A DNA stretch of 64,000 nt. Source: Desulfarculaceae bacterium. GTDB taxonomy: Bacteria > Desulfobacterota > Desulfarculia > Desulfarculales > Desulfarculaceae. The translations under genes were made by a program, and so were the position numbers. Each line of letters opens with the position of its first letter. Positions within the stretch are counted from its first letter, which is position 1. The stretch lies in the NCBI GenBank assembly GCA_020444545.1, contig JAHLKT010000001.1:434001-498000 (forward strand), in the 5' to 3' direction. The notes under the pieces were generated by a model, which worked only from the letters and a program-made list of their open reading frames with translations, was not told where the DNA came from and did no database searches. Shown here one piece after another: positions 1 to 64,000 of this stretch.

Positions 1-2
1 GC

Positions 3-2051
3 CGCTCCTGGGAGACCAAGAAGGTGCGCACCACCTGCCCCTACTGCGGGGTGGGCTGCCAGCTCTGGCTGCACGTGAAGGACAACCAGATCATCAAGGT
101 CACTGCCGTGGAGGACGCTCAGCCCAACCGGGGCCGTTTGTGCGTGAAGGGCCGCTTCGGCTACGACTTCATCCACAGCCCCGAGCGCCTGACCACGCCG
201 CTGATCAAGGAGAACGGCGAGTTCCGCGAGGCGAGCTGGGACGAGGCCCTGGACCTGGTGGCCGAGCGCTTCATGGAGATAAAGAAGGAGCACGGTCCCG
301 ACTCCATCGCCGGGGTCAGCTGCGCGCGCAGCACCAACGAAGACTCCTATAACATGCAGAAACTCTTCCGCGCGGTGATCGGTACGAACAACATCGATCA
401 CTGCGCACGAACCTGACACGCTCCCACTGTCGCCGGTCTGGCGACTTCTTTCGGCTCCGGGGCCATGACCAACAGCTTTGCCGACTTTGACAAGGCCAAG
501 ATGTTCTTCATCATCGGCTCCAACATGACCGAGGCCCACCCCGTGGCGGCCACGTTCGTGAAGAACGCGGTAAACAACGGGGCCAAGATGATCCTGGTGG
601 ACCCCCGGCGCACCGCGCTGGCGGAGTTTGCCACCATGCACCTGCCCCTCAAGGTGGGCAGCGACATCGCCCTGTTGAACGGGCTGATGCACGTGCTCAT
701 CAAAGAGGACCTCTACGACAAGGAATACGTGAAGAGCTGCACCGTGGGCTTCGAGGAGCTCAAGGCCGCGGTGGAGAACTACCCGCCCGAGCGGGCGGAG
801 GAGATCAGCGGCATCCCGGCGGAGACCATCGTGGAGGTGGCCCGCCTGATGGCCGCCAACAAGCCGGCCATGCTCATGTACACCTTGGGCATCACCGAGC
901 ACACCTGCGGCGTGAACAACGTGATGTCCTGCGCCAACTTCCAGATGCTTCTGGGCAACGTGGGCTTCGAGTGCGGCGGCGTGAACCCGCTGCGCGGCCA
1001 GAACAACGTGCAGGGGGCCTGCGACATGGGCGCGCTGCCCAACGTGTACCCCGGCTACCAGAAGGTCACCGACCCCGACGCCAAGGCCAAGTTCGAGAAG
1101 GCCTGGGGCGTGGAATTGGACGACAAGCTGGGCATGATGATGCCGGCCATGTTCGACGGCCTGGGCGACGGCAAGGTCAAGGGCATGTACATCTTCGGCG
1201 AGAACGTGGCCAACACCGAACCGGACATCACCCATGTGGAGCACTGCATGGAGCACGCCGAGTTCATCGTGTGCAACGACATCTTCCATACCGAAACCAC
1301 CCGCTTCGCGGACGTGGTCTTGCCGGCCACGGCCTGGAGCGAGGACGACGGCACCTTCACCAACAGCGAGCGCCGGGTGAACCGGGTGCGCAAGGCGGTG
1401 GAGGCTCCCGGGGATGCCAAGCCCAACTGGTGGATCTTCAAGGAGATCGCCAAGCGCATGGGCCAGGAGTGGGAGTCGAACAGCGGCCAGGAGATCTGGG
1501 ACAACGAGGTATCCATGCTGGCCCCGTCCATGACCGGCATCAAGTTCAGCCGCATCGAGGGAGACGGCTTGCAGTGGCCGGTGCCCGACCTGGATCACCT
1601 GGGCACCCCGTTCCTGCACAAGGACGGCTGCTTCACCTGCGGGCTGGGCAACTTCAAGCCCGCCGAGTGGACCCCGCCGGCCGAGGTGCCGGACGAGGAG
1701 TACCCCCTGGTGCTCAGCACCGGGCGTAGGCTCTACCACTATCACACCCGCACCCAGACCGGGCGCAGCGGCGGGCTCAACGAGCTTTTGGGCGAGGAGA
1801 CGGCCGACATCTCCCTGGCCGACGCCAAAAAGCTGGGCATCGCCAACGGCGAGCGGGTGCGGCTCTCCTCGCGGCGCGGCTCCATCGAGCTCACCGCCAA
1901 GGTGACCCCCGAGGTGCAGGAAGGCATGGTGTGGATGGCCTTCCACTTCCGCGAGGCCTGCGCCAACTGGCTGACCAACGGGGTCTACGACCCGGTCTCC
2001 CAGACCGCCGAGTACAAGGCCTGCGCCGTCAAGCTGGAGAAGGTGGCCTAG
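3..2051 (+). CDS. fdhA: Formate dehydrogenase alpha subunit, selenocysteine-containing, 5'-truncated by window
   Basis: Molybdopterin oxidoreductase oxidising formate to CO2 (or the reverse). The frame is already open at base 3, so the true start lies upstream. Visible features: a [4Fe-4S] motif CPYCGVGC near the start, then HCART followed by an in-frame TGA at 414-416 and HAPTVAGL, then about 545 residues of typical FdhA sequence (GSNMTEAHP, VDPRRT, LRGQNNVQGACDMG, C-terminal molydopterin-dinucleotide domain). E. coli FdhF has Sec at the matching place, and the two halves are in the same frame (codon 138 of the visible frame), so the TGA is Sec, not a stop. A SECIS-like hairpin follows. Gene callers would split this into 24-416 and 465-2051. 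A terminator follows at 2085. The partner subunits are outside the window, so soluble, membrane-bound or bifurcating type cannot be decided. Confidence 0.95.
414..445 (+). promoter_or_regulatory. Sec UGA codon and bacterial SECIS-like hairpin of fdhA
   Basis: TGA at 414-416 is followed after 12 bases by a perfect 6-bp stem, GTCGCC (429-434) and GGCGAC (440-445), with apical loop GGTCT. The GGUCU loop is the feature bound by SelB in the E. coli fdhF SECIS. Position and loop support UGA recoding to selenocysteine. Confidence 0.88.
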
Positions 2052-2084
2052 CGGGCAGGGCCCTAATAACCTGAGCGAAATCTT

Positions 2085-2120
2085 ACGGGCCCGGGGTCAA
2101 GCACCTCGGGCCCGTTTGTG
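2085..2120 (+). terminator. Rho-independent-type terminator after fdhA
   Basis: ACGGGCCCGGGG (2085-2096) pairs with CCTCGGGCCCGT (2104-2115) with one G-T wobble and a 7-base loop. A short T-rich tail follows. It lies 34 bp after the fdhA stop, so mop is probably transcribed separately. Confidence 0.7.
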
Positions 2121-2211
2121 TTAACCTATGGCGTGCGTCCATCAGGCGGACGGCCCTAAATGGGACGGTCGCGGTTGGCCGCGAAGGGGCCTTTTGGGCT
2201 GCCCTTCGTGG

Positions 2212-2243
2212 TTGCGTGGGCATAGTTCTCTGTGATGTAATAT
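2212..2243 (+). promoter_or_regulatory. Weak candidate promoter upstream of the mop-like gene
   Basis: The bases around 2225-2250 are markedly more AT-rich than their surroundings. TAATAT at 2238-2243 is a plausible -10 element. No good -35 is present at standard spacing; TTGCGT at 2212 sits 20 bp away. This is only a position guess, about 85 bp before the start codon. Confidence 0.3.
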
Positions 2244-2329
2244 AGCATTGTCGACCATCTTACCCCGGCGCGGCATGGCGCCGGGCCACGGCGGCTCGCC
2301 GCCGCCGACGGACAAGCCTGGAGCGAAAC

Positions 2330-5011
2330 ATGCAGAAGATAAAATTGGAAGTTAACGGGCAGCAGCACGAGGTACTTGCCCGCAAGGATGACGTGCTCTT
2401 GGATTTCCTGCGGGACAAGCTGGACCTCACCGGCACCAAGCAGTCCTGCGACCGCAAGGGCCAGTGCGGGGCCTGCACGGTGATCGTGGACAACAAGGCG
2501 GTTCTCTCCTGCCTAACCAAGCTCACCAAGCTGGACGGAGCCAAGGTCATCACCGTGGAGGGCCTGGGCACCCCGGCCAACCCTCACCTGATTCAGCACG
2601 CTTATGTGCTGGCCGGCGCGGTGCAGTGCGGCTTCTGCACTCCGGGCCTGATCGTGGCCACCAAGGTTCTGCTGGACGAAAACCCCGACCCCGACGACGA
2701 GACCATCAAAAAAGCGCTTCGCCGCAACCTGTGCCGCTGCACCGGCTACGTGAAGATCATCGAGGCGGTCAAGCTGGCCTCGCGCTTCCTGCGTGGCGAG
2801 ATCACCCCGGACCAGGTGGCCCCGGCCGCCGACGCCCCGGTGATGGGCATTTCCCATCCCCGCCCCTCGGCCTACATCAAGGCCTGCGGCGTGGCCCGCT
2901 TCACCGGTGACTACAAGATCCCCGGCGCCCTGGAGCTTGCCGTGGTGCGCTCCGAGGTGCCCCACGCCCTGATCAAGTCCATCGACTCCAGCGCGGCCGA
3001 GGCCATGCCCGGGGTGGTGGGCGTGATGCGCGGCGAGGACATCGCCCAGACCGGCACCAACATTCTTAAGTACATGGTGGTTGACCGGCCCATCCTGGCC
3101 ACCGACCGGGTGCGCTACATCGGCGACGCCATCGTGGCCGTGGCCGCCCGCACCAAACAAGAGGCCGAGGCGGCCGCGGCGGCCATCAAGATCGAGCTGG
3201 AGCCCCAGCCGGTGCTCAATAGCCCCGAAGAGGCCATGGCCGAAGGCGCCTTCCAGCTGCACGCCGAGAACGAGCGCCCCAACCTGTGCTTCCATCAGCC
3301 CCAGATCAAGGGCGACGCCGAGGCGGCCCTGGCCGATTCGGCGGCGGTCATCGAGACCACCTTCAACACCCAGTGCATCCACCAGGCTCCCCTGGAGCCC
3401 GAGGCCTGCATCGCCTACTGGGACTACGAGGACCCCGAGGACCCGCGCCTGGTGGTGGTGGGCCGCTCCATCAACATCCACCATCACCTGCACATGCTGC
3501 AGGAGGCGGTGGGCTGGGAGAACATGACCTACGAAGAGGCCTTCGTGGGCGGGCAGTTCGGCCTGAAGATCGACATCACCTCCGAGGGCCTCGCCGCGGC
3601 GGCCGCCGTGTTCTTCAAAGAGCCGGTGCGCTACATCCCCAGCCTGCACGAGTCCATGCAGCTCACCCCCAAGCGCCACCCCTTCCGCATGGACGTGAAG
3701 CTGGCCGCCGACGCCGACGGCAAGCTGACCGCCTACTGCAACGACATTCTGGTGGACAACGGGGCCTATCACTCCATGGGCCACGTGGTAGTGCTCCGGG
3801 CCCTGATGATGCTCTCAGGTTCCTACAACATCCCCAACGTCAAGGCCGACAGCCGCCTGGTGTACACCAACAATCCCTGGGGCGCGGCGGCCCGGGGCGC
3901 GGGGCCACCGCAGGTCAACTTCGCCCTGGAAGTGGCCATGCAGATGCTGGCCGACAAGATGGGCATGGACCCCATCGACTTCCGCATGAAAAACTTCCTC
4001 AAGCCCGGCGAGAGCAAGTCCACCGGTCACGTGGTGACCGAGTGGCCCATCCCCGATCTGCTGGAAGACATCCGGCCCCACTATGAGCGCGCCAAGAAGG
4101 ACGCCGACGCGGCCAACGCGGCGGGCGGGCGCTACCTGCGCGGCGTGGGTATCGGCACCGGTTCCTTCGGCATCGGCGGCCCGGGCGACCAGGCCTTCTC
4201 CGCCGCCGAGCTGGATAGCGACGGCGGGGTGAGCATCTACACCGCCGCCGCCGACCCCGGCGAGGGCAACGACTCCATGCTCAGCCAGATCGCCGCCGAG
4301 ATCACCGGCGTCCCGCTGAGCAAGGTGCGCCTCTACACCCGCTCCACCGACCTGACCGCGGCCTCGGGCCCGGCGGCCGGCAGCCGCATCACCTACATGA
4401 TCGGCGGGGCCACCGAAGACGCCTGCAAGCAGCTGAAGGCGGCCATGGACGAGACCGGCGCCAAGACCGGCCCCGAGCTGGAGGCCGCCGGCAAGCCCGC
4501 CCGCTACCAGGGCACCAAGAAGATGGCGCTGGCCGGCGTGTTGGACCCGGAGACCGGCCAGGGGCCCTCCATGGAGAGCCAGGTGCACGCGGTGCAGCTG
4601 GTCGAGCTCCAGGTGGACACCGAGACCGGCGAGGTGAAGGTTGTAAAGATGACCACCGCCGTGGACGCGGGCCCGGTGATCCATCCCCAGAACCTCACCG
4701 GCCAGCTGGAAGGCGGCGCGGACATGGGCGTGGGCCTGGCGCTGCGCGAAGTCTACGTGGCCGGCGAGACCAAGGATTGGCGCACCTTCAAGTTCCCCAC
4801 CATGGCCACCTCCTTCCCCCAGGAGGTGATCATCCGCGAGACCATCCGGCCCAACGGAACCCTGGGCCGCACCGGCGTGGGCGAGATGTGCCTGGTGCCC
4901 ACCGCCCCGGCGGTGATCAACGGGATCAAGGACGCCATCGGCACCTTCATCACCGACCTGCCGGCCACGCCCGACAAGGTGCTGGCCGCCCTGGGCAAGT
5001 CGGGGAGCTAG
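2330..5011 (+). CDS. mop: Aldehyde oxidoreductase, molybdenum hydroxylase (xanthine oxidase family), Mop-like
   Basis: Monomeric molybdenum hydroxylase of 893 residues, close to the ~907 of Desulfovibrio gigas Mop; it would oxidise aldehydes to carboxylic acids in the cytoplasm. Residues 1-75: plant-type [2Fe-2S] domain with [10 protein letters not shown] and a later Cys. About 85-155: second [2Fe-2S] helical domain with QCGFCTPG and [10 protein letters not shown]. From ~170 to the end: molybdopterin domains, with GGQFG, the Arg-containing [10 protein letters not shown] segment, and [12 protein letters not shown] carrying the catalytic Glu of the family. Unlike xanthine dehydrogenase there is no FAD domain. 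Start ATG has GGAG 7 bp upstream. Followed by a structured intergenic element, a TusE-like gene and a desulfurase-like gene that may serve cofactor sulfuration. The substrate cannot be read from sequence. Confidence 0.93.
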
Positions 5012-5018
5012 CCCGCTT

Positions 5019-5262
5019 ATTTCAGGGAGGTTGGGTGGCGCTAAGCCACGAGCTAGTATCCATGGGACGGTTATGAAACAAACGCCAGCGTCATCAAGGC
5101 ACGGCCTGCACCCAGGCCCGGCACAGCCAGGCGCCGGCAGACAAGGCGTCTGGCAAGCGAGGGCCGCGGGCGTAGCCTTCAGTGCTACGTCGAGGCCCGA
5201 GCGCAGCCAGCAACACCGTATGCCGGTGGCTGGCGCAGCCGGACGCCCGGCCTTCCTGAAAT
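5019..5262 (+). other. Highly structured intergenic element (RNA or REP-like) between mop and the TusE-like gene
   Basis: This stretch has no convincing ORF but dense inverted repeats. Outer arms ATTTCAGGGAGG (5019-5030) and CCTTCCTGAAAT (5251-5262) match with one mismatch. Inside: GGCCTG/CAGGCC (5103-5108/5113-5118); GGGCC/GGCCC (5161-5165/5194-5198) enclosing CGTAGC/GCTACG (5171-5176/5184-5189); and CCAGC/GCTGG (5207-5211/5229-5233) enclosing CACCG/CGGTG (5214-5218/5224-5228). The 3' outer arm ends 14 bp before the tusE-like start, next to its GGGGG ribosome-binding site, so folding could influence translation. It could be a cis-acting leader, a small RNA or a dispersed palindromic repeat; sequence from one locus cannot tell. 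Confidence 0.6.
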
Positions 5263-5276
5263 ATGGGGGCTAAGCG

Positions 5277-5639
5277 ATGAGCGATGCCACTGGAGCTGGC
5301 GGCGACGCCGCCAGCTCCACCCGGCATCTTCGGACCGTGGCCGGCCGGGAGATCGCCTTTGACGGCGAGGGCTTTTTCTGGGACTTCGACGAGTGGAGCG
5401 AGGAAGCCGCCCGCGAGCTGGCCGCGGAAAGCGGCCTGGCCGAACTGGATGACGAGCACTGGAAGGTGCTCCGCTTCTTTCGCGACTACTTCGCGTACCA
5501 CGGCCGCGCGCCCCTGAACCGGGACATTAAAAAGGGCACCGGCTTCTCCCTGCTGGAATTGCAGGGCATGTTTCCCGGCGGGCTAAAGGAAGGCGCCCGG
5601 CGCCTGGCCGGCCTGCCCAACCCCAAAAGCTGCAACTAA
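5277..5639 (+). CDS. TusE/DsrC-family sulfur-carrier protein with only the C-terminal cysteine
   Basis: 120 residues with the DsrC/TusE fold signature: EHWKVLRFFRDYF, APLNRDIKKGTG, LFP-like segment MFPGG, and the C-terminus AGLPNPKSCN. DsrC of sulfate reducers carries two cysteines in its flexible arm, one penultimate (CysA) and one 11 residues earlier (CysB). Here the penultimate Cys is present and the CysB position reads Arg (GARRLAGLP), which is the TusE-like pattern, so it should act as a persulfide relay rather than as the DsrAB trisulfide partner. The N-terminal ~20 residues are low complexity. ATG start with GGGGG upstream. It lies 29 bp before a cysteine-desulfurase-like gene, suggesting that enzyme as sulfur (or selenium) donor, with the preceding molybdenum hydroxylase as possible recipient (inference). 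Confidence 0.85.
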   Translation: MSDATGAGGDAASSTRHLRTVAGREIAFDGEGFFWDFDEWSEEAARELAAESGLAELDDEHWKVLRFFRDYFAYHGRAPLNRDIKKGTGFSLLELQGMFPGGLKEGARRLAGLPNPKSCN

Positions 5640-5668
5640 AGCGCGTCACACCCCCGGGACGAGCCGCC

Positions 5669-6811
5669 ATGATCTACCTGGACAACGCCGCCACCTCATT
5701 CCCCAAGCCGGGCGATATCTTCCGCGCGGCCCTGGAGGCCTTTCTGGAGACCGGGGCCTCGCCCGGGCGCGGCGGCTACGACGCGGCGGTGTCGGCCGAG
5801 CACGAGGTTCTGGCCGTGCGGCGCAAGGTGGCCGCCCTGTTCGGCGCGCCGGATTTCGTCACCTGCTTCGCCTACAACGCCACCGACGCGCTCAACACCC
5901 TGTTGCAGGGCCTGGTGCGCCCCGGCGACCACGTGGTGAGCACCCGCCTGGAGCACAACTCGGTGCTCCGGCCCTTGCACCATCTGCGCGAGGCGGGGAT
6001 CATTAGCTTCGACCTGGCCCCCTTCAATAGCCAGGGCGTGGTGGAGCCCGAGGCGGTGGCCGCGCTCATCAAGCCCGACACCCGCCTGGTGATGCTCAAC
6101 CACGCCTCCAACGTGCTGGGCACCCTGCAACCCGCGGCCGAGATCGGCGCGCTCTGCGCTCAGCGGGGCATCCCGCTTCTGCTGGACGTGTCCCAGAGCG
6201 CGGGCAACGCGCCCATCGACATGCGCGCCTGGAACGTGAGCGCCCTGGCCTTCACCGGCCACAAGTCCCTGTTGGGCCCGCCGGGCATCGGCGGCCTGGT
6301 CCTGGACCCGTCCCTGGACGTGCGCCCCTCCCGCTGGGGGGGCACCGGGGTCAACTCCGAGAGCGTGCTGCACAGCCGCGACTACCCCGAGCGCCTGGAG
6401 GCGGGCACCATCAACCTGCTGGGCGTGATGACCCTGGGCCGCTGCCTGGAGCTGCAATCCGGCCCAGAGGCCGAGGCGGCCCGGCAACGCGAAGCCGATC
6501 TGCACGCCCGCCTGGTGCAAGGGCTGAGCGCCCTGGAGGGCCTCACGCTGCACTGCCCGGGCTTCGGCCCGGAGCGCATCCCGGTGGTCAGCTTCAACCT
6601 GGACGGCTGGGCCCCCCACGACGTGGGCGTGGTGCTGGACGGCGACTACGAGATCGCGGTGCGCACCGGCCTGCACTGCGCGCCCCTGCTGCACCAAGAC
6701 CTGGGCAACGGCGCGGCCGGTTCGGTGCGGGTCAGCCTGGGCCGCTACAATTCCGACCAGGATGTAGAGGCGCTGCTGAGCGCCCTGGCCGAGATGCTGG
6801 CCTCGGCCTAG
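5669..6811 (+). CDS. Cysteine-desulfurase-like class V aminotransferase (TIGR01977-type)
   Basis: PLP enzyme of 380 residues, beginning MIYLDNAATSFPKP as in the NifS/SufS superfamily. The PLP-binding Lys is in FTGHKSLLGPPG, the substrate His/Asp region in LLLDVSQSAG, and a catalytic-loop Cys in VRTGLHCAP, matching the RTGHHCA region of SufS/CsdA. It should release sulfur (or selenium) from cysteine (selenocysteine) as an enzyme-bound persulfide. Gene context (molybdenum hydroxylase, TusE-like relay) and my memory that this subfamily accompanies selenium-dependent molybdenum hydroxylase loci suggest delivery to a molybdenum cofactor; Fe-S or tRNA thiolation remain alternatives. No scaffold or suf/isc gene is nearby. 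Confidence 0.85.
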   Translation: MIYLDNAATSFPKPGDIFRAALEAFLETGASPGRGGYDAAVSAEHEVLAVRRKVAALFGAPDFVTCFAYNATDALNTLLQGLVRPGDHVVSTRLEHNSVLRPLHHLREAGIISFDLAPFNSQGVVEPEAVAALIKPDTRLVMLNHASNVLGTLQPAAEIGALCAQRGIPLLLDVSQSAGNAPIDMRAWNVSALAFTGHKSLLGPPGIGGLVLDPSLDVRPSRWGGTGVNSESVLHSRDYPERLEAGTINLLGVMTLGRCLELQSGPEAEAARQREADLHARLVQGLSALEGLTLHCPGFGPERIPVVSFNLDGWAPHDVGVVLDGDYEIAVRTGLHCAPLLHQDLGNGAAGSVRVSLGRYNSDQDVEALLSALAEMLASA

Positions 6812-6921
6812 CCGCCCCCTCCCCTCTCTCCCCAAAACCCCAGTGTTCATCGGCCCCGCCGGGCGGCCTCCGCCCCGGCCCAGTCCCCGTGGGCCGCGCC
6901 CGGGGTGCATCCTTTCGCATT

Positions 6922-7008
6922 TACAATATTGTATAACGCCAAACATTTAACTTAGGGATTAAACTAGGTTTATAAAAAATTGCTCTATACAACTAAATAA
7001 GTGTTGTA
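6922..7008 (+). promoter_or_regulatory. AT-rich promoter/operator region of the GntR regulator with two matching palindromes
   Basis: An AT-rich island in GC-rich DNA. It holds the perfect 12-bp palindrome TACAATATTGTA (6922-6933) and an inverted repeat TACAAC (6988-6993) / GTTGTA (7003-7008) with 9-bp spacing. Both share the half-site TACAA. TATAAA at 6971-6976 could be a -10 element. The shared half-sites are good candidates for operators of the adjacent GntR-type repressor. Confidence 0.55.
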
Positions 7009-7108
7009 ATGCTCCGGGCCACGAGCTATCTTGCCCAAAGACCCACTCAATCCGGAGAGAGGAAACCGGCGGCCCCCCCTGGGCGCGGCCGCCAGACAGG
7101 CGATAGCC

Positions 7109-7858
7109 ATGGCCCGAGCAAAGCACTCTTCCCGGCGCGGCGAAGCCCCTCTGCCCGCCTACTACAAGCTTCAGATGGAGCTGTTGGCAGGCATTGAGGA
7201 TGGCCGCTGGGCCCCGGGCGAGGCCATCCCGCCGGAGCGCAAGATCGCCGAGAGCTTTGGCGTCAGCCTGGGCACGGTGAACCGGGCCCTGGCCAACCTG
7301 GTCAACGACGGCTACCTCAAGCGCATCCAGGGCAAGGGCACCTTCGTGGCCGGCACCACCATCCCCCTGGAGAGCGTGCGCTACACCCGCCTCCGCCGCG
7401 ACTTCAACGAGCCCGACCCCCGTTTCAAGATTCAGCTGCTGGGCCTTCGGGAAGTCCCGGCCTTCGAGCCGGCCAAGCGCCTGCTCAAAATGCGCGGCGC
7501 GGGCAAGCTATGGGAAGTGGAGCGGCTGTTCATCAGCCGCAAGGGCCCGCTGATGTACTACCTGTCCTACCTGCCCCAGCGCCTGTTCAAGGACCTGGAC
7601 CAGGTCATCGGCCCGCTCATGGAAAAAATGACCCTCTACGAGGGCATCGAGAAAAAGTACGGATTGCCCACCATCTTCAACCAGGAGCTGATCAGCGCGG
7701 TGCCCGCCGAAAAGAAGGTGGCCGAGATATTCGGGGCCAAGGTGGGCGCGCCGGTGTTGAAGATCGAGATGCTTTCTTTCACCTACAAGGAAAAACCCTA
7801 CGAATACCGCATCAGCTACTGCGTCACCGGTGAACAAAAAATGTTCCGGGAGATGTAG
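7109..7858 (+). CDS. GntR-family transcriptional regulator, HutC/UTRA type
   Basis: 249 residues. The N-terminal winged helix-turn-helix (about residues 15-80) shows YYKLQMELLAGI, the GntR signature PPERKIAESFGVSLGTVNRAL and GYLKRIQGKGTFVAG. The C-terminal ~160 residues match a UTRA effector-binding domain. An in-frame TTG at 7031 would add 26 residues; neither start has a strong ribosome-binding site, and the ATG is preferred because the extra residues are Pro/Arg-rich and unlike the family. It lies 21 bp before the flavoprotein gene and is probably the local regulator of the flavoprotein/Fe-S/Tct operon, sensing the transported carboxylate (inference). Two TACAA-type palindromes precede it. 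Confidence 0.88.
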   Translation: MARAKHSSRRGEAPLPAYYKLQMELLAGIEDGRWAPGEAIPPERKIAESFGVSLGTVNRALANLVNDGYLKRIQGKGTFVAGTTIPLESVRYTRLRRDFNEPDPRFKIQLLGLREVPAFEPAKRLLKMRGAGKLWEVERLFISRKGPLMYYLSYLPQRLFKDLDQVIGPLMEKMTLYEGIEKKYGLPTIFNQELISAVPAEKKVAEIFGAKVGAPVLKIEMLSFTYKEKPYEYRISYCVTGEQKMFREM

Positions 7859-7879
7859 CGGCGTGGCTTGGGAGAAGAA

Positions 7880-9547
7880 ATGGCTTACGACTATCCAGTA
7901 ATCAACGCCGACGTTGTCGTGGTGGGAGGCGGCAGCGCGGGGGTGATGGCCGGCATCCGGGCCAAGGAAGTGGCTCCGGATCAGGAGGTGATCGTCCTGG
8001 AAAAGGGCGACGCCAAGTACTCCGGCTGCATCGCCCGGGGCATGGACGCGCTCAACATCGTGGCCGTGCCCGGCGTGTCCTCGCCGGAGCTATACGTGGA
8101 GTCCAACCGGCTGGCCTGCGAGGGCATCATGGACGAGCCGGTGAACTACCGCATGGCCGAGCGCTCCTGGCCCCTGATGAAAAAGCTCATCGACTGGGGC
8201 GTCTGCTTCCCCACCGATGACAAGGGCGACTACGAGATCCTCCAGGTGCACCCCAAGGGCCGCTTCTGCGTGACCATGAAGGAGCCCGAGCTCAAGTCCA
8301 TCCTGCACCAGCGCCTGGTGGCGGGCGGAGCCAAGGTGTTCAACCGCACCATGGCCGCCGAGATATTGGTGGAGGAGGGCCGGGTGGCCGGGGTCATCGC
8401 GGTCAACGTGCGCACCGGCGAGGTGATGGTCATCCGCGCGCCCAGCGTGATCCTCTCCGCCGGGGGCACCGCCCGCTTCGGCCTGCCGGCCAACGGCAAC
8501 CTCTACGGGGTGTACGACTTCCCGGGCAACACCGGCGACGGCTACTGCCTGGCCTATCGGGCCGGGGCCGAGCTTAGCGGCCTGGAGTACACCCTGTACT
8601 ACTACATCACCAAGGACATCAACGCGCCGCTGCTCTACATCACCCTGACCCGCGGGGCGCATCTGCTCAACGCCTTTGACCAGCGCCGCGACAAGGAGCA
8701 CCCCTCCATCAAGAGCATGTGCATGGAGGACTTCTTCGATCGCTCCGGGCCCCTGCGCATCCGCATGGACCACCTGCCCGAGGACAAGATCAAAGAGATC
8801 GAGGAGATTCTGTTCACCACCGAACGCCCGGCCTGCGAGCGCTTCCACGCCGGGCGCGACAACGACTTCCGCACCGGCGAGATCGAGCTCTGGCCCACCG
8901 AGGTATACCTCTGCGGCGGCCACGGCATGACCGGGGTGCGCATCAACGAAAAGGGCGAGTCCAGCCTGCCCGGGCTCTACGCGGCCGGCGACACCAGCCT
9001 CTGCGCGCGCGGACACCTCTCCGGCGCCTTTGTCTACGGCGAGATCTGCGCCGAGAGCGGCAGCGAGTTCGCCCGCGAGAAAGGCCTGGCCCCCTTCGAC
9101 CCGGCCAAGGTGGACGCCTTCCTGGCCCGGCGCGAAGCCCGTCTCTCCCAGGGCAAAAACCCCATCGCGGTGGAGGAGTTCGAGTTCAAGGTGCGGCGCA
9201 TCATCACCGACTACCTCACCCCGCCCAAGAACGAGTACAAGCTCAAGCGGGTGCTGTGGTGGATGGAGCGCTTCCGCCAGGAGCTGGACGAGATGGTCTA
9301 CGTAAAGGACATGCACGACCTGTTCAAGACCTACGAGGTGGCCAACATCATCCAGTGCGCCACCCTGTGCGCCACCGCCTCGCTGGAGCGCACCGAGAGC
9401 CGCTGGCTGCCCTGGCACTACCGCACCGACTTCCCGGACAAGAACGACGCCCAGTGGCTCAAGCACATCGTGCTCAGCCAGGGCGAAGGCCCCGGCGAGG
9501 TGAATATCCAGCACAAAGACATCATCAAGATGGCGGACCGGGGATAG
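7880..9547 (+). CDS. FAD-dependent fumarate-reductase/AprA-like flavoprotein oxidoreductase
   Basis: 555 residues with an N-terminal Rossmann FAD motif VVVGGGSAGVMAG, followed by a Ser-Gly-rich flavin segment KYSGCIARGMDALN and a C-terminal FAD-closing motif LYAAGDTSLCARG. This is the architecture of the fumarate reductase / succinate dehydrogenase / adenylylsulfate reductase alpha superfamily. No heme or membrane segment is visible, so it is soluble. ATG chosen at 7880 because GGAG stands just before it; an upstream TTG at 7868 is in frame. The following gene, 4 bp away, is a GltD-like electron-transfer protein, and a carboxylate importer follows, so it probably reduces or oxidises an imported organic acid. 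The substrate is unknown; it is too divergent to call fumarate reductase or AprA outright. Confidence 0.8.
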   Translation: MAYDYPVINADVVVVGGGSAGVMAGIRAKEVAPDQEVIVLEKGDAKYSGCIARGMDALNIVAVPGVSSPELYVESNRLACEGIMDEPVNYRMAERSWPLMKKLIDWGVCFPTDDKGDYEILQVHPKGRFCVTMKEPELKSILHQRLVAGGAKVFNRTMAAEILVEEGRVAGVIAVNVRTGEVMVIRAPSVILSAGGTARFGLPANGNLYGVYDFPGNTGDGYCLAYRAGAELSGLEYTLYYYITKDINAPLLYITLTRGAHLLNAFDQRRDKEHPSIKSMCMEDFFDRSGPLRIRMDHLPEDKIKEIEEILFTTERPACERFHAGRDNDFRTGEIELWPTEVYLCGGHGMTGVRINEKGESSLPGLYAAGDTSLCARGHLSGAFVYGEICAESGSEFAREKGLAPFDPAKVDAFLARREARLSQGKNPIAVEEFEFKVRRIITDYLTPPKNEYKLKRVLWWMERFRQELDEMVYVKDMHDLFKTYEVANIIQCATLCATASLERTESRWLPWHYRTDFPDKNDAQWLKHIVLSQGEGPGEVNIQHKDIIKMADRG

Positions 9548-9551
9548 TGTC

Positions 9552-11132
9552 ATGCGCATGAACCTTTTGGAAGCCCTTTCGGACAATATCAAGATAAACA
9601 AGGATGCCTGCACCGCCTGCGGCGTGTGCGTGAACACCTGCATCCTGGACAACCTGCGCCTGAAGTTGGCCCCCTGCCGTAGGGCTTGCCCCCTGGGGGT
9701 CAACTGTCAGGGCTACGTCCAGCTCATCCTGCGTGGCGAGGAGGCGGCGGGCCTGGAGATGGTGCGCCGCGAGCTGCCCTTCCCGGGCATCCTGGGCCGC
9801 CTCTGCTCGGCCCAATGCGAGGCCTCCTGCCAGCGCCGGGCCGAGACCGGCTCGGCCGTGGCCATCCGCGCCCTGAAGCGCTACCTGGCCGACTTTGGCG
9901 GCAAGGCCGCCCTGCCCGAGAAGGCCCCGGCCTCCGGCAAGAAGGTGGCCGTGGTGGGATCGGGCCCGGCGGGCATGATGGCCGCCTGGGACCTTCTGGT
10001 CAAAGGCCACGAGGTCGCGGTGTTCGACGCCGAGCCCGAGCCCGGCGGCATGCTGCGCTGGGCGGTGCCCAGCTTCCGCCTGCCCGGCGAGGTCCTGGCC
10101 GCCGAGTGGGGCCAGCTCCTGGAGCTGGGCGCCACCTTCCAGGGCAACCAGGCCCTAGGCCGCGAGCTGAGCCTGGACAGCCTGGCCGCCGAGTACGACG
10201 CGGTGATCCTGGCCGTGGGCTGCCCAAGCCCCAAGCGCCTGGGCCTGGAGGGCGAGGACGCCCAGGGCGTGCACCATGCCCTGCCCCTGCTGCGCGCGGT
10301 GCGCGCCGGCGAGCCCCCGGCCCTGAGCGGCAAGGTGGTGGTGGTCGGCGGCGGCGAGGTGGCCCTGGACACGGCCCAGACCGCGCTCCGCCTGGGCGCG
10401 TCCCAGGTCACGGTGATCAGCCTGGAGGAGCGGGGCGGCATGCCCGCCTCTTCCGAGGCCCTGGCCCTGGCCGAGGGCGAGGGCGTGGTGCTGGATCCCT
10501 CCTGGGGCCCCGTGCGCTTTATTTCAAAAGACGGCGCGGTGAGCGGCCTGGAGCTCCAGCGCTGCCTGGCGGTGATGGACGCCATGGGCAACTTCGCCCC
10601 CAGCTTTGACGAGTGCCAGCTCAAGACCGTCGAGGCCGACGCGGTGATCGTGGCCATCGGCCAGGAGCGCGGCCCCGAGGCGCCCTACAAGGTCGCCGAC
10701 CCGCTCACCCTGCAAAGCTCTCTGCCCAAGGTGTTCCTGGCCGGCGACGGGGTCAGCGGCCCCGGCACCATCGTTGAGGCCATGGCCTCGGGCCGCCAGG
10801 CGGCCGAAAGCGCCCATCGCCTGATCACCGGAGAGCACCTCACCTACGGCAGGAGCTACCCCGGCCCGGTGGAGACGGAGTTCGAGATCGACACCAGCCG
10901 GGGCTCGGACGCCGAGCGCGCCGAGGCTCCGGTGCACCGTCCCAGCGGGGCGGGCGACTTCGCCGAGGTGGAGCTGGCCCTGACGCCCGCGCAGGCCAAG
11001 GCCGAGGCGGGTCGCTGCTACAGCTGCGGCGCGCCCTTCGGCAAGTTCCGCACCTGCTGGTTCTGCCTGCCCTGCGAGGTGGAATGCCCCCAGGACGCCC
11101 TGTGGGTGGACATCCCCTATTTGCTTCGTTGA
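9552..11132 (+). CDS. GltD-like Fe-S/FAD oxidoreductase with N- and C-terminal ferredoxin motifs
   Basis: 526 residues. N-terminus: CTACGVCVNTC then a GltD-type Fe-S domain PCRRACPLGVNCQGY ... GRLCSAQCEASCQRR. Middle (about residues 125-430): two-dinucleotide-binding oxidoreductase with FAD motif VAVVGSGPAGMMAA and NAD(P) motif VVVVGGGEVALDTA, and a FAD-closing VFLAGDGVSGPGT. C-terminus: CYSCGAPFG ... CWFCLPCEVECP, a further Fe-S site. It should pass electrons between NAD(P)H or ferredoxin and the flavoprotein encoded 4 bp upstream. Fusion of ferredoxin modules at both ends of a GltD core is typical of anaerobe redox partners. Two adjacent ATG codons (9552, 9558) are both possible starts. Confidence 0.85.
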   Translation: MRMNLLEALSDNIKINKDACTACGVCVNTCILDNLRLKLAPCRRACPLGVNCQGYVQLILRGEEAAGLEMVRRELPFPGILGRLCSAQCEASCQRRAETGSAVAIRALKRYLADFGGKAALPEKAPASGKKVAVVGSGPAGMMAAWDLLVKGHEVAVFDAEPEPGGMLRWAVPSFRLPGEVLAAEWGQLLELGATFQGNQALGRELSLDSLAAEYDAVILAVGCPSPKRLGLEGEDAQGVHHALPLLRAVRAGEPPALSGKVVVVGGGEVALDTAQTALRLGASQVTVISLEERGGMPASSEALALAEGEGVVLDPSWGPVRFISKDGAVSGLELQRCLAVMDAMGNFAPSFDECQLKTVEADAVIVAIGQERGPEAPYKVADPLTLQSSLPKVFLAGDGVSGPGTIVEAMASGRQAAESAHRLITGEHLTYGRSYPGPVETEFEIDTSRGSDAERAEAPVHRPSGAGDFAEVELALTPAQAKAEAGRCYSCGAPFGKFRTCWFCLPCEVECPQDALWVDIPYLLR

Positions 11133-11193
11133 GGGAAATTCGCAGCCCTTTTTATCAGAGCCACAAGAGTCTCTAGCACTAGGAGGAAAGATC

Positions 11194-12159
11194 ATGAAAA
11201 AATTACTGGCGGTACTGACCTGCTGCCTGGCCCTGGCCCTGGTGGCCGTGCCGGCCATGGCCAAGGACTACCCCACCAAGCCCATCATGGCCTACATTCC
11301 CTTGTCGGCCGGCGGGACCACCGACGTGTTCGTGCGCACCATCGCGCCCTACATGGAAAAGTACCTGGGCAAGCCCCTGGTGCTGGTCAACAAGCCCGGC
11401 TCCGGCGGCGCGGTGGCCATCTCCACCCTGGCCAAGGCCAAGCCCGACGGCTACACCTTCTCCTGGGCCAACCTGCCCACTCTGGTGACCATCCCCCAGA
11501 TGCGCAAGCTGACCTACAACCCCAAGGACCTGGTGTACATCGCCTCGCCCATGCACTATGACTACATCCTCTACGTGAAGAAGGACTCGCCCTTCAATAG
11601 CCTCAAGGAGCTGATCGAGTTCGCCAAGAAGAACCCGGGCAAGGTCACCTACGGCACCCCCGGCCTGGGCACCACCAACCACCTGGGCGTGGCCTGGCTG
11701 GCCAACGACCAGAAGGTCAAGATGACCCCCATCCCCTTCAAGGGCAACCCCAAGTCCGTGGCCGCGGTGCTGGGCGGCCACGTGGTGGCTTGCAACACCT
11801 CCACCACCGCCTCGGTGTCCTCCTATAAGGGCGGCAAGCTCAAGCCCCTGGTGATCATGAGCGCCAACCGCATCCCCCTGACCCCGGACACCAAGACCTT
11901 GAAGGAGCTGGGCTACAACTTCAGCCAGTTCTCCTGCCTGGGCGCGGTGTTCCCCAAGGGAACCCCCGAGGCCATGCGGGCCAAGATCGAGGGCGCCATC
12001 AAGTACGCCCTGAGCCAGCCGGACGTGCAGAAGAAGGCCAAGGAAGAGCTCTACGTGAGCATCGACTTCCTGGACGGCAAGAAGTACCGCCAGCTCTGCG
12101 ACGAGTACTGGGGAATCTGGGGCGGCATCCTCAAGGAAGTCGGCCTGAAGAAGTACTAG
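11194..12159 (+). CDS. tctC: Tripartite tricarboxylate transporter solute-binding protein (TctC family)
   Basis: Periplasmic substrate receptor of 321 residues, the usual family length. A signal peptide is clear: MKK, a Leu/Ala-rich core and the cleavage region AVPAMAKDYP. The mature part starts with the family pattern PTKPIMAYIPLSAGGTTDVFVR and contains KPGSGGAVA. AGGAGG lies 7 bp before the ATG, the strongest ribosome-binding site of the operon, fitting a receptor needed in excess. It would bind an organic acid for the TctAB membrane pair encoded next. The ligand cannot be inferred; the companion redox enzymes suggest a reducible or oxidisable carboxylate. Confidence 0.92.
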   Translation: MKKLLAVLTCCLALALVAVPAMAKDYPTKPIMAYIPLSAGGTTDVFVRTIAPYMEKYLGKPLVLVNKPGSGGAVAISTLAKAKPDGYTFSWANLPTLVTIPQMRKLTYNPKDLVYIASPMHYDYILYVKKDSPFNSLKELIEFAKKNPGKVTYGTPGLGTTNHLGVAWLANDQKVKMTPIPFKGNPKSVAAVLGGHVVACNTSTTASVSSYKGGKLKPLVIMSANRIPLTPDTKTLKELGYNFSQFSCLGAVFPKGTPEAMRAKIEGAIKYALSQPDVQKKAKEELYVSIDFLDGKKYRQLCDEYWGIWGGILKEVGLKKY

Positions 12160-12261
12160 GAGCCACCGGGGCGCGCCCGCGCCCCACGGCTTGATAAAAC
12201 CCACTAGCATCTCAGGCGGGCCGGCCCCCGATCCGGGCCGGTCCGCCCCGCGAGGAGTCCC

Positions 12262-12744
12262 ATGAACGCTCGGTCGGAGCTATCCATAGCCGGAGTGCTC
12301 ATCGCCTTCAGCCTGCTCAACTACTTCTACCTGATACCCACCCAGGTGGTGGCGGAGGGGTCCTCGCCGATCTATCCGGCCTTGATCAACACCATGCTCC
12401 TGTGTTTCTCCCTGGCCTACCTGGGCGAGGGCGTCCGCGCCTGGCGCCGCGAAAAGAAGGAAAGCGAAGGCCGCCCGGCCGGGGCCGGCAAGAACATGCT
12501 GCGCCCGGTGGCCATGCTGGTGGTCACCGGAGCCTGGGTGTTGACCATGGACTACATCGGCTTCATCATCTCCACCTTCTTTTTCCTGGTGGTGGCCTCG
12601 CGCATCTTCGGGTCGGAGTCCTGGTCCAAGACCATCATCATGGCCGTGGTCATGCCCCTGATCATCTCCTTCATCTTTCGTGGGCTCAACGCCGTCTTGC
12701 CCGAGGGTCCGGCCGAAGAGCTACTCAACTTGATTCTGGGCTGA
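12262..12744 (+). CDS. tctB: Tripartite tricarboxylate transporter small membrane subunit (TctB family)
   Basis: 160 residues with about four hydrophobic segments: residues ~8-25, ~38-55, ~76-95 and ~100-145, and a basic loop (RREKKESEGR) between the second and third. This is the size and topology of TctB, the poorly conserved small subunit of TTT importers. GAGGAG precedes the ATG. It is flanked by tctC (102 bp upstream) and tctA (14 bp downstream) in the usual C-B-A order. Confidence 0.87.
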   Translation: MNARSELSIAGVLIAFSLLNYFYLIPTQVVAEGSSPIYPALINTMLLCFSLAYLGEGVRAWRREKKESEGRPAGAGKNMLRPVAMLVVTGAWVLTMDYIGFIISTFFFLVVASRIFGSESWSKTIIMAVVMPLIISFIFRGLNAVLPEGPAEELLNLILG

Positions 12745-12758
12745 GGCGGAGCAAAGCC

Positions 12759-14312
12759 ATGGGCGATATCTTTGGACATCTTTGGGACGGGGCGCTATAC
12801 GCCCTGTCGATCTGGAACCTGCTGGCCATCGTCGTCGGCTACGCCATAGGCATCATCGCCGGGGCCATCCCCGGGGTCATGGCGGTCACGGCCATGGTGC
12901 TCATCCTGCCCTACACCTTCACCCTGGAACCTTTGTTCGCCATCGCGCTGTTGATGGGCGTGTACAAGGGCGGGGCCTACGCCGGTTCCATTACCGCCAC
13001 CCTGTTCAACATCCCCGGCACTCCCGAAGCGGCGGCCACGGCCCTGGACTCCTACCCCATGTTCAAGGAGGGGCACCAGAAGCGGTCCCTGGAGATCGCC
13101 CTGTGGGCCTCCCTGTTCGGCGGCACGGTGAGCAACTTCCTCTTGGTCTTCACCGCCCCGCCCCTGGCCGAGGTGGCCCTGCGCCTGGGCCCGCCGGAGA
13201 TCGCGGCCCTGATTCTCTTCTCGCTCACCGCGGTGATCACCCTGCTGGGCGACAGCCGCATGGACATCTGGAAGGGCTTCATCTCCATCACCTTGGGCTT
13301 GATGCTGGCCACGGTGGGCCTGGACAACATGAGCGCCTCGCGGCGCTACGTCTTCGGCATCGAGGACCTGGACAACGGCGTGCCTTTCGTCCTGACCATC
13401 ATCGCCCTGCTGGCCCTGTCCGAGGTGTTCATCCAGGCCGAGAGGGTGGGGCACTTCACCCTGGGCGACGCGGCCGGCGCGGTGAAAGCCATCATCCCCT
13501 ACACCTGGCAGCAGCGCTGGAAGGATTTCAAACTCTGCCTCAAGGACCTGCTCCGCAGCTCCTTCGTGGGCTCGCTCTTGGGCGCGCTGCCCGGCATCGG
13601 GGCCACCACCGCCGCCTTCGTGTGCTACGGCGAGGCCCGGCGTTCGGCCAAGAAGAACGCCCGCTTCGGCCACGGCGACCCCCGGGGCATCGCCGCCCCG
13701 GAGGCGGGCAACAACGCGGTGGCCGCCTCCTCGCTGATCCCCCTGGTCACCCTGGGCATCCCCGGCTCGGTGGCCGCGGCGGTCATGTACGGCGCCTTCA
13801 TGATCCAGGGCATGATCCCCGGCCCCATGCTGATGATGGAGCACCCGGAGGTCATCTACGGCCTGTTCGTGCTCCTCATCGTCACCGACTTCCTGGGCGC
13901 CTTCGTGGTGGCCCTGCCCTTCATCTCGGTGGTGCAGAAGATCTTCAAGAACCTGAACTACTCGCTGTTCTTCCCGGGCGTGGTGGTCTGCTGCGTGGTG
14001 GGGGTCTACGCCGAGGAGTTCAACGTCTTCAACCTGCGCATCTTCCTGATGCTGGGCTTCGTGGGCTACATCATGCGCAAGATGGGCATGTCCATCCCGC
14101 CCTTCATTCTGGCCTTCATCCTGGGGCCCATCCTGGAGCGCAACACCCGCACCGCCCTGCTGCTCTCCGGCGACAGCCCCATGATCTTCGTGCAGAGCCC
14201 CATCGCCCTGGCTCTGTTGATCCTGGCGGTGGCCGCCCTGGGCTGGTCCTTGTGGCGCAAGACGCGGGGCGGCAAGAGCGCCCTGGAGGTGCCCGAGGAG
14301 TTCAAGCACTAG
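12759..14312 (+). CDS. tctA: Tripartite tricarboxylate transporter large permease (TctA family)
   Basis: 517 residues, very hydrophobic, with about 11-12 predicted helices. Family motifs: AIPGVMAVTAMVLILPYTF near residue 35 and its repeat-like counterpart GALPGIGATTAAF near 290, plus the GIPGSVAAAVMYGAFMIQG segment. It uses the ion gradient to import the substrate delivered by TctC. The ATG at 12759 is chosen, with GGCGGAGC upstream; the frame is open further back through tctB, but that extension overlaps a real gene and lacks family similarity. It ends 22 bp before a strong hairpin terminator, closing the GntR-associated operon. Confidence 0.93.
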   Translation: MGDIFGHLWDGALYALSIWNLLAIVVGYAIGIIAGAIPGVMAVTAMVLILPYTFTLEPLFAIALLMGVYKGGAYAGSITATLFNIPGTPEAAATALDSYPMFKEGHQKRSLEIALWASLFGGTVSNFLLVFTAPPLAEVALRLGPPEIAALILFSLTAVITLLGDSRMDIWKGFISITLGLMLATVGLDNMSASRRYVFGIEDLDNGVPFVLTIIALLALSEVFIQAERVGHFTLGDAAGAVKAIIPYTWQQRWKDFKLCLKDLLRSSFVGSLLGALPGIGATTAAFVCYGEARRSAKKNARFGHGDPRGIAAPEAGNNAVAASSLIPLVTLGIPGSVAAAVMYGAFMIQGMIPGPMLMMEHPEVIYGLFVLLIVTDFLGAFVVALPFISVVQKIFKNLNYSLFFPGVVVCCVVGVYAEEFNVFNLRIFLMLGFVGYIMRKMGMSIPPFILAFILGPILERNTRTALLLSGDSPMIFVQSPIALALLILAVAALGWSLWRKTRGGKSALEVPEEFKH

Positions 14313-14334
14313 CATCGCCGCTTGGCGAACAAAA

Positions 14335-14370
14335 CGAGAGGCCAGCCGCCGGGCTGGCCTCTCGCTATTT
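14335..14370 (+). terminator. Strong terminator between tctA and the convergent peroxiredoxin gene
   Basis: Perfect 13-bp stem CGAGAGGCCAGCC (14335-14347) / GGCTGGCCTCTCG (14352-14364) with loop GCCG, followed by CTATTT. It closes the Tct operon and could also serve the convergent minus-strand gene ending at 14397. Confidence 0.85.
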
Positions 14371-14396
14371 GAGCATGGGTTTTTTTGGCCGGGGCG

Positions 14397-14864
14397 CTAT
14401 TTCAACCCGGCCAGGTCGGCCAGCACCTGCTCGGCGTGGCCCTTGGCCTTCACCTTGGGGTAGACCTTCAACAGCTTGCCGTCCGGCCCGGCCACGAAGG
14501 TGCTGCGGATGGGCCCCTGGCTCACCTTGCCGTAGAGCTTTTTTTCGCCCCAGGCGCCCAGGGCCTGGATGAGGCCGGTGTCCGGGTCGGCCAGTAGGGA
14601 ATACTTGAGCCCCAGCTTGTCGCTGAACTTGGCGTGGCTGGCCACCTTGTCGCGGCTCAGGCCCGCCACGGCCCAACCCCTGCGCTTGAAATTCGTGAGT
14701 TTCTCCTGAAACTCTGATGCCTCGGCGGTTCAGCCGCTGGTGTTGTCCTTGGAGTAGACGAACAAGACCAGGCCTCTTTTGCCCACCAGGTCCTTAAAGA
14801 CCTTGTCCGCGCCGCTCTGGTCGGGCAGCTTGAACTTGGGCAGCTTGTCTCCTTGGCTAAGCAT
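14397..14864 (-). CDS. PrxQ/BCP-like peroxiredoxin selenoprotein (Sec45)
   Basis: Thiol/selenol peroxidase of 155 residues. Reading from ATG 14864 (GGGAG 7 bp upstream), the frame gives FVYSKDNTSG, then TGA at codon 45 (14732-14730), then TAEASEFQEKL and a complete PrxQ-like body (AGLSRDKVASHAKF, ADPDTGLIQALGAWGEKKLYG, ST..AGPDGKLL). In ordinary PrxQ/BCP this segment reads DNTPGCTxEACxF, so TGA replaces exactly the peroxidatic Cys. A SECIS-like hairpin sits 15 bases after the TGA. The usual resolving Cys five residues on is Ser (EASEF), and no other Cys is encoded, so it would be a one-Sec enzyme relying on an external thiol. Naive calling truncates it to 14397-14669. Cys45 homologues and Sec peroxiredoxins are known in anaerobes. 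Confidence 0.9.
14697..14732 (-). promoter_or_regulatory. Sec UGA codon and SECIS-like hairpin of the peroxiredoxin gene
   Basis: In mRNA sense, UGA (14732-14730) is followed after 15 bases by GAGTTTC (14714-14708), loop AGGA, and GAAACTC (14703-14697), a perfect 7-bp stem. Distance to UGA and a G-containing apical loop fit bacterial SECIS elements. Confidence 0.83.
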
Positions 14865-14915
14865 ATGGGTTCTCCCGATTTGGTTCGGCGTTTCCTATGA
14901 TTCTAACCCAAAGCG

Positions 14916-14943
14916 GCCCCCGCCGGAAATTTCGGGCGGGGGC
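14916..14943 (-). terminator. Hairpin after the DUF362 gene
   Basis: Perfect 9-bp stem GCCCCCGCC (14916-14924) / GGCGGGGGC (14935-14943) with a 10-base loop, 18 bp beyond the stop codon of the minus-strand DUF362 gene. The following T-run is weak. Confidence 0.6.
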
Positions 14944-14961
14944 GCGGAGGCCTGGTTTCGC

Positions 14962-16032
14962 TTACTTGAGCTCCATGGCCTTTTCCGGGCACATCTCCTG
15001 GCAGCAGAAGCACACGATGCACTTGTCCGGGTCCACCTTGGGCAGCTCGCCGTCAAAGGCCAGGGCCGAGGCGGGGCAGCCCTCGATGCACTGGCCGCAG
15101 CCGGTGCACAGCTCGGGGTCGGCCGAGGGCCGCAGCTGGGTGCGGCTCTCGAGGAACTCCTGGATGCCCGGGGCGCGGGTGATGGACTCGCCGCCCAGGG
15201 GGGGCAGCTTGAAATCGGGCACCGGCTTCAGTTCGCCGATGATCTCTACGGCCTCCTCGGCGTACTCGCCCAGGCCCAGGGCTTGGGCCTTGGCTAAAAA
15301 GCGCATGATCCCGGGGTCCTCCAGGCCCATGAGCCGGCCAATGGTTCCGTCCAGGGCCACTCCGTTGTCCGCGGCCAAAACCAGCCCCACGTCGCGCAGG
15401 TCGGGCGAGGCCGGGCCGTTGCCCTCCATGCCCACCACCCCGTCCACGATGAAGAGGTCCGGCTTGCGCAGGGCGAACACATCCACCAGCACCTCGTTGA
15501 AGCGTCCCGGATCGCCGGCCAGCTTATGCAGGTTGGCCTTCTGGGCCCCGGGCAGGATGCCGAAGCTGTTCTTGATGGCCCCGGAAAGCACGGTGAGGCC
15601 GTGGGTCTTGAACTTGGGCACCGAGATGAAGTAGTCGGCCTCCATGATGGCCCGGCTCACCCCCACGGTGGGCAGATACTCGGGGTTGAAGGGCACCTCC
15701 ACCACCTCGGTCCCGATGTTCTGGTAGTGCCCCAGGGCCGCCTCGCGCAGGCCGGTTTTCTCGAAGGCCATCTCGTTGGCCCCGTAGGTGAACACCCCGG
15801 GGTTGTCGCCCACGATGATCGAGGCCGGCTCCAGCCGCTCCAGGGCCGCCACCACCGCGCGCAGCACCGCCGGGTGGGTGGCGATGCTCTCCTTGGGGTC
15901 GGCCGAGCGCAGCACGTTGGGCTTCACCACAACCTTCTTGCCCTTCACCGGCGGCGCGAAAATCTCAAAAGCCCGGTCCACGGCCGCTTGACAGTGCTCA
16001 TAGCTGGCCGGCTCGATCATCACTCTGTACAT
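14962..16032 (-). CDS. DUF362 domain protein with C-terminal 2x[4Fe-4S] ferredoxin module
   Basis: 356 residues. Residues ~30-285 match the DUF362 family (VVVKPNVL, VGDNPGVFTYG, ADYFISVPKFKTHGLTVLSGAIKNSFGILPG broken across that segment, and IVDGVVGMEGNGP). The C-terminal ~60 residues hold two ferredoxin motifs, CTGCGQCIEGCP and CIVCFCCQEMCP. DUF362 proteins occur widely in anaerobes and have no firmly assigned reaction; a redox or metal-linked role is only suggested by the clusters. ATG 16032 is chosen for its AAGGTG site; the frame is open to 16131 but the extra residues are low complexity. It is a single gene with its own terminator, divergent from the zinc-ribbon/rubredoxin operon. Confidence 0.85.
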   Translation of the reverse strand: MYRVMIEPASYEHCQAAVDRAFEIFAPPVKGKKVVVKPNVLRSADPKESIATHPAVLRAVVAALERLEPASIIVGDNPGVFTYGANEMAFEKTGLREAALGHYQNIGTEVVEVPFNPEYLPTVGVSRAIMEADYFISVPKFKTHGLTVLSGAIKNSFGILPGAQKANLHKLAGDPGRFNEVLVDVFALRKPDLFIVDGVVGMEGNGPASPDLRDVGLVLAADNGVALDGTIGRLMGLEDPGIMRFLAKAQALGLGEYAEEAVEIIGELKPVPDFKLPPLGGESITRAPGIQEFLESRTQLRPSADPELCTGCGQCIEGCPASALAFDGELPKVDPDKCIVCFCCQEMCPEKAMELK

Positions 16033-16149
16033 GGGATTCACCTTCTGGTTGCGGCCGGCGGCCCGGCCCGGCGTGCCTTCTGGGTTGCCTGTTAAGCTTG
16101 CATTATACGACGGTCGACCGCGCTGGCCCAACCGCTGCTTTTAAGCGGC

Positions 16150-16177
16150 TTGCCAAGGGGCGTTTGTACATTATTAT
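16150..16177 (+). promoter_or_regulatory. Candidate sigma-70-type promoter for the zinc-ribbon/rubredoxin operon
   Basis: TTGCCA (16150-16155) and TATTAT (16172-16177) with 16-bp spacing lie 31 bp before the start codon, in an AT-rich spot. Confidence 0.5.
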
Positions 16178-16208
16178 ATTAATAGGACGTGTGTGAAAGG
16201 AGTCCGTC

Positions 16209-16406
16209 ATGCCCTGCCCCGCCTGCCGAAGCGACCGATTTTACGTGAAGGACCCGGACGATCCCTATGAGATATGGGAGTTCGCCGTGCACGGCGGCGC
16301 TCCGGTCTTCGAAGAGCCCCAAAACGATGCGCCCCAAATCGACGAGGAAAGCCAGGTCTACTGCGGCCATTGCTCCTGGCACGGCCGCCTGAATCAAGTT
16401 AGCTAG
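16209..16406 (+). CDS. Small four-cysteine zinc-ribbon-like protein
   Basis: 65 residues with two Cys pairs, CPAC at residues 3-6 and CGHC at ~52-55, spaced as in zinc ribbons. The middle is acidic (DPDDPYEIWEF, EEPQNDAPQIDEE). A strong AAGGAG site lies 6 bp before the ATG and a promoter-like pair precedes it. It is followed 30 bp later by rubredoxin, suggesting co-expression and possibly an iron-linked redox role. I do not recognise a named family. Confidence 0.75.
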   Translation: MPCPACRSDRFYVKDPDDPYEIWEFAVHGGAPVFEEPQNDAPQIDEESQVYCGHCSWHGRLNQVS

Positions 16407-16436
16407 GGCCCCGGTCACAAGCCCGAGGAGACTGCA

Positions 16437-16610
16437 ATGCCCGATATCGATATGTCATCCTATGAATGCCCCTGCGGCTATATCTACGACCCGGCCGAGG
16501 GCGACTACGACAGCGGGGTCATGCCCGGCACCGCCTTCGGAGACCTGCCCGAGGAATGGCTCTGCCCTAAGTGCGGCTCGGAAAAGCAGTACTTCGAGCG
16601 CGTCGACTAG
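16437..16610 (+). CDS. Rubredoxin with a CXC N-terminal knuckle
   Basis: 57-residue mono-iron electron carrier. The typical rubredoxin path is clear: [36 protein letters not shown] and a C-terminal Phe. The second knuckle is a normal CPKCG. The first reads C-P-C-G, one residue shorter than the standard CxxCG, which would alter the loop around iron if the sequence is correct. GAGGAG precedes the ATG. It lies between the zinc-ribbon gene and a UroD-like gene and is probably in one operon with them. In anaerobes rubredoxin commonly feeds rubrerythrin, superoxide reductase or oxygen reductases; none is in this window. Confidence 0.92.
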
Positions 16611-16661
16611 GACGCTGCCCAACCGCCACCCCTGCCTCCGCCCCGAAGCGCGATAGGGCCC

Positions 16662-17729
16662 ATGACCTCTTTTGACCCAGCCCCCCGGCCCTGGAGCCCC
16701 GCCCGTTTGCAAGACCTCCTGGCCGGCCGCCCCCTGGACCGCATCCCGGTGGGCAGCATGAGCGTGGGCTTCAACGCCCTGTGCGCCGGCTACACCGTGG
16801 GCGAAATCCTGGTGGACCCGGACAAGTGCTTCCAGGCCAGCCTGTGGACCGGGGCCATGATGGACTGGGAGCCCATGCCCCACTACCCCTCGCACAGCGT
16901 GTGGGGAGCCATCGACTTCGGCGGCGAGCTGCGCCTGCCTCAGGGCCCCTACGAAAGCTCCCTGATCATCACCCGCCACCCGGTGGACAGCCCGGTCGAC
17001 CTGGAGCGCCTGCCGATGCCCGACCCGCGCACCGCCGGGCGCATCCCCTTTGCCTGGCGCTTCGCCGAGTTGCAAAAACAGGCCGGCCTGCCGGTGTTCT
17101 TCTCCTCGCGCTCGCCCTTCACCATGGCCGCCAACATCGCGGGCCTGGAGAACTTCTTCCGCTGGATGGTCAAGGCTCCGTCCCTGGCCCAGCGCCTGCT
17201 GGAGATGTCGCTAAAGCACATCCTGGCCGTGTTGGACTACTGGATCGAGTCCTTCGGGGCGGAGAGCCTTTTCGTGTGGATGTCCAACCCCAACGAGTCC
17301 AACCAGGTGATCTCGCCGCGCCACTTCGCCCAGTGGGCCCTGCCCCTGCACCAGCGCTATTTCGCGGCCCTGGCCCAGCGCGGCCTGACCCGGGTGGGCA
17401 TCCACCTCTGCGGCGACCAGAACCTCAACCTGCCCATGCTGGCCGAGGCCGACCTCTGGCCCCACCCAACCATCCTCAGCTTCGGCCACGAGGTCTCCCC
17501 GGCCCGGGCGGGCCGTCTCTTTCCCCAGGACGTCATCTTCGGCAACCTGGAGCCCAGCCTGCTCCAGGTAAAAACGCCGGGGGAGATCCATGGCATGTGC
17601 GGGGAGATCATCAAACAGGGCCGGAGCGCGCCGGGGGGCTTTATGCTGGCCCCGGGTTGCGGCATCCCGGCCACCGCGCCCGCAGTCAACGTCTATGCCA
17701 TGACCCAGGCGGCCAAGGACTTTTCCTAG
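16662..17729 (+). CDS. Uroporphyrinogen-decarboxylase-family protein (MtaA/CmuA-like)
   Basis: 355 residues of the UroD/MtaA fold. Visible: RPLDRIPVGSM near the start, SRSPFTMAANIAGLENF in the middle, GIHLCGDQNLNLP with the His-x-Cys pair that binds zinc in MtaA-type corrinoid methyltransferases, and a late Cys in LAPGCGIPATAP matching the third zinc ligand. These ligands favour methyl transfer from a corrinoid protein over porphyrin decarboxylation. No corrinoid protein or methyltransferase partner is next to it, so substrate and acceptor are unknown. It is 51 bp downstream of rubredoxin; a weak AGGG precedes the ATG. Confidence 0.85.
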   Translation: MTSFDPAPRPWSPARLQDLLAGRPLDRIPVGSMSVGFNALCAGYTVGEILVDPDKCFQASLWTGAMMDWEPMPHYPSHSVWGAIDFGGELRLPQGPYESSLIITRHPVDSPVDLERLPMPDPRTAGRIPFAWRFAELQKQAGLPVFFSSRSPFTMAANIAGLENFFRWMVKAPSLAQRLLEMSLKHILAVLDYWIESFGAESLFVWMSNPNESNQVISPRHFAQWALPLHQRYFAALAQRGLTRVGIHLCGDQNLNLPMLAEADLWPHPTILSFGHEVSPARAGRLFPQDVIFGNLEPSLLQVKTPGEIHGMCGEIIKQGRSAPGGFMLAPGCGIPATAPAVNVYAMTQAAKDFS

Positions 17730-17742
17730 CCGGGGCCAGGCC

Positions 17743-18777
17743 TTAGGGGCAGCCCCCTTCTTGCAGCTTTTGCTCCAGAAAATCGATGCTGGCCTGATAG
17801 GCCCGCTGCTCGTCGGCCATGTGCAGGGCGGTGTCGCCCAGGAAGCCCTGCCAGGCGGCCCAGGCCTGGGCGCGGGGTTTGCCCAACAGATATTGCTCGC
17901 AGAAGTCGACCAGGGTTTGGCAGTGGGAGGCTTCATGGGCGCGGCACTCATCCTCGGCCCAGGATTCCTGGCAGTCCACCGCCTGGTTCTTGGTGCACTG
18001 GGTCTTGCACCAGCAGGGGCTGGCGTGGCCTTTGGTGTTCCCGGCCATCACGTCCGCGAACTCCCAGGGCTTGACCCCGCCGTCCACCCCGCTGTTGCCC
18101 GCCTGGGGGCGCTGGGCCATCTCCTCCATTAGGCTCTGGAAGGAATTGAAGTCCCGGGCCACCTCCCGGCCGTCGGGCCCCACCACCGCGCCGGTGCCCG
18201 TCACCTGGTAGTCGGCGTACATGGCCTGCATCTTGCGCCGCTCGATCAGGGCCCGGCGCAACGAATCGCAGTCGCCCTCGCTGCGCGTGGCCAAAAAGTC
18301 GCTGCGCTCCTCCTGGGCCACGTCGCGGCAGCTCACTATCTTGCCGTCCTTTTCATCGTATTCGATGCGGTCGTAGACCCAGGTGCCCAGCAGGCGCTTG
18401 CCCTTTTCATAGACCACGAAACGGAACTCGGTCTCGCGGGTGGGGGCCAGCTTGCCCGCGTCCACGCAAACCTGGGGGTTGCACACCGTCATCTTGCCGC
18501 TGAACTTGTAGCCGCTCAGGGTGCCCTGAAAATAGAGCTGGGGCTCGGAGAGGCAGCGGGTGCTCCCCTGGGAGATGTATCCCTTCACCTGATTGCCCGA
18601 CTGCTTGATCTGGAGAACCTTGCCGCCCTCCTGGTAATAGCCGCAGAGGTTGTATTGCGGGTTGGGGTCCGCCGCCCGCACCACCTCTTCCAGGGTGGTG
18701 GCCGCCGGAGCGCCCCAGGCCGTGGCCGTGGCCAAGACCAGCGCGGCCAGGCCCAGCCCCATGATCCATGCCTTCAT
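17743..18777 (-). CDS. Secreted cysteine-rich protein of unknown function
   Basis: 344 residues with a clear signal peptide (MKAWIMG, a Leu/Ala core, cleavage near AWGAPA). The mature protein has about 16 cysteines. Its N-terminal ~120 residues look like a beta-rich domain (CGYYQEGGKVLQIKQSGNQVKGYI, GKMTVCNPQVC), and the C-terminal half has a Cys/His cluster (CWCKTQC, DCQESWAEDECRAHEASHCQ) that suggests disulfides or metal binding. GGAGGGC lies upstream of the ATG. It is convergent with the UroD-like gene, 13 bp apart. I do not recognise the family. Confidence 0.8.
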   Translation of the reverse strand: MKAWIMGLGLAALVLATATAWGAPAATTLEEVVRAADPNPQYNLCGYYQEGGKVLQIKQSGNQVKGYISQGSTRCLSEPQLYFQGTLSGYKFSGKMTVCNPQVCVDAGKLAPTRETEFRFVVYEKGKRLLGTWVYDRIEYDEKDGKIVSCRDVAQEERSDFLATRSEGDCDSLRRALIERRKMQAMYADYQVTGTGAVVGPDGREVARDFNSFQSLMEEMAQRPQAGNSGVDGGVKPWEFADVMAGNTKGHASPCWCKTQCTKNQAVDCQESWAEDECRAHEASHCQTLVDFCEQYLLGKPRAQAWAAWQGFLGDTALHMADEQRAYQASIDFLEQKLQEGGCP

Positions 18778-18944
18778 GCCTTTTGCCCTCCAGGTCGTCT
18801 CCCCCCGCTGCCGCCATTAGCCCTTAAGCTTAATAAATTCGGGCCCCCGGAGGGGGTATTTTTCGCCGCCGCGCCCACCCAGCGCGTTGCCCGGAGATAG
18901 GCCGCCCGGAGCACGCATCCCAAATGTTCATCGATATTACCTAT

Positions 18945-18974
18945 TTGACTGTCTCGCCCCTTTCTCCTTACATT
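18945..18974 (+). promoter_or_regulatory. Weak candidate promoter for the hdrA-flx operon
   Basis: TTGACT (18945-18950) and TACATT (18969-18974), 18-bp spacing, in the only AT-rich part of the upstream region. A leader of roughly 300 bases would follow. Confidence 0.35.
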
Positions 18975-19020
18975 TATTTACCTATTCGATACCCAAACCC
19001 AGGGCGGGAAATGTCCCCTA

Positions 19021-19086
19021 TCTTCGGCTTCAGATGAGTTCCTTTTAGAATGCTGCCCGGGCACGGTAGTCGGGGAAAGCCGAAGA
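19021..19086 (+). promoter_or_regulatory. Candidate structured leader in the hdrA upstream region
   Basis: TCTTCGGCTT (19021-19030) is perfectly complementary to AAGCCGAAGA (19077-19086), closing a 46-base loop that contains a GCCCGGGC palindrome. It may be a cis-regulatory RNA; no known riboswitch class was recognised. Confidence 0.4.
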
Positions 19087-19276
19087 CCCTCCTTTCCGCC
19101 TGATCGCTTTTCCAGCAAAGCCAACCTTCCCGCGCCACTCCCGGCATGTTCGCAAATTCGGACCGGGCCGTCCGAACCGCCGCCCCACCGCGATGCCCAG
19201 GCCGGTTTCCCCGGCTTAGGGGGCCGGTGGGCGGTTGCCCGGCGTTTCCGGTCCTACCTCAAGGCAAGGAGTGGCA

Positions 19277-22200
19277 ATGACTACTCAGCTCGATAGACGG
19301 CAGCCCGTGGGCGCGGTGATGGTGGTGGGTGGCGGCGTGGCCGCCATCCAGGCCTCGTTGGACCTGGCCGACACCGGCTACCTCGTCTACTTGGTGGAAA
19401 AGTCCCCGGCCATCGGCGGGGTGATGTCCCAGCTGGACAAGACCTTCCCCACCAACGACTGTTCCATGTGCATCCTCTCGCCCAAGCTGGTGGAGTGCGG
19501 GCGGCACCCCAACATCCAGATATTCACCAACACCTCGGTGGAGCAGGTGGACGGCCAGGTGGGGGCCTTCAGCGTCAAGCTCCACCAAAAGGCCCGCTAC
19601 ATCGACCTGAACAAGTGCATCGCCTGCGGGGCCTGCTCGGACAAATGCCCCAAGCGGGTGCCCGACCTGTTCAACTGCGGCCTGAACCAGCGCAAGGCGG
19701 CCCACGTAAAGTATCCCCAGGCCGTGCCCTTGAAGTACTCCATCGACCGCGACAACTGCATCTATTTCCAGAAGGGCAAGTGCAAGGCCTGCCAGCGCTT
19801 CTGTCCGGCCGACGCGGTGGACTTCACCCAGGAGGACCAGGACCTCACCCTGGAGGTGGGCGCGGTGGTGCTCTCGGCCGGGTTCAAGCCCTTTGATCCC
19901 TCCCCCTTCGCGCAATACTCCTACACCCACTTCCCCAACGTGGTCACCGCCCTGGAGTTCGAGCGCATCCTTAGCGCCAGCGGCCCCTGGATGGGCCATC
20001 TGGTGCGCCCGGGCGACGAGACCGAGCCCAAGAAGATCGCCTGGTTGCAGTGCGTGGGCTCCCGCGACATCAACAACTGCGATCACGGTTACTGCTCCAG
20101 CGTGTGCTGCATGTACGCCATCAAGGAGGCGGTGATCGCCATGGAGCACAGCCACGAGGGGCTGGACACGGCGATCTTCTACATGGACATGCGCACCTTC
20201 GGCAAGGACTTCGAGCGCACCTACGAGGGGGCCAAGGACCGGGGCGTGCGCTTCGTGCGCAGCCGCATCCACACCATCAGCGAGCTGCCCAACCACGACC
20301 TGCGCCTGGAGTACGTGGACGAAAGCGGCGAGGCCCATGCCGAGGACTTCGACCTGGTGGTCTTGAGCCAGGGCCTGGAGATGGACGCGGACACCGCGGC
20401 CATGTGCCAGCGCCTGGACATCGGCCTGGGCTCGACCGGCTTCGTGGACAGCAGCTCATTCGCGCCAGTGGCCACCAGCCGCCCGGGCATCTACGTGTGC
20501 GGCGCCCTGGCTGGCCCTAAGGACATCCCCTTGAGCGTCATGGAGGCCTCGGCCGCGGCCTGCGCCGCCTCGGGCGATCTGTCCATGTCGCGCGGCACCC
20601 TGGTGGACCCCCCGGTGGAGGTTCCCCAGCTAAACGTGAGCGGCGACGCCCCCCGGGTGGGGGTGTTTGTCTGTTCCTGCGGCATCAACATCGCGGGCGT
20701 GGTGGACGTCAAGGAAGTGATGGACTACGCGGCCACCTTGCCCAACGTGGTCTATGTGGAGAACAACCTGTTCACATGCTCCCAGGACACCCAGGACAAG
20801 ATGACCGAGGTGATCAAGGAGCAGGGCCTCAACCGCATGGTGGTGGCGGCCTGTAGCCCGCGCACCCACGAGCCCCTTTTCCAGGAGACCCTGCAAGCCG
20901 CCGGCATCAACAAGTACCTGTTCGACATGGCCAACATCCGCAATCAGACCTCCTGGGTGCACGGCGACGATCCGGTCAAGGCCACCGAGCGGGCCAAGGA
21001 CCAGGTGCGCATGGCCGTGGCCAAGGCCAGCCTGCTGGAGCCCCTGAGCGAGGCCAAGCTCTCCATCCTGCCCAGCGCCATGGTCATCGGCGGCGGCCTG
21101 GCCGGCATGAACGCGGCCCTGGAGCTGGCCAGGCAAGGCTACCCCACCCACCTGGTGGAGCGCGACGTGCAGCTGGGCGGCAACGCCCGGATGCTGCGCG
21201 TCACCGCCAAGGGCGACGAGGTTGCCCCCTATCTGGCCGAGCTCAAGGAAAAGGTCGAGGCCGAGCCCAACATCACGGTGCACCTGGGGGCCAACATCGA
21301 GAAAGTGGACGGCTTCCTGGGCAACTTCAACACCACCCTGAGCGGCGGGGAAGAGATCGAGCACGGGGTGGCCATCATCGCCACCGGGGCCAGCGAGTAC
21401 CGCCCCACCGAGTACCTCATGGACCAGCACCCGGCGGTGAAGACCCACCTGGAGCTGGACGCGGCCCTGCTGAACGGCGAGATAGACCCGTCCCAGGTGG
21501 GCTCGGCGGTGTTCATCCAGTGCGTGGGCTCCCGCGAGCCGGAGCGCCCCTACTGCTCCAAGGTGTGCTGCACCCACTCGGTGGAGAGCGCCTTGCTCAT
21601 CAAAGAGCAAAACCCCGAGGCCCAGGTGGCCATCCTCTACCGCGACATGCGCACCTTCGGCGACCGCGAGCTTCTCTACAAAAAGGCCCGCGCCGCCGGG
21701 GTGCTGTTCATCCGCTACGACCCGGAGAACAAGCCCGAGGTCACCGCCGACGGCGACAAGCTGGTGGTGGCGGTGGACGACCCCATCCTGGGCCGCCGCA
21801 TCGCCCTGGATGCGGAGCTGTTGGTCCTGGCCAGCGCGGTGGTCAGCCACAACGACGAGCCCCTGGCCCAGATGTTCAAGATCCCCCTGGACCAGGACGG
21901 CTGGTTCCTGGAGGCCCACGTGAAGCTCCGGCCCGTGGACTTCGCCACCGACGGCGTGTTCATGGCCGGCATCTGCCACTACCCCAAGCCCATCGAGGAG
22001 GCGGTGGCCCAGGCCCAGGCCGCGGTGGCCCGCGCGGTGACCGTGCTCTCCAAGGGCGAGATGTTCCTGCCCGGCACCGTGGCGGTGATCGACCAAAACA
22101 AGTGCGTGGGCTGCGGGGTGTGCTGGACGGTGTGCCCCTACAAGGCCATCACCGAGGACGAGAACGGCCTGGCCGTGGTCAACGAGGCCCTGTGCAAGGG

Positions 22201-22303
22201 CTGCGGCACCTGCGTGGCCTCCTGCCGCTCGGGCGCGCCCAACCTGCGCGGCTTCTCCAATCAGGACGTGCTGGCCCAGATAAGCACCATGCTGCTGGGC
22301 TGA
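19277..22303 (+). CDS. hdrA: HdrA-like subunit with two flavin modules and C-terminal ferredoxin
   Basis: 1008-residue flavin/Fe-S electron-transfer protein. Module 1 (about 1-430): FAD motif VMVVGGGVAAIQASLDLA, MCILSPKLVECG, CIACGACSDKCP and a second cluster ending CKACQRFCP, then GYCSSVCCMYA. Module 2 (about 455-925): HdrA N-terminus VGVFVCSCGINIAG, FAD motif AMVIGGGLAGMNAA, and PYCSKVCCTHS. C-terminus: two [4Fe-4S] motifs CVGCGVCWTVCP and CKGCGTCVASCR. In methanogens HdrA bifurcates electrons; in bacteria HdrA pairs with Flx/MvhD proteins, as here. The HdrA Cys that is Sec in some relatives is Cys here. ATG 19277 has AAGGAG 6 bp upstream. The two-module form and lack of adjacent hdrBC are noteworthy. 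Confidence 0.93.
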   Translation: MTTQLDRRQPVGAVMVVGGGVAAIQASLDLADTGYLVYLVEKSPAIGGVMSQLDKTFPTNDCSMCILSPKLVECGRHPNIQIFTNTSVEQVDGQVGAFSVKLHQKARYIDLNKCIACGACSDKCPKRVPDLFNCGLNQRKAAHVKYPQAVPLKYSIDRDNCIYFQKGKCKACQRFCPADAVDFTQEDQDLTLEVGAVVLSAGFKPFDPSPFAQYSYTHFPNVVTALEFERILSASGPWMGHLVRPGDETEPKKIAWLQCVGSRDINNCDHGYCSSVCCMYAIKEAVIAMEHSHEGLDTAIFYMDMRTFGKDFERTYEGAKDRGVRFVRSRIHTISELPNHDLRLEYVDESGEAHAEDFDLVVLSQGLEMDADTAAMCQRLDIGLGSTGFVDSSSFAPVATSRPGIYVCGALAGPKDIPLSVMEASAAACAASGDLSMSRGTLVDPPVEVPQLNVSGDAPRVGVFVCSCGINIAGVVDVKEVMDYAATLPNVVYVENNLFTCSQDTQDKMTEVIKEQGLNRMVVAACSPRTHEPLFQETLQAAGINKYLFDMANIRNQTSWVHGDDPVKATERAKDQVRMAVAKASLLEPLSEAKLSILPSAMVIGGGLAGMNAALELARQGYPTHLVERDVQLGGNARMLRVTAKGDEVAPYLAELKEKVEAEPNITVHLGANIEKVDGFLGNFNTTLSGGEEIEHGVAIIATGASEYRPTEYLMDQHPAVKTHLELDAALLNGEIDPSQVGSAVFIQCVGSREPERPYCSKVCCTHSVESALLIKEQNPEAQVAILYRDMRTFGDRELLYKKARAAGVLFIRYDPENKPEVTADGDKLVVAVDDPILGRRIALDAELLVLASAVVSHNDEPLAQMFKIPLDQDGWFLEAHVKLRPVDFATDGVFMAGICHYPKPIEEAVAQAQAAVARAVTVLSKGEMFLPGTVAVIDQNKCVGCGVCWTVCPYKAITEDENGLAVVNEALCKGCGTCVASCRSGAPNLRGFSNQDVLAQISTMLLG

Positions 22304-22319
22304 CGGGAGAGACAAGCAA

Positions 22320-22760
22320 ATGAGCCCTAATGAAAGCTTCGAGCCGCGCATCGCGGCCTTCTTCTGCAACTGGTGCACCTACGGCGGGGCCGACCTCGCC
22401 GGGGTGAGCCGCTTGCAATATCCCCCCAACATCCGCGCCATCCGCATCCCCTGCACCGGCCGCCTCAGCCCCACCTTTGTGTTGCAGGCCTTCCGCCAAG
22501 GGGCCGACGGGGTGTGGATCAGCGGCTGCCATCCCGGCGACTGTCACTACATCGAAGGCAACCTCTACGCCCGCCGCCGCTTCACCATCCTCAAGAACCT
22601 CCTGGAGTACGTGGGCCTGGAGCCCGGCCGCCTGCACTTCTCCTGGATATCCTCGGCCGAGGCCACCAAGTTCCAGCAGACGGTGATCGAGGTCACCGAG
22701 GCGGTCAAGGCCCTGGGGCCCTGCCAGTTCCTGCGCAAAGACATAGGCATGGTGGCCTGA
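22320..22760 (+). CDS. MvhD/FlxD-like [2Fe-2S] electron-transfer subunit
   Basis: 146 residues of the MvhD (F420-non-reducing hydrogenase delta) family: N-terminal FFCNWCTYGGADLAG, IPCTGRLS, and GCHPGDCHYIEGN, which carry the conserved cysteines of the cluster. In MvhADG-Hdr and Flx-Hdr complexes this protein links the electron donor to HdrA. The gene starts 16 bp after hdrA and its stop overlaps the next start by one base (TGATG), so it is translationally coupled within the operon. Unlike Desulfovibrio FlxD there is no fused ferredoxin domain. Confidence 0.9.
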   Translation: MSPNESFEPRIAAFFCNWCTYGGADLAGVSRLQYPPNIRAIRIPCTGRLSPTFVLQAFRQGADGVWISGCHPGDCHYIEGNLYARRRFTILKNLLEYVGLEPGRLHFSWISSAEATKFQQTVIEVTEAVKALGPCQFLRKDIGMVA

Positions 22761-23731
22761 TGGATAACCAAGAAATCGCCCAAGCCATCCGCGAGACCGC
22801 CGCGCGCCTGCTCAGCGAAGGCGTGGTGGATTGCGTGCTCGGTTACCAGGCCGGCACGGTCCCCATGCGCGAGCGGCCCTATTTCGCCTACACCCCGGAA
22901 GAGGCCTCGAACCTCACCTGGACCGGCTTCTGCTGTAACAACCTGGCCAATTTCCTCATCCGCCGCCCGCAGGGCGAGACGGGCAAGGTGGCCGTGGTGG
23001 CCCAGGGCTGCATCAGCCGCAGCATCGTGGGGCTCATCAAGGAACACCAGATCACCCGCGAGCAGGTCTACGTCATCGGCGTGGCCAGCCCGGGGATGCT
23101 CGACCGCGACAAGGTGCAGGAGGCGGTGGGGGCCGAGAAGATCATCACCGCCGTGGCCGAGGAAGGCGACGAGCTGGTGGTGGAAGGCCCCGGCTACAGC
23201 GAGCGCATCGCCCGCAAGAAGCTGATGCGCGAAAACTGCTACACCTGCGTGCAGCGCAACCCGGTTATCTCCGACGAGCTCATCGGCTCCGAGAGCGAGC
23301 CCACCCACGGCGGCAACATCGACAAGGTGTCCGCGCCCTGGGAAAAGCTGGACCCGGCCCAGCGCCTGGCCGCCTTCGCCGAGAACTACCAGGACTGCAT
23401 CCGCTGCTATGCCTGCCGCGACGCCTGTCCCCTGTGCTACTGCCACGTCTGCTTCGTGGACGAGTCCAAGCCCCAGTGGTGCGGCAAGACCCAGGACGAG
23501 TCCGACGTGCTCTCCTACCATCTGCTCAGGGCCTTCCACTGCGCCGGGCGCTGCACCGACTGCGGGGCCTGCGAGAGCGCCTGTCCCCAGGGCATCAAGG
23601 TGCGCCGCCTGACCAGCAAGATCGAGCACGACGTGCGCGAGTTCTACGGCTATGCCCCGGGCCTGGACGAAAAATCCACGCCCCCGTTGAGCGTCCACAA
23701 GCCGGACGACCCCCAGGGGTTCATCAAGTAA
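22760..23731 (+). CDS. FrhB-like Fe-S protein, FlxC-type electron-transfer subunit
   Basis: 323 residues. The N-terminal ~190 residues resemble the F420-hydrogenase/dehydrogenase beta family (FCCNNLANFLIRR, VAVVAQGCISRSIVGLI). The C-terminal ~130 are an Fe-S domain with CIRCYACRDACPLCYCHVC and CTDCGACESACPQG, i.e. two [4Fe-4S] sites plus extra cysteines that could ligate another cluster. Position and partners match the FlxC slot of FlxABCD-HdrABC, a set known as an NADH dehydrogenase/heterodisulfide-reductase complex in anaerobes. The ATG overlaps the mvhD-like stop. Whether it binds a flavin is not decidable by eye. Confidence 0.82.
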   Translation: MDNQEIAQAIRETAARLLSEGVVDCVLGYQAGTVPMRERPYFAYTPEEASNLTWTGFCCNNLANFLIRRPQGETGKVAVVAQGCISRSIVGLIKEHQITREQVYVIGVASPGMLDRDKVQEAVGAEKIITAVAEEGDELVVEGPGYSERIARKKLMRENCYTCVQRNPVISDELIGSESEPTHGGNIDKVSAPWEKLDPAQRLAAFAENYQDCIRCYACRDACPLCYCHVCFVDESKPQWCGKTQDESDVLSYHLLRAFHCAGRCTDCGACESACPQGIKVRRLTSKIEHDVREFYGYAPGLDEKSTPPLSVHKPDDPQGFIK

Positions 23732-23741
23732 AGGAGCAGCC

Positions 23742-24770
23742 ATGTCCGACAAGATTCTGAGCAAGGACCAGGCCGCCTCCTTCTTGGGCGAGCTGGCCGA
23801 AACACGCGATCTCTTCGCCCCGGCCCTGGAGGGCGGCAAGGTGGTCTGGGCCCCCTTGGCCCCGGATGGCGAGGTTCTCTGGGACTTCGCCAACACCACC
23901 ATGAGCCCCAAGGATTTCTTCTTCCCCCAGACCGAGTGCATGATGCGCTTTGCCAACCATCAGGACGGCGAGGACGGCATGGTCATGCACGCCGAACCCG
24001 AACTGGCCAAGGAGCGGGCCCTGGTCAACATGCGCCCCTGCGACGCCAAGGCTTTTGGGGTGCTGGATTTGATCTTCTGCCAGGACGAGATGACCGACGA
24101 CCCCTACTGGCGCAACAAGCGCGAGAAGTCCTTGATCATCGCCCTGGCCTGCAACAACCCCTGCCCCACCTGCTTCTGCACCTCCATGAACTGCGGCCCC
24201 CACTCCGAGACCGGGGCCGACGTGCTCCTGGTGGACCTGGGCGACCAGCTCCTGGCCCGGGGGGTCAGCGAAAAGGGCGAGACGGCTATTGCCTCCCTGC
24301 CCGAGGCCACCGAAGCCGACCAGGCCGCCGCCGCCCAAGCCAAGAAGGAAGCCGAGGCGGCCATCACCACCACGGTGGAGATGGACCAAATCAACCAGCG
24401 CGAGGTGATGGAGCTCTACGAGGCAAAGCATTGGGACCGGGTGCACGAGAGCTGCCTCAACTGCGGCACCTGCACCTTCTGCTGTCCCACCTGCCACTGC
24501 TTCGACATCCAGGACGAGACCCTGGGCGAGGCCGGGCGCCGGGTGCGCAACTGGGACTACTGCATGAGCTACCTCTTCACCCTGCACGGCACCGGCCACA
24601 ACCCGCGCGGCAGCAAGAAGGACCGGGTGCGCCAGAGGTTCATGCACAAGTTCAAATACATCCCGGTCAAGCGCGGCGGCGAGATCGGCTGCGTGGGCTG
24701 CGGGCGCTGCGTGCAGCTCTGCCCGGTGAACATCGACGTGCGCGAGGTGGTGCGCGACATGAACGCCTGA
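23742..24770 (+). CDS. 4Fe-4S dicluster electron-transfer subunit, FlxB-like
   Basis: 342 residues. The N-terminal ~210 residues match the family shared by anaerobic sulfite reductase subunit A and hydrogenase HydB-type proteins (NMRPCDAKAFGVLD, ALACNNPCPTCFCTSMNCGP). Residues ~150-215 include an Ala/Glu-rich helical linker. The C-terminal part has two ferredoxin motifs, CLNCGTCTFCCPTCHC and CVGCGRCVQLCP. It would wire the NAD(P)H-flavin subunit to HdrA. AAGGAG precedes the ATG, and the gene is 10 bp after the FlxC-like gene. Confidence 0.85.
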   Translation: MSDKILSKDQAASFLGELAETRDLFAPALEGGKVVWAPLAPDGEVLWDFANTTMSPKDFFFPQTECMMRFANHQDGEDGMVMHAEPELAKERALVNMRPCDAKAFGVLDLIFCQDEMTDDPYWRNKREKSLIIALACNNPCPTCFCTSMNCGPHSETGADVLLVDLGDQLLARGVSEKGETAIASLPEATEADQAAAAQAKKEAEAAITTTVEMDQINQREVMELYEAKHWDRVHESCLNCGTCTFCCPTCHCFDIQDETLGEAGRRVRNWDYCMSYLFTLHGTGHNPRGSKKDRVRQRFMHKFKYIPVKRGGEIGCVGCGRCVQLCPVNIDVREVVRDMNA

Positions 24771-24804
24771 GGCGCGCGCCCCAGGCCAGAAAGGCTTATC
24801 AGCC

Positions 24805-25644
24805 ATGGACAATCCCTACCGGCCCTATCCGGTGAAAATATCCAAGACCCTGGTGGAGACCGAGGACAAGCAGCTAAAGAGCTTTTGGCTGGATTTCCTC
24901 GACCCCGCCGACGCCCAGGCCTTTGATTACACCCCCGGCCAGTTCGCCGAGCTGAGCGTGTCGGGCTACGGCGAGATCCCCATCGGCATCGCCTCCAGCC
25001 CCACCGAGGGCGACACCCTCCTGTTCACGGTGAACAAGGTGGGCGTGGTGAGCAACCGGCTGCACAACATGAACGAAGGCGACGTCATGGGGGTGCGCGG
25101 CCCCCTGGGCAACAGCTACCCGCTCAAGGAGATGGAGGGCAAGAACGTGGTCATCGTGGCCGGCGGCTTCGCGGTGACCACCCTGCGCTCCACGGTCACC
25201 TGGATGCTGCACCCCGACCACCGCGACAAGTACGGCGACATCACCTTCATCTACGGGGCGCGCACCCCGGGCCTGCTGCTCTACGAGGACCAATGGCGGG
25301 AGTGGCAGAAGCGTGACGACATCAACTGCCACGTGACCATCGACCGGGAGGTGGAGGGCTGGGACGGCCTGGTGGGCTTCGTGCCCACGGTGTGCGAGGA
25401 GGTGGCCCCTCAGCCGGACAACGCGGTGGCCTTGATCTGCGGCCCGCCGGTGATGATCCGCTTCACCCAGCCGGTGTTCGACAAGCTGGGCTGGCAGGCG
25501 GAGCAGATCGTGATGAGCCTGGAGAACCGCATGAAGTGCGGCATCGGCATCTGCGGGCGCTGCAACGTGGGGCCGGAGTATGTGTGCAAGGACGGCCCGG
25601 TGTTCACCAAGGCTCAGTTGGACAACCTGCCCGCCGAGTACTAG
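24805..25644 (+). CDS. FAD/NAD(P)-binding reductase subunit, FlxA-like
   Basis: 279 residues of the ferredoxin-NADP reductase / dihydroorotate dehydrogenase electron-transfer family. FAD domain: YTPGQFAELSV and IGIASSPTEG. NAD(P) domain: VVIVAGGFAVTTLRS, FIYGARTPGLLLYEDQWREW, ALICGPPVMIRF. C-terminus: MKCGIGICGRCNVG plus YVCKDGPVF, a [2Fe-2S] site. It is the entry or exit point for NAD(P)H in the hdrA-flx cluster and is its last gene, followed 22 bp later by a strong terminator. Confidence 0.9.
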   Translation: MDNPYRPYPVKISKTLVETEDKQLKSFWLDFLDPADAQAFDYTPGQFAELSVSGYGEIPIGIASSPTEGDTLLFTVNKVGVVSNRLHNMNEGDVMGVRGPLGNSYPLKEMEGKNVVIVAGGFAVTTLRSTVTWMLHPDHRDKYGDITFIYGARTPGLLLYEDQWREWQKRDDINCHVTIDREVEGWDGLVGFVPTVCEEVAPQPDNAVALICGPPVMIRFTQPVFDKLGWQAEQIVMSLENRMKCGIGICGRCNVGPEYVCKDGPVFTKAQLDNLPAEY

Positions 25645-25666
25645 GGCGGCTTCCCATAAACGCAAG

Positions 25667-25704
25667 CGCGGACCGGCCAAGCGAGGCCGGTCCGCGTTTC
25701 TTGG
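25667..25704 (+). terminator. Strong terminator between the flx operon and the convergent ATPase gene
   Basis: Perfect 12-bp stem CGCGGACCGGCC (25667-25678) / GGCCGGTCCGCG (25685-25696) with loop AAGCGA, then TTTCTTGG. It lies 22 bp after flxA and 14 bp before the end of the minus-strand ATPase gene; it may work both ways. Confidence 0.85.
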
Positions 25705-25717
25705 TTTCGCCCGGGAG

Positions 25718-27607
25718 CTAGGCCTTTTCGGGATACACCGCCAGGCTGGCCGAGGCCAGCACCACCAGCACGCTGCCCACGTTGTGGGTGATGGCCGCGG
25801 CGATGGGGCTGAGCCAGCCCAGGCCCGAGGCCAGCACCGCCGCCGCGTTGAAGCCGATGCCAAAGGCGATGTTGATCTTGATGATGGCCAGCATGCGCCG
25901 CGACAGGCCGATGACCCAGGGCAGGCGGGCCAGGTCGTCGTGGGTCAGGGCCACGTCGGCGGTCTCCAGGGCCACGTCGGTGCCCGCCGCGCCCATGGCC
26001 ACCCCCACCGAGCTCACCGCCAGGGCGGGCGCGTCGTTGATGCCGTCGCCCACGTACATCACCGGCAAATCCCGCGCCTGATACTGCTTGATCACCTCCA
26101 CCTTGTCCTGGGGCTTGAGGCCCGCGTGCACCGCGCCGATTCCCGCCGCCCGGGCCACCCGCCCCACCGCCTTGGCGTGGTCGCCGCTGAGGATGGCGCT
26201 TTCGTCCACTCCCAGGGCCCGGAAGCGCTCCAGGGTCTCGGCCACGCCGGGGCGCAGGGCGTCGCTCACATTGAGCAGGCCCACGGGCACGTGGTCGCGG
26301 TAGACCACCAGGGGGGTGGTGCCGCGCTCCAGGGAGCGGTCCACGTCCTCTTGCAGGGAGCAAGGCAGCGCCGGAGCCCCGGCCCCGGGGGCCGCGCCGC
26401 CCACCTCGATCAGCGAGCCGTCCACCATGGCCTTGACCCCCAGGCCGATCTCGTGGAAGGCGTTCTCCGCCCCGCGCAGGGCCACGCGGGCGTAGTGCGC
26501 CGCCTGCAATACCGCCCGGGCCAGGGGATGGGTGCAATGCTGCTCCGCGCTGGCCGCGTAGGTGAGCAGTTCGTCCTGCTCCACTCCTTCCGCGCAGGCG
26601 ATATCTTCCACCCGGGGCTGGCCTAGGGTCAGGGTGCCGGTCTTGTCGAAGAGCACTGCCCGCACCCCGGCCAAGCGCTCGATGTATTGCCCGCCCTTGA
26701 TGAGGATGCCCGCCTTGGCCGCGCGGCCCAGGGCGGCCACCGTGGCCGTGGGCGCGGCCAGGATCAGCGCGCAGGGGCAGCCCACGATGAGCACCGCCAC
26801 CGCCCGGTCCAGATCGCCGGTTATGAGCCAGGTGAGGCCCGCGCAGCCCAGAATCGCCGGGGTGAACCAGGTGGCGTAGCGGTCGATGAAGCGCACCGCC
26901 TTGGGCCGGTGCTGCTCGGCCTGGCCCACCAGAGCGATCACCTTGCCCAGGGTGGTGTCCTGGCCCACCTTTACCGTGGTGGCCCGGAGCACCCCGTTGA
27001 GATTCAGGGTGCCGGCCAGCACCGCGTCGCCCTCGCGCTTGGCCACGGGCAGGGGCTCGCCGGTCATGCTGGACTCGTCCAGCAGGCTGGCCCCCACCAG
27101 CACCTCGGCATCCACCGGCACCCGCTCGCCGGGCTTGATGAGGATCACATCGCCCACCGCCACCGAGCCCACCGGCACCTCGCGCTCTGCCTCGCCGTCG
27201 AGCAGCGTGGCGGTATCCGGCGATATGTTCATCAGGGCTTTGATGGCGTTGCGGGCCGATTCGCTGGTGGCCTGCTCGATGAGCCCGCCCAGGGTCATCA
27301 CGAAGCTGACCACCGCCGCGGTAAGGAACTCGCCTTGGGCCAGGCTGGCCACGATGGCCAGGCTCACCAGCTCGTCCACGTTGACCTCGCGGTGCACCAG
27401 GCCCTTGAGCGCGCCCCACACAATGGGCAGGCCGTTGACCGCCACTGCGGCCAGGGCCAGGCCCTGCCCCGGCAAGCTGGGGGTGTCGCTGCCGTAGTCC
27501 ACCAAAAAGCTGGCCAGGGCCAACAGGGCCCCGCCGGCAGCGATATAAAAGTCGCGGAGCTTCAAAAGCTCCTGGTAGGAGCCCAAATGGGCGAAGCGGC
27601 CGATCAT
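25718..27607 (-). CDS. P1B-type heavy-metal-transporting ATPase, metal uncertain
   Basis: 629-residue cation exporter without an N-terminal HMA domain. Visible motifs: MTGEPLPV in the actuator domain, metal-site CPC in IVGCPCALILAAPTA, phosphorylation site DKTGTLT, nucleotide-binding CTHPLARA, and hinge GDGINDAPAL. The last helices read FGIGFNAAAVL and AITHNVGSVLVVL: they lack the MxxSS of Cu(I) pumps, the K/D pair of Zn/Cd pumps and the HEGG of SPC-type pumps. An HN motif in helix 8 recalls CtpC-type Mn/Zn pumps, but this is inference. It is encoded 10 bp after a CsoR-type sensor whose residues suggest Cu(I), so the assignments conflict. Confidence 0.9.
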   Translation of the reverse strand: MIGRFAHLGSYQELLKLRDFYIAAGGALLALASFLVDYGSDTPSLPGQGLALAAVAVNGLPIVWGALKGLVHREVNVDELVSLAIVASLAQGEFLTAAVVSFVMTLGGLIEQATSESARNAIKALMNISPDTATLLDGEAEREVPVGSVAVGDVILIKPGERVPVDAEVLVGASLLDESSMTGEPLPVAKREGDAVLAGTLNLNGVLRATTVKVGQDTTLGKVIALVGQAEQHRPKAVRFIDRYATWFTPAILGCAGLTWLITGDLDRAVAVLIVGCPCALILAAPTATVAALGRAAKAGILIKGGQYIERLAGVRAVLFDKTGTLTLGQPRVEDIACAEGVEQDELLTYAASAEQHCTHPLARAVLQAAHYARVALRGAENAFHEIGLGVKAMVDGSLIEVGGAAPGAGAPALPCSLQEDVDRSLERGTTPLVVYRDHVPVGLLNVSDALRPGVAETLERFRALGVDESAILSGDHAKAVGRVARAAGIGAVHAGLKPQDKVEVIKQYQARDLPVMYVGDGINDAPALAVSSVGVAMGAAGTDVALETADVALTHDDLARLPWVIGLSRRMLAIIKINIAFGIGFNAAAVLASGLGWLSPIAAAITHNVGSVLVVLASASLAVYPEKA

Positions 27608-27617
27608 GATGCCAAAC

Positions 27618-27893
27618 CTATCTGCTGAACTTGTTGAAGATGTCCACCACCTCGGCGATGGTCTCGGACTCGCGGTCGTGGGTCTGGATGGCCGTGGCCA
27701 CGCAGCCTTTGAGGTGATCCTCCAGGATCAGGCCTCCCAGGGAGCGCAAGGCGCCTTGGGCGGCGGCCACCTGCTTGAGAACCTGCATGCAGTCGCGGTC
27801 CTCCTCCACCATCTTGCGCAGGCCGCGCACCTGTCCTTCGATCCGGTTGATCCGGGCGATCAGCTTGTGGTGGTCGTCACCGCACAGGGCCAT
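27618..27893 (-). CDS. csoR: CsoR/RcnR-family metal-sensing repressor
   Basis: 91 residues, all-helical DUF156 family: HHKLIARINRIEGQVRGLRKMVEEDRDC near the N-terminus in two runs, then QVAAAQGALRSLG. Cys35, His60 and Cys64 match the Cu(I) ligands Cys36-His61-Cys65 of M. tuberculosis CsoR with identical spacing; formaldehyde and persulfide sensors of the family lack one of them. The ATG at 27893 has AAGGAGG upstream; the frame is open to 27971 but that part overlaps the promoter. A perfect palindrome at 27908 lies just upstream and is the likely operator. It would repress itself and the ATPase gene 10 bp downstream until metal binds. Confidence 0.9.
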   Translation of the reverse strand: MALCGDDHHKLIARINRIEGQVRGLRKMVEEDRDCMQVLKQVAAAQGALRSLGGLILEDHLKGCVATAIQTHDRESETIAEVVDIFNKFSR

Positions 27894-27907
27894 CTTCGCC
27901 TCCTTGG

Positions 27908-27928
27908 TACATATACATGGTATATGTA
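27908..27928 (-). promoter_or_regulatory. Palindromic operator candidate upstream of csoR
   Basis: TACATATAC-ATG-GTATATGTA is a perfect 9-3-9 inverted repeat, 14 bp before the csoR start. Family operators normally contain G/C tracts, so this AT-rich palindrome is unusual; it also overlaps the likely promoter. Confidence 0.6.
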
Positions 27929-27977
27929 TATCGCTCCAGGCAAGAGCGGTCAAGCGCATGGTTTTGCCCAAACGAAA

Positions 27978-28003
27978 AGGCCCGCCCCCAGCGGGACGGG
28001 CCT
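27978..28003 (-). terminator. Terminator of the six-gene sigma-54 operon
   Basis: In the minus-strand sense, AGGCCCG pairs with CGGGCCT across a G/C-rich interior, followed by TTTTCGTTT. It lies 20 bp after the histidine kinase stop. Confidence 0.7.
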
Positions 28004-28023
28004 GGCAAGCGAATTAAGTTTTG

Positions 28024-29619
28024 CTAGGCCGAGGCCGCCTTCTTGCTCAGGTTGGCGGGAATGGTGGTCACGGGCAGCACCACGGTGAAGGTGGTTCCCT
28101 GGCCCTCGTGGCTGGAGACCATGATGCGGCCGCCGTGCTTGACCACGATGCCTTGCGACACGCTTAAGCCCAAGCCGGTGCCCTTGCCCTTGCCCTTGGT
28201 GGTGAAGAAGGGATCAAAGATGGAGCTGATGATATGGGCCGGGATGCCGGTGCCCTCGTCGATGACCTTCACGGCCAGATAGTTGGGCTCGTCGGCCGGC
28301 AACACCAGCACCTGGATCTTCCCGCCCTTGTGGCTGGCGTCGATGGCGTTGAGGATCAGGTTCAAAAACACCTGCCGAAGCTGCTGGCTGTCGCCATGCA
28401 CCCGGGGCAGGTTGCCCGAGCCCTGGTAGTGAATCTTGATGCCCGATAGCTTGATCTGGTTGCCGGCCAGGGCGATGGTCTCCTGCAACAGGAGGGGCAG
28501 GTCCAAGGGCTCCAGCTGGCTGCCGCTCTCGCGGGCGAAATCCAGCAGGTTGCTGATGATCTTCTTGGCCCGCTCCGCTTCGCCCACCACGTCGCCGATC
28601 ATCTCCCGGCGTTCCTCGTCGTTCAGGTCGGGGTAGTCCTCCTGCAAGACATGGGCGGTCAGAGTGATGTTGTTCATGGGGTTGTTCAGCTCATGGGCCA
28701 CCCCGGCGGTGAGGGTGCCCACCGCGCGCATCTTGTGCGACTGCACCAGCACCGCCTCCCGGTTCTCCAGCTCCTCGATCATGGTGTTGATGGCCAGAGC
28801 CAGCTCGGTGAATTCGTCGCGGTAGCGCCGGGTGGGAGTCACCGGGGTGAAGTCGCCCGAGGCGATGCGGTGGGCGTAGCTGCCGAAGCGGTTGATGGAG
28901 CTGAGCATCCGGGTGCCCAGCAGATAGGCGTGCACGATCATGAACACCAGGAGCATGCCCATGGAGTAGAACAGCAGGTGGCGCGAGCGGGTGATCACCT
29001 CGCCCAGGGCGGCCTTCTCCTTGCTCAGGACGGCCAGCGCGCTCGAGACCATCTGCTGGCCCTGGGCGCGCACCTGGCTCTGCACCTTGATGCGCTCGGA
29101 CTTGCTCAGGGGCTGGTCCCCCCGGGAGCGCTGGTCCAGCCTCTCCAGCAGGCGGGCGTAGGCGTGCAGGTTGGGCAGGATCAGCTCGCGCCAGTTCTCG
29201 CCCATGATGGCCGAAAGCTCCTCGGCGTTGCGGTTGAGGATCGCCTCGGCCTGGAACACGTTGTCCTGGGCGTCGCTGAGGTTGGTGCCGTAGAGGAAAA
29301 AGTTCTTCTCAAAGCGCCGCGCCTGCTCCACCTGCATCACGTAGTCGTTGACGATCTCCAAAAAGCGGGTCTTGGACTCCATGCGGTGGAAGCTGGCCAC
29401 CAGGGCCACGGCCACCGCCACCGCCACCAGGAAGGCGATGGCGTTGCCCAGGAAGATCTGCAAGCGCAGGCTGAAGCGGGGCCGGGCCAACAAGGCGCGG
29501 CGGGCCTGCTCCGCGTCGCGGGCCAGGCCCAGGCGCCCTTCTATGGCCGCGGCCTCGGCGGCCAGGTCGTCGGCCTCGTTGGGGTCCAGGCCCCCGTGGG
29601 GGTGCGGCCCCTCAGGCAT
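28024..29619 (-). CDS. Membrane sensor histidine kinase (HAMP-HisKA-HATPase)
   Basis: 531 residues. One membrane helix near 55-77 and one near 213-233 flank a periplasmic four-helix-type sensor of ~135 residues. Then HAMP (about 235-290), HisKA with GVAHELNNPMNNITL as phospho-acceptor site, and an ATPase domain with LNLILNAIDA, DEGTGIP, FFTTKGKGKGTGLGL. The HELNNP form is typical of NtrB-like kinases that control sigma-54 regulators. Its start overlaps the upstream response-regulator gene by 8 bp, so the two are a coupled pair. It is the last gene of the usp-SLC13 operon. The N-terminal ~50 residues are cytoplasmic and charged. Confidence 0.9.
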   Translation of the reverse strand: MPEGPHPHGGLDPNEADDLAAEAAAIEGRLGLARDAEQARRALLARPRFSLRLQIFLGNAIAFLVAVAVAVALVASFHRMESKTRFLEIVNDYVMQVEQARRFEKNFFLYGTNLSDAQDNVFQAEAILNRNAEELSAIMGENWRELILPNLHAYARLLERLDQRSRGDQPLSKSERIKVQSQVRAQGQQMVSSALAVLSKEKAALGEVITRSRHLLFYSMGMLLVFMIVHAYLLGTRMLSSINRFGSYAHRIASGDFTPVTPTRRYRDEFTELALAINTMIEELENREAVLVQSHKMRAVGTLTAGVAHELNNPMNNITLTAHVLQEDYPDLNDEERREMIGDVVGEAERAKKIISNLLDFARESGSQLEPLDLPLLLQETIALAGNQIKLSGIKIHYQGSGNLPRVHGDSQQLRQVFLNLILNAIDASHKGGKIQVLVLPADEPNYLAVKVIDEGTGIPAHIISSIFDPFFTTKGKGKGTGLGLSVSQGIVVKHGGRIMVSSHEGQGTTFTVVLPVTTIPANLSKKAASA

Positions 29620-30028
29620 CGGCCGTTTCCGCCGGCGTCTCGAAGTCGATGGAGGAGCCCAGGGCCTTGGCCGCCTTGGCGATGACCCTGCGCAGATCGT
29701 CGGGCTTGAAAGGCTTGGCGATGAAGTCGAAGGCGCCCTTTTCCATGGCCTCGCGGGCCAGGGACATCATGGCGTAGCCGGTGATCATGATCACCTTGCA
29801 GCGGGGCCAGCGATCGCGCACGAACTCCAGCACCTGCATCCCGTCGATCTGATCCATGCGGATGTCGGTGACCACCACGTCGAACTCTTTTTGGCCCACC
29901 CGGGCCAGGGCTTCCTCGGGGTCCTCGAAGACCTCCACGTCGCAGCCTATCTTGGCCAGGGCCGGCTTGAGACGCCTCCCCACGATGGGCTCGTCGTCTA
30001 GTAGCAGCACCGTCAGGTTTTCTGACAT
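29612..30028 (-). CDS. Stand-alone receiver-domain response regulator
   Basis: 138 residues, essentially one REC domain: acidic pair in LLLDDEP, phospho-acceptor Asp in VVVTDIRMDQIDG, Thr/Ser switch in VIMITGYA and the conserved Lys in FIAKPF. There is no output domain, so it must act by protein contact or as a phosphorelay intermediate for the kinase encoded directly after it. GGAGG lies 8 bp before the ATG at 30028; the longer frame to 30076 lacks REC similarity. Confidence 0.9.
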   Translation of the reverse strand: MSENLTVLLLDDEPIVGRRLKPALAKIGCDVEVFEDPEEALARVGQKEFDVVVTDIRMDQIDGMQVLEFVRDRWPRCKVIMITGYAMMSLAREAMEKGAFDFIAKPFKPDDLRRVIAKAAKALGSSIDFETPAETADA

Positions 30029-30089
30029 CGGTATACCTCCATAAGAACATTGCCCGGCGTTGTGCCCGCCGGTCAAGAGCCGGCTCGCC

Positions 30090-30911
30090 CTAGCGTGCGC
30101 TTTGAGCCGCCTGGCCGAAGTAGTCGCGGATGACGTGCACCTCCACGTGGCGCACCCCGTCGATGTTGCCGGCCAACTGGCGCACCGTCTCCTGCTTCTT
30201 GCGCTGGTCCTTTTTCAGGCTCTGGATGTAGGCCACCACGGTGCCGTCGTTGGACTCCACCCGGATGTCCGGGAAGCGCTCCATCAGCTCCAGGCGCACC
30301 TGGGCGGCCAGGGCCTTGTCCTGCATCAGCTTGCGGGAGTAGGTCATGGGCTGGAACTTGCGGTAGCCGGCCGCGTCGCAGATGATCTCCACCGCCTTGT
30401 CCGGCTCCAGGGTGCCCAGGCTGAGCACCATGTCGTAGAGCGAGGCGTCGGTCTGGTCCAGCTCGTAGGCCTCTTGGGACCAGCGCTTCTGCTCCTCGGC
30501 CTGGCGCTCGGCCAGCTTCCTGGCCCGGTCCACGGGCACGCCCTCGGCCTCGGCCAGGGATTGGGCCAGCTGTTCGGTGTCGTTGATGATGCGCACCTTG
30601 AGGGCGTGGGCGATGCCCCGCACGAAGCAGTGGGCCCCCAGGCCGTAGCACACCGCGCCGTCTTCCATGAGCTCGCCCAGGCAGTCGGCCTCGATGAAGG
30701 CCAAGAGCTTGCGCCAGCGGGTGCGGCGGGTGAGGAAGCCGGGCGGCTCCTCCAGGGCCTTGACCAGCTCCTCCTCGGGCACCTGGTGCTTGGCGGCCAC
30801 CCCGGCCAGCAGGTCGCGGCCCAGGTAGCGGTAGCCCAGGACCGCCGCCACCTTGTGGGCGATCTCGCGGCCCTGGCCGAAGTCGTCGGCTGACACGATT
30901 ATCAAAGGCAT
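30090..30911 (-). CDS. Cytidylate-kinase-like protein with C-terminal BON-like domain (paralogue 1)
   Basis: 273 residues. The N-terminal ~190 match the cytidylate-kinase-like (Cytidylate_kin2) family: LIIVSADDFGQGREIAHKVAAVLGY, YLGRDLL and ALKVRIIND. The loop is FGQGREIA rather than the GxxxxGK[ST] of true kinases, so catalysis is doubtful. The C-terminal ~75 residues (VRLELMERFPDIRVES, GNIDGVRHVEVHVI) resemble a BON domain. A tandem paralogue is 37 bp upstream in the operon. The role is unknown; association with Usp, an SLC13 permease and a two-component pair suggests stress or ion-related sensing of nucleotides. Confidence 0.75.
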   Translation of the reverse strand: MPLIIVSADDFGQGREIAHKVAAVLGYRYLGRDLLAGVAAKHQVPEEELVKALEEPPGFLTRRTRWRKLLAFIEADCLGELMEDGAVCYGLGAHCFVRGIAHALKVRIINDTEQLAQSLAEAEGVPVDRARKLAERQAEEQKRWSQEAYELDQTDASLYDMVLSLGTLEPDKAVEIICDAAGYRKFQPMTYSRKLMQDKALAAQVRLELMERFPDIRVESNDGTVVAYIQSLKKDQRKKQETVRQLAGNIDGVRHVEVHVIRDYFGQAAQSAR

Positions 30912-30948
30912 GTTCTTCACCTCTCCGGCGGCCCCCACGGGCCGCTTA

Positions 30949-31764
30949 TCAACAAGCCTCCGGCGGGAAGGCCTGGCCGGTGCGCACCTCCAGGTGGTTG
31001 ATCTCCGGCGTGGCCAACAACAGGGGCTTTACCTTCTCTTCCAGCTGATGGGCCCGGCGGTCGCCCTGCTTGGTGTAGACCATCACGTTGCCGAACTCGC
31101 TGGTCACCGCCACGTCCACGCAGTCTTCCTGCACCAGATAGGCCTTCACCCGGCAGGCCAGGGCCAGGTCGTCCGCCTTGCGCTGGGCCTCGGGTGTGGT
31201 CTGGAAGCATTGCTTGCCCGCCGCCTCCACGATGAAGTCCACCGCGTCGTCAACGCTGAGCTGATGAATATGGATGACCAGGTCGTAGAGCGAGGCGTCC
31301 CAGGGGTCCACCCCGTACAGGTTCTGGGTCCACTTGCGCCGCTCGTTGTCGTCCTTTAGCAAAAGGTCGCGGGCCTGGCTCTGGGTCAGGCCCTCGCGGG
31401 CCATCTCCGCTTCCACCCGCGCCTCCAGGTCCGCGATGATGCGCACCTTGACCACGTGGGGCAGGTCATTCAGGAGCAGGTGCCCGGCCAGGCCGTGGTA
31501 GACCAGTTTGTCGGCCTGGGCCCGCTGGGCCAGGGCGCTCTTGATGAAGGCCAGGTAGCAGGTGCGGCCGTGGCTGAAGCGGTCCAGGATGGAGGGCGCG
31601 TCGTGAATGGCCCGCACCAGCTTGACCTCGGGAATATGGAAGTGCTCCGAGGCCTCCAGCAGCACGTCGCGGCTCACCTCTTCGTAGCCCAGGCGCTGGG
31701 CCACCTTCTCGGCCACTTCGCGGCCCTTGCTGTAGGAGCCCCGGGATATGGTGATTATAGCCAT
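30949..31764 (-). CDS. Cytidylate-kinase-like protein with C-terminal BON-like domain (paralogue 2)
   Basis: 271 residues, same layout as its downstream neighbour: N-terminal kinase-like part (IITISRGSYSKGREVAEKV, VSRDVLLEAS, HVVKVRIIADLEAR) and a C-terminal BON-like segment (VKAYLVQEDCVDVAVTSE, TPEINHLEVR). Its loop GSYSKGRE is closer to a P-loop than in paralogue 1 but still lacks Lys-Thr/Ser. GGAGG precedes the ATG, 15 bp after the SLC13 permease. The pair looks like an old tandem duplication in which each copy has kept both domains. Confidence 0.77.
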   Translation of the reverse strand: MAIITISRGSYSKGREVAEKVAQRLGYEEVSRDVLLEASEHFHIPEVKLVRAIHDAPSILDRFSHGRTCYLAFIKSALAQRAQADKLVYHGLAGHLLLNDLPHVVKVRIIADLEARVEAEMAREGLTQSQARDLLLKDDNERRKWTQNLYGVDPWDASLYDLVIHIHQLSVDDAVDFIVEAAGKQCFQTTPEAQRKADDLALACRVKAYLVQEDCVDVAVTSEFGNVMVYTKQGDRRAHQLEEKVKPLLLATPEINHLEVRTGQAFPPEAC

Positions 31765-31779
31765 GGCTGACCTCCCTCC

Positions 31780-33588
31780 TTAGTAGAACAGATAGAGCAT
31801 GGCGATCATCACCACCAGGAAGACGATGCTGACCACGGTGCCCGCTTTCATGAAGTCCACGCTGCGATACCGCCCCGGCCCCATGTAGAGCGCGTTCACC
31901 TGGTGGGTGGGCAGGATGAAGGAGTTGCTGGTGGCCAGGCCCACCACCAGGGCCGCCATGCGCGGATCGGTGTGGGCGGCCAGGGCCATGTTCACCACCA
32001 GGGGCACCAGAAGCACCGTGGCGCCCACGTTGCTGATGACCAGGGTGAACACGGTGGCCAGCAGACCGATCACCGCCAGGAGCACGATGGGCTCCACCGT
32101 GCCGATGGCGTTTAATACAGTATGCGCTATCCAGGCCGCGGCACCGCTCTTCTCGGTGGCGATGCCCAGGGGGATCAGGCCGCCCAGCAAGAACACGGTG
32201 CGCCAGTCCACCGCCTGGTAGGCCTCGTCGATGGACAACACCCGGGTGATGATCATGCCCAGGGCTCCGGTCATCAGGCACACCGAAAGCTGGATCTTGA
32301 ACACGATGACCATGACCAGGGCCACCGCCAGCCAGATGCCCGCGAACATGGCCTTCTCCGGCCGGAGCTGGTCCGCGTCCAGGGGGGTGGTGAACAGAAG
32401 GCTGCCCTCGGCGTGCAACAGCTCCAGGCGCTTCCAGGTGCCGTGCAGAAGGATGGCGTCGCCCACCCGGAGCACCATGGAACCCAGCTCGGCGCGGTAG
32501 GTCACGCCCTGACGGTACACCGCCAGAGGGGTCACCGAGAAGCGCTCGGCCAGGTCCACCTGGGCCAGGCTCTTGCCGGCCAGGTTGGAGCGGGGGGCCA
32601 CCACCGCCTCCACCGTGCCCGAGGCATGGTCGGCCAGGTCGCCCTTGAACAGCTCCAGCTCGGGCTTGAGCTCCAGGCCCTCTTCCTCGGCCATGCGTTT
32701 GACGTCTTTTTCCTGGCCGTAGACCACCAGGTCCACCCCGGAGCGGACCTCCAGGTCCGGGGCCGGGCCCAGGATCTTGAAGTCTGGCGGCTCCACCAGG
32801 CCCACCACGTTGACCAAATAGCGGCGGCGCAGGCTGTCCACGGTCACCGGCTCGCGGTAGTGGGTGAAGTCCTCGGGGGTCTTCAGCTCCCAAGGATGGC
32901 CCAGCTCCTCCAGCACGTGGTTTTGCTGCTCGCGCTCCTCCTCGGCCGCGCTGTGCTCCTCGCCCTTGCCCCCGGGCAGGATGAAGCGCCCGAAGAACAC
33001 GAACACCGCGATGCCCGCGGCCACCAGGGCCAGGCCCACCGGGGTCACGTCGAACAGGCCGAAGGGTTTGAGCTTGAAAGGCAACATCAGGTCGTTCAAA
33101 AGGATCAGGGGGCTGGAGCCCACCAGGGTCACCGTGCCGCCCAGGATGGCCGAAAAACCAATCGGCATAAGAAGCTTGCTGATGGGTATCTTGAGGTTCT
33201 TGCTGATGCGCTGCACCGCCGGCAAGAACAGGGCGGCCGCGCCGATGTTCTGCATGAAGCTGGAGATGATGGCCACGGTGAGGGAGATGAAAATGATGAT
33301 GCGCGACTGGCTGTTGCCCGCCACCTTGAGGATGGGCCCCACCAGCCGGTTGACCACCCCGGTCTTGTCCAGCCCCGCCCCGATGATGATCACCGCGATG
33401 ATGCTCACCACCGCGTTGGAGGACAGGCCCGAAAAGGCCTGGGCCGGGGTTACCAAATGCAGCAGGGGAAGGGTGACCATCATCAGGATGGCCACCACGT
33501 CCACCCGCACCCATTCCACGATGAATAAAAACACCGCGATCCCGATCATGACCATGACCAAGACCATGTCAAATGTCAGTTCAGGCAT
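31780..33588 (-). CDS. SLC13-family permease with two central RCK_C/TrkA-C domains
   Basis: 602-residue anion/dicarboxylate-sodium-symporter-type permease. N-terminal half: about five to six helices with SSFMQNIGAAALFLPAV and GTVTLVGSSPLILLND. Residues ~205-405 are soluble and contain two TrkA-C-like modules (LRRRYLVNVVGLVEPP..., VAPRSNLAGKSLAQVDLAE...). The C-terminal half repeats the permease motif with TLVISNVGATVLLVPL and ATSNSFILPTHQVN. In sulfate-using bacteria such proteins may carry sulfate or other anions, but the substrate cannot be read here. It is gene 2 of the sigma-54 operon, after usp. Confidence 0.88.
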   Translation of the reverse strand: MPELTFDMVLVMVMIGIAVFLFIVEWVRVDVVAILMMVTLPLLHLVTPAQAFSGLSSNAVVSIIAVIIIGAGLDKTGVVNRLVGPILKVAGNSQSRIIIFISLTVAIISSFMQNIGAAALFLPAVQRISKNLKIPISKLLMPIGFSAILGGTVTLVGSSPLILLNDLMLPFKLKPFGLFDVTPVGLALVAAGIAVFVFFGRFILPGGKGEEHSAAEEEREQQNHVLEELGHPWELKTPEDFTHYREPVTVDSLRRRYLVNVVGLVEPPDFKILGPAPDLEVRSGVDLVVYGQEKDVKRMAEEEGLELKPELELFKGDLADHASGTVEAVVAPRSNLAGKSLAQVDLAERFSVTPLAVYRQGVTYRAELGSMVLRVGDAILLHGTWKRLELLHAEGSLLFTTPLDADQLRPEKAMFAGIWLAVALVMVIVFKIQLSVCLMTGALGMIITRVLSIDEAYQAVDWRTVFLLGGLIPLGIATEKSGAAAWIAHTVLNAIGTVEPIVLLAVIGLLATVFTLVISNVGATVLLVPLVVNMALAAHTDPRMAALVVGLATSNSFILPTHQVNALYMGPGRYRSVDFMKAGTVVSIVFLVVMIAMLYLFY

Positions 33589-33649
33589 GGAACTTCACCT
33601 TGCGCCGTCGTAAGAAGCGGTTGCAAACCCGTTTGACCGGACAGCTCCT

Positions 33650-34084
33650 CTAGGAGGACCGCCGGCTGCTTACCGTCCATAGGGGGCATTCCAGCGAGGC
33701 CGCCGCCTTGGCCATCCAGTGGCCCCGGGGCGTGCCGGGCAGTTCCTCGTGGCTACCCCAGATGAGCACCTGGAAGGGCGGACGCTCGGCCAGGAACTTG
33801 AACAGCTCCTGCTTGGGGTCCCCCACCCGGAGCGCCGCGCTGGTGGCGATGCCCGCGCGCAAAAAGTCCTTGCTCAGCTCGGCCATCTGGCGGCCCACCC
33901 GGTCGTCCAGCTCGGAGATGGCTCCCCGGCTGCTGCCCAGCCAGGTATGGTCCAGGGCGGCCATTTCCACCAGCATGAGAAAGGAAACCTCGGCGTCCAT
34001 GCGTTGGGCCAGCTCCCGGGCGTAGTACAACGCCTGGTCGCTGACCTGCTCGTTCTCCATGACCACCAAGACCCTTTTGAACAT
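33650..34084 (-). CDS. Universal stress protein (UspA family)
   Basis: 144 residues, one Usp domain: FKRVLVVMENEQVSDQALYYARELAQ in two overlapping stretches, FLMLVEMAAL, and C-terminal VLIWGSHEELPGTPRGHWMAKAA, which resembles the ATP-binding G-x2-G-x9-G(S/T) pattern but ends in an Ala-Ala segment. ATG 34084 is chosen; a longer frame reaches 34150 but would overlap the sigma-54 promoter. It is the first gene of a six-gene minus-strand operon driven by a sigma-54 promoter about 30 bp upstream. Confidence 0.85.
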   Translation of the reverse strand: MFKRVLVVMENEQVSDQALYYARELAQRMDAEVSFLMLVEMAALDHTWLGSSRGAISELDDRVGRQMAELSKDFLRAGIATSAALRVGDPKQELFKFLAERPPFQVLIWGSHEELPGTPRGHWMAKAAASLECPLWTVSSRRSS

Positions 34085-34113
34085 ATGCACACGCCTTTCG
34101 CCGTCCCATTGAT

Positions 34114-34132
34114 TACGCAAGGGGCGTACCAA
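34114..34132 (-). promoter_or_regulatory. Sigma-54 (-24/-12) promoter of the usp-SLC13 operon
   Basis: Minus-strand TTGGTAC-GCCCC-TTGCG matches the consensus TGGCAC-N5-TTGC with GG and GC exactly 10 bases apart. The -12 GC is at 34118-34117, about 33 bp before the usp start. An NtrC-type activator gene is adjacent. Confidence 0.8.
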
Positions 34133-34277
34133 AAGGCGTTTCGCGGACAAAGCGCCGTTATTACATAACTATCGTGCTATGGCCCCGAACGGGGCGAGTG
34201 GCCGCTTTGTTTCTTGTTGCAATAGTTTGGGAAAAAAGGCTCTAGCTAAAGGCCCAATAAACGGGGCGGGAATGAAT

Positions 34278-34295
34278 CGTTGCGCAAGCGCAACG
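34278..34295 (-). promoter_or_regulatory. Upstream activator sequence candidate (perfect 18-bp palindrome)
   Basis: CGTTGCGC-AA-GCGCAACG is a perfect 8-2-8 palindrome about 150 bp upstream of the sigma-54 promoter and 24 bp after the NtrC-type regulator gene. Distance and symmetry are typical of enhancer sites for sigma-54 activators. Confidence 0.72.
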
Positions 34296-34318
34296 CCGCG
34301 TTTTGGGAGTGTAACGCC

Positions 34319-35698
34319 CTATTCCAGGCCGAACTTCTTCATCTTGCGCCACAGGCTCACCCGGTCGATGCCCAAAATGGCCGCCGCCCGGGTGCGCACC
34401 CCCCCGGTTATCTCCAGGATATGCTCGATGTAGCGGCGCTCCAGCTCTTCCAGGGTGGGCTCCTCGCCGCCGGGGCGGGAGAAGCTGGCCAGCTCCACCG
34501 CGGCCAGGTCGGGCGGCAGGTCGCGCTCGGTGATGAGCTCCTGGGCGCACAGGGCCACGGCCCGCTCCATGATATTGGCCAGCTCGCGCACGTTGCCCGG
34601 ATAGGCGTAGGAACTGAGAAGCTCCATGGCCTTGGGGCCGATGCCCCGGATCTTCTTTTTCATGCGCTTGTTGAACAGGCCCAGGAAGTAGTAGGCCAAG
34701 AGCTCGATGTCCTTGCCGCGCTCGGCCAAGCGGGGCAGCACCAGGCTCACCACGTTGAGGCGGTAGTAGAGGTCTTGCCTAAACGCCCCCAGGCCCACCT
34801 CGGCCTTCAAGTCCCGGGCCGTGGCCGCCACCACCCGAACGCGCAGGCCGATGGGCCGGGTGGCTCCCACCCGGAGCACCTCGCGCTCCTGCAAGGCCCG
34901 GAGCAGCTTCACCTGCATGGCCTGGGGCATCTCGCCGATCTCGTCCAGGAAGATGGTGCCCCCCTGGGCCGCCTCCAACAGGCCGGCCTTGGCCTCGCCC
35001 GCCCCGGTGTAGGCCCCCTTCTCGTGGCCGAACAGCTCGTTCTCGGCCAACTCGGCGTTGAGCGCCGCGCAGTTGAAGGCCACGAAGGGGCCCTCGGCCA
35101 CCTGGCTCTGGGCGTGGATGGCCCGGGCGGCCAGCTCCTTGCCGGTGCCCGACTCGCCCATGATCAGCACGTTGCAGTCCGTGGGCGCGATCTGGGCGAT
35201 CACCTCGGCCACCCGGCGCATCTGGGGGCTTTGGCCGATGATCAGGGGGCCGCCGCTTTCTTCCTCTTGCTCTTCCAGGGCAATGGCCGCGTCCCGGCTC
35301 TGCTTCAGGGCCAGGGCTTCGGCAACCACCGCGCGCACCTGCTCCGGGGTGAAGGGCTTGGCCAGGAAATGATAGGCCCCCTTCTTGGTGGCCTCCACCG
35401 CGCCGTCCAGGCTGGCGTAGCCGGTGATGATGATCACCTCCAGGCCGGGCGCGGCCAGCTTGGCCTGGTCCAACAGCTCCAGGCCGTCCAGGTGGGGCAT
35501 GCGCAGGTCGCTTAGCAGCACGTCGAAGGGCTCGCGCTTGATCAGCTCCAGGGCCCTTACCGGGTTGCTGTAGGTGGAGACCTGGTGGCCTTCCTTTTCT
35601 AGGATGCGGCGGAGGTTCTTCAGGGCGGTGCCCTCGTCGTCCACCACCATGACGCGGCCGGGCATGAAGTCCTTGCCGGGAGGATTATCGCTGGCCAT
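34319..35698 (-). CDS. NtrC-family sigma-54-dependent response regulator
   Basis: 459 residues: REC domain (VMVVDDEGTA, phospho-Asp in VLLSDLRMPHLDG, Lys in FLAKPF); AAA+ domain with Walker A MGESGTGKE, sigma-54 contact loop GAYTGA, Walker B GGTIFLDEIGEMP; and a C-terminal Fis-type helix-turn-helix (RTRAAAILGIDRVSLWRKMKK). It activates sigma-54 RNA polymerase. The likely target is the downstream usp operon through the palindrome at 34278-34295. The cognate kinase could be the giant protein encoded 124 bp upstream or the operon's own kinase. ATG 35698 has GGAG 8 bp upstream; the frame is open to 35770. Confidence 0.93.
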   Translation of the reverse strand: MASDNPPGKDFMPGRVMVVDDEGTALKNLRRILEKEGHQVSTYSNPVRALELIKREPFDVLLSDLRMPHLDGLELLDQAKLAAPGLEVIIITGYASLDGAVEATKKGAYHFLAKPFTPEQVRAVVAEALALKQSRDAAIALEEQEEESGGPLIIGQSPQMRRVAEVIAQIAPTDCNVLIMGESGTGKELAARAIHAQSQVAEGPFVAFNCAALNAELAENELFGHEKGAYTGAGEAKAGLLEAAQGGTIFLDEIGEMPQAMQVKLLRALQEREVLRVGATRPIGLRVRVVAATARDLKAEVGLGAFRQDLYYRLNVVSLVLPRLAERGKDIELLAYYFLGLFNKRMKKKIRGIGPKAMELLSSYAYPGNVRELANIMERAVALCAQELITERDLPPDLAAVELASFSRPGGEEPTLEELERRYIEHILEITGGVRTRAAAILGIDRVSLWRKMKKFGLE

Positions 35699-35822
35699 GA
35701 GGGGCTCTCCGGGATTCAGACGCAACAGTTGACCAGGACAATGTACCACCAAGGGCCGGTCGGCCGCCATTTAGGGAGAAAGCCTCACGCCGGGCCGGTC
35801 GCCCCGCCCGGCGCGGAGGGCC

Positions 35823-38800
35823 TTAGCTGTCCAGAGTCTGGCGCACCTTGGCCAGGAGCATCACCCGAGTGAAAGGCTTGTCGATATAGTCCGTGGCCCC
35901 TTGGGCCAGGCAACTGCGAAACACCTTTTCCTGGGCATGGCCGCTGATCATCACGATCTTGGTGTCGGGGTGGATGGCCCTGAGCTTCTCGATGCTGGTC
36001 ATGCCGCCCATGCCCGGCATGTTGATGTCCAAGAGCACCAGGTCCGGCTCCTGGCCAGGCTGGGCCGCCATTTCCACCGCCTCCTCGCCGGTGGAGGCCT
36101 TCAGCACCCGGTAGCCCGCCTCTCCCAGCATGCGCTCGGCCAGGTGGCGGAGCTGGGGTTCGTCGTCCACCACCAGGATAGTCTCGTCCCCTCCCATGAC
36201 CTGCTGTCCGTCCGCCGCCCCGCTCTCGCGGGATGGCTGCTCGCCGTCCTGGTCCAGGGGGAGGTACACCCCGAAGGAGGCGCCCTGGCCGGGCGCGGTC
36301 TCGCAGTGCACGTAGCCACCGTGAGCCCTGGCGATGCCGTAGACCGTGGAAAGGCCCAGGCCGGTGCCGCTGCCCACCTCCTTGGTGGTGAAGAAGGGGT
36401 CGTAGATCTGGCTCAACACCTCGGGGTTCATGCCGATGCCGTTGTCGCTAACCTTGAGCAGCAGAAAATCACCCACCATGGCCTCGGGGTGGTCCTGGCA
36501 ATAGTCCTCGCCCAGGCTAACCTGGGAGGTCTCGATGGTCAGCTTGCCGCCCTGGGGCATGGCGTCCCGGGCATTGGACCCCAGGTTGAGCACGATCTGC
36601 TGGAGCTGGGAGGGATCGCCGTAAAGGGAAGGCAGGTCCTCGGCCAGGTTCAGCTCGATGTCGATCATGCGGGGTATGGTCCGCTCCAGGATGCCCACCG
36701 CCTGGCGCACCTGCTGGTTCAGGTCCAGGGACAGGTAGCGGGGCTCCTTTTTGCGGCTGAAGGTGAGGATGCTGTTGACCAGGTCGGCGGCCCGGTTAGT
36801 GGCCTCCAAAACGGTCTCCAGATCCTTGATGTTGGGCTTGCCCGCCTGGTTGTCCCGCAAGGCCAGCTCGCCGTAACCCTTGATGGCGGCCAGGATGTTG
36901 TTGAAGTCATGGGCCACCCCGCCGGCCAGAGTGCCGATGGCCTCCATCTTCTGGGCCTGGCGCAGGCGGTCCTCCATGATCTTGCGTTCCTGCTCGATCT
37001 CCTTGGCCTCGGTGATCACCTGGAAAAACACCGAGATGCCTTCCTGGTAGGGATAGATCCGCACCATGTACCAATTGACGTAGGGCTCCCGGTCGAAGAA
37101 GGTCTCGAACTCCAAGGCGCGGCCCTCGGCCAGGGCCTGTTCGAACTTCTCCACTAACACCGACCCCTTGAACTCGGGGAAGGCTTCCAACAGAGGGACG
37201 TCCAGCACGTCCCGGCCCTTGCGGTCCAATATGGCCCCGGCCATGGAGTTGAAGTAGCGGACCGACAGCCCCTGGTCCAGGACCATGAAGCCGTCGTTGA
37301 TGCTCTCCAGAATCTCTTCCAATTGCCGGGCGTTCTGCTTGGCCTCCTCCTCGGCCAGCACCAGCCCGGTCACGTCGCGGCTCACGGCCAACACCGTGGC
37401 CACGTTGCCGTCCGGGGTAAACTCGGGCACCATGCGGCTCTGGAAGTAGCGCTCGCCGTCCGGAGTGGTGAACTTGAAACGGCTGAGGGCCTCCTCGCCC
37501 CGGGCGAAGACATTGCGCAGGGCCTCGTCCCAGATGTCGCAAAGCTCCTTGGGCATGCCCAACTCGCGGTTGGTCTTGAGGTGAAACTCCTCCCGCGTGC
37601 GGCCGGTGTACTTGACCACCCCCTGGTTCACATAGATGTGCCTGAGCTGTTTGTCGAAGCGCACCACGATGTCCGGGGAATTTTCGGCCAGGGCGCGGAA
37701 CTCCTGCTCCCGGCGGTTGCTCTCGGTCTGGTCGTAGAAAGTAATGATAGCGCCATGGATGCCGCCGTCCTCCTCCACGTAGGGGAAGGCCTTCATCTCG
37801 AAGTAGCGCATGCCCCCCTTCACCACCATATCGAGGGGATCGCCCTCGTCGATGACCTTTTTCAGGTTGGCCGCCAGGTCGGGCAGCTCCAGTTGGCTGC
37901 CCACGGTGGTGAGCACCTGGCCCCGGTTGCCGGCCATGAGGTTGAACAGGGAGGAGGTGGGCGGGGTGAAGCGCCTTATGCGCAGCTCGCGGTCCACCAC
38001 GATCAGGGGCAGGCCCATGTGGGTCAGGATGTTTTCCAGGTCGTTATTGGCCGAACCCAGCTCGGCCGACTTCACCTGCAACTCCTCGTTGACCGTGGTC
38101 AGCTCTTCGTTGGTGGCCTGCAACTCCTCGTTGGAAGTCTCCAGCTCCTCGTTGGTGGACTGCAATTCCTCGTTGGCCGATTGCAACTCCTCGTTGAGCG
38201 ATTGCAGCTCCTCGTTGGAGGTCTCCAGCTCTTCGGTGGTGGTCTGCAAGTGCTCCCGGTTGGCGGCCAGCTCCTGCTCCAGGTCCACGATGCGCTGGTC
38301 CCGGGCGTCGCCGATGCCGCCCTCGCCGATTTCGCCCACGCCCGGCTGCTCCCGCCGCTCAAAGGCCACCAGGAAGAGCCCGGAGGGCACATCCTCCTGG
38401 CGTATGGGGCTCACGGTCAGGTCCAAAAGGTCGTTGCCGTTGCCCGGCATATGCCAGGGGACGCGGGCCGAGGTGACCTTGACCTGTTCGCGCATGGCCT
38501 TGTGCACGGCGGCCCGCAGGCTCACCCGCACCTGGTCGCTGGCCAGGTCGATGACGTTGAGCCCCGCATCGCCGTCGGCCAGGTGCAAAAAGGGCTTCAC
38601 GTCGCCCAACACGTGCACCACCTCCCAGCGCTCGTCGATGATCACCGCTGGAGTGCCCATGGTTTCGGCCAGCGCGCGGTAGGCGATCTGGCGCAGGGGC
38701 ACCTCGGGCTTGGTGGGCTTGAGCAGTTGGGCGGGCTGCTCGCCCGCCCGCTGGGTGCTGCGCAGCATGAGCATGGGGGTGCGCATGGAGCCCTTGCGCC

Positions 38801-40286
38801 GGAAAATGCGCCACTTCTTGGAAACCGTCTCGAACAGGTCGCCGAAGTGGCCGATGGACTCGGACTTGCCCAGGAACAGATAGCCATCCGGGTTGAGGGC
38901 GTAGTGGAACAGGGGGATGATCCGCCGTTGCAGGTCGTTGTTGAGGTAGATGAGCAGATTGCGGCAGGAGATCAGATCCAGGCGCGAGAAGGGCGGGTCC
39001 TTGGTCAGGTCCTGGCGGGCGAAGACGATGCGCTCGCGGATGGACTTGTTGATCTGCAGCAGGTTGTCCCGCCGCCGGAAGAAGCGGTCCACCAGCTTGG
39101 GGTCCACGTCCACCAGGCTGGCCTCGGGGTAGAGGCCCCGCCTGGCCTGGGCGATGGCGTCGCCGTCCATGTCCGTGCCGAAGATCTGCACGTTGCCGTG
39201 CTCGAAGTCATTGCCCAGGCGCAGGGCCAGGAGCATGGCGATGGAGTAGGCCTCCTCGCCGCTGGCGCAGGCCGGCACCCAGAAGCGCACCGGGTCGCCT
39301 TTTTTCTTCTTGGCCAGGATCTTGTCCAGGATCTTTTCCAGGGCCTGGAAGGCCTCCCGGTCCCGGAAGAAGCTGGTCACCGAAATAAGGATGTCCTTGG
39401 CCAGGGCGTCCAGGTCCTCGGGGTGCTTCTCGGCGAAATCGATGTACTCGCGCAGGTTGGCCAGCTTGTGCAACACCACCCTGCGGCCCACCCGGCGGTG
39501 GATGGTCTTTTCCTTGTACTCGCTAAAGTCGCAGCCGGTGCGCACCCGGATCATGGTCAGGAGCTGGCCCATGGCGTCGGGCTCGCGCAGCTCGGGCTGC
39601 TTTTCCGGGGTGAGCAGGGGCGAGCTGAAGATGGAGGCCAGCTCCGGGCCGATCTTTTCGGCGGGCAACACCAGGTCCACGTTGCCGGTGTCCATGGCCG
39701 CCCGGGGCATGCCGTCGTACTTGGCGGTGTCCGGGGTCTGCACGATGGTTATGCCGCCGCCGCCCTTGACGGCCCGCATGCCGTGGGCCCCGTCCGAGCC
39801 GGTGCCGCTGAGGATGATGCCCACCGCCTTCTCGCCGCGCTGCTCGGCCAGGGAAGTCAGGAACATGTCCACCGAGGGCCGGGGGCCCACCCCGTTGGAG
39901 AGCTCGCGCATCACCAGCTTGTTGCCTCGCATCACCAGGTCGTGGCCCGGGGGGGTGATGTACACCTTGCCCCGCTTCAGGGTCTCGCCGTCCTCCACGG
40001 CCAGCACCTCCATGTGGGTGTGAGAGGCCAGGAGGTTCACCAGCATGCTGCGGTGCTTGGGGTCCAGGTGCTGCACGATGACATAGGCCACCGGCTGATC
40101 GGCCGGGAGCCCGGGCAGGAGCTGACGCAGAGCCTCCAGGCCTCCGGCCGAGGCTCCGATGCCCACCACCACCAGGCCCTCGCCGCCGCGATCCTCGGCC
40201 TCTTTGCCTTGGCTTTCCAGCCCGGCTTCAGCCGGTTTTTCTTGGTTTTTGGGAGAGGCTGATTTTTTCTCTTGGTCCTTGGCCAT
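35823..40286 (-). CDS. Giant CheB-CheR-PAS hybrid histidine kinase with C-terminal receiver
   Basis: 1487 residues. After a charged N-terminus: CheB-type methylesterase (about 38-225) with Ser in VGIGASAGG, His in VQHLDP, Asp in GTGSDGAHG; CheR-type methyltransferase (about 240-510) with [11 protein letters not shown] and [10 protein letters not shown]; a long coiled coil built of repeated EELQSxNEEL units; about three PAS domains; HisKA with [14 protein letters not shown]; ATPase with DNGIGM and GTGLGL; and a REC domain ([11 protein letters not shown]). This is the CheB/CheR-kinase fusion class seen in many proteobacteria; targets are unknown. It has no membrane helix, so it should be cytosolic. 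ATG 40286 has GGGGA 7 bp upstream. The ntrC-like gene follows and may be its output. Confidence 0.92.
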
Positions 40287-40749
40287 TTGCATTTCCCCAG
40301 CGCTGCGGCTCGCCAGGCCCGACGAGCTACCGTAATAGCTATGAAATAAGGAAGCCGACAAGATTAGGTGCGTTTGGACCCGACTCCCTTGAATAACAAA
40401 GTACCATCAACCCGCCACAACAAGTAAGCCCATTCCCCCCATGATTACCGGCCATTTGCCGCCGGCCAGGCGGCGCGCGGCCCGTGGGGGCCCGCGGAGG
40501 CCCGCGCCTGGGGCGGCATCTACTAATAAAGTTTCCGTTAGGTTACTATATTAGAGGCTATGTGGGTTTTTTCAGCCAGCATCGGCCTGCCCAAACAAGC
40601 GCCGGGCGCGGCGCGCACAGCGCGTTTCCCGATTGGCGGTCCCATGCCCCCCAAGGAGGCGGCCGGGCCCAACCCAGCCGCCGTTCCTTCCCGGCCGCCG
40701 CACGGGGCAATCGCTTCCGGCCCTGGCTGACCTGAAAGGCGGAGGGGAT
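40287..40749. other. 463-bp divergent promoter region between the two giant sensor genes
   Basis: No gene is seen. There are two AT-richer patches, at about 40340-40420 on the side of the minus-strand gene and 40520-40560 on the side of the plus-strand gene (TACTATATTAG could hold a -10). The remainder is GC-rich and featureless. Confidence 0.5.
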
Positions 40750-43700
40750 ATGTTCGTCGATTGGGGTATACGCAAAAAACTGACGGTTATCACCGTCGCC
40801 ACCATCATCCCCCTGCTGGCCGGAGCCATCTGGGTCACCATGATCCTGGTGGACAAGTCATACTCGCGCCAGGCCGCCTATCTGGAAAGGGCCAACCTGG
40901 AGCGTGTCGCCAACCGCCTGAGCTTTTTAACCGACAACGCGGTTTCGGACACCCTGTTCCTGGCGGACCTGTCTTTTGTGCGGGAGCTGTCCCAGGCCGC
41001 CATGCAGCGCTCCACCGGGCAGGAACCCAAGGCCCGCTTCCACAGCGAGTACAGGGAATCCTTGGAGACCATGCTGGAGTTCGTCAGCTCCAAGAAGGTC
41101 TACGACCAGGCCCGCCTGCTGGACGCCGCGGGCCGGGAAATCCTGCGGGTCAACCTGGTGGACGGCAAGGCCCAGGCGGTTCCCGCCTCCCAACTGCAAA
41201 GCAAGGCGAACCGCTACTACTTCACCAACGCGGCCAAGCTGCCCCCGGGCCGGGTCTATGTCTCCTACGTGGACTTAAACCGCGAAGGGGGCAAGATCGA
41301 AAAACCCCTCAAGCCCATGCTGCGCTTCGCGGCCGCGGTGCGCGACGCGCAAGGAAACCTGACCGGAGTGGTGGTGCTCAACTTCTACGTCTCCTATTTG
41401 TTCCAGCGCTCCCTAAAGGACGTGCTGAACACCACCCAGGGGAAATGGGTGATCCTGGACCAGGACGGTTACTATCTCTTCCACTCCAAGTACCCCTCCC
41501 GGGAGTGGGGCTCGCCCCGCGACCTGAACACCGGCGAGCGCTGCCAAAAATATTTCGGCAAGGCCTGCCAGACCATCCTGGACGGCAAGGACACCGAGGT
41601 GAACACCGAGGGCGGCAACTGGCTGTCCTATTCCCAGGTGGTGCGCTATCCCGGCAACCTGGACCGCTTCATGGTGGTTGCCCACTTTACCCCGCCTCCC
41701 GCGGTGGTGGACTACCTGGGCCGCTTCGGCTGGGTGCTGGGCATGATCTTGGTGGTGACCCTGGCCGCCATCCTGTTGCTGGTCTGGATCAGCGGGCGCA
41801 TGGTGGTGTTGCCCATGATCTCGCTTTCGAACACGATGGGGCGGCTGAGGCACAACGACCTGAGCGCACGCAGCAGCCTGAGCGGCAAGGACGAGCTGGG
41901 CCGGTTGGCCCAAGGCTTCAACCAGATGGCCGAGAGCCTGCAAGAGGCCTATGGCGAGATGGAACGCCAGGTGCGCGCCACGGAAGAGGCCAATCGCGAG
42001 CTGAGCAACAGCGAGGCGCGGGTGAAGGCCATCCTGGACAGCACCGTGGACGCCATCATCACCATCACTAGCGACGGGGTGGTGCAGTCGTTCAACCAGG
42101 GCGCGGAGAAACTCTTCGGCTACAGCGCCCTGGAGGTGGTGGGCAACAAGGTGAACATGTTGCAGCCACAGGACGTGGCCGCGCAGCACGACGAGTACCT
42201 CCAGCGCTACCTGGAAACCGGCGAGCCCCACATCATCGGGGTGGGGCGCGAGGAGCGGGGCCGGCGCAAGGACGGCACCCTGTTCCCCATGTACCTGGCG
42301 GTGAGCGAGGCATGGGTCGAGGGCGACCGGCTGTTCACCGGCATCATCCGCGACACCACCAAGCTCAAGCAGACCGAGGAGTCGCTCAGGAAAAGCCAGC
42401 GCATGTACCAGTCGCTGGCCGATGCCTCGCCGGTGGGCATCTTCAACACCGACCAGGACGGCCTGTGCGACTACGTCAACGAGCAATGGCTGGAGATGGC
42501 CGGCATCACCGCGGAGGAGGCCATGGGCGACGGCTGGGCCAGGGCCATCCACCCCGAGGACCGCGACGCCATCTACCGCGACTGGCAGCGCACCGCGGAA
42601 TGGGGCAATCCCTTTGAGGGCGAATACCGCTTCCAACACGCCGACGGCAAGGTGGTGTGGTTCTATGTGCGGGCGGTGCCCCAAGCCGGCGAGGACGGTT
42701 CGGCGAACAGCTTCGTGGGCGTGGTGATGGACATCACCGAGCGCAAGGAGACCGAGAAGGCCCGCGCCGAAAGCATGCAGCTGTTTCAGTCCACCTTCGA
42801 GCAGGCCGCGGTGGGCATCGCCCACGTGGCCCCGGACGGCAAATGGCTCAGGGTGAACAGTAAGCTGTGCCAGATCGTGGGCTACAACCGCGAGGAGCTG
42901 CTGGAGAGCGCTTTCCAGAAAATCACCCACCCCGACGACCTGGACAAGGACCTGAGCCTGGTGAACAAGGTGCTGGCCGGGGAGATCGACACCTACACCC
43001 TGGAGAAGCGCTACCTCAAAAAGGACGGCGCCGTGGTCTGGATCAATCTCACCGTGGCGCTGGTGCGCGATGAAAACGGCGAGCCGGACTACTTCATCTC
43101 GGTGGTGGAGGATATCGATCTGCGCAAAAAGGCCGAAAGCGCCCGGGCCGAAAGCGAAAAGCGCTTCCGCACCCTGGTGGCCAACGTGCCCGGCGCGGTC
43201 TACCGCTGCGAGCACGACGAAAACTGGACCATGCGCTACATCAGCGAGCCCATCCGCACCATCACCGGATATCCGCCCTCGGATTTCATAGACAACTTTC
43301 AGCGGGCTTACGTGGACATTATCCACCCCGACGACCGCGAGATGGTGAGCAAACGGATCTCGGAGTCCGTGGAGCGGGGGCGAGGCTTCGAGGTGGAGTA
43401 CCGCATCATCCGGCGCGACGGCCAGGTCCGCTGGGTTTATGAGCGGGGCGCGGCGATCGCCGACGACCAGGGCACCCAGTGGCTGGACGGGGCCATCCTG
43501 GACGTGACCGAGCGCAAGATGGCCGAGCAGGACAACCTGCGCCTAGGCCGCATTTTGGAGGAGTCCCAGAACGAGATATTCATCTTCGACGCCGAAAGCC
43601 TCAAGTTCCTTCAGGTGAACCAGGGCGCCCGCCGCAACCTGGGCTACAGCATGGAAGAGCTCAGGGGCATGACCCCCGTGGACATCAAGCCCGAGTTCAC

Positions 43701-46197
43701 CCAGGAGGAGTTCCAGAAGTTGGTGGAGCCCCTGCACAAGGGCCTGGAAAGCCACCTCATCTTCAACACGGTGCACCAGCGCAAGAACGGCTCCACCTAC
43801 GAGGTGGAGGTGAACCTCCAGCTTTCCACCCAGGAGCTGGCCCCGGTGTTCGTGGCGGTCATCCAGGACATGACCGAGAAGAACCGGTCCCAGGCCGAGA
43901 TCCAGCGTTTGTCCTTGGTGGCCGAGCGCACCGACAACGTGGTGATCATCACCGACGGGGAGGGCTACATCCAGTGGGCCAACCAGGCCTTCTTCCGGGT
44001 GAGCGGCTACACCCTCCCGGAGGTGGAGGGTAAAAAGCCCGGTGTCCTTTTGCAGGGCCCGGACACCGACCCGGACACGGTGCGCTTCATGAGCCGCCAG
44101 CTGGCCCGGGGCGAAGGCTTCAACGTGGAGATAGTCAACTACTCCAAGAACGGGCACAAGTATTGGCAGGCGGTGGACGTGCAGCCGGTGCACGACGACA
44201 AGGGGAAACTGACCAACTTCGTGGCCGTGCAGCAGGACATCACCGAGCGCAAACGCAACGAGGTGGAGCTGCGCCAGCAGGCCCAGATCATCGACCAGAC
44301 CCACGACGCGGTGATCTCCGTGAGCCTGGAGGGCGAGGTGACCAGCTGGAACCAGGGAGCCCAGGCCCTGTTCGGCTACAACAAGGAGGAGGCCCTGGGC
44401 AAGCGCATGAGCTTCATCCTGCGCTCCCAGGACGCGGCCAGCCTGGACGAAACGGTGCTGGAAGAGCTTTACCGCAAAGGGCAGCACGAGCTGGAAATCG
44501 TGCTCAAGAAGAAGTCGGGCATGGAGTTCACCGCCCTGCTTTCGCTTTCGCTGCTCAAAAACCTGCAAGGCATGCCCGACGGTTTCGTGGCCTACGCGGT
44601 AGATATCAGCGAGCGCAAGAAGGCCGAGGAAGCGGTGCGCATGGCCAAGGAAACCGCCGAGGAGGCCAGCCGCATCAAGAGCGAGTTCTTGGCCAACATG
44701 AGCCACGAGCTGCGCACCCCGCTCAACGCCATCATCGGCTTCTCGGAGATTCTGGTGGACCAGACCTTCGGCGAGCTGAACGAAAAACAGCTCCGGCAGA
44801 CCCGCCACATCCTGGAAAGCGGACGCCACCTGCTTTCGCTGATCAACGACATCCTGGACCTGTCCAAGGTGGAAAGCGGCAAGATGGAGCTGGAGCCCTC
44901 GGCGGTGAACCTGGGCGGCGTGTTGGAAGCCACCACGGTGCTCATCAAGGAAAAGGCCGCCAAGCACGGCATCACCCTGAGCCTGGAGCTGCCCGAGGAG
45001 CTGCGCCTGCTCAACTTCACCGCCGATGAGCGCAAGCTCAAGCAGATCATGTTCAACCTGTTGTCCAACGCGGCCAAGTTCACCCCGGACGGCGGGGCCA
45101 TCACCATCACGGCCGCCAAGGAAGTCGGCTTCATCCAGGTCAGCGTGCAAGACACCGGCCTGGGCATCTCCCCCGAGGACCAGGCGCGCATCTTTGACGA
45201 GTTCGAGCAGGTGGACAGCACCTACGCCCGCAAGCAGCAGGGCACCGGCCTGGGCCTGGCCCTCACCCGCAAGCTGGTGGAGTTGCACGGCGGACGCATC
45301 TGGCTGGAGAGCGAGGGCCTGAACCAGGGCAGCACCTTTACCTTCACCATTCCTCTGGATCTATCCGCCCGGGTGTTCAAGGACGAGGCCGAGCCGGAAC
45401 CCACCAACGGCTCCGAGGCCGACGAGGACCAGGAATTGGAAGGCGGCACCGTGCTGGTGGTGGACGACGATCCCATGGCCCGCGAGCTCCTGGCTGGCTA
45501 TCTGCGCGAGGGCGGCTACAAGACCGTGTTGGCCGCCGACGGAGCCAAGGGCATGGAGATGGCCTTGAAGCACAAGCCCATGGCCATCACCCTGGACCTT
45601 ATGCTGCCCGACACCAGCGGCTTCGAGGTGCTCCGGCAGCTACAGGAAGACCCTGAGACCGCCTCCATCCCGGTGATCATCGTTTCCATCACCGACGACC
45701 GCGAAAAGGGCCTGAGCCTGGGCGCGGTTGAGTTCCTGCAAAAGCCGGTGAACAAGGATCAGCTGCTCCAAATCCTCTCGGATTTCGTATCTTGCAGCGC
45801 GGAAGGCTTCAGCAAGGTGCTGGTGGTGGACGACAACCCGGCCGACGTGGAGTTGGTGCACGGTATCCTGGGAACGCGGGGATGCGAGATAATTGAAGCC
45901 AGGGGCGGCGAGGAGGGCATCGAGATCGCCCTGCGCGAGAAGCCCGACCTTATCGTCCTGGACCTGAACATGCCCGGCACCTCGGGGTGGGACGTGCTGG
46001 AGACCCTGCACGAGAAAAGCGGCAACTGGCGGCCGCCCATACTGGTCTTCACCGGGGCCTACCTAACCTCCCAGGAGCGGCAAAAGCTGGCCGGCCAGGT
46101 GCAGGCGGTGGTAATGAAGGGGGGCGGCAAACAGGACCTGCTGCGCGAGATCAGCCGGCTGACTCAAATGACCTTTGACGGGAGCGCAAAAGAATAA
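40750..46197 (+). CDS. Giant membrane hybrid histidine kinase: Cache-HAMP-7xPAS-HisKA-HATPase-2xREC
   Basis: 1815 residues. A helix near 12-35 and one near 335-358 enclose a ~300-residue double-Cache-like periplasmic sensor (LDQDGYYLFHSKYPSREWG). Then HAMP, and seven PAS/PAC repeats to about residue 1290, several ending in the PAC pattern DITERK. Then HisKA (NMSHELRTPLNAIIGFSEIL), ATPase (NAAKFT, DTGLGIS, GTGLGLALTRKL), REC1 (LDLMLPDTSG) and REC2 (VLDLNMPGTSG). GGAGGGG precedes ATG 40750. Its stop overlaps the ATG of a single-REC gene, and a REC-HD-GYP gene follows, forming a phosphorelay-to-c-di-GMP unit. Confidence 0.94.
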   Translation: MFVDWGIRKKLTVITVATIIPLLAGAIWVTMILVDKSYSRQAAYLERANLERVANRLSFLTDNAVSDTLFLADLSFVRELSQAAMQRSTGQEPKARFHSEYRESLETMLEFVSSKKVYDQARLLDAAGREILRVNLVDGKAQAVPASQLQSKANRYYFTNAAKLPPGRVYVSYVDLNREGGKIEKPLKPMLRFAAAVRDAQGNLTGVVVLNFYVSYLFQRSLKDVLNTTQGKWVILDQDGYYLFHSKYPSREWGSPRDLNTGERCQKYFGKACQTILDGKDTEVNTEGGNWLSYSQVVRYPGNLDRFMVVAHFTPPPAVVDYLGRFGWVLGMILVVTLAAILLLVWISGRMVVLPMISLSNTMGRLRHNDLSARSSLSGKDELGRLAQGFNQMAESLQEAYGEMERQVRATEEANRELSNSEARVKAILDSTVDAIITITSDGVVQSFNQGAEKLFGYSALEVVGNKVNMLQPQDVAAQHDEYLQRYLETGEPHIIGVGREERGRRKDGTLFPMYLAVSEAWVEGDRLFTGIIRDTTKLKQTEESLRKSQRMYQSLADASPVGIFNTDQDGLCDYVNEQWLEMAGITAEEAMGDGWARAIHPEDRDAIYRDWQRTAEWGNPFEGEYRFQHADGKVVWFYVRAVPQAGEDGSANSFVGVVMDITERKETEKARAESMQLFQSTFEQAAVGIAHVAPDGKWLRVNSKLCQIVGYNREELLESAFQKITHPDDLDKDLSLVNKVLAGEIDTYTLEKRYLKKDGAVVWINLTVALVRDENGEPDYFISVVEDIDLRKKAESARAESEKRFRTLVANVPGAVYRCEHDENWTMRYISEPIRTITGYPPSDFIDNFQRAYVDIIHPDDREMVSKRISESVERGRGFEVEYRIIRRDGQVRWVYERGAAIADDQGTQWLDGAILDVTERKMAEQDNLRLGRILEESQNEIFIFDAESLKFLQVNQGARRNLGYSMEELRGMTPVDIKPEFTQEEFQKLVEPLHKGLESHLIFNTVHQRKNGSTYEVEVNLQLSTQELAPVFVAVIQDMTEKNRSQAEIQRLSLVAERTDNVVIITDGEGYIQWANQAFFRVSGYTLPEVEGKKPGVLLQGPDTDPDTVRFMSRQLARGEGFNVEIVNYSKNGHKYWQAVDVQPVHDDKGKLTNFVAVQQDITERKRNEVELRQQAQIIDQTHDAVISVSLEGEVTSWNQGAQALFGYNKEEALGKRMSFILRSQDAASLDETVLEELYRKGQHELEIVLKKKSGMEFTALLSLSLLKNLQGMPDGFVAYAVDISERKKAEEAVRMAKETAEEASRIKSEFLANMSHELRTPLNAIIGFSEILVDQTFGELNEKQLRQTRHILESGRHLLSLINDILDLSKVESGKMELEPSAVNLGGVLEATTVLIKEKAAKHGITLSLELPEELRLLNFTADERKLKQIMFNLLSNAAKFTPDGGAITITAAKEVGFIQVSVQDTGLGISPEDQARIFDEFEQVDSTYARKQQGTGLGLALTRKLVELHGGRIWLESEGLNQGSTFTFTIPLDLSARVFKDEAEPEPTNGSEADEDQELEGGTVLVVDDDPMARELLAGYLREGGYKTVLAADGAKGMEMALKHKPMAITLDLMLPDTSGFEVLRQLQEDPETASIPVIIVSITDDREKGLSLGAVEFLQKPVNKDQLLQILSDFVSCSAEGFSKVLVVDDNPADVELVHGILGTRGCEIIEARGGEEGIEIALREKPDLIVLDLNMPGTSGWDVLETLHEKSGNWRPPILVFTGAYLTSQERQKLAGQVQAVVMKGGGKQDLLREISRLTQMTFDGSAKE

Positions 46198-46568
46198 TGG
46201 CCGGGCCAAGAGCTCTCATAGTGGAAGACAACGCCCTGAACATGGAATTGGCCCAGGACCTGCTGGAGGTGCGCGGCTTCGAGGTGCTCACCGCCTCCTC
46301 GGCCGAGGAAGGCCTCAACCTGGCCCACACCCAGGCCCCTGACATCATCCTGATGGACATCGGCCTGCCGGGCATGGACGGCCTGGAGGCCACCCGCCGC
46401 CTCAAGCGGGACCCGGCCACCCAGGGCATCGTGGTGATCTGCCTCACCGCCCACGCCATGGACGGCGACCGGGACAAGGCGCTCTTGGCCGGGGCGGAAG
46501 GCTATATCACCAAACCCATCGACACCCGCGAGTTCGCCAACCAGGTGCTCTCCTACCTGAACGGCTAA
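46197..46568 (+). CDS. Single-domain response regulator (DivK/CheY-like)
   Basis: 123 residues, one REC domain: ALIVEDNALNMELA, phospho-Asp in IILMDIGLPGMDG, ICLTAHAMDGD, Lys in YITKPIDTREF. The form is closest to DivK-like receivers in multistep relays. The ATG shares a base with the preceding kinase stop (TAATG), so translation is coupled. It probably shuttles phosphate from the giant kinase. Confidence 0.92.
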   Translation: MAGPRALIVEDNALNMELAQDLLEVRGFEVLTASSAEEGLNLAHTQAPDIILMDIGLPGMDGLEATRRLKRDPATQGIVVICLTAHAMDGDRDKALLAGAEGYITKPIDTREFANQVLSYLNG

Positions 46569-46590
46569 AGGGAAGGACGGCGGCGGCATT

Positions 46591-47733
46591 ATGGACCAGG
46601 CAAGGCAAGGCGGCGGGTCTAGCCCGGAGCAACCGGAGCCCCGCAAGATTCTGGTGGTGGACGACGAGCAGTTCAACCGCGAGCTGCTGGAGGACCTGCT
46701 GATCCCTCTCGGTTATGAGGTGGCCAGCGCGCCGGACGGCGAGAGCGCCCTGAAGATGGCCCAGGCCGATCCCCCGGACCTGGTGCTGCTGGACGTGATG
46801 ATGCCCGGCCTGGACGGCTTCGAGGTGGCTCGCCGCCTTCGCCAAGACCAGGCCAACGAGGGCGTGCCCATCGTGATGGTGACCGCGCTTCGGGCGGTGG
46901 AGGACCGGGTGAAGGCCCTGGAGGCCGGGGCCAACGAATTCCTCTCCAAGCCGGTGGACAAGATCGAGCTCAAGGCCACGGTGGCCTCCCAGATGAAGGT
47001 GAAGGCCTACCACGACTTCATGGCCAATTATCAGGCCGAGCTGGAGAAGGAGGTGGCCCGGCGCACCGAGCAGCTCAGCCAGGCCATGGGCAGGCTCAAG
47101 CAGGCCTCCCTGGACACCATCATGCGCCTGGCCCGGGCGGCGGAGTACAAGGACGAGGACACCGGAGCCCACATCCTGCGCATGAGCTCCTACGGCGCGG
47201 CGGTGGCCCGCCACATGGGCCTGGGCGAGGAGGTGGCCCTGTGGATCCTCTACGCCGCGCCCATGCACGACGTGGGCAAGATAGGCATCCCGGACAGCAT
47301 ACTGCTCAAGCCCGGCCCGCTCGACGATGAGGAGTGGGAGGTGATGAAGACCCACACCACCATCGGGGCGCGCATCCTCTCCGGGGCCAAGGCGGGCTAC
47401 CTCAAGCTGGCCGAGATCATCGCCCTGACCCACCACGAGCGCTGGGACGGCACCGGCTACCCCCGGGGCCTCAAGGGCAAGCAGACCCCCCTGGTGGGGC
47501 GCATCGCGGCCATCAGCGACGTGTTCGACGCGCTCATCTCCCGGCGGCCCTACAAGGAGCCTTTTTCCGAAGAGAAATCCTTCGACATCATCGCCGAGGG
47601 CAAGGGCAGCCACTTCGACCCCGAGGTGGTGGAGGCCTTTTTCGCGGTGAGGGACGAAATATTGGCCATCAAGAACAAGTACAGCCACGATCATTCGGGC
47701 GACGCGGAGGATATCTACACTCCTCCGGAGTAG
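46591..47733 (+). CDS. RpfG-type response regulator: REC plus HD-GYP c-di-GMP phosphodiesterase
   Basis: 380 residues. REC domain (about 18-135: VVDDEQFNREL, LLDVMMPGLDG, FLSKPVDKIE), a helical linker (~140-175) and an HD-GYP domain (~180-350) with HILRMSSYG, catalytic MHDVGKIGIPD, HTTIGARIL and HHERWDGTGYPRGL, the full set of metal ligands and GYP. It should hydrolyse c-di-GMP when phosphorylated. It lies 22 bp after the single-REC gene in the giant-kinase operon. Confidence 0.93.
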   Translation: MDQARQGGGSSPEQPEPRKILVVDDEQFNRELLEDLLIPLGYEVASAPDGESALKMAQADPPDLVLLDVMMPGLDGFEVARRLRQDQANEGVPIVMVTALRAVEDRVKALEAGANEFLSKPVDKIELKATVASQMKVKAYHDFMANYQAELEKEVARRTEQLSQAMGRLKQASLDTIMRLARAAEYKDEDTGAHILRMSSYGAAVARHMGLGEEVALWILYAAPMHDVGKIGIPDSILLKPGPLDDEEWEVMKTHTTIGARILSGAKAGYLKLAEIIALTHHERWDGTGYPRGLKGKQTPLVGRIAAISDVFDALISRRPYKEPFSEEKSFDIIAEGKGSHFDPEVVEAFFAVRDEILAIKNKYSHDHSGDAEDIYTPPE

Positions 47734-47939
47734 GGCTTTGGCGCGGGCCCGGGCCGTCCCGGCGCCCCACGGATTTTGCCCGCCCCCTCCCCGCCTTGCT
47801 GAAATGCAAGCCAGGGCGGCCGGCGCCGCCGGGTTCCAATCTTTGCCTCAAAGACGAGAAGCATTGGTTTCCCTGTTTCGGCTTTCGGTGATGCCCCGCC
47901 GGAGGCGGTCGCTACAAAAACACGATAAGGAGTTGAAGC

Positions 47940-48506
47940 ATGAAAAGGTTGATCTTGGTGATCCTGGCCATGGCCTTGGTGTTGGGCCCGGTGTCTCTGG
48001 CCATGGCCGCCGGCGGGGGCGGCCAGCCGGGGGTGGTGGCGGTGGAGGTGGTGCAGCTCGGCGGCACCGTGACCGCGCTGGACCTTAAGGCGCGCAAGGT
48101 GACCATCAAAGGCGACGGCGGCAAGGAGGTGGTCCTCAACGCCAAGCAGGCCCGCAACCTGGAGCAGGTCAAGGTGGGCGACAAGGTGCTGGTGGACTTC
48201 ATCCAGTCCCTGGCCCTGTTCGTGACCAAGCCCCAGGGCGGCCCCGCGGCCGGCGCGGCCCAGGTGGTGACCCTGGCGCCCAAGGGCCAGAAGCCCGGCG
48301 GCATCGTGGCCGACGTGGTGGAGCTTAGGGCCCAGGTGGTGGCCATCGACTACAAGGCCCGCACCGTGGCGCTCAAGGGCCCGGCCGGCAAGGTGCGCAC
48401 CCTGAAGATCGGCCCCGACGCCAAGGACTTCGATCAGGTAAAAAAGGGCGACGACGTGGTGCTGCGCTACACCGAGGCAGTGGCCCTTACCGTGAGCAAG
48501 CCCTAG
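47940..48506 (+). CDS. Secreted small protein with internal duplication, unknown function
   Basis: 188 residues with a signal peptide (MKRLILVILAMAL, cleavage near AMAAGG). The mature chain has two similar ~60-residue beta-rich halves: one with GGTVTALDLKARKVTIKGDGGKE and VKVGDKVLVDFIQSLALFVTKP (each a separate run), the other with AQVVAIDYKARTVALKGPAGK and VKKGDDVVLRYTEAVALTVSKP. Each resembles a small OB/DUF5666-like barrel. AAGGAG stands upstream of the ATG, and a strong terminator follows. No Cys. It may be a periplasmic binding or assembly protein; no family name is certain. Confidence 0.8.
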   Translation: MKRLILVILAMALVLGPVSLAMAAGGGGQPGVVAVEVVQLGGTVTALDLKARKVTIKGDGGKEVVLNAKQARNLEQVKVGDKVLVDFIQSLALFVTKPQGGPAAGAAQVVTLAPKGQKPGGIVADVVELRAQVVAIDYKARTVALKGPAGKVRTLKIGPDAKDFDQVKKGDDVVLRYTEAVALTVSKP

Positions 48507-48534
48507 CCCGCAACCTCTCGCGTATTCTATCGGA

Positions 48535-48568
48535 CCGGCCGGGGCTGATGCCCCGGCCGGTTCTTTTT
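48535..48568 (+). terminator. Strong terminator after the duplicated secreted protein gene
   Basis: Perfect 11-bp stem CCGGCCGGGGC (48535-48545) / GCCCCGGCCGG (48550-48560), loop TGAT, then TTCTTTTT. Confidence 0.9.
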
Positions 48569-48692
48569 GCCGGGGGGCGGGCCCGAGGCAAAAAGCTACA
48601 ACTCGCCGGGGTTTTTTGGCGCGGCCGATTGTTGTCGCGCCCGGGCTATGTTAAATCAAATATATTGGCGCCCCTAAAAAAAGGTGTTCGCA

Positions 48693-49952
48693 ATGTCCGA
48701 TCCCATACGCCTGCTTCTGGTCGAGGACAGCAAAACCTACAGCATGCTCATCCAGGGCATCTTGGCGGAGATGACCCGCGAATCGTATTTGGTCCAAGCG
48801 GCCGACGCCTTGGAACCGGCCATCGCGGCGGCCGGGGACTTCGACCCGGATGTAATCCTTTTGGACCTGTTTCTGCCCGATAGCGAGGGGCTGGACACCC
48901 TGCGCCGCATGAAGAGCGCCTTTCCGGACAAGGCCATCGTGGTGCTCAGCAGCCTGGATGACGAGGGCACGGCCTTTCAGGCCATCAGGGACGGCGCCCA
49001 GGACTACCTGTTCAAATCTGAGACCGACCCCAAAACCCTGGAACGGGCCATCCGCTATTCCCGGGAGAGGAACCAGATCGAGCAGGCCCTGCTGCGCAGC
49101 CAAAACCTGGTGCGCGAGATGTTGGACTCCATCCAGGCGGGCATCGTGGTAATCGATCCCCACGATCGCCGCTTCGTGGACGCCAACTCCGTGGCCCTGG
49201 ACATGTTCGGAGCCTCCAATGGCGAGGTCTTGGGCGAGGTGTGCCACCGCTATCTTTGCCCGGACAACAACGACCAGTGCCCCATCACCCACCGGGGGTT
49301 GACGGCGGACTACTCCGAGGGCCAGCTCCGCAGGGCCGACGGCGAAAGGACGCCCATACTCAAGACCGCGGCTCTGGTCAATCTGGACGGCAAAGAGCGC
49401 TTGGTGGAAAGCTTCATGGACATCTCGGCCCTGAAGGAGGTGGAGCAGGAGCTGCGCCATCTTTCCCTGACCGACGAGCTGACCGGCATCGCCAACCGGC
49501 GCCAGTTCATGTACACCGCCGCCCTGGAGACCAAGCGGGCCGCGCGCTACGGCCAGGCCATATCCCTGCTCAACATCGATGTGGACGAATTCAAGAAGAT
49601 CAACGACACCCTGGGCCATCATGCCGGCGATCTGGTGCTGCGCAAGCTGGCCAAGCTGATCAGCCAAGAGCTGCGCGACAGCGACATTTTCGGCCGGGTG
49701 GGCGGAGAGGAGTTCGGCATCATCCTCCTGGAGACCTCCTCGGAGGCCGCCCTGGAGGTGGCCGAAAGGCTACGCAAAAAAATTGAAGGCCACGCCTTCC
49801 AGGCCGAGGGCCAAGAGATATCCTGCACCATCAGCCTGGGGCTGGCTTCCTTTGACCCCGAAACCGACGACCTGGATTCCTGGCATAACCGGGCCGACCA
49901 GGCCCTGTACCTGGCCAAGGAAAAGGGCCGCAACCGGGCGGAGGCCCTTTAG
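48693..49952 (+). CDS. Diguanylate cyclase: REC-PAS-GGDEF
   Basis: 419 residues. REC (about 5-120: LLVEDSKTYS, VILLDLFLPDSEG), a PAS-like domain (~135-250) with a Cys-containing loop (CHRYLCPDNNDQC), and a GGDEF domain with LTDELTGIANRRQF, DVDEFKKINDTLGHHAGD, and active site GGEEF. An inhibitory I-site RDSD stands five residues before GGEEF, so product inhibition is expected. ATG 48693 has AAGGTG upstream. It is opposite in activity to the HD-GYP protein encoded ~1 kb upstream; with it, the locus can both make and destroy c-di-GMP. Confidence 0.93.
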   Translation: MSDPIRLLLVEDSKTYSMLIQGILAEMTRESYLVQAADALEPAIAAAGDFDPDVILLDLFLPDSEGLDTLRRMKSAFPDKAIVVLSSLDDEGTAFQAIRDGAQDYLFKSETDPKTLERAIRYSRERNQIEQALLRSQNLVREMLDSIQAGIVVIDPHDRRFVDANSVALDMFGASNGEVLGEVCHRYLCPDNNDQCPITHRGLTADYSEGQLRRADGERTPILKTAALVNLDGKERLVESFMDISALKEVEQELRHLSLTDELTGIANRRQFMYTAALETKRAARYGQAISLLNIDVDEFKKINDTLGHHAGDLVLRKLAKLISQELRDSDIFGRVGGEEFGIILLETSSEAALEVAERLRKKIEGHAFQAEGQEISCTISLGLASFDPETDDLDSWHNRADQALYLAKEKGRNRAEAL

Positions 49953-50342
49953 GCCTCCTGCCGGGCAAGCTCTGGATGCGGCCAAAAATAACAGGCCGCG
50001 TGGTTTCCCAGACGTCCTGCGGCAATCTCAAACCAGGGGAATTGCTTCTGCCCGGCGCCGCTATTTTCGGCGGCGGGGAGAGTCTTAAAAGCTTATCCGG
50101 GCCTTGGGGGCGATCAGTCCAGAAAATCTCCTTGGCTTGACCGCCTATCAGCGACAACTTACTATGCTTTAAAATTGGAGGGCTGGCGTTTTCCCGCGGA
50201 ATTGCCGAGAATAATCGGCAGGCAAAGCTGAAAGAAAGCGTTGGGGACCCATTTCCCCCGCCCCGCAGCCGTTGGCGCCGCAAAACGGACCCTTGATTCG
50301 ATAAGCGGCTTTTTACCGCATATTCTGGAACTGCCTTAGCAC
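49953..50342. other. 390-bp intergenic region without a recognisable gene
   Basis: Contains small inverted repeats only: GCGGCC ... GGCCGC near 49978-50000 and CGCCGC ... GCGGCG near 50061-50080, perhaps terminator-like after the diguanylate cyclase. An AT-rich stretch near 50155-50180 could hold a promoter for the next gene. Confidence 0.45.
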
Positions 50343-52637
50343 ATGCCCCATCTGCCCTTACGCCTCTTGAGCCTCATTTATCCCTTGTTTTTGACTCTCT
50401 GCCTGGCCGGCCCGGCATGGGCCGCGCCCGGGCAGGACCCCTTGGCCGCCAGCTATGCCCAGTTGCGCGACATCACCGGCCGCATGGGCAACTTTGCCTC
50501 CAGCCGGGATTGGGACAATCACAAGGGGGCCATGAAGGCTATCCAGGCGGACCGCAAGAAGGAGGCCCTGCTCACTCCCCAGGTGCTCAAGCATGCTGCA
50601 ATGTTCAACCGGGCCCTTGGGCACGCCAGGGATCTGTACCTCCTGGCCAAACAGGTGAAAGGCCGGGCCGGGGCGCTGAAAGCCCTGTATGCCCAAGCCG
50701 CCCGCCAAGCCCGCGCCGCCTGCGCCGCAAATGACAAGGGCCGCATAACCGCCCAGCAGATCAAGCTGCAAAAGACCCTGGCTCAGGCCGTGGTGGAGCA
50801 AAAGGCGCTGGACGCGGCCATGGGGCAAGCCCAAAAGGCCAACGCCTGGTTGCGCGCCAATTGGGGCAGGCTACGGGCCCTGGGCGACAAGGCCCAACGG
50901 GCGCATGAGCTCCACGAACGGGCCCGCAAGCTGGAGTTGGGCTATTTCAGCGATGAACCTTACTACTATTTCGAAAAACAGCGCGAGCGGATGAATGCCC
51001 TTTTCAGCGAGTTGGACCGGGTGCTACGCCAAGGGGCCAAGCAAGTGGGGAGCAACCAAAACCTGGTGTGGAGCATATACAAGAGCGCCCGCCGGGGAAC
51101 CCCGCCACCGGGAAACCTGACCCCCGCCCAGGCCGAGTACGCCCGCCAATGCGTGGCCATACTGACCCCGCTCTTCACCCGCCTGAAAAAAGATCCTCTG
51201 CTGTTAAAAAACAGTAATAAGCTGGAGCCCACCGGCAGTCCGGATGAGGCCCAACACCGCTCCATGCTCGACGAGCGCCACACCGAGCTGCTCCGGCTGG
51301 TGCACGCCTGGCAGCAGACGCAGGACGTGCCCAAAGTATTCGGCGACATGGCCCAGGCCTATGCCGCGGTGCGCCAGGCGCGGGGCGCGGCCCTGGCCGC
51401 CGCCAAAAAGGCGGACGCTTGCTATGCCCGGGCCGAGCGCAAGCAAAAGGCCCTGCTGGCCAAGCGCTGCCCGGAGCACGCTTTTGCCCAGTGGGACCCG
51501 GCGGGGAACCGGGCCACCTGCGCCTGCAACGCCGCAAAAGGATGGGTGTGGAACCAGGACCGCAGCGACTGCGTGCCCCTTTCCTTGTGCCGCAAGCTGT
51601 GGAGCGCCCTCCGCAAGTTCTCCGCCGAGGGCAACCAAAAGCAGGCCGCCTCCAGCCTGGCCGCCATCAACCGGCACAAGTGCCCCGGCCAGGCCCAATT
51701 GCAGGCCCAGCGGTCGGTGCCCAACCTGGTGGGCATGAGCACCGCGCAGGCGGCCCAGGCCCTGGGGCGAGCGGGGCTCAAGTACAAGATAAGCTCCGCC
51801 GGGCCCGCGACCAGGCCCGGGCAGGCGAGCAAGGTGGCCACCCAGAACCCCGCCCCCGGCGCGGCCCTCAGGGCGGGTAGCACGGTGCGCCTGAGCGCCT
51901 ACGGCCCGCCCAAGCAGAGCCAGGCCCAGGCCGCCAAAAAGGAACGCTGCCGCAAGTTGGCGCTTGCCTACAACCAGGCCCTATCGAAAAGCGACCGCCG
52001 GGCCGCCTACCAGGCGGTAGGCCAGGCGCAAGGCTGCTCCTGGCAAACCAAGGCCCAGGCATTTTTGCGCTGCCATGATTTAAGCCGTAACTACGACTCT
52101 GCGTTCTCCCAGGCTCAGAAAAGCCAGAACCTGGGCGGGCTAAAAAGCATCCTGACCCAGGCCAGGGGATGCTACTGGTACGACAAAGGGCGCTCCAAGG
52201 CGCTGTGCCTGCGGGCGGCCATTATCTTTGACCGCAACATCGCCGCCCGCCAAACCCGGGAGGCCGGCAAGGCCCTGGCCTATGCCCGGCAAAACAACTG
52301 CTACTGGCGCCAGGTCGGAGAGCGCATTTTCGCCCAGGCCGCCCGCCAGGCCCCAGCTCAGGCCGTCCCCCCGGCCACCCGGCAACAGCAGGCCCCACCG
52401 GCCCAGCAGGCCAGGCGCCTGACCCCGCAGGAGGAGTGCCGCCGTATGGACGCCATCGCCCTGCGCGCGTGTCGAAACGGGGCGACCATGGACAGTTTGG
52501 ACGCGGCCTTCAATCCCATGGCCAGACGCTGGAAGCAGTTGGGTTGCAAAATCTCTCCGGCCCTGGACCGGTGTGTCGACGCCGTGATGGAACGGGAGAT
52601 CGGCGGGATTTTCAAGGGCTGGAGATTGTCGAACTAG
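50343..52637 (+). CDS. Large secreted protein with a PASTA domain and Cys-containing repeats
   Basis: 764 residues. Signal peptide to about AWAAPG. Residues ~30-350 are helical and Ala/Lys/Gln-rich. A Cys-rich segment follows (CPEHAF, CACNAAKGWVWNQDRSDCVPLSLC), then one PASTA domain (~455-520: VPNLVGMSTAQAAQAL, ATQNPAPGAALRAGSTV), which in other proteins binds peptidoglycan or beta-lactams. The C-terminal ~240 residues hold about three repeats of the type C-x(n)-ALxYxxAL-x(n)-GCxW. No catalytic motif is visible; a cell-envelope structural role is likely. No clear ribosome-binding site precedes the ATG. It lies left of the tRNA-derived repeat. Confidence 0.78.
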   Translation: MPHLPLRLLSLIYPLFLTLCLAGPAWAAPGQDPLAASYAQLRDITGRMGNFASSRDWDNHKGAMKAIQADRKKEALLTPQVLKHAAMFNRALGHARDLYLLAKQVKGRAGALKALYAQAARQARAACAANDKGRITAQQIKLQKTLAQAVVEQKALDAAMGQAQKANAWLRANWGRLRALGDKAQRAHELHERARKLELGYFSDEPYYYFEKQRERMNALFSELDRVLRQGAKQVGSNQNLVWSIYKSARRGTPPPGNLTPAQAEYARQCVAILTPLFTRLKKDPLLLKNSNKLEPTGSPDEAQHRSMLDERHTELLRLVHAWQQTQDVPKVFGDMAQAYAAVRQARGAALAAAKKADACYARAERKQKALLAKRCPEHAFAQWDPAGNRATCACNAAKGWVWNQDRSDCVPLSLCRKLWSALRKFSAEGNQKQAASSLAAINRHKCPGQAQLQAQRSVPNLVGMSTAQAAQALGRAGLKYKISSAGPATRPGQASKVATQNPAPGAALRAGSTVRLSAYGPPKQSQAQAAKKERCRKLALAYNQALSKSDRRAAYQAVGQAQGCSWQTKAQAFLRCHDLSRNYDSAFSQAQKSQNLGGLKSILTQARGCYWYDKGRSKALCLRAAIIFDRNIAARQTREAGKALAYARQNNCYWRQVGERIFAQAARQAPAQAVPPATRQQQAPPAQQARRLTPQEECRRMDAIALRACRNGATMDSLDAAFNPMARRWKQLGCKISPALDRCVDAVMEREIGGIFKGWRLSN

Positions 52638-52805
52638 CCTCGTGAAGAGTCCTCCCTGCAGGGCTCGGCCAGCCAGAAGCCTATGCCTGCCCTTGGCCCT
52701 ACATTAGGAGATGGTTGCCCTAACGGGGGCGCATCCGATGGCCAACGTCCGTTTTGGGGCACCCATGCATGAAATGGCGTGAGGAATCTGAAAATTAGGC
52801 AAGAA

Positions 52806-52837
52806 AAATGGGCTAGCCGATGTCGGCTAACCCATTT
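52806..52837 (-). terminator. Terminator-like hairpin, copy of the tRNA-fMet terminator
   Basis: AATGGGCTAGCCG (52807-52819) pairs with CGGCTAACCCATT (52824-52836) with one wobble; on the minus strand a T-rich run follows. It is nearly identical to the hairpin at 61967-61995 and sits at the same place relative to the tRNA 3' sequence. Confidence 0.75.
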
Positions 52838-52846
52838 AATTTTTTA

Positions 52847-52891
52847 TGGTAGCGGGGAGAGGATTTGAACCTCTGACCTTCGGGTTATGAG
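52847..52891 (-). pseudogene. 3' fragment of initiator tRNA-fMet (att-like direct repeat, left copy)
   Basis: 45 bp identical to 62004-62048, covering the tRNA from the anticodon loop (CTCAT) through the T arm to the encoded CCA. The 5' half is absent; sequence diverges at 52892 into an AT-rich stretch. A tRNA 3' segment starting in the anticodon loop is the classic core of a tyrosine-integrase attachment site. Confidence 0.88.
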
Positions 52892-52944
52892 ATGATTTCT
52901 AAATACAATTATATCACTAAGTTAAAAGGGTTGTGGTTGCAAAT

Positions 52945-52995
52945 GGGTGCGAATCCATGCACCCAGCACCCCCAATCCGCACCCTATACGCACCT
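52945..52995 (+). repeat. Cluster of GCACCY repeats beside the tRNA fragment
   Basis: GCACCC occurs at 52959, 52966 and 52979, GCACCT at 52990, and the inverse GGGTGC at 52945. Short direct repeats next to an att core can be recombinase arm-type sites; this is inference. Confidence 0.4.
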
Positions 52996-53140
52996 AGTCC
53001 GTGGCCGTCGGCTTGTCTGTTATTGGAGTTTTTCAGGGAGGAATTGCACGAATAATTTTTTGGCGTGCGTCCCTGCTTAAACTTTTAGCCGACTACCTTC
53101 ATGCGACAACATGACCTGCCGGGGGAGCCCCAACAATCTT

Positions 53141-53170
53141 GCGGGGTCCGGCCTCTAGACCGGTCCCCGC
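53141..53170 (-). terminator. Hairpin downstream of the minus-strand secreted protein gene
   Basis: GCGGGG (53141-53146) pairs with CCCCGC (53165-53170) and, after one mismatch, CCGG with CCGG. It lies 30 bp beyond the stop at 53200. There is no T-run, so termination is uncertain. Confidence 0.45.
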
Positions 53171-53199
53171 TTGCATTTGGTCGGAGTGAAGTTAGCCGG

Positions 53200-53643
53200 T
53201 CAATATTCTGATTGGCCGCGTTTCCAGTCACCGTCGTCAGGGCCCGACACAACCAGTTTTTCGCCAGGTTTCACTTGCAGAATAAAATCAACAGTGATGC
53301 TTTTAACGCCCCCGCCTTGCTGGCTCGCCACGGGACAACTTCGTTTCTGGGTCTTGAAGCCCTCTATATTGACCGCGATGGCGTAAACGCCCTCGGGTAT
53401 GAATCGAAAAGCATACTTGCCCTGGGCATTGGTCACGGCGACCCTGCTGCGGCCGTCGCCCTTGTTGGTTATGCGTACGTGTACGCCGGTCAAAGGCGTC
53501 CCGTTCTGGTCCGTGACGGTGCCCGCGACATTGGCTCCGGGGAATTCCAAACCCGCCCAAACCCCCGGGGCAAACAGGACCACGGCTAACAGCAGGACGA
53601 AAATTCTGGCAATTACGGCATACATGATCCAGGGACGTATCAT
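53200..53643 (-). CDS. Secreted carboxypeptidase-regulatory-like (CnaB/PEGA-type) domain protein
   Basis: 147 residues: hydrophobic N-terminus (IARIFVLLLAVVLFAPGVWA) as signal peptide, then one beta-sandwich domain with the typical pattern VAGTVTDQNGTPLTGVHVRI, NAQGKYAFRFIPEGVYAIAV and a C-terminal tail. Such single domains usually bind carbohydrate or act as extracellular adaptors. ATG 53643 is used; a later ATG at 53625 is possible, and neither has a clear ribosome-binding site. It is divergent from lnt and lies at the left end of the putative element. Confidence 0.75.
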   Translation of the reverse strand: MIRPWIMYAVIARIFVLLLAVVLFAPGVWAGLEFPGANVAGTVTDQNGTPLTGVHVRITNKGDGRSRVAVTNAQGKYAFRFIPEGVYAIAVNIEGFKTQKRSCPVASQQGGGVKSITVDFILQVKPGEKLVVSGPDDGDWKRGQSEY

Positions 53644-53761
53644 TGGCAAAACGCCGGAGGCAAGCCAGGATTGTGAGGTGGGATCCGTGCTACGATCTTT
53701 TCCTCCTCACATTACCTGGCTACCTTAATCATTGGCCTTAACAGGTAAGGGAACACCCCGC

Positions 53762-55354
53762 GTGCCATTTGCCTTGAACCATACCTGGCGCCTGATCCTG
53801 GTGACCTGCGCGGTGGGCCTATTCGCTGCCAGCTCGCCGGGCACGGGCCTGTCTTGGTTGACCTGGGTGGCCATGCTTCCCTTTGCCCTGGCCATGCGAG
53901 GCGTGCGGCCCCTGTGCGGCCTGGCCTGGGGGCTGGCCTACGGCCTGGGCATCTGGCTGGTCGCCATCTGGTGGCTCGAGATCGGGCTCATGGCCTGGGT
54001 GAACATCCCGGCCTGGTCGGCCCGGGGGCTCACCCTCCTGGCCTGCCTGTACCACGCCCTGCCCTACGCGGCCTTCGGCCTGGTCTGCGGGTGGATGAAC
54101 CGGCGCGGCCGCGCCTTGGGCCCGCTGCGCGCCGCCCTGTGGCTCGGCGTGCTGGTGAGCCTGTTCCCCGGCCTATTCGACGGCAGCCTGGCCCATCATC
54201 TCTTTGACCAGCCCCTGTTCATCCAGATGGCTGATCTGGGCGGCGCGCCCCTGCTGCTGTTCCTGGTGGTCCTGGTCAACTGGCTGGGGGCCGAGCTGCT
54301 GGCCGGGCTTCTGCGCCGCCGCTGGCTGTGGTCCCGGGCCGTGGCCCTGGCGCTGGTCGTGGCCGTGGTGGCGGGCTATGGCGCGTTGCGTCTGAACCAG
54401 TTCCGCGCGCTGGCCGCAGCTGCCGCGCCGGATCGTTTCGTCAGCCTCACCGTCCTGCAGCCCAATGTGCCGGTGCGGGGTCAGGGTCCGGAGCCCGTCC
54501 AGGCGGCCCTGGAGGCCCGGGCCTTGGCGCTCGCCCAGGCCGCGCCGCCGGGCAGCGTGGCTTTGTGGCCCGAGGTTCCCCCGGCCCTGGACTGCGGCCG
54601 GGTGCCGGGCGGCCAGGCGCTGGCCTCGTTCCTGCCCGGCCTGGCGGCGAAGGCCGGGCGTCCGGTCATCGCGGCGTGCATGGACTACGAGCCCGGGCCG
54701 GGCGGCTCCTGGCTTTTCAGCGAGGCCCAGTACAACGCGGCCGCGTTCTACGGGCCAGAGGGCGGCATCAGGGCGGTCTACCGCAAGCGCAAGCTCTTCC
54801 CCTTTGCCGAATACCTGCCCCTGGAGCATCGCTTTCCCTGGCTGCGTGATCTGTTCCCCGGCGCGGAGCACTACCGGCCCGGCGGCGGGGTGGTGCTGTT
54901 CGACCTGGGCCCCGGCGCGCGGGCCATACCCACCCTGTGCTACGAGGTGCTGTTCCCGGGCCTGATCCGCCAGGGCCGGGCCGCCGGGGGCAACCTGATA
55001 ATCAACCTGAGCGACGACGCCTGGTTCGGCAGCAGCCAGGCGGCCGCCCGGCATCTGTCCCTGGCCCTTTTGCGCAGCGTGGAGTTCCGCGTGCCCTTGG
55101 TGCGGGCCACCAACTCGGGCCTGGGGGCGCACGTGGCGGCCAGCGGCGAGATAATGCCGGGCAGCCTCACGCCTGCATTCAAAGCCGCCACGCTCAGCCG
55201 TGCCATGTTCATCCCCGGCGCTGACCTGCGGCCCCTGTACCCGCTGATCGCGCCTTGGCTGCCCTGGCTCGGCCTGGTTCTGATCGCGGGGGACGCCCTG
55301 CTGGCCCGGCGGAGCCGGCGGGGGCGTGCAAAAGGATTTGACCCGGCGGCGTAA
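53762..55354 (+). CDS. lnt: Apolipoprotein N-acyltransferase
   Basis: 530 residues. About six to seven N-terminal helices to residue ~215, a periplasmic nitrilase domain (~225-490) and a final helix. The catalytic triad is recognisable: Glu in LWPEVPP, Lys in YRKRKLFPFAEYLP and Cys in PTLCYEVLFPG. It adds the third acyl chain to lipoproteins at the inner membrane. GTG 53762 is preferred because AAGGGA precedes it; a TTG at 53732 would add 10 residues. Lnt is normally a core gene; finding it inside the tRNA-bounded interval may mean a second copy or that the interval is not a true mobile element. Confidence 0.88.
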   Translation: MPFALNHTWRLILVTCAVGLFAASSPGTGLSWLTWVAMLPFALAMRGVRPLCGLAWGLAYGLGIWLVAIWWLEIGLMAWVNIPAWSARGLTLLACLYHALPYAAFGLVCGWMNRRGRALGPLRAALWLGVLVSLFPGLFDGSLAHHLFDQPLFIQMADLGGAPLLLFLVVLVNWLGAELLAGLLRRRWLWSRAVALALVVAVVAGYGALRLNQFRALAAAAAPDRFVSLTVLQPNVPVRGQGPEPVQAALEARALALAQAAPPGSVALWPEVPPALDCGRVPGGQALASFLPGLAAKAGRPVIAACMDYEPGPGGSWLFSEAQYNAAAFYGPEGGIRAVYRKRKLFPFAEYLPLEHRFPWLRDLFPGAEHYRPGGGVVLFDLGPGARAIPTLCYEVLFPGLIRQGRAAGGNLIINLSDDAWFGSSQAAARHLSLALLRSVEFRVPLVRATNSGLGAHVAASGEIMPGSLTPAFKAATLSRAMFIPGADLRPLYPLIAPWLPWLGLVLIAGDALLARRSRRGRAKGFDPAA

Positions 55355-55440
55355 ATAAACAGTATTAAAGCCCTGCCATTCATGAAACTATAGGGAAAAT
55401 CGATTACGCCGTCCGGCACGCCTCGATAGAGGGGGTTTCC

Positions 55441-55968
55441 ATGGTCCGCACTTACCTGGAATTTGCGTTGACGATCGTTCTGGGCCTGGGCCTCGGCGCT
55501 TTCGTGACCACCGGCCCGGCCTGGGCGGCCGGAGGTGGAAAACAGACGTGCGACAAGACCGTATGGGATTGCGTGAAAAAGGCCCAAAGGGTGAACTGCA
55601 ACCGGCCCTGGACGCAAGCATCGGCACCTCCTGCGTATCCTGGGCAGGGGCGTATGTATGAGAATCAAAGCCTGTGCAAAGGCTACATGAAATGGTGGGT
55701 AGGGCCGGGGACGACACTGGCCAGGAGCTGCCCCTCAAAAAACCAGAGGGTAAGCGACGGAAAAGTGGACGCGGCCATTAAAAGGGCGCGCCGCGAGATG
55801 GTGCATGAGTGCTTCAAATTTCATGTTTTCCTGAATCCCAACGCATCAGAATCGGCCGGAGTCAACCGGTACCCGGGGCGCGACCAGAACGGGGCCAATT
55901 GCACGGCTTTTGCCGACACCTTCGCGCAGTGCCTGCATGACAAGTACAAGCGCAATCCCTTCAAATAG
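55441..55968 (+). CDS. Secreted eight-cysteine protein, paralogue 1
   Basis: 175 residues with a signal peptide (LTIVLGLGLGAFVTTGPAWAA). The mature part has eight cysteines at positions shared with the next gene: TCDKTVWDCVKKA, NC, LCKGYMKWW, SCPSK, ECFKFHVF, NCTAFADTFAQC. The even number and conserved spacing suggest four disulfides. No family is recognised. A GGGGG-containing site precedes the ATG. It lies 86 bp after lnt and 41 bp before its paralogue. Confidence 0.75.
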   Translation: MVRTYLEFALTIVLGLGLGAFVTTGPAWAAGGGKQTCDKTVWDCVKKAQRVNCNRPWTQASAPPAYPGQGRMYENQSLCKGYMKWWVGPGTTLARSCPSKNQRVSDGKVDAAIKRARREMVHECFKFHVFLNPNASESAGVNRYPGRDQNGANCTAFADTFAQCLHDKYKRNPFK

Positions 55969-56009
55969 CCGGGACGGACGACCGTTTCATTGCCCGCAAA
56001 AGGATTCCC

Positions 56010-56540
56010 ATGCTCATAAAGATGATCAAGATCACGCTGTCGTTGATCCTGGCCCTGGGCCTGGGCGCTTCCGTGTCCGCAAGCCCGGCCTGGGCCGCGG
56101 GCAGCCAGAAGCAACAGTGCGACCGCGCAATATGGGATTGCGTGAAAAAAGCCAAAAGGATGACCTGCAGCAGGGACCAATTTTACGCCCGCATTGTCCT
56201 GGACAATAAAGAGTATGCAAATCAAATGCTGTGCGATGGACCGCACAAATGGTGGGCCGCACCCGGTGGGACCCTGGCCAGGCAATGCCCCTCAAAGGGC
56301 CAGATAGTCAACGCCGCCTCGGTTGACGCGGCCATTAATAGGGCCCACAGCGACATGGCCCACAACTGCGTCAAATATCATGTTTTCCGGGTTCCCGATG
56401 CAGGACCGAATCATCCGATCAACCAATACTCAGACGCCAAGATGAACCGGGGCAATTGCAAGGCCTTTGCCGACGCCTTTGCCCAGTGCCTGCGCGCCAA
56501 GGCCAAGAAGCTCCCCGGCGGCCTAAAGCCGCATAAATAA
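56010..56540 (+). CDS. Secreted eight-cysteine protein, paralogue 2
   Basis: 176 residues, roughly 40-45% identical by eye to the preceding gene, with a signal peptide (LSLILALGLGASVSASPAWAA). All eight cysteines are kept (QCDRAIWDCVKKA, TC, LCDGPHKWW, QCPSK, NCVKYHVF, NCKAFADAFAQC), as are the VDAAI and WW segments. AAGGA stands 8 bp before the ATG. The pair arose by tandem duplication and has diverged mostly between cysteines 3 and 4. Function unknown; a periplasmic or extracellular disulfide-stabilised fold is expected. Confidence 0.75.
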   Translation: MLIKMIKITLSLILALGLGASVSASPAWAAGSQKQQCDRAIWDCVKKAKRMTCSRDQFYARIVLDNKEYANQMLCDGPHKWWAAPGGTLARQCPSKGQIVNAASVDAAINRAHSDMAHNCVKYHVFRVPDAGPNHPINQYSDAKMNRGNCKAFADAFAQCLRAKAKKLPGGLKPHK

Positions 56541-56653
56541 GCGCCATCATGCGCCGGGCACGGGGAAGGCCCCCCGGGCCCGGTTCTGCTTGACCATAAT
56601 CATTCCGTCAATTTAGGATGTTGTGTTTTGCTCTCCCTAGCCGAGGATGTCCC

Positions 56654-58366
56654 GTGGTCCGCGAGATTCCCGCCAGCCGCATAATCAGTGCCTTGAATGT
56701 GGGCGTGGTGGTTCTCCAGGGCGACGGGTCCGTTGCTTCCCTCAACCCGGCGGCCGCCCAAATCCTGGGCCTGGACGCCGCCGAGGCCCAGGGCAAGCCC
56801 CTGGCTCAGGTACTTCCCGAGCACGACTCCAACCAGCCGCTGCTATCCCTGGCCCGGGACCTGGTGGAGTCCGGCCAGGAGCTGGACCAGAGCGAGGCCG
56901 AGTACCATCATCCGGGCGGCAAGCCCCGGCAACTTTTGGTCTCGGGCTGGCCCGAGGGGGGCGAGGGCTGGGTCCTGGTCCTGGAGGACGTGAGTCACGC
57001 GGCCGAGCTGGCCGAGGCCGGCAAGGCCCAACAGCAGGAGCTGCGCGTTGCCTACCAGAAGCTGGAGGCCCAGAACCAGAGCCTCAAAGAGGCCCAGGCC
57101 CGGGGCTGGCGCATGAAGCTGGCCGCGGCCGCCCTGCTGCTGGCCTTTATCGGCGCACTCATCTGGTGGTACGAGGTGGACTATCTGCCCCAGGAGGGCT
57201 CGCCCACGTCCAGCGAACAAGCCGCCGCCGACCAGGACCTGGCCGACTTCCGAACCGCCCAGGCCCAGACCCAGGACCTCATGGTCACGGTGCCGGCCCG
57301 GGGCATGCTGGAACCCCTGGAAATGGTCACCGTCTCGGCCCAGGCCGGGGGCCACGTGGAGGCCCTGGATTTCAAGCTGGGACAGGAGGTGCCCAAGGGT
57401 CAGGTGCTGCTGCGCCTGGACCAGCGGGAGCTGCTGCCCAAGGTGCGCAACGCGGAGTCGGCCCTGCTCAAGGCCCGGGCCAAGATGAACGAGCTGGAGA
57501 ACTGGCACCGCAGGCCCGAGTTCAAGCAGGCCCAACGCGGCCTGGACATGGCCCGCCGGGAGTTGGAGCGCAAGGAGAGGCAGTTGGCCGAGACCCAGCG
57601 CCTGCACAAGCTGGGCATCGTGGCTGGTCAGGATTTGGAGAACGCCCGCGCGGCGGTGCTACAGGCCCAGCACGCCCTGGCCACCTCCACCGAGAACCTG
57701 AGCAAGGCCAAGGAGCAGGCCTCCCCGGCCCAGCTGCGCATCGCCCGCCTCGATCTCTTGAACGCCAAGCTGGCCCTGGACGAGGCCAAGGCCCAGCTGG
57801 CCAGCACCGTGGTGCGGGCTCCGGTGGCCGGGGTGGTCATGCCCCCCATGGGCGGCGACCGGCCGGGCCGCCTGCCCGAGCGGGGGGCCAAGGTGGCCGA
57901 GGGCCAGGCCCTACTCTGTCTGGGCTCGCTCAGCCACCTGGGGGTCAAGGCCCTGGTGGACGAGTCCGAGGTTCGGCGCATAGCGGTGGGTGGCCAGGCC
58001 ATGGTCACGGTGCCCGCCTTGGGGCCGCGCAAGCTGGAGGCTCGGGTGGTTTCCGTGGCGCCCCAGGCCCAGAACCGGAGCTCGAGCCCCCAGTTCCCGG
58101 TGGTGGTGGAGCTGACCAAGCTGCCCGCTGAGCTGCGAGGCAGCCTGCGCCTGGGCATGAGCGCCTCGGTGCTGTTCATCGCCTCCCAGGCCCGGGGCGC
58201 GGTGGTGGTGCCCATCCCGGCGGTGAACTTCGACGACGGCTCCCCCCGGGTGCGCCTGCCCTCGGGCCAGGGCTCCCGCTGGCAGGCGGTCAAGACCGGC
58301 ATCAGCGACCATGAGTTCGTGCAGATCACCTCGGGCCTCAAGCCCGGCCAGAAGATCCTCTACTAG
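56654..58366 (+). CDS. PAS domain fused to an HlyD/MacA-type efflux adaptor
   Basis: 570 residues. Residues ~5-115 form a PAS domain (ISALNVGVVVLQGDGSVASL, NPAAAQILGLDAAEAQGKPL), ~118-150 a coiled coil, ~155-173 one membrane helix (KLAAAALLLAFIGALIWW), and the rest a periplasmic adaptor: biotinyl-lipoyl-like halves (AGGHVEALDFKLGQEVPKGQ; VVRAPVAGVVMPPMGGDRPG), a long helical hairpin (~270-375) and a beta-barrel. It should bridge the MacB-like transporter encoded downstream to the TolC-like channel. A cytosolic PAS on an adaptor is unusual; adaptors normally have only a short N-terminal anchor. GTG 56654 has GAGGA 6 bp upstream. Confidence 0.85.
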   Translation: MVREIPASRIISALNVGVVVLQGDGSVASLNPAAAQILGLDAAEAQGKPLAQVLPEHDSNQPLLSLARDLVESGQELDQSEAEYHHPGGKPRQLLVSGWPEGGEGWVLVLEDVSHAAELAEAGKAQQQELRVAYQKLEAQNQSLKEAQARGWRMKLAAAALLLAFIGALIWWYEVDYLPQEGSPTSSEQAAADQDLADFRTAQAQTQDLMVTVPARGMLEPLEMVTVSAQAGGHVEALDFKLGQEVPKGQVLLRLDQRELLPKVRNAESALLKARAKMNELENWHRRPEFKQAQRGLDMARRELERKERQLAETQRLHKLGIVAGQDLENARAAVLQAQHALATSTENLSKAKEQASPAQLRIARLDLLNAKLALDEAKAQLASTVVRAPVAGVVMPPMGGDRPGRLPERGAKVAEGQALLCLGSLSHLGVKALVDESEVRRIAVGGQAMVTVPALGPRKLEARVVSVAPQAQNRSSSPQFPVVVELTKLPAELRGSLRLGMSASVLFIASQARGAVVVPIPAVNFDDGSPRVRLPSGQGSRWQAVKTGISDHEFVQITSGLKPGQKILY

Positions 58367-58370
58367 GGCC

Positions 58371-59108
58371 GTGTCCACAAAAACCCCAGAGAGCGATCCC
58401 TCCTATCCGGCCAAACCGATTGTCGATCTGAGGGGCATCACCCGCACCTTTTACTTGGGCGAGGTGGCGGTGGACGTGCTGCGGGGGGTGGACCTGAGCG
58501 TGGACCGGGGCGAGTTCCTGGCCATCCTGGGGGCTTCGGGCTGCGGCAAGTCCACCCTGCTCAACATCCTGGGCCTGCTGGACGTGCCCACCGCGGGCAC
58601 CTATCGCCTGGACGGCGAGGTGGTCTCCGACCTGAACGACCGCCGTTTGAGCGCGGTGCGCAACCGCAAAATCGGTTTCGTGTTTCAAAGCTTCAACCTG
58701 CTGCCCCGGCTCAGCGCGGCGGAAAACGTGGAAATGCCCCTGATCTACCGGGGCGCGCCCGCGGCCGAGTGCCGCGAGGCGGCCATGAGCCTGCTGGAGT
58801 CGGTGGGCCTGGCCGACAAGGCCCATCACCGGCCCAACCAGCTCTCCGGCGGGCAGCAGCAGCGGGTGGCTATCGCCCGGGCCCTGGTGGGCTCGCCGGT
58901 GGTGCTCATGGCCGATGAGCCCACCGGCGCCCTGGACTCCAAGATGGGCCGCGAGATCATCGAGCTGTTCCTGCGTCTGAACGACGAACTCAAGCTGACC
59001 ATAGTAATGATCACCCACGACGAGCATCTCTCGCGCCAGGGCAGCCGGAGGGTGTGGATGGCCGACGGCGGCAGCCTCAAGGACATGCCCCGGGAGGACG
59101 CGGCGTGA
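58371..59108 (+). CDS. ABC transporter ATPase, MacB/LolD type
   Basis: 245 residues: Walker A GASGCGKST, Q-loop FVFQSFNLLP, signature LSGGQQQRVAIARAL, Walker B VVLMADEPTGALDS and His switch MITHDEH. This is the MacB/LolD/FtsE subclass that works with FtsX-like permeases. GTG 58371 follows the adaptor stop by 4 bp; its stop overlaps the permease start (GTGA). It powers the PAS-adaptor efflux system. In E. coli MacB ATPase and permease are one protein; here they are separate. Confidence 0.93.
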   Translation: MSTKTPESDPSYPAKPIVDLRGITRTFYLGEVAVDVLRGVDLSVDRGEFLAILGASGCGKSTLLNILGLLDVPTAGTYRLDGEVVSDLNDRRLSAVRNRKIGFVFQSFNLLPRLSAAENVEMPLIYRGAPAAECREAAMSLLESVGLADKAHHRPNQLSGGQQQRVAIARALVGSPVVLMADEPTGALDSKMGREIIELFLRLNDELKLTIVMITHDEHLSRQGSRRVWMADGGSLKDMPREDAA

Positions 59109-60301
59109 TCCTGCTGGTCAACCTCAAGGAGGCGGTGCGCAGCCTGTTGGCCTCCAAGCAGCGCACCCTCCTGGCTCTCTTGGGGGTGATCATCGGCATC
59201 GGCAGCGTTATGGCCATGCTGGCCATCGGCGAGACCATCAAGGCCGAGTCCATGCGCCAGTACCAGGCCATGGGCACCGACATCCTCACCATCCGGCCCG
59301 AGGCCCAGCCTCGGCCGGGCGAGCCGTGGGGCGCCATGGCGGTGATCACCCCGGAGGACATGACCCGCCTGGCCCGCTACAGCCGCGCTATCCGGCGTTA
59401 TTCGCTCATCGTGGAAACCAGCGCCACCCTGCGCGCCGGACGGGCCAAGCTGGAAAACGCCACGCTCAATGGGGTGCAGGCGGCCTACCGGCAAATCAAG
59501 CGGCTCAAGATGGCGAGGGGTCGCTTTATCAGCCCCCTGGACCAGGGGCGCCATCACCTCGTGCTGGGCAGCCAGGTGGCCCGGGACCTGGACCGGGCCG
59601 GGGCTCCACGCCCTCTGAGGGAGTTGACCATCAAGGGGCGCATCTACAAGGTCATCGGGGTGCTGGCCCCAGCCGATCTGGGCTATGACTCGGACACGGT
59701 GAACCGGGCCGCCTTTGCGCCAGTGGGGATGGCCCTGCGCATGGACGGCCAGACCGGGGCGGGCTCGGCCGTGGTGCAGGTGAAGCGGGGGACTGACCAC
59801 GCCGCGGCCGGGGCCGAGCTCAACCGCCTGATGCAGGGCTTCACCCACGGCCGGGTGAGCCTGGAGGTGGAAAGCCCCAAGCAACTGTTGCAGCAGATGG
59901 CCGCCCAGATGCGCCTGTTGACCCTGCTCCTGGCCGCGGTGGGCTCCATCAGCCTGGTGGTGGGCGGGGTGGGCATCATGAACATGATGCTGGTGTCGGT
60001 GGCCGAGCGCCGCCGCGAAATCGGCATCCGCCGGGCCATGGGGGCCCAAAAGGGCTACATAACTTTTCAGTTCCTGGTGGAGAGCGTGATCCTCTCCGGG
60101 GCGGGCGGGATCATCGGCATCGCGGCCGGCCTGGGCGGGGCCTGGCTGGCGGCGGATATGCAGAAGTGGCAATTCCAAATGCCCCTGGACGCGGTGGGGC
60201 TGTGCCTGGGGGTGGCCTTGGGGGTGGGCCTGTTCTTCGGCTATTACCCGGCACGCAAGGCGGCGGGCATGCAGATAATCGACGCCCTGAAGACGGAATA
60301 G
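59105..60301 (+). CDS. FtsX/MacB-type ABC transporter permease
   Basis: 398 residues. One N-terminal helix (LLALLGVIIGIGSVMAML), a ~210-residue periplasmic domain, and three C-terminal helices with the family segment GGVGIMNMMLVSVAERRREIGIRRAMGA split around residue 300. This is the MacB permease layout. GTG start overlaps the ATPase stop. It should extrude a peptide, lipid or small molecule from the periplasm through the TolC-like channel rather than across the inner membrane, as MacB does. Substrate unknown. Confidence 0.92.
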   Translation: MILLVNLKEAVRSLLASKQRTLLALLGVIIGIGSVMAMLAIGETIKAESMRQYQAMGTDILTIRPEAQPRPGEPWGAMAVITPEDMTRLARYSRAIRRYSLIVETSATLRAGRAKLENATLNGVQAAYRQIKRLKMARGRFISPLDQGRHHLVLGSQVARDLDRAGAPRPLRELTIKGRIYKVIGVLAPADLGYDSDTVNRAAFAPVGMALRMDGQTGAGSAVVQVKRGTDHAAAGAELNRLMQGFTHGRVSLEVESPKQLLQQMAAQMRLLTLLLAAVGSISLVVGGVGIMNMMLVSVAERRREIGIRRAMGAQKGYITFQFLVESVILSGAGGIIGIAAGLGGAWLAADMQKWQFQMPLDAVGLCLGVALGVGLFFGYYPARKAAGMQIIDALKTE

Positions 60302-60305
60302 AGCA

Positions 60306-61886
60306 TTGCGGCGAGTACTGGCATTAATCTGTTGCCTGGCCCTGCTGGGGCCGCTGAGCGCCCTGGCCCAGGGGCGGGAGGAGCCCGGGGTCAAGGCCGG
60401 CAAGCAGATGGAGATCCTCACCGCGCCGCCCGACCCCAAGGACGTGCCGGTGACCGGGGGCAAACGCCGGGTGCCCTTGAAGCTCTTGGACACCATCCGC
60501 CTGGGCATGACCGACAACATTGAGGTGAAAAAGGGCATCCTGGACCGGGCCACCTCGGTGGAGAACCTGCTGCTGGCCGAGCGCATCTTCGAGCCGGAGT
60601 TCAACATCACCGGCGGCTACGCCTACAACGCGGGCAGCGACCAGGACAACCGCAACCTGGGGGTGGAGGTGACCAAGCGGCTGGAGACCGCGGGCCGCCT
60701 GAGCTTCTCCTGGAACCAGGCCAACATCCTGGACCGCAACGCCGGCTCCACCGACAACCAGGCCACCCTGAGCGCCAAGCTGACCCAGCCCCTGCTGCGC
60801 GGGGCGGGCATCACCGTGGGCACCGCCGAGGTGGTCCAGGCCCAGTACAGCGAGGCCCAGGAGTTCCAGAGTTTCCGCTCTCTGCTCATGGGCAAGCTCA
60901 CCGAGATACAGGCCGCCTATTGGGACCTGCTGTTGGCCCTGGAGAACCGCCTGAGCGCCATCCGGGCCCTGGAGGCCAGCCGCAACCAGCTAAAGAAGAA
61001 CAAGATGCTCATCCAGGCCGGCCGCATGCCCGCCGCGGACTTGGTGCAGACCGAGCAGGAGGTGGCCCGCAACGAGGTGAACCTGCTCAACCAGGACCTG
61101 GCCGTGGAGAACGCCAACCGCACCCTGGTCAACCTGCTGGACCTGAACGAGACCATCGTGATCCTGCCCATCGAGGGCTTCATCTTCCGGGCGGTGAAGG
61201 TGGACTACCAGGCCCTGGCCGACCAGGCCTTCAAGACCAACACCAACATCCTCACCCAACAGATATCGGTGAAAAACGCCAAGCTGAACCTGAAGTTGGC
61301 CGAGTCAAACGCCCTGGACGAGGTTAACCTGGAGATCGGCACCAGCCAGACCGGCAGCGGCGGCAGCCCGGGCGAGGCCCTGGACGAGGCCAAGAACCTG
61401 GGCTCGGGCTGGAGCGGCTCGGTGGTGTTCAACATCCCCCTGGGCCTGCCCCGTGACCGTTTGCAGCAGCAGGTGACCATAGCCAAGCGCAGCCTGATCA
61501 AGACCAAGCTGGATTTGCACCAGGCCAGCCGCAACCTGCGCCAGAGCATCCGCGACCGGGTCAACGACGTGGAGCGCAATCTGCGCCAGATCAAGATCGG
61601 CCAGCAGTCGCTCAACCTGGCCCAGAGGAAGTACGACATTCAGCTGGTCAAGCTGGAGCTGGGCAAGGCCAACAACTATCAGGTGCTCCTGTTCCACCGC
61701 GACCTGGTGAGCGCGGCCGACTCGCTGCACGGCTCAATCGCCAGCTATCTGAAATCCCTGGCCCAACTGGACGAATTGGTGGGCACCGCCCTCGCGACCT
61801 GGAACATCCAGGTGGTCAAGCCGGTGCCGCCCCATCTGCCCAAGCTGAATCTCAAGGGCCTGGAGGTGCCGGCTCCTTTCAAGTAG
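60306..61886 (+). CDS. TolC-family outer-membrane efflux protein
   Basis: 526 residues with a signal peptide (RRVLALICCLALLGPLSALAQ). Two TolC-type repeats are seen as long helical stretches with paired strands (about 75-270 and 300-500), including PLLRGAGITVG, AYWDLLLALENRLSAIRALEAS and AQRKYDIQLVKLELGKANNYQVL in separate runs. The N-terminal ~50 residues after cleavage are a low-complexity linker. TTG start 4 bp after the permease stop. It closes the efflux operon as outer-membrane exit duct. Confidence 0.9.
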   Translation: MRRVLALICCLALLGPLSALAQGREEPGVKAGKQMEILTAPPDPKDVPVTGGKRRVPLKLLDTIRLGMTDNIEVKKGILDRATSVENLLLAERIFEPEFNITGGYAYNAGSDQDNRNLGVEVTKRLETAGRLSFSWNQANILDRNAGSTDNQATLSAKLTQPLLRGAGITVGTAEVVQAQYSEAQEFQSFRSLLMGKLTEIQAAYWDLLLALENRLSAIRALEASRNQLKKNKMLIQAGRMPAADLVQTEQEVARNEVNLLNQDLAVENANRTLVNLLDLNETIVILPIEGFIFRAVKVDYQALADQAFKTNTNILTQQISVKNAKLNLKLAESNALDEVNLEIGTSQTGSGGSPGEALDEAKNLGSGWSGSVVFNIPLGLPRDRLQQQVTIAKRSLIKTKLDLHQASRNLRQSIRDRVNDVERNLRQIKIGQQSLNLAQRKYDIQLVKLELGKANNYQVLLFHRDLVSAADSLHGSIASYLKSLAQLDELVGTALATWNIQVVKPVPPHLPKLNLKGLEVPAPFK

Positions 61887-61966
61887 ACGGCGTGGGCCTT
61901 AAAACAAACCGAAACGGAAAAAGAGGAAAACATGTTTCGGCACCTCAGCCGCGCCCAGCCAAAAAG

Positions 61967-61995
61967 AATGGGTTAGCCGAAACGGCTAACCCATT
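61967..61995 (-). terminator. Terminator of tRNA-fMet
   Basis: Perfect 13-bp stem AATGGGTTAGCCG (61967-61979) / CGGCTAACCCATT (61983-61995), loop AAA; on the minus strand CTTTTT follows. It lies 8 bp beyond the tRNA CCA end. A near-identical copy stands at 52806-52837. Confidence 0.85.
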
Positions 61996-62003
61996 GAAAT
62001 CTT

Positions 62004-62080
<77 letters not shown>

Positions 62081-62219
62081 TCAAGTGGGGATGAATATAC
62101 CGTCTGGCCTGGTGCCTGTCAACAGAACCCCCCTAAAGCTTGCGCCTCCCGGCCTACCGTTGTAGGATGCTAACTCTTGGAACAAGGGACTATATTCAGC
62201 TAGCAAAGGACATAGTCAC

Positions 62220-63389
62220 ATGAACGTCCATGAATACCAAGCCAAACAATTAATGGCTTCTTTCGGGGTTCCGGTGCCCAAGGGCGGCCTGGCCGTAACC
62301 CCCGACGAAGCCGTGGAAATCGCAAAACAACTGGGCAGTGACGTATGCGTGGTCAAGGCCCAGATTCACGCCGGCGGGCGCGGCAAGGGCGGCGGCGTCA
62401 AGGTATGCAAGAGCCTGGACGAGGTCAAGGCCGCGGCCGAGGCCATCCTGGGCATGCATCTAGTCACCCACCAGACGGGCCCCGAGGGCAAGCTGGTGCA
62501 CAAGGTCTGGATCGAGGAAGGCACCGACATCGCCCGCGAGCTCTACGCGGCGGTGGTGTTGGACCGCGGGGCCGAGCGCCTGGCGGTGATGGCCAGCCCC
62601 TCGGGCGGCATGGACATCGAGAAGGTGGCCGAGGAGACCCCGGAGCTTATCTTCTCCACCCGCATGGACCCCGGCCAGCCGCTGTGGGACTTCCAGTGCC
62701 GCCAGCTCCTGTTCGGCTGCGGGCTGGACGCGGCCCAGGTGCGCCAGGGCACGGCCATGCTCCAGGCCCTGGTGAAGATGGCCATGGCCAAGGACGCCAC
62801 CCTGGTGGAGATCAATCCCCTGGCCGTCACCGGCGAGGGCAAGCTCATCGCCCTGGACGGCAAGATCAACTTCGACGACAGCGCCCTTAGGCGCAACCCG
62901 GACATCGCCGAGCTCAAGGACCCCACCGAGACCGACGAGCTGGAGCTCACCGCCACCAGCCTGGGGCTGAACTACATCCGCCTGGACGGCAACGTGGGCA
63001 CCATGGTCAACGGCGCGGGCCTGGCCATGGCCACCATGGACGTGGTCAACCAGGCCGGGGCCAAGCCGGCCAACTTCCTGGACGTGGGCGGCGGCGCCAA
63101 CGAGGAGATGATCACCAAGGGCTTCGAGATCATCCTGGATGACCCCAACGTGGAGGCCATCCTCATCAACATCTTCGGCGGCATCCTCAGGTGCGACGTG
63201 CTGGCCGCCGGGGTGGTGGGCGCGGCCCAGAAGATCGACCTCAAGGTGCCCCTGGTGGTGCGCCTGGAGGGCACCAACGTGGAAGAAGGCAAGCGCATCC
63301 TCGGCGAAAGCAGCATCAAGTTCGAGGTTGCCGGTTCCATGAGCGAGGCCGCGGCCAAGGTGGCGGCGGTGCTGGGAGGTCAGGGATGA
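62220..63389 (+). CDS. sucC: Succinyl-CoA ligase beta subunit
   Basis: 389 residues, the usual length. ATP-grasp domain ([39 protein letters not shown] split) and C-terminal CoA-ligase flavodoxin-like domain ([27 protein letters not shown]). It joins the alpha subunit to interconvert succinyl-CoA and succinate with NTP formation in the TCA cycle or related routes. AAAGGA stands 8 bp before the ATG. Its stop overlaps the sucD start (ATGA). It lies just right of the tRNA, outside the putative element. Confidence 0.96.
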
Positions 63390-64000
63390 GCATCCTGGTA
63401 GACAAAAACAGCCGCATCGTGGTGCAGGGCCTCACCGGCAAGGAGGGCATGTTCCACGCCGAGCAGATGATCGCCTATGGCACCAACGTGGTGGCCGGGG
63501 TGACCCCGGGCAAGGGGGGCAGCGAGGTCCTGGGCGTGCCGGTGTTCGACACCGTGGCCGAGGCGGTCAAAGAGACCGGCGCCGACGTTTCCCTGGTGTT
63601 CGTGCCCGCCGCCTTCGCGGCCGACGCGGCCTGCGAGGCCTCGGACGCGGGCGTGGCCCTGGTGGTGGTCATCTCCGAGCACATCCCGGTGATGGACATG
63701 ATCCGGGCCAAGGCTTTCCTCAACGCACGGGGCACCAAGATGATCGGGCCCAACTGCCCGGGCATCATCACCCCCGGCCAGGCCAAGGTGGGCATCATGC
63801 CCGGCTACATTCACGTGCCGGGCTCGGTGGGCATCGTCAGCCGCTCGGGCACCCTGACCTACGAGGTGGTGCACCAGATCACCGCCGCGGGCCTGGGCCA
63901 GAGCACCTGCATCGGCATCGGCGGCGACCCCATCATCGGCCTGAACTTCGTGCAGCTCTTGGAGCTGTTCCGCGACGATCCGGGCACCGAGGCGGTCTGC
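63386..64000 (+). CDS. sucD: Succinyl-CoA ligase alpha subunit, 3'-truncated by window
   Basis: First 205 codons of sucD. Visible: [21 protein letters not shown], CoA-binding Rossmann segment [28 protein letters not shown] and [13 protein letters not shown]. The phosphorylated His lies beyond the window. ATG overlaps the sucC stop, and GGGAGG/CAGGG precede it, so the two subunits are co-translated. Confidence 0.95.

Follow-up and report, generated by a model that had tools for sequence, protein, structure and literature searches.

The window, the whole stretch of 64,000 nucleotides that was analysed, carries on its minus strand a gene for a predicted peroxiredoxin of the PrxQ type, in which a TGA codon takes the place of the peroxidatic residue. 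The gene and the features belonging to it are:

14872..14876, minus strand: ribosome-binding site GGGAG, with a similar site at the same place in two relatives (L009 and L010)
14397..14864, minus strand: coding sequence of the Sec-PrxQ, 155 codons from ATG to TAG, with TGA45 read through
14751..14753, minus strand: codon 38 (TCC, Ser), which replaces the Pro of the PxxxTxxC motif
14730..14732, minus strand: TGA codon 45, predicted selenocysteine and peroxidatic residue, Cys in Cys-type and TGA in Sec-type relatives
14715..14717, minus strand: codon 50 (TCA, Ser), the alpha-2 resolving-Cys position (CP+5)
14697..14714, minus strand: SECIS-like hairpin of 7 bp with the apical loop AGGA, starting 15 nt after the TGA
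14622..14624, minus strand: codon 81 (AGC, Ser), the alpha-3 resolving-Cys position, aligned with Cys84 of Xanthomonas PrxQ
14331..14363, minus strand: possible terminator 3' of the gene, a 12-bp inverted repeat followed by GTTTT, seen by eye

An earlier note on this DNA had described one frame from ATG 14864 to the stop at 14397, interrupted only by the TGA of codon 45 and encoding no Cys, and sequence and translation bear this out. The frame opens with ATG at 14864-14862 and closes with TAG at 14399-14397, its sole internal stop is the TGA at 14732-14730, and translation with TGA as U yields 155 residues with zero Cys. The coding sequence is based on the Pfam domain AhpC-TSA (PF00578, 104 bits against a cut-off of 26) and on dN/dS values below 1 on either side of the TGA. 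Between congeners dN/dS is ~0.15-0.3 for codons 46-150, with dN 0.07-0.16 versus dS 0.3-0.8 3' of the TGA, and this purifying selection means that the part downstream of the TGA is translated. The promoter scan detected nothing of the sigma-70 type, and the terminator scan, which demands 5 T in 8, did not list the repeat at 14331..14363.

Directly upstream on the same strand lies a gene for a DUF362 protein with ferredoxin-type 4Fe-4S domains (14962-16131, minus), which adjoins the Sec-PrxQ gene only in the closest relative besides the source (L009/L108). The other neighbour is a TctA transporter. Further away, an electron-transfer cluster on the plus strand (19235-25644) encodes an HdrA-like flavoprotein and Fe-S and flavin reductase subunits, together with a short MvhD-like protein (22320-22760) that contains CNWC and is a Cys form.

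Decoding of the TGA codon

The source genome (4.38 Mb in 11 contigs, 100% complete) contains the genes on which selenocysteine insertion depends, which the earlier note had proposed to look for: a tRNA-Sec (selC) with the anticodon TCA, selA with 610 bits, selB with 398 bits and selD with 379 bits. The selD gene (L098, G000:C1:335187-336113) has an in-frame TGA of its own (AAGUAAKIG), and therefore its product, selenophosphate synthetase, is itself a predicted selenoprotein. A comparison of homologues, which could have revealed a stop without any Cys/Sec column, instead revealed such a column exactly at codon 45, in agreement with the peroxidatic PrxQ/BCP position that had been assigned to the TGA. 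In the genome collection 7/80 relatives have TGA there, and the others have TGC or TGT except for one TTT. The alternation of TGA and Cys at this one column is found in the two sampled phyla and in one Nitrospinaceae genome. A Bacteroidales PrxQ (L035, DEIW01000113.1) has TTT (Phe) at the peroxidatic codon and retains Cys50; it is possibly an inactive copy or a sequencing error.

The TGA form is present in eight genomes of the class, all eight with selA, as are the three distant TGA genomes (Clostridiales, Nitrospinaceae, Desulfobacterales), so that selA accompanies the TGA in 11/11 TGA-type genomes tested. Several Cys-form genomes of the class are without selA (e.g., G022-G024, G026, G027, G029-G031, G036), and no full-scoring selA was found in 4/5 of the Cys-form genomes from the search for distant relatives.

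The hairpin that had been noticed 15 bases 3' of the TGA lies at 14714-14697 and is conserved alongside the TGA. It reads GAGTTTC-AGGA-GAAACTC, a stem-loop just 3' of the UGA with a small apical loop containing G, as is expected of a bacterial SECIS element. Nowhere else in the window does this motif recur with ≤1 mismatch, and shuffled sequences give none. In the class, GAGUUUC-AGGA-GA(A/G)ACUC (one G-U variant) is common to all eight Sec genes, and in most Cys homologues the hairpin is altered and unrecognisable. To form the stem, the Sec genes of the class use codons of low frequency in the window (TTT 13%, AAA 10%, AGA 0.7%), and all seven pairs are formed by 2% of the synonymous versions drawn from the codon usage of the window. 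A search of the window against Rfam at gathering score yielded a single tRNA and no SECIS match. Taken alone, the hairpin of this gene is not significant (synonymous test p 0.12, shuffle z -0.27). Because the shuffle value of the single hairpin is not significant, Sec and Cys forms were compared with the help of synonymous resampling: across all PrxQ rows the mean z for fold stability after codon 45 is -1.09 in Sec and -0.23 in Cys genes (Mann-Whitney p 5e-6, which is indicative only, as the rows are related). One Cys-PrxQ gene (L114, G057:C140:5065-5520) has TGC followed by a weakened SECIS-like hairpin with two G-U pairs. Other species of its genus are of the Sec type, and it is probably a case of a recent change from Sec to Cys.

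Since the decoding genes, the shared TGA column, the presence of selA in the TGA genomes and the conserved hairpin coincide, insertion of selenocysteine at TGA45 is very likely. The checks proposed in the earlier note and carried out here all speak for its reading. That the TGA is instead a nonsense mutation or an assembly error, leaving a Cys-PrxQ pseudogene or translation only from GTG 14669, is highly improbable: the standard list of open reading frames offers in this frame only the 90-aa GTG frame 14397-14669, but that product would be without the peroxidatic residue, the same codon is TGA in eight Desulfarculia genomes and in other phyla from many separate assemblies, and codons 1-44 as well as 46-150 evolve under purifying selection; with the Sec machinery and the hairpin also present, little room is left for it.

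Protein family, active site and reductant

By homology and modelled fold we assign the protein to the PrxQ lineage, although it deviates from the textbook motif at two points. The best NCBI models are PrxQ models, yet the scores stay under the equivalog cut-offs (PRK09437, 108.8 of 140 bits; NF053650, 150.2 of 260 bits). The AlphaFold model (pLDDT 95) has solved PrxQ/BCP structures as best matches (Z 23-27), and the top structural matches are PrxQ/BCP without exception. The protein shares the fold (VIA Z ~24, ~35% identity) and the active-site Thr and Arg with PrxQ of Xanthomonas campestris (5iiz, 3gkm) and with Burkholderia ambifaria 5enu; however, the Xanthomonas enzyme has its resolving Cys84 in alpha-3, where Ser81 stands here. 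A kinship with PrxU of Eubacterium acidaminophilum, which the earlier note had named for its Sec peroxiredoxin, does not hold beyond the fact that both are Sec peroxiredoxins of anaerobes: PrxU belongs to another subfamily, which is AhpC-like and has ~200 aa, and its model NF040737 gives this gene only 16.3 bits against a cut-off of 270. The true PrxU of the genome is a different Sec gene outside the window (L256/L177, G000:C2:562663-563268, minus; NF040737 395 bits), which contains FVUATE and has Thr in place of the C-terminal resolving Cys of AhpC.

Bacterial Sec peroxiredoxins with TxxU (COG1225/Bcp) are a catalogued selenoprotein family, as described in the searched passages of PMC1088965, PMC1794560, PMC9312934 and PMC13188914, and those same passages mention neither the absence of any Cys nor the Desulfarculaceae clade. 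As far as these passages go, the present gene resembles the family in its peroxidatic Sec, its TxxU (T42-S-G-U45), its bacterial SECIS and its Sec-decoding genome, and differs from the family's PxxxTxxU by a Ser for the Pro. It is hence a predicted Sec peroxidase of a known kind, in a Cys-free variant with Ser at both resolving sites.

In the active site Thr42, Arg120 and Gly44, which precedes the peroxidatic residue, are retained. Here the earlier reading was correct in placing Sec at the peroxidatic position and missed that the Pro of PxxxTxxC has become Ser. No full-length Sec gene of the family has this Pro, the others carrying Ser, Thr or Ala there, whereas 178/190 Cys-type rows have it. 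Such a change at the active site could speak for a protein that does contain Sec and whose main role is in redox sensing, as a chaperone or in DNA binding rather than as a peroxidase, and some BCPs are reported to act as chaperones or to protect DNA (PMC6590489, PMC8945050). However, the peroxidatic Sec is in place together with Thr42 and Arg120, and since some Cys relatives (L111, L119, L126, L127, L131) have lost the Pro too, its loss is tolerated; we therefore regard a main role other than that of a peroxidase as unlikely.

With high confidence we take the protein for a peroxiredoxin of the PrxQ lineage whose peroxidatic residue is a Sec inserted by recoding of UGA and which depends for its reduction on a thiol from outside, most likely thioredoxin. 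Computation shows the reading frame, the conserved Sec/Cys column, the genes for decoding, the hairpin, the fold and the lack of any Cys, whereas we infer that Sec is actually inserted, that the protein acts as a peroxidase and which thiol reduces it, in the following steps. UGA45 would be recoded by SelB and tRNA-Sec together with the hairpin just 3' of the codon. The selenolate of Sec45, held by Thr42 and Arg120, would attack the hydroperoxide and become a selenenic acid. As the protein has no resolving Cys, the selenenic acid would have to be reduced by an external thiol, for which thioredoxin is the most likely candidate: its first Cys would form a mixed selenenylsulfide, which its second Cys would release. 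Sulfate reducers are found among the relatives, and sulfide is abundant there, which counts for a variant of this cycle in which the same peroxidase is recycled by glutaredoxin or a low-molecular-weight thiol (GSH, hydrosulfide, persulfide) and not by thioredoxin. The one-Cys BCP of Burkholderia cenocepacia, which like the present protein has a single catalytic residue, no resolving Cys and the need for an external thiol, although its catalytic residue is Cys and not Sec, is recycled directly by thioredoxin and better by GSH/glutaredoxin (PMC6590489, PMC8945050; Clarke 2010 as cited in the latter). Recycling by glutaredoxin or a small thiol is thus conceivable, if somewhat doubtful, and we keep thioredoxin as the preferred reductant. 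A conserved gene-order link to a reductant gene was sought and not found, synteny being present only in L009/L108.

Selenocysteine and the resolving Cys

The usual resolving Cys, five residues after the peroxidatic one, had been read as Ser, which is confirmed at residue 50; with Ser81 at the alpha-3 site, neither of the places at which a 2-Cys PrxQ has its resolving Cys is occupied by Cys. PrxQs without a resolving Cys are already known, and the majority of BCPs lack it according to PMC8945050. Among the distinct PrxQs of the Desulfobacterota, Cys50 occurs in 0/26 Sec forms versus 62/116 Cys forms, and 17/26 of the Sec forms have no other Cys at all. In an independent sample, taken from the phylum to which the Clostridiales relative belongs, the counts were 0/19 Sec versus 34/45 Cys forms. 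For the pooled count L327 and L328 were excluded as a different peroxiredoxin type, which reduces the second Sec sample from 19 to 17, and the alpha-2 resolving Cys is then present in 0/43 Sec-PrxQs versus 96/161 Cys-PrxQs of the two phyla. The two excluded sequences (from G511 and G550) are TGA-containing WTPVU peroxiredoxins with a Cys seven residues after the Sec.

The combined tree of 225 rows has 24 changes of state between Sec and Cys, eight of them forced by well-supported branches; it is a quick build with many weak branches, and the simulations depend on it. With this tree and the Cys tips as given, the simulation leads one to expect Cys50 in 16.7 Sec tips; it is present in none, and the lowest count over 20,000 runs was 3, so that the exclusion holds up against the simulation. 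When the simulation was conditioned on the observed number of resolving Cys, zero was reached in 0/937 runs, whereas the unconditioned simulation gave a P of 0.18, most of its data sets having far too few resolving Cys. The test on independent pairs with the starred branches has low power, with ≤3 informative pairs in one run and a mean of 2.2 in another, and the simulations on the tree supplement it.

Mutual exclusion of Sec and the alpha-2 resolving Cys in PrxQ can thus be put forward as a rule that is well supported but not proven. The missing resolving Cys appears not to be peculiar to this gene, in correction of the earlier note, but the rule for Sec-PrxQs. No statement on the resolving Cys of Sec-PrxQs was found in the literature searched, in which the coverage of subscription journals is thin. 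A wider rule, that all Sec peroxiredoxins are without a resolving Cys, was rejected: the PrxU type across the phylum is mostly Sec and mostly without a resolving Cys, and four of its members (L299, L301, L303, L304) have both Sec and the C-terminal resolving Cys.

In glutathione peroxidases, Sec forms are typically without a resolving Cys and many Cys forms have one. This is the same association as in PrxQ, in another subfamily of the thioredoxin fold.

Overoxidation is resisted by selenium (PMC8533274), so that a resolving Cys would lose one of its advantages. We consider it rather probable that Sec was gained only in PrxQ lineages that were one-Cys already, or that became so by losing the resolving Cys at the same time, because with selenium, as in Sec glutathione peroxidases, that Cys is superfluous or does harm; the present gene would be the extreme case, with no Cys and a relaxed active-site Pro.

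Meaning for the PrxQ family

Compared to the earlier note, what is added are the Ser residues at both resolving sites, the Ser in place of the PxxxTxxC Pro and the exclusion between Sec and resolving Cys across two phyla, and the last of these is the part of most interest. Ordinary annotation would cut such genes at the active site. An enzyme with one Sec and no Cys is a clean system for the question of what selenium buys, because it can turn over only if the selenenic acid is reduced from outside, and a single residue reports overoxidation. With the pattern of 0/43 versus 96/161, the question of why selenium is used becomes testable on natural Sec/Cys pairs within one bacterial family, some of them within a genus.
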